From the NCBI GenBank assembly GCA_021904315.1, contig CM038907.1:17181223-17245222 (forward strand): a DNA stretch of 64,000 bases, in the 5' to 3' direction. Origin of the DNA: Sphagnum magellanicum (Eukaryota > Streptophyta > Sphagnopsida > Sphagnales > Sphagnaceae). The notes under the pieces were generated by a model. It was given only the letters and a program-made list of their open reading frames with translations, had not been told where the DNA came from and did not search any database. Positions 1 to 64,000 of this stretch are shown one piece after another. Numbering within the stretch: the stretch's first letter is position 1; the number at the start of each line of letters is the position of its first letter. The position numbers were made by a program, and so were the translations under genes.

Positions 1-435
1 TACAACAGCACTATGTAGAGCTACTAAGCGTGGTGTTGTGTCCATTGGTTTGCAGATGGACAACATATATAGAGAATGCATCAGACTCCAGAAGCCCAGT
101 TATCAATGAAATTGATCAGCATGAATGTAGTTTAGTCCTGACAGCAAATGTACTTCTGGTAGTTTTGCTTGGGAAGATCATTGTATAATAATCTACATTC
201 TGCAGTTGGAAGATGATGAAGTCAGTGAAGAGTTCCAGGAACTTGATCCAAATGGATTGCAAGTATCCATTTGGAGATGAAATGTTTCAATGAGTTTCAC
301 TCTTGAGCTCCGGGTATAGATTTGCTGGTCTTGGGGGTGGTGGACTTATATATAGTCAGTCTCAGGCTGATTCCTCTCTTTCTATGGGACAGTGTAGATT
401 TCTCAAGATGCAAGGACAGTGTACATTTTGGTCCT

Positions 436-591
436 GAAATTCCAGAATTGCAAGGACTCAATTCTGATATTAGACATTTTTCTTGAGAATTGGGTTTATG
501 CACATTTGTCAAGACGGTGGTCAAGAAATCCCAGAATTGCAAGGACTCAAATCTGATATTAGACATTTTTCTTGAGAATTGGGTTTATGCG
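436..591. repeat. Direct repeat, two copies about 66 bp long
   Basis: Positions 436-501 and 525-591 carry nearly the same sequence, both containing CCAGAATTGCAAGGACTCAA and GACATTTTTCTTGAGAATTG, with an 89-bp period. No protein family is recognisable in either strand. The few differences between copies indicate an old local duplication. Confidence 0.85.
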
Positions 592-657
592 AACATTGTT
601 GCAAACTACTCTTGATGTCCCTTGAGGGTTCTATACATAATGAATTACCCATCTCAG

Positions 658-745
658 GTTGCTGAATGCAGAGCTCAAAGCTTCCAGCTCCTAACACACA
701 TCATCCATACAGGCTGCTAAATGTAGAGCTCAAAGCTTCCAGTCC
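658..745. repeat. Direct repeat, two copies about 30 bp long
   Basis: The motif AGAGCTCAAAGCTTCCAG occurs at about 670-687 and 725-742 inside longer similar stretches, with a period of about 55 bp. This is one of several independent short duplications in the first 2.2 kb. Confidence 0.8.
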
Positions 746-944
746 CTTTTTTGGGTTCAAATCCAATTTCTTGAAATCCAGTGCCAAAATGTAGTCAAAC
801 CTACCCAGTGCAGCAAAGTCTACTCAGTGCAAGTAGCAGACAAGCTGTGGCCAAACCAGATCCTCCTGTGATACTTGCAACCAAATGTACGAAATTAACC
901 AATGGAGTGCAATCTAATGATCTTTTGGCTCAAATTCCACATGC

Positions 945-1206
945 AGTACACAATAATACCCCACAAAATGGAACAAAAATACCAACAGTCAATACTTTCA
1001 CAAAACCAAAAACTCCATTGCAAAGCTCCTGATTCTAACAAAACCCCACAAAATGAAAATACCAAGTGTCATACTTTGACAAAAACAACTCCACTACAAA
1101 GCTCCCAATTGTAACAAAACCTCCCACAAAACAAAACAAAATACCACCAGCCATACTTTCACAAAAATCAAAAACTCTACTGCAAAGCTCCTGATTGTCA
1201 CAAAAC
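945..1206. repeat. Tandem repeat, three diverged copies of about 80-90 bp
   Basis: Each unit runs from an ACAAAAT/CCACAAAA-type A-rich stretch through CATACTTT(C/G)ACAAAA to a GCAAAGCTCC(T/C) box. The boxes lie near 1020, 1098 and 1190. The translation is low-complexity and matches no family I know. Confidence 0.75.
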
Positions 1207-1878
1207 CTTTGTGATTTGTCCACATGATCAATACTTGCTCAATTTTTACATTCACCAAACCTTTTTTTTCACAAGATTTTGGAAACTTTGAAAGTACTAC
1301 TTCACATCTATAAGCTCCTAAAATGTGATTTATCATCTTTACACCCCCTTTTCAAGCTCACACTTTTTTCTTTTTTTTTGCACTTGACAGGGAAGAAATC
1401 ACTGTTTTGGCTGAAAGTTTAAAAAAGCTTTGTAAAAAGCAGCACCCCACAAAAGAATTTGTTTTAGCTGAAAACCAGGAAAAAAAACAAAAATTGATGT
1501 TGGGAAGGTTCAATCTCTTTGCGCGATTGAAGGGGAGAAAAGTCTGAGCAATGCTTTTCAGCTTGCAAAAAACTCCAGTCCTCCACAAGATGAAATTGTC
1601 TGTGGTTGTCTGTCGTCTGTTGTTGATGATGCATTCCTCTGCACAATGGGTTTAGCAATTCATCAATTCAAGTGAGTCCAAAAGCAACAAGATGATGGCC
1701 ACCTACAAGAAACTTCATCAAATGTTTTTGAAGCAAAAGGATTATCAGAGAGTTCAACCTCTGTGGTTCTTCTTTCTTACTGTGTTCAAGTGTTTCAGCA
1801 CTGAATTCAAAGAGCTCTAGAAGCCTCAGATTTCTGTTTTCTGCAATGGATTGCAAGGAACAAAGGACCAAAGGAAGC

Positions 1879-2165
1879 ACTACAGTCTTAAGATCACACT
1901 GTGGTTATAATGATTCTTCCTCCTCTTTACTGAGAGAAGAGAAAGAATGAAGGCTACAGTCTTCAGATCCGCGTGTGCTTCTAGCAATTCCTCCTCTTTT
2001 GTGACAGAAGAGTAAGAATTAAGGTTGCAGTCTTAAGATCTGCCTGCGCTTCTAGCAATTCCTCCTCTTTTGTGACAGAAGAGTAAGAATGAATGCAGTC
2101 TAAGATCCTGTAAGATTCCATCGAATCCTCCTCTTTTTCTGAGAGAAGACAAAAATGATTCCTTA
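1879..2165. repeat. Tandem repeat, period about 71 bp, three to four copies
   Basis: TTCCTCCTCTTT recurs at 1917 and 1988, and in variant form at 2059 and 2126. Each is followed by a GAGAGAAGAG or GACAGAAGAG box and then CAGTCTTAAGATC. The two middle units are nearly identical and the outer ones are diverged. Confidence 0.85.
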
Positions 2166-2325
2166 ATCTCTCAGAGAAACTGTGAGAGAAGGATACATGA
2201 AATGGGTCTGAATTCTTTGAAGAGTTCATCAGTGGGTGGGGTACACACATATTGCTAATCTCTGAGAAAATCCTTTATTGAATGAGGATCAAACCCTCTC
2301 CGAGATCTTTTCAAAAACAGCAAAA

Positions 2326-2640
2326 ACTGTAGAGGAGGGTTCTTAGGTCATGATCAAGCTCCAGATTTGCATCCAACAAAGAGGAGAGAGAGTGTAGGTA
2401 ATAGAGAAACCCACCTGATGATTGCAACTGAGTGAATCTGCAAATCGGAAGCTGTGATCTTCATCCCCTGGCTGCACCCGAGCTAGAATTGAAGCCTGCT
2501 TGTCGTTATGAAGAAAGAGGGAGATAGAGAAGAGACACACATGCTCACACATACTAGTGTGCAAGCAGTGTGATGATGAGAAGGGAAGAATTTCAAAGGG
2601 GGATGAAGAAGAAAAGCTGCTGCTGCTGCAAGCGACTCAC
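2326..2640 (-). other. Possible leader and first intron of a minus-strand transcript
   Basis: The minus strand from about 2640 is CT-rich like a plant leader. An ATG at 2552 opens 46 codons, ending at a good donor (CATCAG|GTGGG, exon end 2415). A polypyrimidine acceptor (CCTCTACAG) ends at 2327, and the frame then stays open for 23 more codons to a stop. The product would be 69 residues and resembles nothing I recognise. It could equally be a non-coding RNA or chance. The tandem repeats at 1879-2165 would lie downstream in the same transcript. Confidence 0.25.
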
Positions 2641-2781
2641 AAGAGTCCAAATCTTCCACAGGGCTGTTTTTTTAGGTCTAGTGGGTGGTTTTTGTCTGTC
2701 TGAGGGATGGAGGAAACTGTTGTAAGAAAGCTTGTTACAAAATACAAGAGGAGCAAGAGAGATGCGGGATTGTTTGGTTAG

Positions 2782-3465
2782 TTAGGAGCGAGAGAAAGCG
2801 GGATTCTCCCAAGAGCGTTCGGGAGGATCGTAATCGCAAACCATGCCGAGCATCTGCCGTCGCTTGGCAAGCAAGTACGTGACGACTACCACTTGAAGCA
2901 AAGCGGCGAAAGCGGCAAGAATGATCCCGGCTTTCTCCTCGGAATTGAAGCGCGGGGAGGCCGAGACGGGTGCTGCTGCTCCTGATGTAGGGTTGTTATG
3001 GGTCGTCGGCGCGTGATTTGGAGCAGGCGATGGTGAAGGATTCCCACTGGGTGCCGATGCAGGGGATTTATGGCCATCGCCAGTTGAGGAAGAAGAAGAG
3101 CTATTCTGCGGAGGAGGAGACGAAGGAATCTGCCCAGCGGCAGCGTTGGGTGTTTGTGTCTTGATGAAAGCTACCACAGTGTACCTAGGGCTTGCAGGAG
3201 TATCAGCAGGAACTTCTGCCTCCACTGCCACAGAAAGGAACGCGAGAGTACAGAGCAAAGAATGAAGCCAAAAGAGAAGAATCACGAGCTGTATTGAGTA
3301 GGAACTCCTCCGGCTCCACCTGCCTCGTTGCTGCTGATGCGAAGAACAACAGCATTCTTGCAAAAACCCAAGATCTCTCTCAGCTTCTCCTCCTATTCCC
3401 ATGTCACGCGGTCTCGTTAAACCTTGTACAGTACCACTCAGGCTTTGCCGCCGCCGATCAGCCAT
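2782..3465 (-). CDS. Ser/Pro-rich membrane protein of unknown function, 227 aa
   Basis: Single-exon frame from the ATG at 3465, chosen because its context (GAGAAATGGCT) is ideal for plants and no in-frame ATG lies upstream, although the frame stays open to 3663. An Arg/Gln/Ser-rich N-terminus is followed by a hydrophobic segment (about residues 56-82) that could be a signal anchor or late signal peptide. A Ser/Pro/Asn-rich linker (88-173) with arabinogalactan-like SPSPAP motifs comes next, then a second hydrophobic span (179-200), a basic LAKRRQ stop-transfer sequence and a short cytosolic tail. A simple reading is an extracellular hydroxyproline-rich stalk held at the membrane. I do not recognise the family. 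A GC-richer leader extends to about 4320, with an AT-rich repeat just beyond it. Confidence 0.7.
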   Translation of the reverse strand: MADRRRQSLSGTVQGLTRPRDMGIGGEAERDLGFLQECCCSSHQQQRGRWSRRSSYSIQLVILLFWLHSLLCTLAFLSVAVEAEVPADTPASPRYTVVAFIKTQTPNAAAGQIPSSPPPQNSSSSSSTGDGHKSPASAPSGNPSPSPAPNHAPTTHNNPTSGAAAPVSASPRFNSEEKAGIILAAFAALLQVVVVTYLLAKRRQMLGMVCDYDPPERSWENPAFSRS

Positions 3466-3916
3466 TTCTCGCCCACCCAAGAAGCCAACTCCTTCAGATA
3501 ACAAATCCTTTTGCAACAAACATATGTCGAGAAGATTCAGCAGGAATTCACTACTGCAACTCCAGCAACACGAAGTTCCAACTGCCCAAAAACTTGCTTC
3601 TCCTGCTACTGCTGCTGCTGCATCTGTGCCGTACTCAAGCTCCTTTTCCTCCCCACCCAGCACAGTCTAGGGATGATCATATTGCTTAAAAATACCCATA
3701 TACACCAAGAGGCTCCGAGAACTAAAACAGACTACAAAAAAAAAACCCCCCGAATCTCAAACATTCCCTGCCATTTCGCCCCACCCCACAGCAGTACCCC
3801 ACCCAACCCACCAGAGTGTGGGATCCTTGAAAGCTCCTTTGCTGAATCAGATCCCTTGGTTCACTCACAGAAGATGAGTCACAGACCTGATAATATCCAT
3901 GAGAGAACAAAATCTA

Positions 3917-3943
3917 GCAACAACAACAACAACAACAACAACA
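3917..3943. repeat. (CAA)n microsatellite
   Basis: Nine CAA units lie in the presumed leader of the membrane-protein gene at 2782-3465. A (TTCAGC)-rich hexamer stretch follows at 4003-4075. On the minus strand these would be pyrimidine-rich or GAA-rich transcript. Confidence 0.85.
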
Positions 3944-4079
3944 AAATAGCCGACGGGATGTATGGGATGATGGATTGCAGATGGCATCCTAGCCGGGTAC
4001 TTCCAGATTCAGATTCGGTTTCAGATTCAGCTTCAGCTTCTTCTGCTTCAGCTTCTTCAGCTCCAGATCCAGCCAATGG

Positions 4080-4330
4080 AATCTCCTGGCATCAATAGTA
4101 CCTATGTGTCTCCTGCAACAAGATTGCTATCTTGCTTCCGGCAATTTTGCCGCACCCCTCGTGAGGGACCGAGCAGCTTCTTCTGTTTTGTGGCCGTGTG
4201 CAGCAACAGAAGCAAAGCGAGCAAATCGCCAGCGCGTACGCGTTGGCGGAAAGGGCTCGGCACTGCGAACTCTCGCGGATGGTCACATGCAGCCTGTTTT
4301 TCTTTTAATGGCAAAACTAGAAAATAAAAT
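4080..4330 (-). promoter_or_regulatory. GC-rich 5' leader/promoter region of the 2782-3465 gene
   Basis: Base composition changes sharply from AT-rich (beyond about 4330) to GC- and CpG-containing DNA with ACGCGT/GCGTACGC-type motifs, as at the 5' ends of the other genes here. I cannot place a TATA box or start site. The ORFs in this stretch on both strands look incidental. Confidence 0.4.
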
Positions 4331-4424
4331 AAAATAAAATAAAATAATTAAAAAAGTAATTGATTTTGGATTTTTTTTTCAATTGCCAGAAGAAGTGAGG
4401 GGGTGGTGCCAAAAAAAAAAAAAA

Positions 4425-4760
4425 AGGATTAAAATTTGCCAGATTTCTATACTTCATTTTCAATTTGTAGCCAAAATATGAATAAAAAGGATTTGCTAGA
4501 AAAATTTGTACCTTCATTATCTGCATTTATTTATAGCCAGATTTGGTTTTAAATCTTTCTATTATTTAATGATTAGCCACTTTTCTTTTCTTTTTTCCAA
4601 CATCTTTCCTATGGAGATGATAGCCAATTTGGCTAAACAAACCCAAAAAAAAAAAAAAAAAAAATTCTGTACTGATGATTAGCCACTTTTTTTATTATTT
4701 AAACATCTTTCCTATGGATGATAGCCAATTTGGCTAAACTGACCCCACAAATACAAATTC
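4425..4760 (-). repeat. Gene-proximal AT-rich repeat, copy A plus partial second copy
   Basis: Read on the minus strand it starts with TGGGGTCA (about 4745-4752), then GTTTAGCCAAATTGGCTATC and ATCCATAGGAAAGATG. The GCCAAATTGG/TCCATAGG block occurs twice (ending near 4648 and 4745). Further in are TTTGGCTA-type motifs. It shares these blocks with the repeats at 21308, 40580 and 50383 and lies just upstream of the leader of the gene at 2782-3465. No coding capacity. Confidence 0.6.
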
Positions 4761-5043
4761 CTAAAAAAACCAACTGGTCACATGGATGGCAGCAAAAGGA
4801 AATCGACCGTATCTACGATGACCGTATGTACGTATATACTTATCCTCCGCGTGCAATGAAAAAATCGCTTTTCATTTCTACGCTCAAAACGTGTTGACTT
4901 TTCTCGTCGAGTTGTACAAGTGGTACGAGAAACCGTATATTTTTTTTGTGTGTACATCCAACTTCTAGGAACTTGCCTTCGGCGTTCTATTTGTGGAACT
5001 TTTCTGTTCCCAGTTCCCAGTTCCCAACTGGACTGAAATCACA

Positions 5044-5236
5044 CCCCCCCCCCCCCAAACATTTTTACATCTGCCCGGTACAAAACTACTGTTGCACTTC
5101 TTCTTTTTTTCCCCTCAGTCTGCCCTTTGCCCCCGCCCCCCCCCCCCCCAAACATTTTTACATCTGCCCAGTACAAAACTACTGTTGCACTTCTTTTTTT
5201 CCTCAGTCTGCCCTTTGCCCCCTCCCCCCCCCCCCC
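5044..5236. repeat. Two tandem units of about 90 bp bounded by poly-C runs
   Basis: Poly-C tracts lie at 5044-5056, 5136-5149 and 5225-5236. Each of the first two is followed by AAACATTTTTACATCTGCCC and CAAAACTACTGTTGCACTTC, ending in CTCAGTCTGCCCTTTGCCCC. The C tracts probably mediated the duplication. Confidence 0.9.
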
Positions 5237-5354
5237 ATTTTTTTTTTCCACCTTGGCATTTTCTACACATGTTTTGGGTAGAGGGTATAATATATATCCT
5301 ATGTAGTATACCCTTGAGTATATATAGGATATATACCCAAGTTGTTACCATTGA

Positions 5355-5430
5355 GTTCCCAAGGGTTTCTCATCAAGTTCCCAAGGGTTGCTCATCAAGT
5401 TCCCAAAGGTTTCTCATCAAGTTCCCAATT
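5355..5430 (+). repeat. 22-bp tandem repeat, about 3.5 copies
   Basis: GTTCCCAAGGGTTTCTCATC-type units start at 5355, 5377, 5399 and 5421. The exact 22-bp spacing without intervening spacers shows a minisatellite. Confidence 0.9.
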
Positions 5431-5439
5431 TATTCCCCA

Positions 5440-8400
5440 AGATGTTCCATATGCTTTAACCAAAGCTTAATTTTGTGTGTGTGTGTGTGTACATATATAC
5501 GCTATAAAGGTGGACCTATGTGGTTTTATTATGGGGAGTGCCCAATATTTTTATTTTTTAAAAATTGTGATGGGCCAATTAAAGTGCGTTTTTCAATAAA
5601 TAAATAATTGGGTGTATCCCCTAACTAATTAATAGAAGCAACAAATAGACATCCTTTGGTTTTAATAACCAAGAAATATCTCATAGTGGCAAAAGTGTGA
5701 AAGGGTAGTCCTCTTGAATTTTTTTCTACCCTAATGGATGATCAAACCCATCATTCATGTGAAGGAAGGGCGATTCCCTTAACAATTCTCACCTTTGCAA
5801 GGAGGGCTAATTGTGTGATGGTAGCTAAAACCATGTATCAAATGTGGTACCTACTTACCTACCTACATTGTAACCACTTACATTCACTACCTACATGCTT
5901 ATGATACTTACCCACTTACATAGGTAGTTACCTAGGTAAGGGAAGGGGAAAGTAGAATGGTTTACATTATAAATTGCCAAGATTATAACTCTACTATGGT
6001 TCATTCACAACTAATCCATAACATGTTTTCAATGGATGGTGTATTAGTGGGTGGTAGGTCACAAAATGTAGGAAGTTGGAAGTTGGTGAAAGCTTGATAA
6101 GTTGTTTTTGAAATCCTCCAATGAAAAATGAAACAATAAGAACATCTCCAATGCAAACCTATCAACCCAAAGGTGTAAAACGAGTTTACAAGTTGAAGGT
6201 GAGATGAAGGTATTGTAAGATTGATGTGTTTCATTGTGATGTTTACTAAATAGCTTTCATTCACACATTTGTCATCTTAAAACGTAACATTTTCAAATAT
6301 AAACAAGAACATGTGTGTTGTTTACAAACCAAAAGTGCACCCAAGAGCTTTGAATTGTATGAGTGCATCTCTAATTCAACTTTTCCAAAATTTGGAGCTA
6401 TCCTAGCTACAACTTTAGAAGATGCTAGTATTGCTTACACCCAAGCACACACTAAAAACAACACAAGCCCTCTGTGCTTGGATGCATCTTTCGAAAGTGC
6501 CATAGTTATTTGCACCAAAATGTAGTAAAAAACAAAAGAAAACATTTTTTTCTAAATAAAAAAGGAAAGTGAACAAAAGAATAAACAAAAAAACACAAGA
6601 AAATGAGACAAAAAAAAGGGAAGAAAATAAACTTCAAGGAAGATGATGCAAAAGAAGATTAAAATAATAATAACAAGTTGATGAATAATAAAAAACTAAA
6701 CAACAAAAGAAGGGGAGGGAGGGAAAAAATAGAAGGGAACAAAATGATGAAGAATTAAAAAAATTAAAAAAAATCTAATGGGAGTAGACCTTTCCACAGT
6801 CGTACACCCATTAAACTACATACCTCTTTTCAACAAAGTTTTATAACATGTTCAACTTCATTATTTAAAAAGTCAAAAGATTGGAAGGAATCATGTACCA
6901 ATAAAATGGAACAAATGTGAGGATGCAATAGATGGATTTTGCTAGTTTTTTTTAAAAAAATTTGATGTTACCTTTGTGGCAATTGACCATAAGATGATTT
7001 AGCCGAATTTGATTATAAACAAAAATGTGGAAACTAAAACAAATTTAAGCATATTTTTATGTTATTGGCTTGCTATTGGAACTTGGTGTAAAACTTGGTG
7101 ATATTGCTTTTCCAAATTTGGGAATCAAAAGCTCCATAAAAAAACTTTTTTGTATTTTTTGAAAAGCAAATATGATACCAAAATTGTACCCCAAAAAACA
7201 ATATCAAATTTCACATCCTTCTATGGCCAAAACCTCAAGGGAAGTTGGTGGAAGTTGGTGTGAACTGATCAATTTCATTGTGTTTTTCCAAGGAGTTTGA
7301 TTAATTTAGATTTTTGAACTTATTAATAGCACACATAACATGACAGATTTCTAGATGGTTTAAAATATTCAAATATTAAACAATGATGATAAATCAATTA
7401 TCATTGCACATTGAAAATGTGGAGGCGATGTTTTTGGGGTGTGAAATCTCTTATTATGAAGCTACATCTTGAAAAAAAAAAATTGATATTTCACTAGTTT
7501 TGCAATTCATATTGCATTTGGCAATTCCTTCATAGAGTTATAAGCACCAAAACTATGGCAATTAACACACAAAAGACCTAAAGCAAAAAAAAAAACAATC
7601 AAAAGGTAAAAGCTACAAAATTAAAACAAGATGTGATGGGATCTAATCACAAAAATGTTTATAAAATTATGGCATTACGTTTTTTCAAATATCCATTATG
7701 ATTGATAATTGAATGGCAATCAATGAATTTGCTTATATCAACAAAAGTGAATACAAAATGAAAATGTTGATTTATTTTGGAAGAAGATTTAAAGATTTAT
7801 GGATTGACTTCGTGAATCACAAGTCTTGCAAGTTCATTTCAAACATCACTATAGTTAAAGTGCATGTCATTCTTTATCACCTTGTGTTATTGTGTCAAAT
7901 CCTTGCATTGATAAATCATGGCAATTCATTGAAGTCAAATGGAGTTGTGAGTTTGTTGCATTGTTGTGTTTTCAAGGAAAGGAAACACAATGGTGGGTCT
8001 AAAAGTAAATTGGACTTTTGAAATTTTATACATGGGCTCATAATTTAAATTTGAGGGTGAACACAAATTCAAACAAGAAGGAGAGACTAGAAGTTTGACA
8101 AATAACAAAGGGAATATTAAAAAAATCGAACACAACCTAGATCAATTTTCAAAATGTGGGTACCCAAAAGAAAAGTTAATTCCCAAGATTTCACCATAAT
8201 GATAATTACGATACTTTTGAATAGTCACCCAACTCTCAATGAATTGTTGGTGACAATAAAATATTGAATTTAAAAGGGGTAATGGCATTAAATTGTTAAG
8301 TGTAAATGAAAAGTTATTGAAACAAGCTCTATAAAACGAAACTACATGATCAAATCAAATAAGTATCAGTGGAAATATTACTAGTTTGTTTATCAAAAGA

Positions 8401-10734
8401 TGATTCTAAATGGGACTCACTTGAAAAGAAGTTTCACTATGAGTTTGTCCATCTTGATGTAAGGTTTTAAGTATTTTCAAAGATAAAAATGAAGTTTTGA
8501 GAACTTTTCATTCATGGTCCCAAAATAATATGTTATAATAATTTAAAATGTTTACTGGAAACATGTTGGAAATTAAATGGATGAACAAATTCATGTTGCA
8601 TGTGCCTACGGCCTAAGAAAGGTTCAAACCTACGAAGGTGAATTCTAAATTAAATCCTTATTAAAATGTAGGTAATTTACTCAAAGTATAGTGCCACACA
8701 CAACACACATACCACAAAGTATAAAAACTTACATCCTTGTGGATTAGGATCACCCATGCTCTTAAAGTTTGATCTTTATGTGAGTCACAAAGGGGAGCTC
8801 ATCAAATATGCTTAAAGAATTCACCAAACTATACATAAGTTTCCTTGTGTGGATGTTTTGAATTCTTACACATTGATGATAATTGTGATAAATCATCAAG
8901 TAGTAAAACTAAAATAAAGTTGAACAGATTAATAATATGTGAAAAGATTGTTTAAGCATTGTTCAATTACACACTAAACAATGTTTGTCATCATAAACAT
9001 TTCATCAATCACAATTAAATTTTCATGTTTTAATGTCTCTAATGTTGAGCTTGGTTTTATGATTGTAATTATAAAAAAAATTACAAGTAGTTAAAACATT
9101 GAATGTGCATTGTAAATGCATGTAGTGATAATTGTAAAGTAACAACTCTTGTTGTGGCTATGAAAAATACCTTCACAAAAAAATGTATTTCCACTTCAAG
9201 GGTGAACCTTGAAGTATGTGGAGTCATTTGTTCTTCATTAATTGTTGATGTTTCAAATATATCATTGAAAGTATGATATGGAAAATCAACAAGAAAATGT
9301 TGATTTCCAAAATTGAGCATGATAAACTTTAATGGATATGAAACTTGGTTACATTTTGGATCTAAACATGGATGCAATTCTAACATCTTATTGAATTTAT
9401 TTTTTTTCCATTTTCAAATAAAGCTTGTGTTGCATATTGATGAAGAAATATGCGTAAAGATTCTAGATTTGGCCTTAAACCCTAAACCCTAAACCTCAAA
9501 TTTAACATTCATATACATAAAATTAATGTATGTTATGTTTTAAAGTAAATTCCTTTCATTGCAAAAATGTAACATATTGCAGAAAAAACCTCCATTATTG
9601 TGAACTAAATGAAAATCATTATATATGACTTCCTTGTAAATTACTCAATATATATGATAAATTAAAATGACTTTATGGTAACATTAAATGTAGTTTCAAT
9701 ATGATGTAACACGTTCAATATCCAAAGGACTTGAAAAAATTAACATTATAATAATTTCTTTTACAAATCATCCCTTCTTCATTATTTCATGTCAATAGTG
9801 TTCAAACAATGGAGCCCAAACATTAAGTAATTAATGAATAATGTATCATTTTGCAAAGTGGAGGACCATTAACATTTTTGGTTCAAATTGGCATTTTATG
9901 AAAAGGTTCATTTGAAAGCATAAAAACAATGTGATTGAATTAAAGATATAAGCATTACAAACTATTGAATTGAACTTATAATACATTTAATAGTTTTCAT
10001 GATTGTGAAATTGCAACACATACCATGGAAGCTCCAATAAAATATTTGCAAATTATAGAAATTCATCATTAAGACAAAAAAATTTGGAAACCAAGAGTAA
10101 CATTTCCTATTAATATTGAGTCAAGGTATTGATTTCAAGATTAATTGTTCTTGTTTATTCCTTAATGAGCTTGTGTAAGTTTTCCTTAATGCAACAAAAT
10201 TAAGTTTGTTGATTCAGATTGATGTAAATTTAAGGTGAGAATTTGGGGAAATTAACAAATAACATGAAATGTTGATCAATGTAATTGTCCTACTTATAGA
10301 AAAGCCAAAATGTGCATTCACATTAGCACTTCTAAACAAAAGTGAAATTTTGTTATATATGTATGCATAGAAAGTGAAGTTATGCACATGAACCACAACC
10401 TTTCATATGAAGCAAATAATGAATGTTGTGAATTGGAAGTAATTTTCCAAACAAAAATTTGTTGAAGACATGTTATTGATTTGAACCATCCATTAACAAT
10501 GGTTTCAACGGAAAGTAGTTACATGTAAAAATTATCCTATGTACCAAATCTATTCAAAAGTGATGAACATTGCCTTAATTAGTTATATAGTTAATTAAAA
10601 TCAGTCATAATTATTAATTTTTTTAACTAAACAGTTGGAACTTAGCACACACCAATGATTGATAGGTATTTAATTAGTTATATACTTACTTTGGAAACAC
10701 CTTGGACACACATGAAACCTTTTGATCTTCTTCA
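5440..10734. other. AT-rich stretch without a supported gene
   Basis: No ORF in either strand resembles a known family. I see a (GT)n run at about 5472-5490, A-rich low-complexity DNA at 6530-6780, and a short telomere-like run at 9476-9495. The largest frames (7713-8021 on +, 9081-9386 on -) have AT-driven composition and are probably chance or worn-out transposon sequence. Confidence 0.6.
9476..9495. repeat. Short interstitial telomere-like repeat
   Basis: TAAACCCTAAACCCTAAACC is just under three plant-type CCCTAAA units. At this length it may be a telo-box or chance rather than a telomere fossil. Confidence 0.5.
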
Positions 10735-10746
10735 TGGTATCAAAAC
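10735..10746 (+). other. Primer-binding site of a copia remnant
   Basis: TGGTATCAAAAC follows TTCTTCA directly, as the tRNA-Met-complementary primer site TGGTATCAGAGC follows the CA end of a copia LTR. It lies about 105 bp before gag-like coding. The LTR should end at 10734, but I could not identify its 5' end. Confidence 0.55.
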
Positions 10747-10839
10747 ATGCTAAGTAGTGGGATGTTTGATAGTACCTTCCTATGCAACTATAGAGAGCCA
10801 ACATGGTGTCCCACCATACAAAAGGATTGTAAGTATCAA

Positions 10840-12118
10840 AGAGTTCCAAGTTGGAAGGACTTTCAAACTATAACACCTGGAAGTTTTGTGTTACTAGCTT
10901 GTTGCAAAGGGATGAATTGATTGATTTAGTTGAACTAGATGTTAATGGCAATTTCAAGGTGAAGGAGGGAGAGTTTCTCATGAATTTTGAACATCAAAAG
11001 AAGAGAGCATTGGCAATCATCAATCTATCCGTGAAATATTAGATTGTGCCACACATTGCTAGGATCTTGGATCTAGTAACAATGTGGCAAACCTTGAAGA
11101 ATCTATTTGAACAACGAAATGGAACTAAGCGTCTGCATTTCAAGGCTAAGCTTACTAATATTCGATTAGAGGAAGGGAAATTTGTGACTAATTTTCTGAA
11201 GTAATTGAAAGACATCATCAATTAGTTGGCTAACATTAGAGAGGTGGTTCCTAAAAAAGATCTGGTGGAACATATATTGAATTTTCTTCCAAAGAGTATG
11301 GAGTCTTTGTCAAACATCTTGTTGTACTGGTCTAAACTTCCTACCCTCAACGACCTTACTGGAATACTCTTGCATGATGAGGCCAGAAGGAACTTAAAGG
11401 GAAGAAGACCAAGAATGAAGCACTCCTTTTCAATACCAAATTTGGTAAAGTCAAAAACCAACATGAGAAGAACAATCATAAAGGACCAATCACCAAACAT
11501 GAAGGCATTGCAATTTTTACAAAAATCCAAACCATTAAATACACAACTATGTTGAGTTGTCGAATGAAATTAAACATTGTAGTAGTGAACATGAATGTCT
11601 CAAAACTATAGTCAACATGATTGAAGAAGGGAGTGATGAAAAGGTGGACAATTTTAAAATGACATCAATGCATTAGTAATTAATGTGTTGGAACTAAATC
11701 TTTGCCAATATTCCAACACCTTTGATTGGTTCATCGATAGTGGTGCATCCAAGCATGTTGCGGGAAACAACAAATTCTTTGCCAACATCAAGGATGGCAA
11801 GGTACTCCTAAGATCAAAATAGCCAGTGGGACTACTCACTTAGTAGTTGGGAAGGGAAACCTTGTGATTCATGTTGGAAAGAATGCTTAAATAAAGGAAG
11901 AAGTGTTATATGTGATTGGTGTTAATTCAAATTTGTTGTCTATTGGGGTAGTTACTAACAAAAGGTTTGGAGTGTTTTTTAACTCTAAAAATGTTTTCTT
12001 GATGGACTCAAAACATAATGTGGTAGAAATAGGTAATAGAGATACTATGAATGGTCTTTACAAGTTATGTATACCTCATGAAGTATTTTGCAGCTTTGCT
12101 GTTAGCATGTTATTTTGA
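10840..12118 (+). pseudogene. Ty1/copia gag, protease and pre-integrase remnant
   Basis: The gag part (10840-11555) shows LEGLSNYNTWK near the start and a UBN2-like helical region, broken by stops near 11041, 11203 and 11224 and a frame change. The aspartic protease signature WFIDSGASKHV is readable at about 11720-11755. A pre-integrase-like segment (11895-12118) reads YVIGVNSNLLS and later NGLYKL. No integrase core, reverse transcriptase or 3' LTR was seen after 12118, so this is a 3'-truncated, dead 5' half. It has no link to the host genes. Confidence 0.8.
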
Positions 12119-12119
12119 A

Positions 12120-13186
12120 AACTTCAAGTTGAAGGATGCATTTTTGGTGGGCTCCTATTGATTATATTCTAATATAGATATGCAATTGTAAATTAATGTG
12201 GCCATTCACTTTCATGACTCTTAACAATTGGGATTTTTGATGAAAATTTGGGAAATATGAGGCTTCAAATGCATGGAAGGTTGTCTACAATAGTTAATGT
12301 CATGGATTTTTTTAATAAAATTATTGATTTTACTTTCAATTTATTTTTTTTGTCTTGGTGTACCATGGAGGATAGTCATTTTATGGGTTTTCTTTAATTG
12401 GGAATAATATACTAGGTTGTCACCAACTTTATTAACTTCATCCCTTGTTATTATTTTGACAGGGCAAAGTTGGCACATGGCTTGTTGTTTAATTAAGAAA
12501 TATTTTGTTGCATCCCAAAAGGTAATGGATTGGTACATTCACTAATAGTATAATGTTTGAATAGTTGTGTTTTGATAATTTGGTAGCATGTTAAAGAAAG
12601 TTACTAGTTCAAAGGTTTTTGCTCCAACTAGATTTTGATGTTATTATGGTTCATACTTGTTTCCCTAGATAGTGGAAAGTAAAGGAACAAAAGAAAGAAT
12701 ATATATTTTATGTTTTTCATTACATGTTAAAAGCTATGTAGTTTTTTTTTTCACATCAATTATTCACCAATTATTCACCACATTTGATTAGGGAATTTCA
12801 TGTCGCAAGTATTTGCGACCAAATGGAATGAACATGTATAAAATGAAAAGGTGCATAAGTTTCTCACATGGGCACAATTTTCAACTTGTTCATTGAAAGG
12901 ATAAGATGGCATCCCTTCGCAAATGTTCAAAAATTTGATTAACACTCATCATCCACAATTTGCAAGCTCCATACAACACATGTAAATTCTTTGTTTATGC
13001 TTTTCAAAATGTATCTACCAATGTCAACTAAAGCTAGCCTAGTTGGTTTGAAGGATATTAATACCCAGCCAATTCCAATTGGGGGACAAAGCAGTTAGCC
13101 TTATGTCCAATTAGTTCTTGGCCATACCCCCCAAAGCTGATTAGGTTATATTGTGTAAACGTTATGTATGTAGGTCCAACAACTAT
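12120..13186. other. AT-rich intergenic DNA
   Basis: No recognisable coding sequence or RNA gene. It may contain further copia-derived DNA too worn to identify. Confidence 0.5.
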
Positions 13187-13200
13187 CACTACAAGAAAAC
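13187..13200 (+). mobile_element. CACTA (En/Spm) transposon terminus
   Basis: CACTACAAGAAAAC is the characteristic terminal inverted repeat of plant CACTA elements. The opposite end (TTTTCTTGTAGTG) was not found in the window. TTGACTA and GGTC motifs recur at 13298-13330 and 14700-14790 like subterminal repeats, so a non-autonomous element of roughly 1.7-2 kb with a worn right end is possible. No transposase is visible. Confidence 0.55.
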
Positions 13201-13548
13201 AAGGTCTTTTTTTACTTGGAAATTGGGTACCTCAAATGGCCCCTATTTGAATTGACAAAGGTGCCATCTTGGACGAATCATTTTCAACACAACCACTTTG
13301 ACTAGGTTATTTTGGTGGTCTTTTTGGTTGGTTTCTTTGATTGGATTTTTTAATTTTCTTTTTTCACTAGTCAACAATATTTTGACATCAACTATATATG
13401 ATTTAATTTTTAAATAATTATTATATTATATATACTTATAATCATATAATATATTTATTAAATTCATTAATGATTAAATTTAGCCATTTACATTACCTAA
13501 TAATTAATGTAAAAAAAAAAATAAAATAACTTACCTACTTACCCTATT

Positions 13549-13640
13549 TAGCCTAGGCTAAGTGGCCAACCTTAGACCTACCTGTTTAGGCGGCCTAGGC
13601 TAGCTATTTAAATAACATAAAAGTGAGGTAGCCTAGGAAG
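13549..13640. repeat. Clustered GCCTAGGC palindromes
   Basis: The 12-bp palindrome TAGCCTAGGCTA ends at 13560, GGCCTAGGCTAGC follows at about 13592-13604, and GTAGCCTAGG at about 13628-13637. They lie within the AT-rich body of the presumed CACTA element. Confidence 0.6.
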
Positions 13641-13651
13641 TCAATGTTGTA

Positions 13652-13722
13652 TGTGTGAGGATTTGAACTTTTCATCTCCACTTTGAAGAGTCAAGTTTTT
13701 ACCATTGGACTATCAAAAAGTC
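13652..13722 (-). pseudogene. tRNA-like remnant or SINE head
   Basis: On the minus strand TAGTCCAATGG (13702-13712) fits an A box. GTTCAAATCC, about 35 bp downstream (13659-13668), fits a B box, and the total length is near 72 nt. Between them CTTGACTCTTCAAAG sits where an anticodon arm would be, but the D and anticodon stems do not pair well. It is therefore a tRNA pseudogene or the head of a tRNA-derived SINE, not a functional tRNA. Confidence 0.4.
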
Positions 13723-13729
13723 AAAAACT

Positions 13730-14890
13730 TTTGTCATCATGTTGTAATAAACTTGATTGAATTTTTTGTTTTGATGTACATATTGTAACATGCATTAATG
13801 AACTTCAATATTTTTGTATTTTTTATCTAAGTAGGAGGTTATAACATGCACCAAGTATCTACCTAAATAACATGTAGGCACTTATGCTTAATAAGTTACT
13901 ACATGCTATTAATTCAATTAATAATTAATTAATAAAGATAAATAACACTAATTTATTAATTACTATCAACTATAAACAAATAATATCAATGATTAATAAT
14001 TTATTATTTCCTACAAACTACTAAATATTAAGTATTAAATAATGAATTTTAATATTAATAAATAATTATTCAATATAAATGGTTGATTATTGAATGATTC
14101 CTACGAAGTATTAAATATCAAAAATTAAATAATAATAATATAATATTAATGACTAATATTTAAAATTTTAATTACTAGTTATTGATTATCTACTATTATT
14201 ACTAATTATTTATTATTAATTACTGATCACTAATTATTTAATATTAATTACTAATTATTGATGATTTACTATGAATTAATAATTATTAATTAATGATAAC
14301 GAATTACTATGAATTAAATTTTAGTTTAAAATAATCAATTATCAATAATTGTTAACAAGTATATATTGACTACTATTAATTATTACAATTATTATCAAAT
14401 ATTAGCAAAAAATTTAAATAAATTTGATAATAATAATCAATTAATTAACATTTATTTGGGGACTAATTAATTATATAGGATATAAATTATTGAATATTAA
14501 CTATTAATTATCAACTAATTAATGTATTAAATTTAAGTACTTACATGTGCCTAAAAGATAACATGTAAGCAACTTATTAAACTTAATTAATACCTATTAT
14601 GTGTAATATGTTTAACCTATTGTTTACTAACTATGAATTTAGGTTTGGTATGTACTCTAAGAAAAATAAAGTTATAAGTTAAGTAGCTAAATTAGTATGG
14701 TTGATTTGACTAAGTGTAAATTAGAATGACCAATTTGACTAATTGTAAATCACAATGGTCATTGAGTCAATTTGACTAAACCTTGGTCATTTTGATGGAC
14801 CTTTGGCCTTTTAAACCAAATGTTCCATTTGTTGCATGATCAAAAAGGTCACTTTAGTCAAATGTTTCAGTAAAAACTAATTCATGTCTT
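13730..14890. other. Very AT-rich low-complexity DNA
   Basis: Mostly ATTAAT, TTATTA and TAATTA words with no reading frame of note. Likely the body of a non-autonomous transposon or simple decay. Confidence 0.55.
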
Positions 14891-14895
14891 TCATG

Positions 14896-14938
14896 CCTTA
14901 GGCCTTTAATCAAAACGATCGTGATTAAAGGCCTAAGG
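14896..14938. repeat. Perfect 17-bp inverted repeat
   Basis: CCTTAGGCCTTTAATCA (14896-14912) and its exact reverse complement (14922-14938) flank the 9-nt loop AAACGATCG. It could form a stable stem or cruciform. It may lie at or near the end of the CACTA-like element that begins at 13187. Confidence 0.9.
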
Positions 14939-14939
14939 T

Positions 14940-17900
14940 TACAAATCTTGGGTCCTTTAGGTTTATGAGAACACACTACCCACCCACACTAGTAACAATT
15001 ATAAGCATGTGTGAGTGGCACAAACAACATCTATGGCTTACAAATGTCATTATTTTAATTAATTGGGTTTAGTCCTCTAAAAGGAGGCAATAGGCCTTGA
15101 TTTGTATCAAATAAACACAACTTACAATAACAAATGGGTTTGATTTGAAATGTATCACTAGTGGATTGAATAGAAATGGTTGCCAAGGATTACATTATAT
15201 TTCAATTATGGGTCTATGGAAAAATAAAAATAATTTCACTAGTTTTTTCTATAATCCACAATGACGGTCAATACGTAGTGTTTCAACATTCAAAAACCTT
15301 GATTCTTGAATTCTCAATAGAATAAAGTAATGTGGATGAACCATGGGTGTGACACATTTACCAAATTTTATATTTCATCTACTGGCCACACATATTAACA
15401 TGTGAATACTTCACCATTCTAGCAATATAAGTTGCATATTTAATTATTTGTAATATGCGAAAAGGTCTAGAGACTACTTGGAGACAAACCTCCAATATTA
15501 GCTAAAGAGAGGACAATGATGTCTATGAACATGTCACATGTGGGGAATACTTTTGTCCACTCTCATGGCTTCATATCATGATTGTTTGAGGACCGCTTTT
15601 GTTTCATAAAAAAAACATCAATTAAAGGAAGGAAAAAAAAAACACATCCTATTTCACACGCTTAATCCAATTTTCAATATATTTCTATGTATTGGTTTGT
15701 TTTGTTGTTTACCAAGGTGAAATTTTTTACTATCCATAAAGTGCAAGTGCCTCAAAGGAAAATGAAGATATAAATTCATTGAAGAAGAATTTTCTTACTT
15801 CATTTCTTATTCATATTATATGTCTTATCACATGTTTAAGTTAAATATTCTTCATTCAACAATTTGATTTAATTAATCACATTTGTGACTAATGTACAAA
15901 GTTGAAAATGATATATATTTTTAATGTTTTCATAAAAGGACATGCCTTGCATTTCATAATATTGATTGAAATGTTTTTGCTTCCATTGTTAAAAATGTTG
16001 GGTTTCATGTTTTATTTGAAAAAACACATGTTCTTCAATTGATTTTTAAAAAAAAATTGTGTTGATAAATTGATATAATTTATTCATATATGAGTTTCAC
16101 ATTTTGGTTAATGTTATCATTGTCGATCCCATTTTAACAAATATAATTTTATAAAATACTACTTTTTGAAAAATGACCATGAAAAATGTGATCAAGGGAA
16201 AAGAACGATGTAACACAATTAATACTTTGAGGATGTGTTTTTTACTATAAAAATATCAAGATGTTGACATCAATAACATATAAATATTTTTTGTCATCGA
16301 TTCATTAACATCATGTGATTAATTAAAAACAATGAAAACAGTTGTTTATTAAACCATTTATTCATATTTTATAACTAAAAGATGTTAATGGGTTTACAAA
16401 AAATTCAAAGTTTCTTTATTTTGAAATGAATCATTGTTGATAGGAAGGTTTTTTTTTTTTTTCTAAATTTTTTTTTCTTTATGATCATGCATCCTTTTCA
16501 TTGTTTGATTTACTTGATGTGATTCATATGTTGTTTAAGGGACATAAGTTTTTTTAAAGTTCATTTTGATGAATCCTTGTGTTTTTTTTTGTATTCATTA
16601 TTTGTATGCTTGTGCTTGTGGATGTTAGTTTTTTAAAAAAAAAATTGGTCCTTTTTTCATTCTTCATTTTCCCTTTTTTAATTAATATTAAATTTTGGTA
16701 AAGAGACATTTTTTTTTTGCATTTAATTTCTTTGCTCTTATTCAGTTTATCACACAATCAACTATGACCATATTTTCCACATGCATAATAATCTTAGAAA
16801 AATATCACAATTTCAATTTATCATACCTTTTTAATCATAATTTTTCATTGCAACTTGTAACGAAAAATTTAATGTAAATTCCTTGGAATGAAAATAATTT
16901 TTGATAAGCTAATTTGGAAAGTTCAAATTTTCAAGTGTTATGTAGATCTATTGTGGACCTCAAATTTCACCCTTTGTTCATGAAATGAAAGGCATTGACA
17001 ACACAAAAGAAAGAATTGACAATTGTATTATTATTTTATGTTGCATATTCATATTTTCAATTCAAAACCCAAGTGAAATACATTTTTTTTCCCACAATGA
17101 AGTAAAAAAATGCACCTTGAAATAAATTCAAACATATGACAATTAGTTTTTAAATGAAAATTTAAATGCAAGATTAATTGAATAAATCAAATTTTCACAT
17201 GACATACACAATTCACAATACACATACAACCAAAGATGAAACATACTTGTTTTTTTAAGTTAGGATCATTCACATAATTAAAGTCTAATTTTTATGTGAA
17301 AGTTCATCACATGCACTCAATTTTTTGTTTTATGTGATAAACCTTTAAGTTTGTCAAATGATATTTGTGGCAAATAACCCTTTAATATTCAAATTTGTAA
17401 CAAAATACAAATTCAAGGTAATTTTTTAGTTTCAAAATGAAAGTGTGAAAATCTTTCAATTGAAAACCAAAATAAAATTTTAAATTAGTGTCATGATTAT
17501 ATCAAATTGCACAAATCAAGAAAAATATGAAATTAATGAAACCTTGAATCAAAATGATGAACAAATGAACCACAACCAAACACAAATTCAAATGATTCAC
17601 AATGACCCAAACATGAAAGTAATCATCATTCTCCACTTTATAATATACTTCCCAACTTTTACCATGTAAATGTATGCACAAATCATAATAAAATATAAAC
17701 TTGTTTTAGCATAAGTTGATTATACACAAAATCTTATCACAAACTTAACAATAAAAAACTATCAACATGAAAATGAAAAATGAACTTGAAGTTCCAATCA
17801 CAACCCTTTAAATATGAGAAAAGAAAATGAGTGATTTGTCCTTTCCTTTCATCTAGGTTTAATAGATATTATCATTCATTAATCCTAGACTGATAATATT

Positions 17901-18100
17901 TCGGTGACTTATTATTCTAAAACATTGATCATTTTCCATGCATGAACGTTTATGCTATTATGTATCTCTTTCCTTATAATCTAATGTTTTGTCACAAATG
18001 AGGTCAAATTAATTGACTTTCATTTACGGGTTATGAATTCCACCTCTAATGCCCAATTCTGGTGTTACATGCCCAATAGAAATGACACTAGAAACCTTTT
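14940..18100. other. AT-rich intergenic DNA
   Basis: Nothing resembling a gene in either strand. Poly-T and poly-A runs are frequent, for example around 16450 and 16630. Confidence 0.6.
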
Positions 18101-18109
18101 AACTTTGAA

Positions 18110-19128
18110 TGTTTGAAGGTATCTTGTTCAGATGCCCAAGCTTTCATCAGTTGCATTGAAGGCATTGCTCAGATTGCACGATTTCAAAGTTTCTGCCAGA
18201 ACACATTATTCCCACTTTACATGAGTTCTTGGTGCAGAATTTAGAACCAGAACAAGTCCAGGCATGTCTAAATTTTGCATCACTAAACTGCTTCTGTACA
18301 TATCAAAGAAGACTGGACATCTTCACCCTCTGTAACTTCCAGAGCCAAAGTCAAATCCTGAAACTCCTGAAGCATATTCCTTGCCAACTGCCCACTTTAT
18401 TCACTCTACAAACACAAATAGGAACAAATAGATGACAAACATCAAATTGAACATCTCCTGCAGGTCTGACAAAAACATGTGATGAACATTCCAATAAAGC
18501 TCTTGCAAAGTTTGAGATTGAGAATTGAATTCAGTAAGACAAAATACATGACAGTAACACATTAAAATAATCTAAACTGAAGAGATGATGTTGATGGCCC
18601 TGAATGGTGGAGGGTACCTTGCAGCCAACAAGAGATAACCCAGAAGTTTGCCAAAGGATAGGAAATGTGGTGTAGTCAAAAGGATTCAAAATTTGTGAAG
18701 GTGAAACAACCAATTTATTCATCTCTCAACCTTGAAAGCCCACATGGAAGCATAACAAGGCAACTGTACACGTTTTCAATGGTACAACTACTTCTAGTGT
18801 GTTAACCCTGAGAAAGGCTTTGTCTACCTCATGGTGTGCCAAGAATGGTACATCTACAGCTAGTTGAGGCTGCAGGCACATTGACACCAAACTACACAAT
18901 GTACAAGTCTCTGTTCTGTGGTCTTTGTCATACATCACTCATGCACAAAGAGCAAGAAGAAAAACAATAAGATGAAGCCCAATTGCTTCTGTCCATTGAA
19001 ACTGTCTACAGTAGCCCCCAGAAGAGATTAAAAGGTGGCTAGAAAGAGAGAAAAAACAAGCACTGAGAAAACTTACAAGACAGATTGACAAAAAAGGTAA
19101 CTGTGGGAAAGACAGGAAGGTGCAAGAG
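18110..19128 (-). other. 3' flank/3' UTR of the bZIP gene
   Basis: Composition is closer to that of the genes than of the deserts, consistent with transcribed 3' sequence. A minus-strand AATAAA lies at 18714-18719, about 410 bp past the stop. No other gene is evident. Confidence 0.4.
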
Positions 19129-20454
19129 CTAAGGAGTGATTAATGGTTGCTGCCAAGCCTCATCCTCACACCCACCAGATCGCAGGCTAAGGTGCAAGGG
19201 TGCTTGATCCAAATGTGAAGCAGCACCAGGGTGATGGGCCTCAGTAGTCTGCTGCAGACGTTGAAGCCGCTGGGTGAGATCCACGACATGTGATTGGAGG
19301 ACTCGATTCTCATTTGACAACTGGGCATATTGCTGGGAGGCAAGGCTAAAGCGATTGAGCATGTGAGTGTTTTCTGCCCGGAGGTGTGCAACATGTGCTC
19401 GCAACTCATCCAGATGCTGCTGTTTCCGAAGCCGAGATCGGCGAGCTGATTCTCTGTTCGACAGCATTCGCTTCTGCTTCCTCTCATCTACCACCAACTG
19501 CTCATCATCAGACTCAGAATTGAAATGACCACCAGTATCTGAATTGCCTTTACCTGAGCTTGAGTTTGTGCCAACTCCCATTCCACTTCCCATCGCATGA
19601 CTGTCATGCCGTTTTGGTGACTCAGGAACAACACCTGATAAAGAATTTGGAGGACTGATGTCAGCAGAAATTGACCCACTGTCTACTTTAGAGACATGTG
19701 CTACTGCTGCTGCAGAGCTCCTAGTATCAGCAGCAGCTGCTAGAGTTCTTCCTACTGCTTCTGTGGATCTTTCCGTGCTGATAGCGTTTTTACTCTTTTC
19801 TGCTGCCACACTCCACCGTGAAGGAAACAACACACCCTCCCTAGAGCTGGGAGCAGTCCGAATTTCAGGCTCTCTACCACCAGTTCTCAGGATGGCCGTA
19901 CTTCCGGATACAGCCAAGTCTGCAAAAGTTTATAATAGCAGCCAGTCAACTCCAGACGATTAGGTTGGAAAAAATCTGCAATACCAGCAGCTATCTGCAC
20001 AAAAAACACTACACGACCAAAGGACCAAACCTGCGGGGAGAGAGAGAGAGAGAGAGGGAACAAAAGCAAGATGTTTACCTCCGGAAGCTGCACTTGCCGC
20101 TACAGCAGAGTGACGCGTCCCGATGGCCCCACCCTGGTCACTCCCTTCCTTCAATGCTGCAACTCCAAACCCGGGCACGCTGCTCTTGCTCACCGCTACA
20201 GAACCAGAGCTGCTCCCGCTTCCGTCACCACCACCGCCGCCAAGAACAGCACCCGCCCCTCCTCCTCCTCCTCCTCTGGGAGCCGTTGTTACTCCTTCTC
20301 TGGCGTTGTTGTTCAACCGGTTCTCAGACGACTGGACATCGAGTCTGAACATTGGCGCAAACAGATCGTCCACAGATGGAGCACGATGCATACCAGATCT
20401 GCTCTCTGAAGATACTCCTCCATCGTGGACTGCCGACGGCTCCGTTGCTTGCAT
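19129..20454 (-). CDS. bZIP transcription factor (group S-like), 388 aa
   Basis: Two exons: 20454-20079 and 19919-19129. The intron is 159 bp, donor GGAG|GTAAAC, acceptor TTTTGCAG, phase 1, and the frame is exact across it. The first in-frame ATG is 20454; the frame stays open upstream to 20574 without another ATG. Residues 1-125 are acidic, Gly/Ser-rich and include RAPSVDDLF. The basic region (about 270-296) has the invariant N280-x7-R288 in KRMLSNRESARRSRLRKQ and acts as DNA-binding and nuclear-localisation region. The zipper follows with eight heptad positions L-L-M-A-L-L-L-L (about 298-347), a length typical of groups C and S. The protein is expected to bind ACGT-core promoter elements as homodimer or C/S heterodimer. 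It is longer than the usual small S1 proteins. Retaining the intron would truncate it before the bZIP domain. Confidence 0.93.
20041..20057 (-). repeat. (CT)n pyrimidine tract in the bZIP intron
   Basis: The minus strand reads a run of CT just downstream of the donor, ending in CTCCCCGCAG. That CAG could serve as an alternative acceptor at about 20034. Its use would change the product, because the following sequence carries a stop in the open frame. Confidence 0.5.
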
Positions 20455-20604
20455 ATTTCCGGACCCTCTCTTATTCCCTGTCTCCTTCCCCACGCCGCCG
20501 CCGTCTTCTTCTTCTTCTTCTTCTTCACCGCTTCCTCGTTTTCTTGCACCACTTGAAACTTTCTTCCACTGCAAGATATTTCCAGCTATTTTTCCTGATA
20601 TTAC

Positions 20605-20661
20605 TCACCTTTTTTTCTCGTTTTCTTGCAAAATCTTCAACCTCACGAGCATTTCCCTCAT
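20605..20661 (-). promoter_or_regulatory. Upstream ORF in the bZIP leader (18 codons)
   Basis: ATG at 20661 opens an 18-residue frame rich in Lys/Glu ending with TGA at 20605, about 150 nt before the main ATG. Its end coincides with a consensus donor (AAAG|GTGAGTAA), but no acceptor at a sensible distance is evident. A minimal ATG-TGA pair lies at 20720-20715, a 9-codon frame starts at 20736, and a 65-codon frame runs 20904-20707. Whether they are transcribed depends on the unknown start site. Group S1 bZIP mRNAs are known for uORF-mediated sucrose repression. Confidence 0.4.
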
Positions 20662-20839
20662 GTCTCCCACGCGATTGCTCGATTTCTTCGATTTCTTGTT
20701 CGATCTTCAACCCGTCACATTCTCTGCGTGTCGCATTCGCCTCGCGCGTTTGTATCTTCTCGTCGCCGTCTCCCCTGCCCGGGTCCGGAGCTTCAGGTAT
20801 GATCTCTTGCGGCCTTCGTCTTTAACACAACTTTGATCT

Positions 20840-21060
20840 CTTTCCACGTTGACGGCCGCTTGTTTTGTCCTCATTCTCATCGGACGGTCTAAAGAGCAGA
20901 ACATGGTGTGGTGGGTCTTTTGTCTTTTAACACTCAACCCCAGGGGCCCCCCAAAACCAAACCCCAGGCTTTTTCTTAGTTTCGAAATCGACGGCAGTAA
21001 TCAATGTCAATCTGTTTTCTACGGCACGATACTGGCCACGTCGACACCAGAATGAGCAGC
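20840..21060 (-). promoter_or_regulatory. Probable promoter region of the bZIP gene
   Basis: The GC-richer DNA of the gene ends near 21060. GGCCACGTCGAC at about 21037-21048 contains an ACGT core in a G-box/ABRE-like setting, which could allow autoregulation by a bZIP factor. No clear TATA box was placed. Confidence 0.35.
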
Positions 21061-21307
21061 TGATGAGTCACCCTAGGAAAATGACAGATTTGTCAATACA
21101 TAACTCAGATTATAAACAGAAAACAGTGTCTTCTTGGATGATAATTTCTCAAAGGATGTACTTATGCGACCCCAGCATCCACCAAGTACTTACACCATCC
21201 CTTGGAAACCCATTTATGGATGTGGACTCAGTTTTGGATGAACTAGAAAGGAGTTGCTAACATTCCATTGTGGTAACCCCTCCTAGTACCAGCCCCCCCT
21301 TTTTTTT

Positions 21308-21560
21308 CACTGGGCTATATATATTAGCCAAAAAGCGAAATTTAAAAAGTAGAAAGTGTAAAGTCAAGTGCTTTTTTTGAGATTTTCAATAGCCATAATC
21401 CACCAAATTTTAAGAAAAAACCTCATATTTCTCTACAGGGTAGCCAAAAATATAAAAGGATGCTTAATAATTTTATATTCATATTTAGTTTGTAGGCAAC
21501 TTTGGCTAAATCTTCATATGGATAATTGCCACTTTGAAAAAATCACAAAATTGGAAAAAA
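21308..21560 (-). repeat. Gene-proximal AT-rich repeat, copy C
   Basis: Read on the minus strand it runs CCAATTTTGTG, TTATCCATATGAAGATTTAG, CCAAAGTTGCCTACAAACTA, CATCCTTTTATATTTTTGGC, ATTATGGCTATTGAAAATCT and TTTTTGGCTA, ending near TAGCC and an AAAAAAAAGGGGGG tract. It aligns nearly end to end with the copy at 50383-50628. It lies about 250 bp beyond the GC-rich leader of the bZIP gene. Confidence 0.8.
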
Positions 21561-21569
21561 AAAAAAAAA

Positions 21570-22220
21570 ATTAAATTTTTTAAATTTCGCCTACTTCCAC
21601 ATTACAACACCTAGGTACCTATTTAACATCCATCCTATAGCTATTATGGTGGGCCACTCTGGCCCAATAAGTGAACCATGCCCCAATGGATGAAACCCCA
21701 TTGTGATGGATGAGCACCAACTGAGTTGACAATGGGTTCCAACTTGGTGAGGTACTATGAATCGGGCCATGGGCAGACAGTGAAAAAAGAAATGCAGCAG
21801 TACCTGTGTCCAATGTGTGAAACTAGGTAGAAACTAGAATCAGGGTTAAATGAGGTTAAAGGAACCACCTCAAACCACCCCTTAGGGTGTTTTTAGAATT
21901 TTTAAGTTTTTATTTTATTTTTCATTTAAATTATGAAAATTTGAAACTGGGCTTGGTTTTGAAGTGGTCCAAAAAATTGGAAATAGACCAATTTTTTTGA
22001 AAAAATATGGTTCCAATTCCAATTTAGATTTAGGGTTTAAAGGTGGCCAAATGTTGTTGAAGTTTGAAGCTTTTATCTATGGTTGTGTTCTTTTCATTGT
22101 TCTTTGTCTTTGTGATTGTCTTGTTGCATTAATGTTCATGGGGGTATTCTTTTCATTGTTGTAGCCCATGTTAGTGGTTGATGGTTGTGATGTTCTTATT
22201 ATTCTTGTAACTTGCAATTT
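21570..22220. other. Intergenic DNA without a supported gene
   Basis: The AT content rises again, with no recognisable coding sequence. The frames at 21619-21813 and 21964-22164 look incidental. Confidence 0.5.
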
Positions 22221-22221
22221 T

Positions 22222-22630
22222 TGAGGTATGTCATCACCTTCCTCCTCTTCATCTTCTTATGGTTTTGGTCATTGTTGTTGAAGGCCTATTGTTGTTCTGG
22301 CCAACAATCGCCCATCATTGCCTTCTTAATATTGATCTTGCGGTCTTGGTCGTCATCATGGTTTTTTCATTGTTATAGCTAGTAATTAGCCATCATCGCC
22401 TTTGTGATTTTCATTATATTGTGGTCTTATTGGTTGTCATGGTTTTTTTGTTGCTACAATCAACAATTGCCCACCATCACGTTGTTGATCTTGATGGTCT
22501 TGTGGTCCTACTCATTGTTATGGTTTTCTCATTGTTATAACTAACAATTGCCCATCATTGTCCTCTTGATCTTGATGATTTTGTGGTGTTGCTACCATTG
22601 TGATCTTTTCAGTAATTGGACACCATTGCC
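22222..22630. repeat. 80-bp tandem repeat, about four to five copies
   Basis: CAACAATTGCCCATCATTG-type boxes occur at about 22301, 22381, 22461, 22541 and, degenerate, 22611. CTTGATGGTCTTGTGGTC and CATTGTTATGGTTTT blocks lie between them. Copies are 80-90% alike by eye. No long frame runs through the array. Confidence 0.85.
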
Positions 22631-22639
22631 CTGCTAGTT

Positions 22640-24640
22640 AGGGGGGTTTTGAGGGTTGAATTCAAAGGTGGAAAGATGCACATTTTAAGGTTGACATATA
22701 AATGCATGAAACATGAAACTAATTAGCATAAAAGATGATATTGATCAATTATAGACTATTAATGTAATATTTAAAGCTTAAAAATATATTAGTTTCACTT
22801 AATTTGGCTTTTTTTAAGCTTTGTAACAATCTGAATTTTTTTTAAATAATTTTATTTTAAAATTTGTGTTGTTTCTAATGGTGTTTGGTGTCATGGAACC
22901 CAACTAGGAGATTACTTAGAACCTACCATAACTTACCCTATAAGGGTCAAAGCAAAATAAAGTATACGAAAAAAAGTAAACGTCTCCACTTTAACCATGC
23001 GTTACTCATATAACTACCATGAAGTAACATCAAATTAGGTGAAAATATGTGTCAAGTAGTATTAGTTTGCTCTATTAAGTTTGTAAAATTTTAATCTAAA
23101 AGAATTAAAAACAAATGAATTTCAAAAGTAAATAAAAAATACATTTGAAACCGACTGAAAAATACATGTTCAAACCTACTTTTTGGTTAGAAAAATTAAT
23201 GAAATTGATATGTCGTAAGTTAAAAAATGAAAATCAACATATGTTTTAACAAGTTGTAAAAAAAAAAATCTATTTCTTTTCATAAGAACCTACTTTCACC
23301 CACTTGAGACCAAAAGCCCATAGTGAAAAGTAGACATCAAAAGCTATTTGTATTTTGAAAAACCTACTTAAAACCTAGTTTTACAATTTGAACTATGAAA
23401 ATCAATGCACATTAGTGGAACCATATATTATATTTAATCTAACCTAAAATTAATAAATTACAATGAAAAACAAATGTTTTTTTGAAATTTTGAGTTATAC
23501 ATATAAAAGGCATGAATGTAACTAGATTTAAACTCATGTTTAGGTACTTTTTAAAAAATTTAGTACACCAAATTAGTAAGCCAATATATTCCACCTTACT
23601 ATTTGCCTACGGGTGTTTGCACACTACGATGACCTTATATGGACGTCACAATGGTAGTGTTTCATGTATTCCTTAGATACAAGAAAATAAATAAAATAAA
23701 ATTCATTGAAACAATAGAAAAAATGACTCATTTATTTAAAGCTATCATAATCAACCTTTCAATAATGAAAAATTCAAATCAAAATCATAGATAGCCAATA
23801 AGTAATGGACTTTTGAATTTTTGCCCACACTTTTTGTCACACCTACAAAATTCATGGATATGGACTTTTATCTTAGAATGTGTTAGTCTTATGTGTTTGA
23901 AACTTTGGGATATTGGATGAATCATGTTTAAAAAACTAAATGAATGGAATGTGATTTAATTTATTATGTTACGGCCTTTTTAAAATCCCAAAAAATGTAA
24001 TTATTTTAAAAGCTCTTTTAAGCATTTAAAAATAATTATTAAAAAAAATCTTCTGTGATATTTTATATATGTCTTATAACATCATGATTTGATATTAGAA
24101 ATGGAAACAAAAATTTACTTTCAATATCATCTAAATATTCATATTTTAAGCTAATTTTCAACTACACTAGAAAAGGACTTTGAAAAGGGACTCTAATCCG
24201 CTGAAATTGTGAGACCCTAGTGTGCTTTCACCCCTATAATGATGTTGCTACCTTTCATCGAATTGCCTATAAATTGCCCTACCATCTTCATCAACTATCT
24301 TCCAACAATCCTCCATATTCTAGAGAATTAATAAAAGTGTAACCAAAGTAAAAAGGATAAACTAATATCAAAATTATAATAGTTTACATCAAACTATAAT
24401 AAATTATTTTTTTATTAAAGAGAAAACAAGGCAAGAAAAAATAAATCAAAAAACAAAATGCCACCACATTATACACATATTCTACAATCTTTACACACAT
24501 TTGCATTTCACACAATATTATCTTTTGTATTCCCCCAAAGTTCCATGTACATAATTGATAAAGGGTCCATTTTCAAATCCCCATAAATGACAAGAACACA
24601 TAAAGTCCAAACTTCTTCCACAAAAATAGGTTCCCTTATC
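22640..24640. other. AT-rich intergenic DNA
   Basis: No recognisable gene, RNA or transposon domain seen on either strand. Confidence 0.55.
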
Positions 24641-24981
24641 CTAATCTGTACACAAATCCTTCCTAATGATTGGTGAGCAAATATCAATCACCCATCTCAA
24701 TGGACCAACTAATTTTAAAGGTTTCATCCACAAGATGAACAAGAGGACAATAAATAATCTAAGTATCATTAATAATCTAATTACTAGGGTGCACATAAAA
24801 CTAACTAGTTTAGGTGGAAATTATACCTTTAACATTCATTTAATGGTGTATGAAAAAAAAACACATCATAATACATAGAAGAAAACCATCATAATTTTGT
24901 AGAACCCTTGAGACCACCAAATTTGGGAGCTATATAATCACTGGCAATTGGTTGTGAACAATCAAATCAAGAAACAAGCAA

Positions 24982-25248
24982 ATGCCAAATGTGTCATCAA
25001 ATGATGATGTGATTGAAACTCACGAGAGGAATGACATCATGTTTGAAGATTGTAAAGGGAGAAATAAGAAACCAAAAGCATTTGTTGATGCTTCGATAAC
25101 ACTTGGAAAACAAAATGGTGTGGTCAATGAGAAAAACGTGGAATATAAACTTGATTGGCAAGAAACAAATTTCAATTACAAAGTTAAAAAATTAGATTTC
25201 CAAAAGGAAGAAAGTGCAATGAGATTGGAGATTCAACAATTGCATTGA
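24982..25248 (+). pseudogene. Possible PIF/Harbinger accessory ORF remnant
   Basis: An 88-codon frame ends in a charged, helical stretch (KVKKLDFQKEESAMRLEIQQ), reminiscent of the C-terminal coiled part of Myb/SANT-like Harbinger ORF1 proteins. It lies 730 bp from the transposase remnant on the opposite strand, an arrangement found in PIF/Harbinger elements. The DNA-binding trihelix is not clearly readable, so the assignment rests mainly on position. Confidence 0.35.
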
Positions 25249-25977
25249 GCACAAAAAAGATGAAAATTAGAACCTACAACTACAATTAAAGATTACTTGC
25301 TTGAAAGAGCATTCAAGGAACAACCAATCTTGAAAATTTGTGGTATGGTTTTGTACTTATCAAATTAATTCTAATAGTTTATGTACAATGCATTTAAAAA
25401 TTAATAGGTTGCAATCATTAACAAATTTTGATTCTATGCATCTTTTTCATGTTTTTCTTTTAAAAATTCCAAAAGAAAACCACTACATTTTTCCATTGTA
25501 TTCACCCGTGCAATGAAAAGTTGGCTAATTTCCATTTGGATTCTTTTCACAAGTTGAAGGTACAAAGGTACTCTAAACCTTCTACACTATACATCATCGT
25601 GAAATTGGAGGAACAATAATTCTTTGATGTTTTTTCTTTTTTATTTAGAAGTTGAATCTCCTGTCATTGTACCAAGTCGACAACTCTATCTTCTTCACTT
25701 TGCCTTACATTGTTTCCTATGTCCCATGATGGATCATAATAGTAATTTAAAATAGTCGATTATGGAAAATGGCACACAACCAAATCCATAAAACATTTAT
25801 ATGATGATCATTTTTTGTTTTGATTTGGACAAATAATCCTCTCAAACTCTAGAACCTTCCTTTCAATATCCTAATCCAATGATTTACTTTCACTTTAATA
25901 GAAACAAGATGGGTATTGAATTTAAAATTACCAAGTGAAGAAGTAGTTGGTTGCTTATATGTTGGGATGCATATTGT

Positions 25978-26454
25978 TTAGAGCAAATATGCAAAATATT
26001 TTAAGAAGCACTCATCATCAAAAACATAAACCTCATGTGTCAACCGCATTTTTGGATTTGTGAAGACATGTTTGTCATAACAAGATGATCCAGGTAACCT
26101 AATCATCAAATGTAGAATCTTTCTTTTATGATCATAAATGATCATATCTAAAAATGCATAATTCAATTTTTTGGTGTAGTAGTTTTCACCTTGTCTTTTG
26201 GGCGTAAAGATTAATGGAATTAGGGTTCCATCAATTAATGCCATTACCAAAAGGAAGCTAAAAATCTTATGAAATTTTGATTTGAACAATTGATGTTTTA
26301 ACGTTGAAGGCCATTTGACAACACCAACATAAAGGGAGGGAATTGCAACAATTGATGAATTAGTGAACAATTGCACAAAGCTTTTAGAAATATCAAACAC
26401 ATCACAAACATCCCTAATGGATGTTGCATTTCCACATTTCCCAAATCTAAACAT
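25978..26454 (-). pseudogene. PIF/Harbinger (DDE_Tnp_4) transposase remnant
   Basis: The 158-codon frame carries hallmarks of the family in order: GNATSIRDVCDVFDISKSFV (the helix-turn region), ALIDGTLIPL with the first catalytic Asp, ENYYTKKLNYAF, HLMIRLPGSS, and FDDECFLKYFAYLL with the second Asp. The frame stops before the third acidic residue. Family members are usually 350-450 residues, so the N-terminal and C-terminal parts are missing or decayed. Not functional as it stands. Confidence 0.85.
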
Positions 26455-26999
26455 TACAACTTTAGGTTGGAATCATATTGGTGTTTGTTGAACAATAAAT
26501 AAATATGTGAAATTGGATGAAATTCAACCAAAGCTAGAATGCAATAAAATGTAACACATGACATCTTCATTTTTTTGTTGAAAATGGAATTTATTCAAGT
26601 ATATATTGAATGCACATGTTCAAATAATCATAACTCTTGGGCATTTTTTTACAAGGTTGCAAATAACGTGTAACATTTATGCATATGCAAATTGAAGACA
26701 TGTCCATCATTCCATCTTTAGAATTGTGAGACATGTATGATTTTCCATTGCTAGAATTATCCCTTTGAATTTCAATATTTAGATTAAGATCTTTGCTTAC
26801 ATTATCACAATAAATTTGGATAATATTACACACAATTTGAGCAACTAAATATTGACCTTTAATTCTTTGAACATTTCTACTTTCACATTTTATGACATGT
26901 TGTATTTGACGAGACAAATAAAAAATGATGTATGAAAGAAAAATGTTAAAATAATGAAAAAATAAGGAGTTGAAATACAAAGAACCAAACCTAAAAGGT

Positions 27000-29900
27000 C
27001 TTAAAAGATGAAATGATTAGTTGTTCAAATATTAACATTGATTCATTTTAGTGTTTAAGTTCAAAGATACACAAAGGTTCAAATAACCCCCTATTGAAAG
27101 GTAGATCTTAATCATCAATCAATCAAGATTTACAAACAATTACAAGAGGAGTTGATGTCAATGTTCCACACATATTCATTGAACTTGGTGACGATGAACA
27201 AATTGGTAGAGTTGAAGGGCAATGACAAGCTAAAGATGCAAAATGACAAGAATTATGCAAACTTTTGGAAGGCAAATAAATTTGTGAAATGTCAATTCAT
27301 GAAAGTTTTATTTATGACCTTTTTATCAAAATTTGGTAGCAAACATCATTTTGGCTTGCAAATTTCTATCAACATTGGTATTTTACATAATTCAATTTCC
27401 ATAAAGTGAATCATGTTCATCATTAACTAGACATCAACAATATGTTACATGTTGAATTAATGTAGTTCACCTTCTATTTTTAATGTTGTTCATCATTGAC
27501 TACATTATCTTTTTTACTTTCTTTATTATATTGAATTACTACCAATTGTTATTGAATTGTTGCACCTAATGGAATGACATGGAACTACAAGTTAGTTACA
27601 TGTATGATAGTTCTATCCTACATTAAAACCATGTTCATAACTTGTGTCAACCCTATGCTTGTTTTAACCATATTCATATGGGTCTCATTGACAATTCTAT
27701 CTCTTTCCTTGAAATAATCTAATTCTTTATGAAAAATATAACCTCTTGAGCCTTTGAACACTTTCCCTCAATGTGATTTATTGAATCCACTAGCATTTTA
27801 TTACCTTTTCCACTACCTTCGCCATAATTTTGTGTATAAATCTATAGGTTTCTAACATGTTTACAATGACAATAATGGTGATGGAACAACCTTTCAACAA
27901 GGATAACATAACCCTAGTTGCGGAGTAACCTTCAAAGAAAAAAAATTTAACCTTCATGCAAGTAGCCAAGTTTAACACTTGCTAAATTGTGAACAACTAT
28001 TTATTGTTTCTTCCCACTTTTCTGCCTTGTTGAAAAATGTGATGGATAAGTATAATAAGAATTTACCTACTAGTACTCATGTGCAGCCATTGGTTTTCAA
28101 ACATGATTAATGGTAACATTATTTTATATCCAACTTTAATCTTAATTATATAACAACAATTCATTTCCATAATATGCAAGATCCTTTTAAAGAATGATAT
28201 GAATTTTTCAAATCAAACTTTTATAGAATTATATGAATAATTTTATTTGCTTGTAATTCAATTTGATGCAAAAAATTTATGGGTTTATTTGTCTAACCAA
28301 GACAATAAATTGATTTTCCATGTTTTTCATGAAATTTGATGTAATCTATTGTTTGCAAGATGTAATTTTTAAATATTCCAAGGGTGACACTAAGTGTTAA
28401 AATTTTACATTACATGTGTCAAACAAGGTATTTCTTGGGGGGCATTATGTGAAGGAATTTTTTCCCCTACCCAATTATTATTTAATTTTGAAATATTCAC
28501 ACATTTAAACAACCTTAAATTTAATTATATTTTTTTCATTCTAAAATAGGTTGCCACTTTTTGGGGCAAGGGATTTTGTTAAATGTTCCTTCATATTTCA
28601 GAGGAATTATCATTATAAATAATTTATCTTGAATTGACACTAAGGGTTTTTGGTCAAGTCTTTAAAAATTCTAATTGTTGAAATAAAAGGACTTTACCCC
28701 CCAATATTAATTGATCCACAAATTGTGTCATATTTCACCCTCTTTGATAAGATCACATATGTGCAATTCTAAATCAAAGCTCATTTATGGGAAGGTAAAT
28801 AAAATTGTGGTACTAAAATATTATTTATGCATGATCATTGAATGACAAGCAAAAAATAGTAAATTTACATTTTTTCACAATTTTATAAGTTATAACATAG
28901 TTGGCGTGTGTACATCTAGACATGTTTAATGTCAATGTAGTCCATAATTTTTATATGTTGTTGCAATTGGATCAATACACCCATCCAATTGTAAATTACA
29001 TTAAAATACATAATAAAGTTCAAAAGTTGAACATAAACAAAGGTTAAACATAATGTAATTAATGGTTGCCAATTGTCACAAACATTATCATTAGATATAA
29101 TGTATGTCATAAAGTTGAAAATATTGTGGATTAGTGGACATCATTAATTATCTAACACCATTTATGGTTTTTGACAATACATAACATTGAAGGACCAACT
29201 CAAAACCAACATTGCTAAAGGCATACAAAGCATAACATATCGATTCATTTTATAACGAATTTTATAAAATTTAAAGTAGAACCACCTAAAAATGTCAAAG
29301 CACCTTGAACCATGTCCTATTATTGACACTTATAAATGTTCATCACTAAAGACAATGTCTCATTAGAGTAGCAAGTGATTTAAAGTTAGCTTAAAAGTTG
29401 TTTAAGATTTTTTTTCCATTCCTTTTCAAATCCAACTCATTCCATGTTCTATTTTGAGCATATGTGGCGTTGGTTTAGGATCCTAGTTTGAGCATATTTA
29501 AAACCCTCTTTTGACTAATGTGAAATGTTACACCCTCCATTCACATAGAAGCCTATTAACAACACAAGGTACTTCTACTATAATTTTTTATAAATGCATA
29601 ATTAATTTCAATTTATACATAACTAAAGCTGAAACTTTTAAATTAACTTCAAGAAGTTCACATTAAAAAAAAAATTCTTCAAGAAAAAATGGATGTAAAA
29701 AAAATGGAAGTCTAATATTATGAACATTGGTTATTTTTATGCTTTGAGGTGTTTATACTTTAATTGTCATAATGGCATTGGCCATGAAATTCCATTCATT
29801 ATTAACACCCCCATTTTAATTTTTTATTAGGATGCATGTATAATGTTGAGAAAATTGAAGAATTTCTTTTAAATTTTTTTATTGACAAGATGTTGAAGGT

Positions 29901-31260
29901 AGTATAGGGGATTTTTGGGACAATTTATCATATGGTCTTGAGTTTGACAATTCCATGTCAAGACTTGAAATCTTTTCATATCATGACCTTTCCATTATCA
30001 TGTGTGGAAATTGAATGATTTTTTTCCTTGTTGGTTTCATGAAATTTTTGGTGTAATTGAAATACAAATGTTTTTAATGTTTTCAACAAGTGAAGTTTGA
30101 GTTCATATTCTAAATTGAAAGAAAGTCATTGAATCATTTCATAGAAAATTTGCATTATCATGGAACTTTATTCTTATATTGTGGGATTCAAGCAACAAAT
30201 GAATATATATTTATATTCTAACCTTATGTTAGTTGATCATCACTAGTAGTGCAAAGCAATGTGGAGCCCAAATAGATAAACATTGCGTTTTGATGTCCTA
30301 ACACCAACACAACTTCAATACAATATTATTTCCCAATGTTTTGATTCGATTCCCCAAAACTTCCAATGTTACCTTAGCCTAAATTGCATTGAATTCAAAC
30401 CATCCTTCATTGGATTAGATTAGAACCATGAAAGAATTGGTTTTCACACCAAAACATTGAATGTTGATTTGGATTTACTTTCCCAAACTTGAACTAAACA
30501 ACTCACATTTTGTGGAACATTAACAACCTTGCCAACAACAACATTTTCTCAACAAGTCTTTAATCAATAATTAGAAGATTTATGTAACATAGCTTCAAAT
30601 ATATGGCAATTCAATACTAATTATATTATTTTCAAAAATGTTGAAATGTTGATTTTTGTTCCCAAATAAAAGGTGTTTATGAAAGAAAATATTGAAATTT
30701 CAAAAATATTTTATTTGTTGAAATGAAAAATGAATTAATTATTTGATAGACATGTGTCAAAATTGCCAAGGTACTGTGACACACATGATTTGGTCCAACA
30801 TGACATTAAGTTTTGCGGGCAAGAAATTGTTGGAAACAAATTTATAATATATCATTTTATTAATTTTCACAATAGAATAATGAGTTCAAATTGTTGGGCA
30901 TGGACCACCCATAGCCCAATTATTGAAACCCCAAAGGATAAAAAAGGGATTAAATGCATCCCAATTTCATCCTCGAGCCATTATAACCTAATTTACAAGG
31001 GTTTGGGGGAAACCCTAAATTGATCATTATCCTCCTTATTTTTGTTCACACATTGTTTGGTCTACAAAATAAAACCAAAAATATTTGGCTCAATGGTCAT
31101 TACTATAACTTGAAAAATAGATCTAATTTATATGGATTAATTTCCCAATTAAATAAATAGAATTCCCTTCAATTAATTTTTAAAAAAATTTGCCCAATTA
31201 CCTATTTTAATTTTACCTATACCTATTAAAATTTAAGAGTAATTATAATATTAATAATTC
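27000..31260. other. AT-rich intergenic DNA
   Basis: No frame here shows a domain I can name. The frame at 27790-27978 (-) might be a transposon fragment, but nothing supports a family. Confidence 0.55.
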
Positions 31261-31389
31261 CAAATTAATATATTAGAATATTAACCCATCTGTACTAGTA
31301 CCAAAGAGAATGGTGTACCAACCACATGTGAACAAAGCAAAGCCCAGTTCAGCCTTACCTCTGGTGGACCCGGGAATCCCTCGGGTACC

Positions 31390-31921
31390 CCGGATGATGC
31401 CCAACCCGGGAAGCCCCGATCCAGGTCCCAAAATCCGGACGACTTAGTCTTAATACCCGTATTCTCATCCAAATGGACAGAAAATGGTTCGTTCCCCGGA
31501 GTCAGGAAAAAAAATGGATGTATATTGTATGGATGATCGGGGATCTGAGAGTTCAATTGGACAGGTATAGGTGATGACACGATCCGAAATGGATGAGGAA
31601 TTCGTGGATGGATGATAAAAGGTACACCCGATTATGCCCAACCGGGGAATAGCCGATCCAGGTCCTAAAATTCAGACGACTTAGTCTTAATACCGTATTA
31701 TCATCCAAATGGACAGACAACGGAGGATGGTTTGCGTTCATCTATGCGGAAGTTCTCAGATAGTGAACTTAGAAGTGGTCGGTCCGTCCCTCGGGTGAAG
31801 AAACCCTAATATTGGATGAATATTCTTTGGATGATCTGGGATGTGATGGTCCAAATGGACAGGTATAGGTGATGAAGCGCTCAGAAATGGATGAGTAATG
31901 AGTAGATGGATGATAAACGGT
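31390..31921. repeat. Duplicated A-B unit upstream of the FIP2-like gene
   Basis: Unit 1 (31390-31622) and unit 2 (31627-31921) share ATGCCCAACC(C)GGGGAA, GACGACTTAGTCTTAATACC, CATCCAAATGGACAG and ACAGGTATAGGTGATGA, plus a GATGGATGATAAA end. The offset grows from 237 to 298 bp, so unit 2 carries about 60 extra bases in the middle. A CAAATGGACAG-like box occurs four times. The repeat ends just before the leader of the gene at 32748. Confidence 0.85.
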
Positions 31922-31986
31922 TTCTTGTGCAGAATGCGCTGAAGAAGGAAGACGAAGGAGAAGCAGGGCGAGAGTGAGAGGGGAAG

Positions 31987-32163
31987 ATGGGAGAAGATCG
32001 CAAGAAAACCAGCGTCTTTTGCAGTTTCGGAAATCCACAGCAGCGTTCCGGACACCCTGAGAGTCGTTGCTGTGAGGGAGGGCTTTCCAAAGAATCAATC
32101 GGTTTCGAAATCCGTCAAGTTCTGACAAACTTATTGTGTCCGGACGTCGAACAAGGTATATAA
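31987..32163 (+). promoter_or_regulatory. Possible 58-codon upstream ORF in the FIP2-like leader
   Basis: ATG at 31987 opens a Cys/Gly/Ser-containing frame that stops at TAA 32161. A donor-like ACAAG|GTATAT sits at 32155. Splicing to acceptors near 32600 (CCTTTTAG) or 32714 (CTTTAG) would not fuse it in frame to the main protein. It is therefore a leader ORF or a chance frame. Confidence 0.3.
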
Positions 32164-32730
32164 TCTCCGTTTTGCTATGCTTTTCATGTCTGTGAATTTT
32201 TCTGAGCATGACGATAGGTGATAAGAGAGAATGCAGCGGGCTGTTAGTACATTCTTTTATTTATTTATCTTCTTTCGCGAGAATTGATTTGATGGCATCA
32301 TCGTCCGCATTGTTTCAGTTTAGTGTTTGGCATGTTGCGTTTCCTGTGTGGTTGTGGGAAGCGAGTAAAAGCCTAAGGTGATCATGATTGGAGTGCTTTC
32401 GCATGAAGTTTTCTCATGAAATCTTTCCGCATAAAAGAAAAAAAATCTCCGGCTTCTGTAACCAAGGACATGCAGTTTCTGTGTTTGTAACTTCGTTGAG
32501 TGATGTAGCGGATCAGGCAAGAGGATACGATACGTAGCGACTTCCTTTGACACAAGTTTCTGATGGAGTTGTGTCTCGTCAAAGCTTTACTTCCTTTTAG
32601 GAAGCGAGAAAACCTGAGCAGAGCTTTGTGTATCGAGGAATGGCTTGCAGGAAGTTGGTTGTGTTGTGTCGGTTTCCTGACGGGATTGCTGTATGGGATT
32701 TTGTAAGTCTTTAGGAGGGACGCAAGCGAC

Positions 32731-32751
32731 ATGACGGCTTTCTGTCAATGA
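32731..32751 (+). promoter_or_regulatory. Six-codon upstream ORF overlapping the first main ATG
   Basis: ATG ACG GCT TTC TGT CAA TGA. Its stop overlaps the ATG at 32748 as ATGA, the arrangement that favours termination-reinitiation. A second in-frame main ATG at 32763 has a better context (GCGATGG). Confidence 0.5.
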
Positions 32752-33743
32752 AGCTTTTCGCGATGGAAGACGCGGTTCCATCTGTGCAGTGCTTTGTAGA
32801 GAAGCCAGCAGCACGATGCCAGTTAGCTGAATCTTCAGCAGAGCTTCCGATGGAGATTTCCTCGATAGTCCGCCTCAACGTGGGAGGGATGCTGTTTGCA
32901 ACGACGATCGACACGTTGACGCAGCGAGACACGGAATCTATGCTGGCTGTCATGTTCAGTGGCCGCCACAGGCTGCACATGGATCCCAGCATGGGAGCAG
33001 TGTTCATTGATAGGGATGGCACGCACTTCAGACACATTCTAAACTGGCTCAGAGATGAAGTCGTGCCAACCATGGAGATTGCCGCATACCAGGAGCTTCT
33101 GAGGGAAGCGGAGTACTACCAGCTGACAGGCTTGATTGACAGTATTGCACCACTCCTATGTAAGAAAGATGAAGATGACAACACAAAAGCTGAGATGACA
33201 CGACGAGACGTGATCAAGTGTCTGCAATTTGCTAAAGTGCGGCTCCGAGGTGTCAATCTTTCAGGGCAAAATCTCTCCAAGCTTGACCTGAGCTCAGTGG
33301 ATTTAAGCCATTCATGTCTCATCAACACCTTCTTCTCAAGAGCAAATTTGAAGCAAGCAGATTTCAGTGGAGTTGAGGCAAATGGAGCTAATTTCCACTC
33401 TGCAAATCTGTATTCCTGTCAATTCATAGGAGCAGTGATGCAGGGTGCAGTTCTTGCTGGTGCAGTTCTACAGAGTGCCAATTTGCAAGATGCTTGTCTG
33501 ATAGATTCCAGCTTCTGCAATGCCGATCTTCGCTCTGCACATATGCAGAATGCAAACCTTTCTAATGCTAACCTATCTGAGGCTAATTTGGAGCAAGCAA
33601 ATTTGAAGGGTGCTAAGCTCAATGGGGCCAATCTGCGAGGTGCCAACCTCCAAAGAGCCTATCTCAGGGATGTTGATCTGCGGGATACCATATTGGCGGG
33701 TGCTTATTTGAATGGTGCCAATTTACAGGGAGCTAGCCGGTGA
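32748..33743 (+). CDS. BTB/T1 plus pentapeptide-repeat protein, FIP2/KCTD9-like
   Basis: Intronless coding frame of 331 residues. M6 (32763) is an alternative start with better context. Residues 38-138 form a potassium-channel tetramerisation (T1)/BTB domain with VRLNVGG, IDTLTQR, FIDRDGTHFRHILNWLRD and AEYYQL. Residues 168-330 form a right-handed pentapeptide-repeat solenoid (A(N/D)LxxA units such as ANLQDA and ANLKGA), ending LNGANLQGASR. Order, size and motifs match Arabidopsis FIP2 (about 300 aa), found as a formin (AFH1)-interacting protein, and animal KCTD9. KCTD-type BTB proteins commonly form oligomers and may serve as CUL3 adaptors; here that is inference. Leader ORFs and a duplicated upstream unit suggest regulated expression. 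It is the only gene here without the AT-rich upstream repeat. Confidence 0.93.
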   Translation: MKLFAMEDAVPSVQCFVEKPAARCQLAESSAELPMEISSIVRLNVGGMLFATTIDTLTQRDTESMLAVMFSGRHRLHMDPSMGAVFIDRDGTHFRHILNWLRDEVVPTMEIAAYQELLREAEYYQLTGLIDSIAPLLCKKDEDDNTKAEMTRRDVIKCLQFAKVRLRGVNLSGQNLSKLDLSSVDLSHSCLINTFFSRANLKQADFSGVEANGANFHSANLYSCQFIGAVMQGAVLAGAVLQSANLQDACLIDSSFCNADLRSAHMQNANLSNANLSEANLEQANLKGAKLNGANLRGANLQRAYLRDVDLRDTILAGAYLNGANLQGASR

Positions 33744-34960
33744 CGGAGAAGCTTCTTCCTCTTCTTTCCTCCTCCTTTAAGCTTCTTCTTGCTGGAGATT
33801 TCTCTTTTTTCCATTCTCAGTACTTTCTCTTGAGACAAATTCTGGGGTCCCTATACTGTACATGCAGAGAAACAGGGGGGTCTTCCTACAACTAGCATTA
33901 TGGTGATTGGTAGATAGGATGTGATCACCCATGATGTGCACTATGGTAAGGCCTGGATGCATTCAGCAGTAAATCAGCAGATGATTGATGTTGAGCAACC
34001 ACAGGTCTCATGGTTTGTGATTAGCAACTCTGATGGCCTTCAGAAACACTTTAGTGCACTGGTTTGCTAGGAGAGCCAACACAAGGATTACCAGTAACGT
34101 GCTGACTCTTCATATGCTTGAAGGCATTTTTTTCTTGTGCTGCTTGTGGGAGCAATTGTCTCTTTTGTACTGGTTATTGATCCAAATTGAATTATGAGGA
34201 TACTTATTTCCCATCATTATGCTTACTTACATGGGACAACAATCCTTGTGTAACAGATCTGATCCCTTGCAATCTATCTCTGTTGCTTTCTTTTAATCAC
34301 ACCACAGCGAAAGAAAGGAGCCCACCAAAGCCATCGTATTGTTGCAACCTCTCCAATGCAAGGTACCAAAACCGATTTCACCTTTCTTGATTATTTCAAA
34401 GGTAACAAAGAATGTAAGCGGTTCATTTCACATTATCTAATAATGGCTTGCTATTGAGCATATAGTGAGTATCTATCTCTTGTCAATAAGAAGTTGCTTC
34501 AATACATTATGGGCATTTTCCTCCAATGATGAAGTCCAAATCTGTTTAGGGTTTGTAGCTCTGGATTGTAAGTAGTATGATTGTAAAGCTCTGTAGCACC
34601 CACTAGCTTTTGCAGCGGTTTGTCCATTACTGATGAAGGTGACAAGTCAAGTTTATGGATCTCATCACCACTTGACAATCTACTCGCCATTCATCTGTCA
34701 TTGCATGTGCTCTCATTTTTTCTCTGCATTCTGCTCATTGCTGTGTGTAGGGTCTTGCTCCTTCTTGGGGTTGATGGGTCCAGGTTTAGGGTGAGATTGA
34801 ACCAACAGCCACCAATGCACCACGAAGGTTGGATGGTGGGTAGTTGTTCGGTATGGAGGTTCATCCAGGACATCGGGCAGAGGAAGTATCCTGATCAAGA
34901 TATTTGGTATGGGCACTTGCTCCCTTCTACACATGCTGACATTCTAACTTGATATTAATA
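33744..34960 (+). other. 3' flank of the FIP2-like gene
   Basis: Gene-like composition continues to about 34950 and probably includes the 3' UTR. Overlapping frames on both strands at 34499-34952 show no conserved domain and are not called as genes. Confidence 0.4.
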
Positions 34961-37900
34961 CTGAATTTGAAATAGATATCACTTTTTTGAAAATCATTTG
35001 AACAAATTAAAAATTGATGATTTGTGAATTATTCAGGTGTTAAAAAGTAGTTATATCATTTTGATATCCATTTTTCATGTGCATGGTTGATTGTTGATAA
35101 CTAGGTGAAATCTTATGAATATCAACACTTTTGGATTGATATCAAAGTCAATGAGTACGGAAATAAAGGTGTAAAAATATATGAGGACTGGCCAAGATAT
35201 TTATGATAATTTTACTTTGTTTTATACATAATTGCCTCATTTGCTCTATACATAACAATTTTGATTACTTAACACAAGATTGCAAACATAATTAAACCAA
35301 AATTGCACAGGAACAGAAAGAAAATGAAAGGCATAACAATGGACGACATGTTTGAAAGACGTGAAACATCAAATTAATTCACTTCCCTTTAACTACTTTT
35401 AGAGCTTTGAGTCCAAAGTCTATTTAAGGTAGTTTAAGTTATTTAAGTATTTGATATGGTGTGCTTCAATATCACCTATTTGTTTTACAAGGATTTGTAG
35501 GTTCAGCCCACAAACCATAACATATTATTTTATTGAGTTATCCTCATACAATATTGTAAGCATTCAAATATCTCCTCACCCCATTCCAAAGTAAAACATG
35601 TTGGAGGAATCACATTGGAGGCGTTTTTTTTCCAAAATTGTTGAAGTTGTTACATTTTGTGCATTGGTCTGATTCCAATTTAGAGTTTGGGCCAGGTTTG
35701 GACATTTGAGTTCATAATTATTGCACTCTTTGATCACATCTGGCAACAAATCGTTGACTAGTTAATTAAAATTTACATCTTAACTTCAGCACTTGATTTT
35801 TTAATTCTGAAATTTTTTGCAGGTAATGGTTATAAAATTAATAAACTTGTTCTTCTTAAAAACTTTGCAGATTCTTAATTTTATAATAATTATATAATTT
35901 TTTGGGCACAAGTAATAAATAATTTTCAAAACATTGGTAGAACAAAAAAAATAAATTTATGCTGTAATGGTTTTGTATTGATCAAAATCATATTTCTCAA
36001 ATAAAAAAAATTGCAAAAATTTGGGAGTAAAAGAAATGTTGGTGGGCAAGGGGGAGAAACTAAACAATGCATACTGGATATGGAAAATACAGATAAAGGC
36101 CTGCCGCTGGGCATGCTCTTAGCTACTAGTGTTGGGCTGTCATTAGGAAAGGCACCTGATAACCGAAGGTTCTTAAAGATAAATAATCAAGGTTCTCACA
36201 AAAAAATCAAAGAACTGGTTGTGATAAATACCCATGGTTCTCAAGAAATCTGAGAATTGATTTTGATATACCTATCACTTCTTATGGTAAGTGCTTACTA
36301 AAAGTACATGATTTCATGGTTGATGATATTAAATTTACTAAATATGGTTTCATGAATCATGACCAATGTTGGTTAAGTATTGGTTGACATGTAAAAATTA
36401 TTTGATTTAGTTTGAAGTTGTTACTTAGAGTTCATAACCAAAAATTTGAACTCAAAGTTTGTTGAGGTTGTCACATTGCCGCAATTTTTCATTTGTCAAT
36501 GAATGTTTTTAAGGTACTTTGGTTGCATTTTGAGGTTTCAAGTTGTGTCATGAAAACATTTATGCACAAGTTTGTATCTAAGGTGTTTTGAAACATCATT
36601 TTATTTTACTTTTGTGAGTTTTGATTAGTTGTTGCAACCTTTGAATGAGTTCAAAATGTTTTGTTCATCATTGTCTTGTTCACCACCGTCTTTTTTTTTT
36701 GGTTGCATGCCACATGGTTTTGAGGTTTTGAACAAAGGCTTTGGAGGTGCTTGTCATTTTTTAAAAATTGTTTTCAAATGCCACAAATTTGGAACAAAGC
36801 TTTTTGAGGTAAATTTGACATACCAAGACTTATCATTGCAAAATGTTGATCTTCTTGAGTTGAGGTGTGGGTTTAAAAGTGTCTCTTGTTGTTTCTTTCT
36901 TTTTTGGTTGTTAGTTTGTTTTATTTGTTTGTTAATTATGTGTTTATGTGCAACAAATAGTACAATAGAATCAACAACTACCACTCCCCCTTTCATCAAC
37001 GCAACTTTTTTGTTTGATATTAAAGAAAATAGTGAGTCTCCCCTTTCATCAACCCAAGTTTTTTGTTTGACATTAAAGAAAATAGTGAGTTTCCATTTCA
37101 TATTGAAGTCAATAATGGTTCACGGAAGGCATTCAATCTTGAGGTAGATGTTTCTTGAGAGCTTTTCACTCCAAAGTCCTTGGCAAATTGAGATATGTGG
37201 TACCCCTTTCATCACTCCATTGACTATTCGGGTTTCTTGGTTGTGAATGATGGTGCTTTTATTAATTCTTATTATTTGCAAGTCATGAAATGTGTGTTGT
37301 GCCATTATGATGTAATGAATGTTGATTTTCATAGTTTGGTCCATGGGGCTTGTGAGTTATAGCAATGACCACAATGCTAGTTCTTTGAAAAACATGTTTT
37401 AGAATTACACTCAATAAAATATACAAAGTGGGGGTGGTTGGTGTAGATGACCACATTTATTAAAGATCATAGAAAAACAACCAATTTTTTTTTTAATGAA
37501 TGATGTATAGGAGTTCATTCCTTTGATTGTGGGTACTTTTTAAATGCACAACATTGCATGTTGAGCCATAACAACCTAAGTTAAAGTGTGTTTTGCATTT
37601 ACAAAAATCATCTTAAGGATGCGTAAGAAATATTGCAAAAGACTATAAGACATTTTTTGAGTCTTTCATTTAAACCATGGCACATAACATGTTGGTCATA
37701 ATGTTTGACCTTTGCTTTAAAAACATGAAGGTTATTTGATATTATGTGGGAAATTATGTTATTGGTGAAATTGTTGTAAAGTACAATACGAAGGTTGTGT
37801 ATCCAATTATATTACAAATTTATTTCTATTTAAACCATGCAAGGGCACTAGTTGAGATAACAATAGTTGAAAAAAATGGTTTCTTCTTTGGGTAGATTAT

Positions 37901-39350
37901 ATCAAATGATGCTAAATCTATTCTAAAAAATGAATTGCAATTTTTTTGTCAATTATGCATGCAATTATTAAAAGTTGAAAACTCTTTGGTTAGGTGGGGA
38001 CAACTCTCATTTCAATTTTCATGTCTTTTTTGGCTCATCAAATGCTCAGGCTCATGGGTTCACAAATTAAAACCAAACACATTTTTAGTGTTGTTAGAAT
38101 CATCATTAATCTTCAACACTTTAGGTTGGGGATTGAGAAGTTGGATCACCTCATTTTGGTTGTATAAAGTTGACTGAATGATGTTCATGTTGGATGTGTT
38201 GTAAGTAAACCTCAAAACATGCAAGATTTTTTGTATGTGAAGTTACTCTAAATCTTGATTGAAAAACACAAGAAATTAATTGAAAAAAAGGATTATTTAA
38301 AGAAGATTGTAATGATATTTAAGAGTTACCAACTACCAACATGGAATTGAAGTATAGTTAATGTAGGTTTTTCCATTTTTCAAGGATGACAAAAGTAGAT
38401 CTCATGTGGTTTTCAATTAGGGTAGGGTTATTTAATTTGTTGTTTGTTGCTACTAGTCATTTTGTCACATTGTGTTTTCAAGTCATTGTTGTTGCATGGT
38501 AGGGATCTACATTTGTTGTCATATGTTTTTTCAAGCATGTCATATGTTATTTGTGATTATATTATATGGTTTTTTGAAAGTTGTTCTATTGTTCTTGAAG
38601 CCAATTGTATGTTGTTAGTTTGTTGTTGAACAAAATTTGAAATTTGTGTATGTTATAAATTTTTTGTTTGGAAATGGGGTCACAACATGGGTTTTTTTTG
38701 TTTTGACCTTGTCATGTGGTTGAAGTCACATAAATTGTGTTGCATTATGGGATTTAAAAAAAAAATGTTTGTGATCTTGTCATGTCAATGGTCAATTGTA
38801 TGTTGGTCAATTAAAACAACATTTGTATTTTGAAATATTTGTTGTAATTTTTTTGTTGGTTAGTGGTGCTATAATATCAGTTTTTTTTTAAATAATTTTT
38901 TCGTATGTTTGAAGTGAAGTGTCAAGTTAGTGGTGGTGCATTTTGGTATTGTTATTGTTTGTGATTTTGTCTAAAGTTTGCATTCATGAGTTTGAAGTTC
39001 TTGAGGCAGTAGTATTTGTGATTATGTTCAAAATTTAAAGGTAGTCAATCAATCATATCATTTGTTTGAAGTTGGTTATTCATATGTCATATCATTTGCT
39101 TCCAATTATTAATGCATCATGTGAGGTTAGAGTTGTAAGTTTGTCAAATGCTCAAATTCTAATTTCTGAAAGAACTATGTTACATATGTAAATGTGTAGT
39201 TTACAAATGTTAGTAGTTGTTTTACTTATAATCTTTTGTAACCTGCAATTATATATGTGTGTGTGTGTGTGTGTGTGTGCATGCATTTTGCTAATGGATT
39301 CAATAATTGTTTTGAAATATTTTTGTCATTTTAATTAAGAAGCCTAAACC
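34960..39350. other. AT-rich intergenic DNA
   Basis: No supported gene. Contains a two-copy 53-bp tandem repeat (36987-37092) and a (GT)n microsatellite (about 39257-39279). The 172-codon frame at 36629-37147 is Phe/Leu/Cys-rich low-complexity sequence, runs through the tandem repeat and is not considered coding. Confidence 0.55.
36987..37092. repeat. 53-bp tandem repeat, two copies
   Basis: CCCCTTTCATCAAC, TTTTTTGTTTGA and TTAAAGAAAATAGTGAGT occur in both units (36987-37039 and 37040-37092) with only a few differences. Confidence 0.9.
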
Positions 39351-39351
39351 C

Positions 39352-39700
39352 TAACTCTATCTTATATATTAAAGCTATAGTGTCTATCTGTCCGTCTTTT
39401 ACTTATCTTTTACTTATTTCTTTTTCTCTGACGTCATTTCGTTTTCATTACCTTTCTGGTGTAATCCCATTGGCTCATGTTCCCTGTGAAGTGTTTTGGG
39501 GGGTGGGGGAAGGGAGAGCCTGGTGAAGCACGCGGCGAGGGGGGCCAGCATGGACAGGGGGGGGACAGGCGAGGAAGGACCGGACGGAGGGGGCTAGCAC
39601 GGGTCGGAGGGGAGGCACAGGCGGAGAAGGATCAGATGGGATGGGGGGCACGGGCAAAAAAGGACCGGGCGAGGGGAAGTTTGACGAATGCATTATGCAC
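39352..39700 (+). mobile_element. Helitron-like 5' terminus with a GC-rich cargo-like island
   Basis: TCTATCTTATATATTAAAGC followed by TATCTGTCCGTC resembles the TC-starting 5' ends of plant Helitrons. After about 120 bp an isolated GC-rich island (39495-39690) with several G runs follows, unlike anything around it. A short hairpin (CCTTGC-GGCAAGG) lies near 39855, but no clean CTRR terminus follows, so the right end is unresolved. The frames in the island are G-rich artefacts. Confidence 0.3.
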
Positions 39701-40579
39701 CAGGTTCACATTAGTTATAACTAATCTCAAGTTTCAACAAAAGCCAAAAAATATCATCTTTTAAAAATCCTCATATAAAAATAGACCTATTATTACCTGA
39801 GGGCCAAAATCCCTTAAGCTACTATACTCTATATAATGAATCTAAACACTATATCCTTTGCCTTGCTAGGCAAGGCCAAAAAAGAAGGAAAAAGAAAGAA
39901 AAGTACCCAGGATTGAAGGTTCTCTCAAGAGAAGAGAACTTGCCAACACTTCAAACATGACACTTCAAACTGATTATAGATGAATGTAATTTTTTCACAT
40001 CCCCCATTATCCTAAATGAATATGAACTGAATTCAACACAAACCCATTTTCTGAATAAATCAGAATCTGGTTTCATCACAACTCACCAAGTGTTGTGAAA
40101 ATTTTCCTTTTTTTTTTCCCTTTTTCCAATTTTGTGAAAAATTTGAAAAATTACAAACAAATTCTCAATTTTTTTTTGTCGAATTTTGAAAAAAAAATTT
40201 GTCGAAATTTTTTTGTGGTAAAAATTGGACTGATTTTTTGCTGAATTTTTATTGAATTTCGCCAAAATTTGGATATATATACAAGAGAAAAAAAATTTAA
40301 AAAGAAAAACTGCACCAACTTGTTTTGTTTTTTGTGGTCCACAGAAGAACATTTAATGAAAGCTGGGACAGGCAGGGACATATGACATAATAACTCGCCA
40401 TAATAAGTACCACTGCCAAACCCCCAATAGCACGTAGTTGCATTGACCTCCACTCATGCAAAAGCGCGCATACAGTGCCGCAGTAGTAATAACTAATAAT
40501 AAGGTATGGACAAGTACCTTAAGAACTAGGGCGGTGAGAGAGCGAGCGAGAGAGAGAGAGACCGAGTTCGCAGTGCTTT

Positions 40580-40865
40580 TTTTCAATTTTGGGAGTCAAA
40601 ATTTTTTTGTGGCGATCATCCATCCATAGGAAAGAAAAGATTTAGCGAAATCTGGCTACAAGCTAAATAATAAAAGTGAGAATTTTCAAAAATACATTTC
40701 TTCTGTAAATCTTTCTCTAACTTATATCGAAATTTGGAGATTTTTTTATTACATTCTGGTCAAATTTTATGGCTTATTGAAAACCTTAAAAAGCACTTGA
40801 TTTAAGCACTTTTTAAAAAATTTGAGTTTCGATTTTTGGCTATATGAATTATTGGCAGAAAATAG
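40580..40865 (+). repeat. Gene-proximal AT-rich repeat, copy D
   Basis: Contains TTCAATTTTG, ATCCATCCATAGGAAAG, GATTTAGCGAAATCTGGCTA, CAAGCTAAAT, TGGCTTATTGAAAACCTT, AAGCACTTGATTTAAGCAC and TTTTTGGCTAT in the same order as copies at 21308 and 50383. It sits about 500 bp before the ATG of the 41365 gene and just before its GC-rich leader. Confidence 0.7.
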
Positions 40866-40902
40866 GCTGATATTACTTTCTGAAAATCACCCGATTTCAT
40901 TC

Positions 40903-40930
40903 GTTCGTTCGTTCGTTCGTTCGTTCGTTC
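40903..40930. repeat. (TTCG)n microsatellite
   Basis: Seven TTCG units mark the edge between the AT-rich repeat and the GC-rich promoter/leader of the gene at 41365. GAGCGAGC-type tetramer repeats follow at 41118-41145. Confidence 0.95.
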
Positions 40931-41243
40931 ATACGAGAAAATTGCGGCCATGACTGACGACTGACTCTGTCTGTGTGCTCATGAGCTTCCCCGCCTCTCG
41001 TCGCTTTCCTCGTGGATGATTACCACCAAGCACATGCTCTCTTGCTCGTTCTCTTGGACATAGATCATCCACGAGCTACCGTTATTCATCCCGGATCAAG
41101 AGTTAAACGGCTCCGAAGAGAGCGAGCGAGGCGAGCGAGCGAGCACTGTCGCTCGTAAGGAAACCCGCGCTCCAGGAGCATCGAGGAAAGGGGGAGAGGC
41201 GTTTCCGTCGGGCGTGCGTGCGTGCTGCTGCTCTTGCGATTTG

Positions 41244-41302
41244 ATGCCGACTTTCGTGTTTGCGATGTGATGCTGATCTCCAGATCGATCTACGATTTTT
41301 AA
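41244..41302 (+). promoter_or_regulatory. Linked upstream ORFs in the leader of the 41365 gene
   Basis: An 8-codon ORF (41244-41270) ends in TGA that overlaps the ATG of a 10-codon ORF (41270-41302). A third upstream ATG at 41354 opens a frame that overlaps the main ORF out of frame. Such leaders usually lower translation of the main frame. Confidence 0.45.
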
Positions 41303-41364
41303 TTTGTTATTTTTGGTTTCTTTTCTCTTCCGTGAGTCGTGTGAGCGGGCGGTGATGAGAAGAG

Positions 41365-42663
41365 ATGGAGCTCTTGTGGCCGTTTCTGATTTGTATTTTC
41401 ATGGTGACGTCTTTTGTGGTGGTCGGGATTGCAATTCTGTGTCGATATGAAGGAGGGAAGGTGTCTGGTCCCAGGTTGGAGCAGCTGGAGGATCCCAGTA
41501 TTGTCGGAATTCTGCCTATCGGTTACCTTTGCAGAGAAGAGCTATGGATGTCCTGCGGAGGTGCCGTGAGACCGGAGCTTTTGCTCGTATTCCGAGCTTT
41601 GGCGGTCGCGTATCTGCTGCCGCAGTTACTGTACAATATCGTCAAAGACGGGGTTTCCGGTTATTTTTTCTACACGCAATGGACGTTCACGCTCTTGATA
41701 TTGTATTTCTCCCTGGCCTTGCGAGTGAGTGTTGATCACTTCGTGAACGAAAAATTCAATCGCTCGCTTCCGGCGAGAATCGAGTCTCCTGATTTTGGAG
41801 ACGAGCAGGTGATGCTGGACGAGGATGACGAAGTCGAAGGAGCTGGAGTCAGAAGCATTCTGCAAAACGGCAAGGATCGTGCAACAGAGCAGGGAAATGG
41901 CCAATTGCCGTTTGCTTTAGGGAGAGGAGAGAAGCTAGAAGACGCAGGTATTTGCAGCTTCCCCTCACATAAAACACCGTTCTAGGATCACCGTGTCAAA
42001 TCCACGGAATTTGCTCCTTGAAGCCATGTACCTGATTCTCTCCTATTCCAAAGCTTCGACCAAGCTCCAGCAAACGTGTTGTCACCAAAAGACAAAAGAT
42101 CTTTATGCATGAGGTGTTCGCTAAACCGATCTGCTACTCCTCGTCTGCGTTTTGTGGTTTCTTGAGAGCTTGACGATCTGAATTGGATGTGGTTTTTGTA
42201 TATCACAGGAATCGCAGGCTATGTCACGCAAGCCGTTTTCCAAGCGGTTTTGCCTGCTGTGCTGCTCACAGATATGGTATACTGGTGTCTCCTAGTGCCG
42301 TTCGTGCTGCCGAAGACTACTCGCCATACGTTCATTGATGTGAATATGCATGCTGTGAATGCTCTTCTTCTCCTTACCGAGTTTGCCTTGAACAGTCTCC
42401 GATTTCCTTGGTTCCGCATCGGCTACATCATTCTCTGGAGCGCTTCCTACACCTACTTCCAGTGGACACTCTTCACCACCGGGCTCAGCCATAAGTGGCC
42501 GTATCCGTTCATGGATGTCGAGACTCCCTGGGCTCCAGCTTGGTACCTTTTCATCATCGTTTTCCATGGGATCTGCTTTGCCTTGTGCCTTCTTCTTGCA
42601 CTTGGAAAACAGAGTATATGGTCACGATTCAATTTTCCTACCACACAGAGGATGAGTTTCTGA
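41365..42663 (+). CDS. Seven-span Rolling stone-like membrane protein, 345 aa
   Basis: Two exons: 41365-41947 and 42209-42663. The 261-bp intron (GACGCAG|GTATTT ... TATCACAG) is phase 1 and rejoins as a Gly codon. Hydrophobic spans lie at about 4-26, 71-93, 101-124, 199-229, 236-256, 264-286 and 305-327. An acidic loop (about 137-194) sits between spans 3 and 4. Conserved landmarks of this plant family include YTQWTFTLLILYFSLAL, LNSLRFPWFRIGYIILW and KWPYPFMD. It resembles the Arabidopsis At1g10660/At3g27770/At5g62960 group of uncharacterised transmembrane proteins, distantly related to animal Rolling stone. Biochemical function unknown; an endomembrane or plasma-membrane location is expected. 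Convergent with the LPA1-like gene. Confidence 0.9.
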
Positions 42664-43490
42664 GCTCCATGTGTGTGTTGTACCCACCCACTCACCCACC
42701 TAAAGTCTTGATCAACCCCTCTCTGCAAGCAGCAGTGTAACAGAAGTTCTTGCAGCTGCCATGTAATTTTTCCATTGCTCTAGCTCATCACTGTTCTTGT
42801 GGAACCAAATTTAGGGGTTTTCTCACAGACATATTTAGTAAAGGCCTCCTGCAAGCTGTATCCTTTTCCCCTTCTGTAACCATAACTGGGCATTTCTTCA
42901 GAAGCTTCAACAAGCCCTGCCTGCAAGCTTTGCTAATGTATCCTTCTCCTATACATTGCCAGATAGTGGCAAATTTTTTTCCCAAGCTCATGTGTCTGCC
43001 ACTCCCATGTAGCTCTGGGTTGATGCATTTTTCAAAGCTTACAACAAAGCAGCAAGCTGTCATTTTATCAAGTCCCACCAGTTCTGAGCCATTCACAACT
43101 TTTTAGGTAGTCTGAATCCTAGTTTTGTCGAGGTATGTTTTTAGCAGTGTCTGTTGCAAAGTCTTCCAGACTTTGGGCATTTCTTCAAGAAAGACCTGGA
43201 GGCTTTGCTTCTGTAGCTTTCTGTATAGAGCCAGAAATTGGTGGTGTTTCTTAAAACCAAATACTAGCTCATTTAGCCATGTTTTCCAAAAGTTGCAGCA
43301 AAGCAGCAAACTCTTGCTGTGATATTTCTCATCATTGTGAAAGTGTTATAATTTCCTCCTGGCCAGTCTTGTGGTTTTTCTTTTTTTCTCAATATCCTGA
43401 GTGTGCACTGCTCTATTCCAATGTCATCTAGCTTCTGCATTTGCATCTTTGCAGTGTGCTTTCATGTATGGTTTTCATATGCTCTTTGTC
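42664..43490 (+). other. 3' flank of the membrane-protein gene
   Basis: Gene-like composition without a convincing ORF; it may be a long 3' UTR. Diverged repeats are visible: GGGCATTTCTTCA occurs near 42889 and 43176, CTGCAAGCT near 42850 and 42921, and CAAAGCAGCAA near 43045 and 43300. The minus-strand frames at 42788-43309 do not resemble known proteins. Confidence 0.4.
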
Positions 43491-43497
43491 ACTATGA

Positions 43498-43605
43498 CCA
43501 TGGAAGCATTTTCCAGACAAAGCAACAACCATACAATATACTATGAGCAAAGTTGGACAGTGCTACATAGTATATTGTTGCATTGTCTGAAAAATGCTTC
43601 AATGG
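43498..43605. ncRNA. Strong imperfect hairpin, candidate microRNA precursor or MITE
   Basis: The left arm (43498-43545) and right arm (43566-43605) pair over about 40 bp with three mismatches and one 8-nt bulge (ACCATACA) in the left arm. The loop is 20 nt (43546-43565). The best duplex is GAAGCATTTTCCAGACAAAG against CTTTG-like CATTGTCTGAAAAATGCTTC. Size and pairing fit a plant MIR foldback, and a small palindromic transposon would also fit. I do not recognise the sequence as a known miRNA. It lies between two convergent genes, so it could be in either 3' UTR. Confidence 0.45.
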
Positions 43606-44029
43606 GTGTTATCATTTCTAGCCAGGCCCCTCTTAATGTTCCTGGTTTCTTGATATATGGCAGGGCTTTTCCATTTGCAATTCAAGTCTCAGGTACCTCA
43701 TTTCACCAAACTGAAGACTATGAATTACGTTGTCTTACAAATTAGTATTGAATCATGTTATGTTAACATAATCTTGCCTCTAGTTAGCAGGGCTCACTGC
43801 ATACTGAAGAGATTATAGTTCAATTTATCACTAGGTACTAAAGCCATTCTTTATATGTGATGGTTATGAATACATGTAGAGCTCACAAATCACATAATCT
43901 ATGTAGTTATCTTGGCATAATTTAACATGGAGGAGAGACTTGGGTCACATCCCAAGTTGTTTCTTTTGCTGGTGCCATAGCAGCAGTAACATATCGCATG
44001 CAAAGGAATATAAGACAAGAAAATTACTT

Positions 44030-44035
44030 TTTATT
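44030..44035 (-). terminator. Candidate poly(A) signal of the LPA1-like gene
   Basis: AATAAA on the minus strand about 220 bp past the stop codon. Plant signals are loose, so this is only a candidate. Confidence 0.35.
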
Positions 44036-44252
44036 TACAGTGCTTCATAGCACTCTGACATCAATGTGCAAACAGATATAACCAGGAAAGAGGGAATTGC
44101 TTGATACTCTTGCATATGAGAGAAGAATGGCAACGAGTAATGGTATTATTGTGAATCTATTGTTGTTTTTGTAAAGTAAACAAAGAGCAAAACCCCATTG
44201 GGACTTTATGCTTAAATTTGTACATCCTTCTGTACAGCAAAACGCTGCACAC

Positions 44253-47200
44253 TTAAGAACCAGCCCTAGGGTTTGGTGATACGCCACACCCCTCCTCGAT
44301 GCACTAAACACCAGAAATTTCAAACAATCAAACATTCAACAGAGAAAGTACACTTCACATTTAATAGATGACAAGCATTTGACACCTAACAGAGATTGTA
44401 TGCAAAATGCAAAGAAAATGCAATTTGGTGAGAAGGTACTGAGTGAATGGTAGGTAGCATTGTACCTGCAAAAGGTAGCTGTGTAACCAGTCAAGTGTTT
44501 GTGGAAATGAGGTTGCAGATAAATTGACCACAGTCATTCCCTACAAACCACCACGTCCGCAATAACTCCAGAAACCCGTCAGGAATCAAAACTGGTTCAA
44601 AACTTGCACGTATTCATCAATAAAATGTGACACTGTGATGGAAAAAAATTGAAAACTGCCATGTACCTTAGGTTCGAATGATGTAATGTAGTCTTGAATT
44701 GTCTGCAGTCTTCTGATAAGATTTTCTTTCTCCTGTGGAGCCAAGGAATCTTAGGGTTACCAAAAGTAAGGTATGAATAAACAAAAAGTTGCAATAAGCT
44801 GGGAAATAGTACAGTAGATATTAGGCAGGAAAATGATGAAGGCAAAATCAGGCATCAGCTCCATATGTCTTTTCCAGCAGGTGCCATTATGGCCTTTCAA
44901 ATTTAATGTGAAAGTTTTTGGGAATTGTTTGTAGTTTACCTCCACAAGTTTTTCACCCCCAGCACCCTCAGTTGCTCTGCTTGCAATCCATTCCTCCAAA
45001 AGAGTCTGTACAGCCCAACAGTTTACTAATTCAAAAGAATCTAGAGACAATCCTGGCATCAGAACTAGAACAATAGTGAGTAAATGCGCAGCTATAGTGT
45101 TTCTGAATTCAGGTCTGCAGTTTAGCAATTTGGTGAGAGGGTAGAGTGATACATATCTCACTCACAAGACTCATTAAGCTCTAGCATACAGTGGTAAACC
45201 CCATCGGGTATTTCCATATGAGAAAAATTGAACTAAAACTAATATAGTCTGTTTCCTCTGTGTGGCAGTACAAGCTGCACGACTGATCTAAGAGCTAGCA
45301 CAACTTTTCCAGGTGTTAAGACACAGGAATTGAGAATCCAAGACCATGAAGATTAAACTAATGCATTCTAGGGAAAGAGTACCTGATGATCAACATCTTC
45401 CATTTTGAGCACAATAGGCACCACTATGCACTTGGGAGAGGGTTTTTTAATGGGCACTTGTAAAGAACTTGCCTCCGGCACTGCTGCCTTTCCTGTTAGT
45501 CCTCAAATTGAACAGTCACCAACAGCAGAAAAAATTGGAGCCTCGATAGTGTATCCTTACTGTGGTCAGTCATTTCTTGCACATACTAAAGGCTGCTCAT
45601 TGTACACTAGATCATAATCCAATACAATCTATCAAGGGAAGGCAAGCAAATACATGCAAAGTGAAGACATGGGTCTGGTATGGTTGCATTCACACTTTTG
45701 ATCTCAAGGGCGCAAACTAAGACTGTGCAGAACTGTTTGAGAGACATCATTCATTCATTCCACACCTTGTGGCTTTGTCTCTGTAACTCCATCTGTCTCA
45801 AGATATTTTCCATCCTCACTGACAGAGACCATCACTTTTGCAGCAGTTGGTGAGGGGACAGCCTTCATCTGAATTGCTCCCATTCCAAACCCTCCACTTC
45901 CTTCATCCATTAAATAGATGGATGGGTCCAAATGAAGCCCCTACAAATGTTTACAATATTTTGAATTCAGCGGCTGTGCTGCCTTGCATGGGACATTAGA
46001 AAAGAACGTGTATGGAGCCCAAAGGTAAAGGCACTTTTGGAAGTCTCATATACCTCAATAATGACAGGCTTCCCATCCTTCATGGCCTTCTTGAGATCTC
46101 CATCTAATCCTGCAATATGACAGAATCAGCTCTTGCACCCTGAGAACCGCATATCTTTCATTAGGAACGCACTCATTTGAGCTTTACACGTTATTTTTTG
46201 TAATTACCAAAATGTAAGCCCAGAGCAGATTGATCTACCATCTGGTTCATCCAGCCCTTACTAAGTTTTAGAAATGCAAGATACAAATTAGGAGGCTGAC
46301 ATGAAACCTTTGCGAACAATCCTGCATTCGCGGCTAAATTCAGTAATGAGCTCTTCTGGTGATGCAAAGTCCCGGGCCCAGACAGGTGTTGAAGCAAGAG
46401 GGGCACTGTTACCAAACCCAGAGAACATTGCAGATTAATTCTCATACTTGATAGTCAATGTCTGAACTATTACCAGAAATTCGTCAAATAGGGATATGGA
46501 GAAAGTCATTGGCATCATTTAGGGAGATTGGCAATACCTATCATTCAGAATAATTTGCAACAATAGTCTCAACAGCCAGTAAGATGACAGCAGCATAACA
46601 AGAAGTCGTTCTGGAAAGAAGTTTGATCAAAGTTCTGACTGACAACAAATTGCAAGTGCTGAAATAAGGAGAGCCACTAGAGACGTACTCTGTTGAGGTG
46701 CGGAGAAGCTCATAAACCATGTCTGTCTGAAAACCCAAAATAATCTAAGGTCACTAAATTGTGATATAGAAACACATTCATTTAGCAGTCTACTCCTAGT
46801 ACCTCTAAATAAGTGATCACCCTATGACAGGACTTTAAAAACCTGTCAGCATTCAACTGCACCACCAGACTGCCACAAATTTGCCAAGGGCAAGTAATAT
46901 GCCCATGCATAGCTAGGACGGTGTAAGGTTTACTATAATAGTATCATGCCCTAGAATTGTTGTAAATGCTAAGGCCTTTAGAACCAATTGCATGTCACAA
47001 TTTTGATGTCACACATTTCCTGGTCTAAACAAGGCCTGTGCTCCTATAAGCCATCAAGAGGTTCTAACTTGCTTGGTCATCAAGATATGTAAGCAATGCA
47101 TGTCTATTTGTAAATTGTTTGTGAAATAAACCCAATTTAGATTAATCAATTCTCAATCAATAGAGCAAGTGTTGCTAAATGCTGGCCACATCCATAGTCA

Positions 47201-50132
47201 AATGTAGCTGTTACTCTTTGCAGATGAAATGGCAGGTGAGTGACTAACTTGCAAGATATTAGGAAGATTCAGGCGCTGGGCAAGCTGAGTGGCAATTGTT
47301 GATTTCCCCACACATGCTGTTCCACACACCAGAATAATCAGTGGCAACCGCTGATGGTGGAACCTGGTCCTCCCCAACCCGTTATACAATTATGAACTAC
47401 TATCCATTGAGAGTCCAAATTCATTTCTCAATGTTTCTTTTATCAACACAAAGGAAGGACTACTACGCTACTTCCAAGCAGAAACCTGTGATCAATCAAT
47501 CTTCACACACTGGGACTTCAGCTTTCAAGACACAATTTTACCAGTTTAGAAATTAGCCATATCTACCAAAACCTACCTGGTCATCATCTTGTAGCGCTCA
47601 ATATACTCTGCTCCATATCCACGCCGCTCCATAAGCTGTATCTCCTCCCTATTAGCCTTTCCTGTACTATGCATCTCTTTCATAAAAACACTATTAAGCT
47701 ACCATGAATAGTCAAACAAATCTCAGACCATTCTGTACCCATTAATAATGAAGTTTGCCATGGGTAACAATTCAGTTTTCACCTTAAACAAATTCGCCTC
47801 CAAATCTGACTGTGATCTGCACACATCAAATGACAACACTTGGACTCAAAACACATCACCAGATACAGCTTATGTTCACCTCCTTCTCATTCAGACTGCA
47901 CTCCTTAGTCCAAAAACAAGCATCTTTCTGCTGTTTCATCTCAAGAGGTGTCTCTGCTGCTTAACCCCTGTCCATGTGCCAAATCTAACTTTCCCAGTTT
48001 TGTAAACATGGATGAGAAAGAAACCAGCTTGGGTCTTCATTCCACCATATGTAACAGATGCTGACTCTTTGAAAGGCACAGAAAGCCGGATATTGTGATA
48101 ACCAAGAGAGATGGAGAATGTAAGCACCTAAAACCAAGTAATAATGAGTATGCATGGCAAGAAGATACTATGGTGACTAGACAGTGTCAAGAGGTTCAAA
48201 GCATACACATCTAGGAGGCTATTGTCAATGAGCAATTTTTTGAGCTCCAGTGCAATTTTGACAGCAACATGATTGGGAATCTGCCAACAAACCAAAGCTC
48301 CTTCAGAGATACCAATAAATTCTCTTTTCACAGCAAACAAATTTCCACCTGAGTGCATGAAACAGAACCCTATATGGCCACAGAAGTTTCCAAATAAGAC
48401 TTGTGCACAGATTAACATTGCAGTTCATGATGAAGGATCTGTATAATGAGATCAAGTGAATACACACCAAAACTGTCCTGAAAATCAAATCATCTATAAT
48501 GGCTTGTAGACTACAAAGCCAATTTCATTTATGAGATGAATTCATCTCAGTCTTCACTTAATTCCAAGCTTGCTGGCACAAATAAATTGATCAGTAAAGG
48601 CACAATACCTTGGTCACCAGGAGCATGCGGCTGACAAGAAAGCGTGATAGCACATAGTAATGATCTGCATTCTCCCCCAGCCATACCTTAATCTGGCTCC
48701 CTCAACAGAATAAAAACATTAGTACAGATCTAAGCAATGTAACTCACTCAAGATACCTACAGAACAGTCTGCAATAAGTTAGAAGGCACAAGAGACATTA
48801 CTTTGCAAAGACCTCATATCCCATGAAATCACCTCTAACTTCTCAGATCTCCATTGTTTGTCAAACAGGATATGAGCACCCAGTCGCAGGCATGTAGGCT
48901 CAGTTCTCTGTTTTTGAGATCTCAGAACACATCCCCTTACATTTGAATGAACTAGAAATGATCGCCTTCAGGAGATGGGTTTGGAGGTGAGCTGAAGGCA
49001 TATCTTCAGGGGCTATGGTCCTTCCAGATGAGATTCCAATTCAATTCACTTCATGGTTTCCAGAATGAGCATCAAGGCAATCGGATAGTTTTTTGAACTT
49101 ATTGTCACAAGGTGCATAGGTAAACCCAGCTACAGTCAGGGATCACTGAAGCAAACCAATCATCCAGAGATTTCAGAGGAAGATTTGAGCAACCGCATCT
49201 CCACAGCTGAAGCACTTTCAGAAATTGACCATCTCCAGCAAGGAGGTATCTTACCCTAGGAGGCTGCAACTTAACTCTAAAAAGGGATGCAGATAGGTAT
49301 ACACACACACTCTCTCAGCTACATGGATAAAGCGTCATTCCTTTAGCTTGTTCTTCTTTCTGAGAGTGTCAATACCCTCATCACAGTATCACAATATTGT
49401 TACTTCCATAGTTTATGAAAGGGGTGTAATTGCCCCAACTACACTGTTCTACTCCATCAGAGGGGATGGGTGGGGGGATGGGATGAGAGTATGTGTATCC
49501 AGCCAAAAGAGTTTTTGGACATGTATGAAAGCTCTAAAGGAAAAACAGGTCAGAATGGCTGGCCAACTTGAGAATTGGTTGAATGGGTTCTTGTGTCATC
49601 TTTAGATGCTCCTATACAATTGCACCACATTCTTGAAAAGCCTGCTTGAAAAACTGTAGAGTTTGGAGGGTTGCAGAACTAACAGACAGACAGGGGAGAA
49701 CACCCAAAAAGAAACAAGCAGCTGGTCGCATAATGGCTCTAACCCTTGACATAACAGAATCCACGAGGGCGATAAATATTCAAACATACGAAATTGGAAA
49801 CACATGGTGGTAGTTAGCATGGTGAAAGCCCATGTGGATCCTTCTAGTTATGCCACGAATGTTTCTATAGTGGATGACTGACTCCACATGACCCTAGAAT
49901 AGAATGAAGGGATACCAAACTTTGGCCTGCTTATGGGTGCATCACAATTTCTCTACTCTGAAGAGCAGAGCCAACAAAGTACCTTGACAAAGTCATATTT
50001 GGAAGCGGTGCCTCGAGTTGGTCGAGTGGAGGAACCAGCTGCTGCTGCTGCTGCTGCTGATTGTGTTATCCCATCATCTCCATTCCCCACTCTACTTCCC
50101 CCAACCTCCTCTTTTGATGCTGATGATGCCAT
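44253..50132 (-). CDS. LPA1-like P-loop protein (2-phosphoglycerate kinase-related), 415 aa
   Basis: Fourteen exons placed by homology, GT-AG sites and phase: 50132-49983, 48692-48609, 48280-48207, 47666-47577, 47363-47249, 46726-46689, 46405-46308, 46109-46054, 45940-45766, 45492-45383, 45005-44940, 44732-44667, 44540-44466, 44303-44253. They sum to 416 codons with stop. Landmarks: SKYDFVK then WLGENADHYYVLSRFL (residues 45-68), MERRGYG, Walker A GTACVGKST (147-155), TDMVYELLRTST, VWARDF, SPEELITEF, DGKPVIIEG, LHLDPSIYLMDE, LEEWIASR, and C-terminal TSFPQTLDWLHSYLLQ. This is the family of rice LOW PHYTIC ACID 1, related to archaeal 2-phosphoglycerate kinase. It affects seed phytate, but the plant enzyme's substrate is unsettled. 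Size fits the short LPA1 form. Start 50132 has good context; an in-frame ATG at 50309 exists. Exon 4 and exon 10 acceptors are the least certain. Confidence 0.93.
50041..50066. repeat. (GCT)n microsatellite coding a poly-Ala run
   Basis: Within exon 1 of the LPA1-like gene, on the minus strand, GCA/GCN codons encode seven consecutive Ala residues (about residues 26-32), upstream of the conserved SKYDFVK motif. Likely length-variable. Confidence 0.7.
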
Positions 50133-50382
50133 TCCTTGTCCTCCTCTTCGTCTTCTTCCTCTTCCTCCTCCTCCTCCTCCTGAGCACGTAAATCTTTGGC
50201 TGTCTCCAGATGCACTCACTCCTGCACTGTGGATCAAAGCTCCTAACAAACGGATCCACAAGAAACACGCTATCAAAAATCCCCACCCAAGAAACAGAAA
50301 ACTGGGCATGTGATGCGAAAATGGGGGTTGTACTGCGGCCCAGTTTTTATTTTATTTTGTTATTTTATTTTATTTTATTGTG

Positions 50383-50628
50383 TGGGGTCAATTTTGTGCT
50401 GTAGGCAAAGTGATGATTATCCATAGGAAGATTTGGCCAAATTTGATTACGAGCTAAATTTTTAAATAAATAAATAATATTAAACATCCTTCTATATTTT
50501 TGGCTACCTACCTGCTTGAACCAAGTATTGAATTTTTCTTAAATTTTGGTCTAATTATGGCTATTGAAAATCTTTTAGTTTTTAATTCCACTTTTTTGGC
50601 TAGCTAGCTACATGTAGCCATTGACCCA
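50383..50628 (+). repeat. Gene-proximal AT-rich repeat, copy E (best preserved)
   Basis: Begins TGGGGTCAATTTTGTG and ends CATTGACCC, giving possible 9-bp terminal inverted repeats (TGGGGTCAA/TTGACCC). Internal order: ATTATCCATAGGAAGATTTG, GCCAAATTTG, GAGCTAAATT, CATCCTTCTATATTTTTGGC, TTTTTCTTAAATTTTGGTC, ATTATGGCTATTGAAAATCT, TTTTTTGGCTAGC, TGTAGCC. No coding capacity. It starts 251 bp upstream of the LPA1-like ATG (74 bp from the alternative ATG). Confidence 0.8.
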
Positions 50629-50639
50629 AAAAAAGGGGG

Positions 50640-51720
50640 TTGAAACTTGTGCCTGTGCAAAAAGTGGGTGGGTGTGTAAAAAATACCAATTGCACCATTT
50701 TTTTTTATTCACCCCTTTTGCCTTAAAGAATATTAGCACATGGAAGATTTCATTATTCCAATAAATGTGTTCTAGAATCACTATTTAAATTTTTATTTTT
50801 TTAAAAAAAATTCTATAGAAGGGCTCATAAGTTTTTTGTAAACTAACCAGGCTACAAAATATTATTAGTACATTATCATTTTGACAGTAATTAAATTATT
50901 TTCAATATATGTCAATTAACAATAAATTATTTTTCACAATATCAGCTGCTCCAAATGTTGAAAAAGCTTCATGGTGTCATGATGATGTGCCTAATAAGCA
51001 ATTTCAGGATAATTTTATTTAAAAATTTTCCAAAGTGAAAAAAAAAAAAAAAAAAAAAAAAATCATCCAAAAGATGTGGGAATGGTGTTTCAAAAAATGG
51101 AATGCTTGCCAGACCCCCTTTTTTGGGCTTTTTTTTTTTTTTTCCCCTCACTAGGTATCATAGAAAAAGAATAAATTTTAAAAAAAAATTGGAGCATGTC
51201 CTTTTTTACCCTAGGTAAACCATAGGCCACTCCTACCCTAACACGTAATATCATAGTCTTAGGTCAATTTTCACATGGGCAAAATGATTAATTATTTTTT
51301 TCAAGAAAAGAAAATAATTCTTAGAAATATGAATTTATTTATTTTTAATGATTTTTAATTGATTTTTTTTCTTGTTTATGAGCATTGTCTTGCAACAACA
51401 TCAAGACCGGTGTCACATTTAACTCATTGCTCATATATATTGTTATATACATATGTCATATAAGGAGTGAAATTATTCAGATTGTAGCTTGCGATAAGTA
51501 CATACTATGATTTTGGACACCTTCGCTTCATATTTTCACCAAATTTTTTTTTCATTATTTTAAAGATTATTTGATGACAAAATTGACCCTACAGTTAATA
51601 GTATTTGGCAGGCTCAAATGGGGAAGGTTTCTTTTTTACCATTCAATTGTATAATTTATTATGCTAGAAGGGAATCCTGAGTATAAAAGTATATAAATTA
51701 TAGCCCTCCAAGAGAATGAA
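50640..51720. other. AT-rich intergenic DNA
   Basis: Poly-A and poly-T runs (for example 51039-51062 and 51129-51143) and no supported gene. Confidence 0.55.
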
Positions 51721-51864
51721 TTCCTGTGCTTGGCAAGATGGCCTTCCTTATTATAGCATCCCTACCAGTGCTTAAGTATGTGACCCTGCAAAAATATTTC
51801 TCACATCCAAGTTTAGTTATTTACTTTTTTGCAACCCCGCCTATAAAACTGGGACTACACATAG

Positions 51865-52371
51865 TTGGGAACTACTATAGCAAACCACCTGGACCAATCA
51901 TTATGTTTGGCCAATCAAAAACAGGGAACAGCAGTCAAATCATATTTATTACACTCTTCTCTAGCAGGTGTACAACTTTGCTGCGCCTTTTACGGCCTCA
52001 GCAAGTTGAGAGGACACATTCAGGAGCAAAACCATTTTCCTGCGCCTTTTACTAGCCTCAGCAAACTGCGATCATGTGCAGGAGAAAAATTATTTTCCGG
52101 AGCCAAACCGGCATGTTTTAGCTTTGCTTCATTTGATTTTAAGGTGCAGGGTCCACACACTGAGCACCGGTGGGGATGCTTTCCACCCACAAGCACTCCA
52201 AGTTCTTTTTTTTCTTCATATTTGAAAGCACATTTTGTTTGTCATGTTGAGATCTCCCAAAACAAGGTGCCTTTCATTGCAGACTTGGTATTGTTGGAAA
52301 GCTTTTTTATGAGTAGGGGTGCATCAAGGTGGTTTTGTAATGTTTACACCTATGGTGCAATCATCACTTGA
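51865..52371 (+). other. Orphan 168-codon frame with internal repeat, doubtful gene
   Basis: The frame is open for 168 codons and has less biased composition than the surrounding DNA. It contains a diverged duplication of about 60 bp (CTGCGCCTTTTAC...CCTCAGCAA at about 51980 and 52042), each copy ending near ATTTTC. No domain, signal peptide or homology is recognised. A TATAAAA-like sequence lies at 51841. It is more likely a fragment of an old gene or a non-coding transcript than a working gene. Confidence 0.2.
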
Positions 52372-52489
52372 AAAAAGAAAAACACTAAAAATCTAACAAA
52401 GGTTTTTTATAGAAAAAATGGGGAAAGTTGGCATATTTTGAGGAAAAAAAAAAGTTGAAATTGTTAGATTGAGACCATAGCTTTAAACA

Positions 52490-52600
52490 TGTCTCTAGAA
52501 TATATAGTGGGGTTCCCAAAAAAACCTACGAATTGTAGCCAAGTTTGGCTAAGTCCTCATGTGGATTATCTTTGGTTCACCTACCTCACAAAATTATTTA
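52490..52600 (-). repeat. Gene-proximal AT-rich repeat, partial copy F
   Basis: The minus strand reads ATAATCCACATGAGGACTTA then GCCAAACTTGGCTACAA, matching the left third of the copies at 21308 and 50383. It lies just downstream of the orphan frame at 51865-52371. Confidence 0.55.
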
Positions 52601-52609
52601 TTAAAAAAA

Positions 52610-54443
52610 TTAACCATGCATCAGAGTTATTCAATATTGAATAATTTTGTAAAGAAAATTCAACAAAATCAAAACTAAAAGTTTAGGAAATTTTTGATTT
52701 GCTCATGGTATTGTTGAAAAGTCTTTGAGGAATGGGATTTCTTGCATTTGATTTTGTAATTTTGAATGTACGATGAAGCATATATTGAATCCTTTACAAG
52801 GAAGGGGAAATTAGTAGGGTAACAAATTCACATTTGGCCATTATGGATCACCTATGTCTGTGGAAGTTGGAGTTTTCATGTTAACTAATTCACTTCCACC
52901 TAGCACAATAATGCTCTTGGTTCAAAAACTAAAATAAGTTAACAATGTCGTTCATAGTTCTTCTTTTCCCATGCAAGGGACTTTGTGGGGAAACAAATAG
53001 GTTGAAGGATCAAATTTATGTAATTTGTTACATAGTCATGAAGATCATTTTTTTTCATGAAAAATTATTTAAATATTCAATTCCTATGCATGTATAATAT
53101 GCCATAGTCATCATTCCTATAATAAATTTTATGTCTTTATAAAACTATGCATAAAACATCCAACATTTTTTCACCATTCTTTTTATTTTCAACATTAAGT
53201 TTATTGTATAATTTTTTTAATATTATGCATCAAGCTTCATTCTAATAAAGTAAAAATGTTTTGAATTAGCCCCAAACCTTTATTTATATATTAAGCAATA
53301 GAAAATTAATTAATTTTTTTCTTGAAACCTTACAACATAAATGATTCATTGCTAGGAAAATTAAACAATTTTTTTTTCTAAGTCTTACACCTTGTGTGAC
53401 TCATTGTGTGACTCAACAAATTTAAGTCATGCACATTAAATTATGTGATGATTTTTTAATCGTTCATCCAATTGTGTTCAGGCATGTTAAATTGTGCCAT
53501 GACTTTTCTGATTATTCATTCAACTTTCATCACGTACATTAATTTGTATGCCATGATTTATTGATGATGATTCACTATAATCCTAATAAGTATACATAAA
53601 CCACAAATGAACATTATTCATTTATAACACCTTACTGCCTAACCCAATAAATTACATAACCCACTTAATAATTACATTGGATGTTACCCATCAAATTATA
53701 TCTCATTAAGTTACAACTCCATTGCCCCCTTAGTAGCTTGTTCTAATTGGCTATTCCTATAATGGAGAGCCCACATAAAAATGTAGTTTTCATTTTGATG
53801 GGCTAGTAAGGAATGTTTTCAGATGTATTGTGAACTATGGATTTTTTTTTCAAAAAATTAATAAAATATCTCCAATTTAAACTATTTATGGAAATGGCCT
53901 ACGATAATCGACAAATTTGTTTGTTCCACATGAGGTCACATTGCTTCTTAAACAGTTATGAATGAAATGTTGAATTTCACCCTTGGTTATCCCAAGTTCC
54001 AGTTTCATTTTTTTCATCTTCATTTTTACCCTTCTTTTTGAAAAAATAAAATCACAATGCAACAAAAGAAAGTTGATTGAGCTTCCACATTATATATTCA
54101 AAAGACTAAACCCATGGAATACCATATATGCCATTGATAATCAATGCATTTTTGGTCAAAGTAAATAATTATTCAAAGAATTGGGTTTTAACAATTTTCA
54201 TTTTTAAAGCACATGTATGGGACACAACTTTATAATTCAATTATTGGGCAACAAACTTTCAAAGTTTTAGAAAAGGAATCCATGTTTTCAAAATTGACTT
54301 GAAATTTCAAATGGAAAAAGGACTTCCAAAACAACCAACCTTGAATATTTAAGTTTATTATCTTTTTTTTTTATTCCCTTTATAGGCTAGGCATTTTAGA
54401 AATTTGATATTATTTACCCATCACTAAAGGATTAAGTTTTTCT
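52610..54443. other. AT-rich intergenic DNA
   Basis: No gene seen. About three diverged units of roughly 65-70 bp with CACATTAAATT...TGATGATT motifs lie at 53420-53575. Confidence 0.5.
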
Positions 54444-54459
54444 TTTCAATTTTGTGATA

Positions 54460-55502
54460 CAAAAAGTTCAAGGTGTTGACATCGTCTTATTAACCGAAAC
54501 TTGGCACTTCCTAGGCCAACATTTGCCACATGTTGAAAGGTTTGATTCACTTGTGATAGCACGCACTATGCAGATGGGAAAAACAAAAGCGATAAAACAT
54601 AACGAAGGGGTTATTGTTTACTTCTGTAGCCACCTTAGCCCAAACCTATCACAATGGAAGGAAGGAAGCCACGATTCTTATCTATGGCTATGGGTCAACA
54701 GGGGTGTTGCCCCTGACTTGTTTGTCTACGTGGTGTATGCTGCCCTTGTTGCCTCCAAACATGAGAACAAATCCTTGTTCCAAAACCTGGTAGTAAATAT
54801 TGCTAAAGTTCAAACTTTAGGGGGCATAGTACTATTAGGAGGGGATTTTAATGCGCGTACTACAACGCTACCATATACCATTGACACTAGTGACCTTTGT
54901 GAATTGTTACAGGCACCTGAGCTCGCTGAGACTCAGCAACCAAACACTATGGCTAAGCAACAGAACCGTGATGCCAATGTTGGCAACTGGGGCCGCAAGC
55001 TCCTCGACCTATGTTGTGACGCTAAGTTACTCATCCTCAATGGCCGAACACCTAGTAATGAATCAAGGGAATTCACATGTTTGGCAAATGGGGGGGCAAC
55101 ATTGTCAATTATATTATTGGCTCACCTATAGTTTGGCAAGTTGTTACACACCTCAAAGTGATAATAGATGACACCCGTTACCGCACGATGGGGGAAGACT
55201 CTGACCATAGGCTATTACGCCTATGGTTAAACATTGGTTATAACTTTGTTGAACCACAACATATGGTGGTAACAAAAAAATTATTGCCTAGGTTCAACTA
55301 TGATAAATCAAAAGTTGCAGAGTACCAGCTTGCCCTAATAGCAAGTTTTGGAAACCTGTGGGTTGCTGACTTGATTGAGCATATGGGGGCAAACGGGTTA
55401 GCTAACCTACTACAACAGTACGTGGGTGCTATAATAAAATCTACTTTTGGTAGCAAGCCTTCGGGAAGGAGATGTAGAAAGAGGCACTGTCATAAACCCT
55501 AG
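54460..55502 (+). pseudogene. LINE endonuclease (EEP-type) domain, truncated and frameshifted
   Basis: Readable motifs are LLTETW, GGDFNAR and, after a frame change, DSDHRLL, in the order expected for an apurinic-like LINE endonuclease. The N-terminal first motif (the NxRG type) is missing. The frame changes at a seven-G run (55090-55096), consistent with a one-base indel. An in-frame stop at 55500 ends this part. Confidence 0.8.
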
Positions 55503-55718
55503 TTTAACGTTGACCACCGTACAACGAAACGTGAGTTGAGGCTTTGGCTAAAAATCAACCCCGATTCATACGCCACTAAACATCAAGAAAATAAACTCAA
55601 AAATTTATTAAAATGGAAAAGATTTTTTTGGGAAATTATAAGAGCTCAACATATGTGTGTGCTTGCTAAGGTGGATGCACTTTTGTTTTGGAAAAAATAG
55701 CGACCAAAGGCACTCGTT

Positions 55719-57263
55719 GTGAATAAGATCAATGCGACTATGCTTTTGGAAAACTTCTACGAGCTAGTTGGCCAGTCTCTGCCACCCATACGGCTTCAAA
55801 CTGATCATTCAGCTCAAGTGGTTGAACCTCCACCTAACCACACCCTGAACATAGATATCACACTTGCTGAGCTACTTCATGCATTGAAAAAGCTACAAAG
55901 GAACAAGGCTGTTAGTTTGGATGGTATGAAAACTAAGTTCATTTTGGATGAGGGAGAGTTGCTACACATGCCACTATTGATAGCGTTCAATTGCTTTCTG
56001 GCAGAAGGCATTCCAAAAGCCCTTTCCACTGGGGTGGTCCACACGCTCTTGAAAGGGGGTGATGCCTCCAAATTTGACAACTACAAAGGGATAACGATTG
56101 GACCTTTCCTAACAAAGTTGTTTGCTATGATCCTTGATAAAAAGCTGAGTGAGTGGGCTGAACAACATGGGCTGAGTGCCAAAGGTCAAGCTGGGTTTCA
56201 CAAAGATTACCGCATTACTAACCAACTTTTCATATTGCGAACTCTGATAGAACAAAGCAAGGCAAAAAAAAAGCCACTCTATTGTTATTTTATGGACTTC
56301 AAAAAGGCGTTCGATATTATGTTGCGTGAAGTGTTGTGGCAGGTGTTGGCTGGCCTTGGGGTGGAGGGACGTTTCTTACGATGCTTGCAAGTGATTTATG
56401 CCAAGGATATTGTACGCATTAACCACCTAAGCGAAGGTGTCACCTCCAGCTTTAGATGCCAGCAAGGTGTGAAACAAGGTTGTCCTCTCAACCCCCTATT
56501 CTTTGGGCTATATTTGGATGCCTTAAAGGGGTGTTTAAATGGCAAAAAATGTAATGCACTAGCCTTAACATATGTGCACATATGGTTGTTGTTTTTTGCA
56601 AATGACCTTGCTTTAACGTCGGAGTCAGAGGTGGGACTGTAGTAACAATTAAACGCATTCCAGTAGTTTTGTGCTGAACGTGAACTTATAGTGAACGTGA
56701 AAAAAACAAAAGTCATGATGTTCAATTCTGCTAACCCGTGCCAAGAGTTTGTGTTTGAAGGTGACATTATTGAGCGTGTGCAAATTTTCAAATACTTGGG
56801 GATCCTGCTCGAGACCACCTCGAACCTGGATAGTGCAATGGAACATCTAGTAATTGCCAGTAGGCACTTGCTATTCACACTGAACCGCCGTTGTGTGGAG
56901 CTACGTATTATGGACGTTAAGCTACGGTGTGACCTCTTCAACACATTGGTGCATTCCATAACAAGCTACGCCTGTGAGGTTTGGGTGGACTCTAAAAAAA
57001 TAAAGGTTATTGAAGTAGTGTACCAAGGGTTCCTCAAATCCCTATTCAGGGTGCGAAAAACAACCGGCACATCCATTGTGTTAGCAGAATTTGGCAAATT
57101 TCCCTTTGAACACTATGCATGGGGACAAGCATTGTTGTACTATAATTATGTGAGCATGGTCACTAAAGACCGCATCTTGGGAAAGGCATGGGAAGCCCAA
57201 CTCGCTATGCTTGCTGCGAAAAAGAAATGTTGGGCTAGATCCGTGAAAAAATGGCTACTCTAG
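55719..57263 (+). pseudogene. LINE reverse transcriptase, inactivated
   Basis: Finger and palm motifs appear in order: KLQRNKAVSLDGM, NYKGITIG, GFHKDYRITNQL, FMDFKKAFD (56293-56319), GVKQGCPLNPLFFGLYLDAL. The catalytic box at about 56594 reads FANDL, so the first Asp of the usual xADD pair is Asn. Stops at 56640-56675 separate the palm from the thumb-like part (56691-57263: VKKTKVM, FKYLGILLE). Enzymatically dead by these changes. Confidence 0.9.
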
Positions 57264-57688
57264 AATTAGCCCCAAGAAGTGGCAAGTTTTCTACTTATGG
57301 TTCAATCACTTCTGGAAACGGCGTTTCAGCTTGCAACAACATGTGTGTTCTAGGCGAGGATTGTTTAACTATCGTTGGGAACAGTTCTTGGGACAATGCA
57401 CATACATTCGACCCGTCTAGCAAAGGTAAGAGGTTGGGTAGAGAACAAAGTATTTTGTTGCAACGCACACAACATACAAGTGGAAACTCAAATGGCTAAA
57501 CCGGCCACACTACATCTATTATAGTCAATTAGTGGTAGATCTACGATGGAAGGCCCGATCAACTAGGAGGTTGGTGTCCCACCCCTCTAGGTTTTCCCCA
57601 CATAATGTTGAGTGTAAAAAGGGTGAAGGATAATATGTGACTAACTTTCATTGAAAAGTTATTTACCAACCGTGAAATTGGGATCAAC

Positions 57689-58069
57689 GTGCAGACAAGA
57701 TATTTGCCCTTCAAGGGTATGTCGTACGAGAGCAAAAGCTACTTATGTAACATCAACTATGTTCAACTGCGGAAAGCTCTGACTCGATTTTGGTGTGACA
57801 ACACACAGCTTGAGGTAATGCTAGGTGCGTGGAAGGGTGTGCCATACATAGAGACGCTTTATCAAGGCTGCGACTTGGGGAAGGTAGAAGATGAAAAACA
57901 CTTGTTCCTTGTCTGTCCAAATACACAGAAAGTTAGGGAACGCTTTTGTTCAACCTTGCCCCTCACCCACATGAGCACTTTTGCTAAACTCATGCAGACT
58001 ACGAACATGGTCACCTTGGCCAAATTTGTGGCATGCTGTCAGTTCCAGAGGATAATCTGTCCTCCATGA
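57689..58069 (+). pseudogene. LINE C-terminal zinc-binding-like segment
   Basis: In a different frame from the RT part, the sequence shows CDLGKVEDEKHLFLVCPNTQ. This resembles the zf-RVT-like end of plant LINE proteins (Cys ... EDE-H-LF-CP). Another shifted fragment lies at 57251-57499. Confidence 0.65.
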
Positions 58070-58239
58070 TTTACCTTTTGTCTAATGGACTCTCTGGTCC
58101 TAAACGGATGTAAAATAGTAAATAGTAAATAGTAAACATTGAAATAATTGATTATTGAAAGTTTGCCAATTTTCATTGAAATAATTGAAAGAAATGGGGT
58201 TTAAACTCCAAAGGTTTTTATTTCAATTTTGTGATATAA

Positions 58240-59090
58240 CCTCGTTGGCAATCAAGCACAAGATGAATTAACCAAGTTTGGTTACAAGTTTGAAATGAAA
58301 GCATAAAACTTATGCATCCTATTATATTAGCCAATTTTCAAGAATTTATGTCCACTAAATGGAATTGTAGAATGTGAATTTGTCCGTTTTGGGAAACTTC
58401 CTACTTGGAATGTTATTGATATGAACTTGTTATTCGAGGGATATATATTTCAATTATTAAGTTTTTATTGTAACATTTTTTTTTTGGCAAAAGTTTGCAA
58501 TGTGTTGAAAAGGGAAAAAAGGGGGGTGCAAAAGCTACAAAGGTCTTTTTTGGGGAGAAAAAGAAATCTCAATTAAAAATTTATTATCAATGTATAGCCT
58601 TTGCATTTGGGAATAGCCATAAGAACCTACCCAATTTCTTTTAGTTCATCCAAAGGACGTTTTACAAAGTGTAAAAAATCAATGGTTTTCAACAAGTACT
58701 TGCTAAATATTATGGAGAAATTAAAAAAATTCAAAACAAAGACAATTTTTTACACTCATGGACCAAGGGTTTATGATTAGATGGAAACTTTAGTTTGTAT
58801 CTTGATTTTATGCAAGAATACATAGCTAGGATTGAAACTAGCCCATATGGTTTAAAACTTTTTAAAAATACAAATGATATTTTATTCATGCTTTGAAAAT
58901 AACAAAAAGGAATTTACAGCTAGGAATTTTTATGTGTTATTTTGCAAGGTCAAAAAAGTGGCAATAAATGTTTTGTAAAAACACCAAATTTTGTTGGAAT
59001 TGCATTGAAAAAAAGTTGTCACCACAATGTGAAAATTCGTTCAAAACTTTAAAAACATAATTAAAAAGTTCCCCCAAGATTTTAATCCCT
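58240..59090. other. AT-rich intergenic DNA
   Basis: No gene or domain seen between the two retroelement remnants. Confidence 0.55.
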
Positions 59091-60260
59091 TTTGATAGGT
59101 GTTAAATTAAGACAAGGTGTCAAAGTCAAACAATAAGTAAGAGGGGGACCATGCTACACATTTTTGAAAGATTTATCATACAAAATTTAGTTTGAAAGTG
59201 CTCATATGAAGACGATACAATGGAAGCGGGGCCTATGATGTGAATGTTGTTTACAATGGATGGAAATAGATAAGAGGGGAAATGGTTAATTGTAGAATGT
59301 AGTGCCCTAAAGTGAGTTAATGTGTATAGTGCCCTTCCTATGGGATCACGTCAACATGTTCCCATGGTGAGTGGGATGACTATGACATTGCCATCATGGT
59401 AAATGTGATTATAAAATAGAAGAGATTTAAATGCATAAAATGCATGAACAAAGGGGATGAATTGTATGATGTTGCCACCTACTACATGAAGTTTTGAAAA
59501 TATGACCCATTTTGACATTAAATTGAAAGCCTTTGCCACATCCAACTAGAGAACAACCCAGTCAAGGTGAAGGTCAAAAATGCACTTGATGGCATGGATT
59601 ATTATTTCATATCCACCCTTGGTTTGTACTCAAAATTAGTGTGGCGATAAATGTGTTGCAAAAGCATTGAAAAATGAAAGGCAAAAAACGTGGCTTGTGA
59701 ATCAATACAATGTTTCCCCTATAATAATGGGATGAATTCCATCTAAGTGTTTGGTCATGGCTAAAAGGTGGGCCACCCCAAGGACATGTGCATTTCAACA
59801 TGGAATATGACTTTGTGTGATATGAAAACAAAATTGAAACAATTGTGGGAATCCATTCGCAAAATCTTCTAGGTGAACAACCATCTTAGAAATACCACTG
59901 GCAAGTAAAAACATGTATTGGAATGTTATCTTGAAAGAGTCAGATGAAAACTCAAGATTTTAGTTTGGTTCATAATTTTCCAAAAAAAGTGGGAAGAAGG
60001 CATATGATTCAAGATGTAAAACAATGAAAACTAAGGTAGTGTCAAAGGATGTAGATGTAAAAAAAAATGGTGCTAGGGCGATAATTCTATGAGAATATTC
60101 CCTTGCACATTTATGAACTAGAGGATCATGTTGGGCAGGAAGAACCAAACTTGAACTTGTTGCCAAAGCTTGGACTTGTAAGAAAAAAATATTCTTGCAA
60201 GTTTTCCCCATCACCTGCTAGAAAGCATTTGAATTAAATCTACGTTTCCCTATGTCATGT
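59090..60260 (-). pseudogene. Reverse-transcriptase remnant of a second retroelement lineage
   Basis: Minus-strand translation, with frame changes and stops, gives HVLGVAHLLAMTKHLDGIHP, DWVVL*LDVAKAFN, SKLHVVGGNIIQFIPFVHAF, IPLTMGTC*RDPIG, ALYTLTHFRALHSTINHFPS and NNIHIIGPASIVSS, then YEHFQTKF. Order and wording fit an RT domain: DVANAFN-like motif A, MGTxQGDPLGG-like motif B and a xxDD-like motif C, here NN. It differs clearly from the LINE at 54444. The palm is mutated in motif C and B, so it is dead. Boundaries are approximate. Confidence 0.75.
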
Positions 60261-60261
60261 T

Positions 60262-60280
60262 GCCCCCTTATCAAGGGGGC
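60262..60280. repeat. Short perfect GC hairpin
   Basis: GCCCCCTT-ATC-AAGGGGGC is an 8-bp perfect stem with a 3-nt loop, unusual in AT-rich surroundings. No U-run or gene end is associated. Confidence 0.8.
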
Positions 60281-60299
60281 AAAACAAAACATCATTGGG

Positions 60300-62900
60300 G
60301 TAACAAAAAAAGCAAATGCCAAACTGCCACATCATAGGGGTTTCATGCCAATGTATCTAATGCAAGATGAAATGTCACTTATACATCACGTCATTAAGTG
60401 GTAAGGATGTGATTGTATAGTTGAGGATGATGAAAACTTAAATGGAAAAACCTAAGGACATCCAATGTTGAAACCCAAGCCCAAGCTAATGTAGACAAGG
60501 TGGGGGTAAAGGAGGGCATTGGGCCATGATGGTCATGTAAGTTTGGATTACATGAATTGGATGCATGACAAGAACATTAATGATGGGCTAACGTTTGAAA
60601 AGTCAATTGACACCCACAAGTAGGGCAAGAGGTTATAGGTGGAGGTTGCATGCGTGTTGGGAAGATGGGGGTAAATTGGGGTTCTAATCATGAACAACTA
60701 TAAGGGTTGATAAAATGAAAGGGGGAAAAGGTTTTAGAAGTGCATTATTTAGGGGGATTGGAAAATTGTTGGGTTGAAACCCCACATTTGCACGAAAGGT
60801 TGGGGGTTGATAAGGGGAGTTAGTGGGTGGCATGTAGTTTTTTAGAGTGGTAGGGGAAACTAATGGGTGGTGCGTGGTTTACATAAGAAAGGGGGTGGAA
60901 AACGAATCTATGGTAGTTTGTGGAAAGGCAAATGGGTGATGTGAACTACGAGGTTTAATACAACATGATGAACTAAAGGACGTGGGATGTTTTGTGCCCA
61001 TGAAGAAAAATGTCTATTAGGACCATAATTACAAATTTATAAGCCCCACTTTCTAAAGATTTTTTACTTTTACATGACAATCTTAAACCTACATAATCAA
61101 CTAGATAAAATTAAACATATCAAAAAAATAAAAATAAATAAATTGTTGCAAAAAGACAAGTCCAATTTCATATGACTAAACTTGAACTTTGTCATAGCCT
61201 TGGACGCCATCAATGTTATTCTATTTTGTTCAACACAACCTATACACTTTTGAAAATTAATATGAAAGGATTAAGGGCCCAAAAACTTTTAAACTTTTCA
61301 TTTTTTGGACTATCCAAATAAAGTAGCACCCAAGCCTGACAACATAAAAAAAACATCTTAAATTCAATCCTTTGCTAAAAAACATCCCCTAAAAAAAATA
61401 GATTGGTTAATGACCGGCCATTATGTATTCACACATGCCATAAGTTAACCAAACTACAATGTTATCCAACCATAATTATTGAATTTTAGTAAACATTGGT
61501 CGTGTGGTTGGTTTAGTTTACCCTAAACATATGACATTTTTTTACATGGTTACACTAATTGACATATTTTGCTTCAATGATTTGTTATGTAATGTTGGTG
61601 TCATGGTGGTTAAACCAATATTTTGAAGGCAACTTTCATCACTAACTAACTAGTTCAATACTTAAAGCAAGGGAAATCAATAATGTATATGGAATTTATA
61701 AGCAAAGATTTTTATTCTATATGTCTCATATTTTGCTTTCAGACTTTTGATTTGCAAATTCCTTTATGGTTATGTAGTAATTTTTTTCATTATGTAATAT
61801 TTTTTAAAAATTATTTTAACTAATGAACTAAAATTATAATTGTTTGATATTATTGAATTTTTAGTTTTTGATGTGTGGTTGATTTAAGGATTTTGATGAC
61901 CAAGATAAGCAAGTTAACAAATAATTATTCTACATTTTTTTTCACAACTTTAACAATGAATTTTGTAGAAAATGTGGATAATCAAATGAATTCATGTTGA
62001 AGTCAAAATAGTCCAAAAACCATTTTTTAATGCATGATTTGCTACATGAATTTGTAAGGTGTTCACAAAAAATTGCATAATGCAATATGATGAGTTAATT
62101 GATGAGAGTGATGGATTTAAACCTTTATTGGAAATGGTCAAAACTTCATAACTATGATTAATTCCGTTTATTTCAAACATTAAAATTTGGTTGATGAATG
62201 ATGTTGAGGTATACCATTCTGATTTGTTGGTGGGTTGGCACAATTAAAATAGAATCATGTTCATGAAAACAAATACATTGTACATTTTTCAAAATGTTTA
62301 CAGAGGAGTTGGATATTGATCTATCCAACATATTGTAATTGCAAAATTGGGTCAAACTTGCAAATCATTGGACAAATTTTTATTTAAGTTTATATGACCT
62401 TTGCAATTTTATACAACCTTCAAGGTGTGATCATTATTTTAAGTTAATATAATTCTAAATGAAACATTTACAATTGTAAAAATGGAAAAACTTGGAAAAA
62501 AATAATAAAATTTTAAATTATAATTATCATTTAGTTTGGAATGATTTTGATGTTTTGTTACACATGGAATATGTGGTGTGTGATATATATTAAACTTGTG
62601 CATGAAGCTACCAAAAGGTTTTAACTACATTTCATGCACATACAAATCTTGATTTTTTCATAAGAATTGGTGGGTTTTATGAGATGTTATATGTTCATGT
62701 CCATGACTCAAATGAGATGTTAAATAAGCTCATGAAACATAATTAAATGAACATATTTTTTTAGGTTGCATAACATGTTGATAAACAAGATAAATGCAAT
62801 GATATATAGATCAAACATAGATGTGAAAGAATTGTTGTATATAACTTAACTCAAATTTATTTAGACTATGATGTAATGTTTTTGGTGATGTTTCTATATA
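60300..62900. other. Intergenic DNA without a supported gene
   Basis: A G-rich stretch at 60630-60900 contains a diverged repeat (GTTAGTGGGTGGCATGTAGT / ACTAATGGGTGGTGCGTGGT). Otherwise AT-rich. The short frames at 61992-62355 (-) look random. Confidence 0.5.
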
Positions 62901-62914
62901 TTAAAGTCACCGTC

Positions 62915-63440
62915 TGCATAATCATAACCACTTTCTCAATATTTGAATATAAGAAATGTAATTGTCACAATACCTTTCACATTTGGGCAAAACCATTATT
63001 CAAGTGATTTCATTTCATTCATAAATATCCCAAGCCTATAGTTACCCTTTACCAATAGTTCCCCCAAAACTTGAAGTTAATTTCAGCCTATAGTATATAA
63101 CTTCTAAACACACTTTCAACCATGTTGATTACAATTGCAATTGAATGTAGATATTGTGATCATCAATAATTAATCAATTATATCAATAGGATATAAGGGC
63201 CCAAGTGTAATTTGTTATATAATAACTTTTATATGTAGACTTGTTCATCATATTCAAAACCATTTTCTCAATTTCTGAATATGGGAAATGAAATTATCAC
63301 AATACCCTTGACATTTGAGTAAAACTATTTTTCAAGATATTTCATTTCATTAATAGTTTCCCAAAGTTTTGTTCCTTACATGTATTTCCCCAAAACTTGT
63401 AGTTAACTTTAACTTATAGTTCTTAAAATGTTTATTTAGG
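62915..63440. repeat. Direct repeat of about 190 bp, two diverged copies
   Basis: Copy 1 (62915-63105) and copy 2 (63252-63440) share AACCA(C/T)TTTCTCAAT, TCACAATACC, CATTTCATT and CCCCAAAACTTG in order, about 80% alike by eye, offset about 336 bp. A separate pair, TTTATATGACCTTTGCAATT, occurs at about 62389 and 63441. Confidence 0.8.
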
Positions 63441-63449
63441 TTTATATGA

Positions 63450-64000
63450 CCTTTGCAATTTTAAGCATGCTAATCAAAATTATTATTAAATGTATACTTT
63501 GTGTTCATCAACAAGTTGTATACATAGACTTGCCCAACTTCATCCTATTACCATCCTTTCAACATACTTTCATATTTTCATTTCTTATATCATTGTCCTC
63601 TATTTTTTATTTGCATACAAAGCAAAAGAAATCACTTATTTTCATTCTAAACAAATGATTAATGATTTTTTTTGAAAATCTGTATTCATTTACAAAAAAA
63701 TCATATATAAAAAGTTCATAAGAAAACCCATTTTCACCCATGGTTTTTAAAACATTTAGTCACCCATAATGTGAAGGTAATTCCCATAGTTCTTTTATTA
63801 TGATTTTTTAATTTATTTTTTTCCCAACCATGAACCATAATTTCAATATCCAATATATTTATCACTATTCCAAAGAACATTTTCATACAATAATTACATG
63901 AGCAATTTGTAACATTTCAATCCATATATCTAGAGGTGTTCAATGCCATTTTATTATTGTCCTTTGATTAAAGAATGCAATTGGCAAGTGGATGTGATTC
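63450..64000. other. AT-rich DNA at the right edge
   Basis: No supported gene. The overlapping frames at 63446-63675 are Ile/Phe-rich and look random. Confidence 0.5.

Follow-up and report, generated by a model that had tools for sequence, protein, structure and literature searches.

Among plant MITEs of the hAT superfamily, nDart1, nDaiZ and dTok of rice are entered as such in a published table (PMC12595863). A survey of 207 plant genomes, four bryophytes among them, records MITEs of the hAT and Mutator types in almost every species; it gives group means of 44-120 MITEs per Mb and, for three angiosperm families and with few exceptions, a preference of MITEs for promoter and downstream regions (PMC12550479). 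In the genome of Sphagnum divinum, 7.8% is given as unclassified repeat in the genome paper (PMC9946827).

Here, we analyse a repeat found in a 64-kb stretch of peat-moss DNA (contig C1, positions 17181223-17245222, referred to as the window), where an earlier note had described an AT-rich family upstream of genes. These repeats very probably belong to a single hAT-type MITE family of the peat-moss genome, an old, non-autonomous DNA transposon about 280 bp long that is present in many copies. The copies are dispersed, have common ends and, in a minority of cases, are flanked by 8-bp duplications.

Copies of the repeat in the window

By BLAST, the best pair in the window is formed by copies D and E (75.6% identity over 213 nt, E=3e-31); copies C and D align at 70% over 208 nt (E=9e-13). 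Copies C and E, which had been thought to align almost end to end, share a BLAST alignment of only 47 nt and are united by a family model. This model has 253 positions and was built from 22 aligned copies, namely 20 genome loci together with D and E, copies C and A having been left out. Using nhmmer, it recovered copy C at 40583-40846 (E=5.9e-29) and part of copy A at 4582-4376 on the minus strand (E=1.6e-7). In total, the window holds seven copies or fragments at E<=1e-3, of which four sit 5' of a gene or frame (E values from nhmmer):

Copy A, 4376..4757, minus strand: rearranged MITE with an internal duplication (match 4582-4376, model built without A)
6963..7135, plus strand: partial copy in the AT-rich stretch after 6 kb (E=1.3e-14, model without this copy)
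Copy D, 21301..21564, minus strand: nearly complete MITE, upstream of the bZIP gene on the same strand (E=2.6e-52, model member)
Copy C, 40571..40869, plus strand: full-length but diverged MITE
Copy E, 50341..50642, plus strand: MITE (E=6.5e-50, model member; model match 50386-50619)
52533..52595, minus strand: fragment, the partial fifth copy noted earlier near 52490-52600 (E=9.1e-8)
58223..58328, plus strand: partial copy just after a LINE-like element (E=2.5e-10)

The orientations originally given for A, C, D and E are correct. The statement that the large deserts hold no copies is wrong, because the copies at 6963-7135 and 58223-58328 had been overlooked and neither is upstream of a recognised gene.

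Copy A lies 5' of a minus-strand frame with its first ATG at 3465, and its duplication (4569-4757) consists of a stretch with TTTAGCCAAATTGGCTATCATC that is repeated locally, 84% alike over 88 nt. Copy C, with the 5' end CAGTGCTTTTTTT, lies upstream of a plus-strand gene with its start codon at 41365, at a distance of about 500 bp. The outer ends of copy E (CAGTTTTTATT... to ...AAAAAAAGGGGGTTG) are degenerate and were positioned by eye.

The consensus has 30% GC, a composition in which chance similarity of AT-rich DNA might be suspected. With an earlier model made from C, D and E, the best E value was 0.23 in 20 local dinucleotide shuffles of the 64 kb and 5.8 in the reversed window. Together with the counts of reversed patterns given below, these controls exclude chance similarity, an explanation to which we allow virtually no probability. 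The alignment of C, D and E thus survives scoring against both shuffled and reversed sequence, and the AT-rich family proposed in the earlier note is real.

Structure and ends of the element

Extension of the model by its flanks gives a consensus unit of about 279 nt, with the overall form CAGTG(T)nGGTCAATTTTGTG ... GGCTATATATAGCCAGCC(A)nGGCTG. On the 5' side CAGTG is followed by a T-run and GGTCAATTTTGTGATGTAGCC, and on the 3' side TTTTTGGCTATATATAGCCAGCC is followed by an A-run and GGCTG. Terminal inverted repeats are present, but they are imperfect and short, CAGTG(T)nGG being matched by CAGCC(T)nGG when the 3' end is read as its reverse complement. The possible 9-bp terminal inverted repeats of the earlier note are therefore better stated as imperfect ends, CAGTG(T)n and CAGCC(T)n. 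At the 5' end CAGTG is the commonest form, with CAATG, TAGTG and GAGTG as variants, and the 3' end is CAGCC. The ends of hAT elements are of the type C/T-A-G/A-N-G, and those of the family described here fit this type.

The element is non-coding and too short to encode a transposase. Its AT-rich body includes a TATATA-containing palindrome, and the pentamer GGCTA or its complement TAGCC occurs seven times in the 279-nt consensus, compared with a mean of 0.55 in shuffles, none of 2000 of which reaches seven. This word was selected post hoc; when the most frequent word with two or more G/C is taken from each shuffle instead, a count of seven or more is found in 7 of 1000. When folded as DNA the consensus is somewhat more stable than its shuffles (-32.4 versus -24.9, s.d. 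4.1).

Target-site duplications

Target-site duplications of 8 bp, along with short imperfect terminal repeats, are features of the hAT superfamily. Duplications were sought, as had been proposed earlier, in copies that the model covers almost up to both ends; in a second batch (L050-L069), coverage almost up to the 3' end was required. Ends were placed at the best match to CAGTGTTTT and to AAAAGGCTG, with at most three mismatches each, and the octamers just outside them were compared. L024, L028, L053 and L060 were dropped before the count as duplicates of other loci; eight more entries, including L027, were left out as having one side without a recognisable end.

In this fixed-end test, which covers the 8-bp length only, the octamers are alike at 7-8 of 8 positions in 5 of the 31 copies with recognisable ends. 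They are identical in L010 (GCCCCTAC), L057 (ACTACAAG) and L066 (GAACCCAC), and match at 7 of 8 positions in L009 and L068. None of 930 mismatched pairs reaches 7, and none of 20,000 permutations reaches five copies. The remaining 26 copies match at fewer than 7 of 8 positions, in keeping with their age. The three window copies included in the 31 score 1, 3 and 3 of 8; copies D (1/8) and E (3/8) have no recognisable duplication, and the octamers flanking copy C match at 3/8 only. L027, outside the rule-based count, has TTTTACAT/CTTTACAT by eye. A free search for octamers in the flanks, with ends unfixed, gave no clear separation, since 8/8 matches were found in 4 of 35 copies, one of them of low complexity, versus 33 of 1190 control pairs.

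Because the 8-bp duplications lie outside CAGTG...GGCTG, the element is assigned to the hAT-type MITEs. It is the minority of copies with duplications on which this assignment rests, and which points to hAT. A SINE with a terminal A-run, or a MITE of another superfamily (e.g., Mutator, whose duplications are 9-11 bp long), might also be considered, given the T-run on the 5' side and the A-run on the 3' side. In addition, the 12-nt stretch TAGCCAAAGTGG is A-box-like and may fit the A-box consensus. However, the duplicated octamers are found exactly outside CAGTG and GGCTG, past the A-run, and the SINE reading was rejected for this reason; in a SINE, the A-run would be the terminus, and duplications of varying length would be expected. 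Taken together, a SINE or a non-hAT superfamily is very improbable.

Copy number, age and arrays

The genome searched comprises 438,994,042 bases on 31 contigs. In the whole genome, the family is dispersed on many contigs. With copy E as query, at least 46 places on many contigs were found (40 scored of 1698 first-look candidates), and among the matches listed the other copies are at most 79% identical to E. The diagnostic 18-mer AGATTTAGCCAAATTTGG, with up to two mismatches allowed, occurs at 8,560 sites (tandem copies being counted more than once) versus 15 for the reversed word, and further patterns gave 51 versus 0 and 352 versus 0. The word detects 18 of the 20 seed copies; among the other copies in the seed loci the figure is 15 of 24, and among the window copies 3 of 7. 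Because it misses part of the known copies, the size of the family is estimated at 1-2 x 10^4 copies. The genome-wide count and the ends, together with the 8-bp target-site duplications that a minority of the copies carry, bear out the MITE interpretation first offered for the window.

A separate match of TTTTGGCTATATATAGCCAGC to a viral contig concerned one contig with 22 bp in common and no match to the MITE model, and was dismissed as chance.

K2P distances to the consensus range from 0.072 to 0.372 with a median of 0.136 (29 copies of at least 200 nt); the seeds were picked for likeness, and the true median is therefore probably higher. In the window the values are 0.107 for copy E (over 180 nt), 0.141 for copy D and 0.224 for copy C (over 270 nt). 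Among the fetched loci, the only near-identical copies are evident segmental duplicates (the peroxidase group, and L059/L060), so that these loci give no sign of recent activity.

Some copies are joined in pairs, which are tail-to-tail in L019, L021 and L023, head-to-head in L026, and tandem in L018, L024 and L028. The pairs in L019 (4183-4672) and L023 (4385-4864) are fused tail-to-tail with their 5' ends outermost. In L023 the octamer GGAACGGG is seen by eye just outside both sides, a few bases off the ends, which would fit movement of the dimer as a unit. In L070 (1-1801) an internal segment of the MITE is matched seven times, and L071 (1-1101) consists of three tandem units, two of them truncated; in these arrays the MITE is turning satellite-like.

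Position relative to genes

The following genes and mobile elements were recognised in the window:

19.1-19.9 kb, minus strand: bZIP gene (Pfam)
32.7-33.7 kb, plus strand: BTB/pentapeptide gene (Pfam)
41.4-42.7 kb, plus strand: gene with a FAR-17a/AIG1-like match at 42.2-42.7 kb (Pfam, weak, below cut-off)
54436-58069, plus strand: LINE-like element whose frames, those named below and further ones, are distributed over several reading frames

In a scan that left out the frame at 49.95-50.35 kb, no Pfam match was obtained for two frames on the minus strand, at 2.8-3.7 kb and 44.8-45.2 kb. The LINE-like element has an endonuclease-like frame below the Pfam cut-off (54.4-55.1 kb) ahead of a reverse transcriptase (PF00078, 55.7-56.6 kb, E=8e-11). 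A trace of a Harbinger-type transposase (DDE_Tnp_4) is found at 25978-26472 on the minus strand, also below the Pfam cut-off. Just before the BTB/pentapeptide gene, at 31384-31921, there are direct repeats of 74 and 114 nt that are 82-86% alike and unmatched by the MITE model.

The five genes considered are our reading of the five in the earlier note; the bZIP and BTB genes have Pfam support, and the gene at 41.4 kb has it weakly. Of the seven window copies, four are at most 1.5 kb upstream of a start codon of these five genes, for which a post hoc binomial test gives P=0.005, or 0.009 when about 10 kb of exons are left out. The other three are not upstream of recognised genes.

Outside the window, 20 loci of 9 kb were fetched, 18 of them independent (L018, L024 and L028 represent one peroxidase duplication), and 60 frames were scanned against Pfam. 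These loci were annotated unblinded and solely on the basis of long frames; gene finding by codon usage, trained on 4,047 codons, had low power. The positions of the copies were as follows:

L014: main copy about 0.3 kb 5' of a kinase, and 3.4 kb 3' of a second kinase
L015: main copy 2.3 kb 5' of AP2
L018/L024/L028, peroxidase group: main copy about 0.5 kb before the exon with the HDC motif
L020: main copy 2.0 kb 5' of F-box/kelch
L023: main copy 0.5 kb 5' of F-box/kelch
L010: main copy seemingly intronic within an aspartyl protease, whose profile match stops at position 52 of 161 before the copy
L016: main copy in an intron or 3' of chitinase
L017: main copy abuts a BolA exon, perhaps intronic or 3'
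L009: main copy about 3.5 kb 3' of SURF1
L025: main copy about 3.5 kb 3' of DnaJ; further fragment (6293-6438) 1.8 kb 3' of DnaJ
L028: further fragment (7812-7911) 0.6 kb 3' of the last recognised exon of the peroxidase
L024: further fragment (2384-2461) between two peroxidase exons, i.e. in an intron
L011: beside a copia element
L013, L019, L026 and L027: these look 5' too, by eye and without Pfam support
L012, L021 and L022: no recognisable gene in the fetched 9-kb loci

Five main copies flank a Pfam-named gene from outside at a distance of up to 2.5 kb, and all five are 5' of it. This result and the window count could indicate that the MITE inserts preferentially just upstream of genes and is kept there as promoter or boundary sequence, by virtue of its TATATA palindrome or its AT-rich body. 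Against this reading, the main copies of L010, L016 and perhaps L017 look intronic or 3', that of L009 is 3' of SURF1, further fragments lie 3' of genes (L025, L028) or in an intron (L024), and three of the seven window copies are not upstream of recognised genes. We regard it as unlikely. A more far-reaching proposal, that a hAT-type MITE of at least 10^4 copies has seeded many Sphagnum 5' flanks with GGCTA motifs and a TATATA module serving as a shared promoter or boundary element, seems more doubtful still. As to the promoter preference that the earlier note had suggested, the 5' bias is suggestive at best, because the loci are few, were annotated unblinded and had been picked for their resemblance to copy E.

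Spread of the family and possible source of transposase

On the hAT-type MITE interpretation, the element would have been bound at its ends, and perhaps at its repeated GGCTA/TAGCC motifs, by a hAT transposase supplied from another place in the genome. This enzyme would have cut and pasted the element, an 8-bp staggered cut leaving the target-site duplications. Afterwards, copies would have decayed, duplicated internally, or formed tandem and inverted pairs. Such a source is plausible, since there are at least 146 matches to the hAT transposase domain PF05699 in the genome, many of them with stops (150 scored of 671 candidates). In 20 of these hAT loci, taken with 1.5 kb on either side, no autonomous partner with the ends of the MITE was found; one of them (L031) has a weak internal MITE fragment (E=1.8e-5), and the other 19 have none.

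That copies lie close to genes probably reflects insertion into open DNA flanking genes, or better survival there, rather than a regulatory function. Plant MITEs are commonly found near genes, and a promoter or matrix-attachment function is therefore not needed to account for the family; none of the results speaks for a role as promoter boundary or matrix attachment. The upstream pattern is best read as a transposon distribution. Should the 5' bias hold throughout the genome, the family would be a case in which the carriage of promoter sequence by transposons could be tested in mosses.

Comparison with known MITE families

No description of the repeat family was found in the literature searched, nor of the word GGCTATATATAGCC, repeat databases being outside the scope of this search. 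As far as this search goes it is a new MITE family, which the catalogue from 207 genomes may include (PMC12550479). With the group means of that survey as a yardstick, the diagnostic word of this family alone occurs about 19 times per Mb (8,560 sites over 439 Mb). The accessible text on the unclassified repeats of Sphagnum divinum names no MITE family and mentions no upstream bias (PMC9946827).

The family may be among the commonest MITE families of a peat-moss genome, now with its ends and target-site duplications defined, and the diagnostic word and consensus can be used for annotation and for studies of insertion polymorphism. It resembles the rice hAT MITEs nDart1, nDaiZ and dTok in being short and non-coding, with an 8-bp target-site duplication and short imperfect terminal repeats, which are features of hAT elements. 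The likeness is one of features, and the peat-moss family differs from these rice elements in being old and diverged, with no sign of recent movement in the copies seen.
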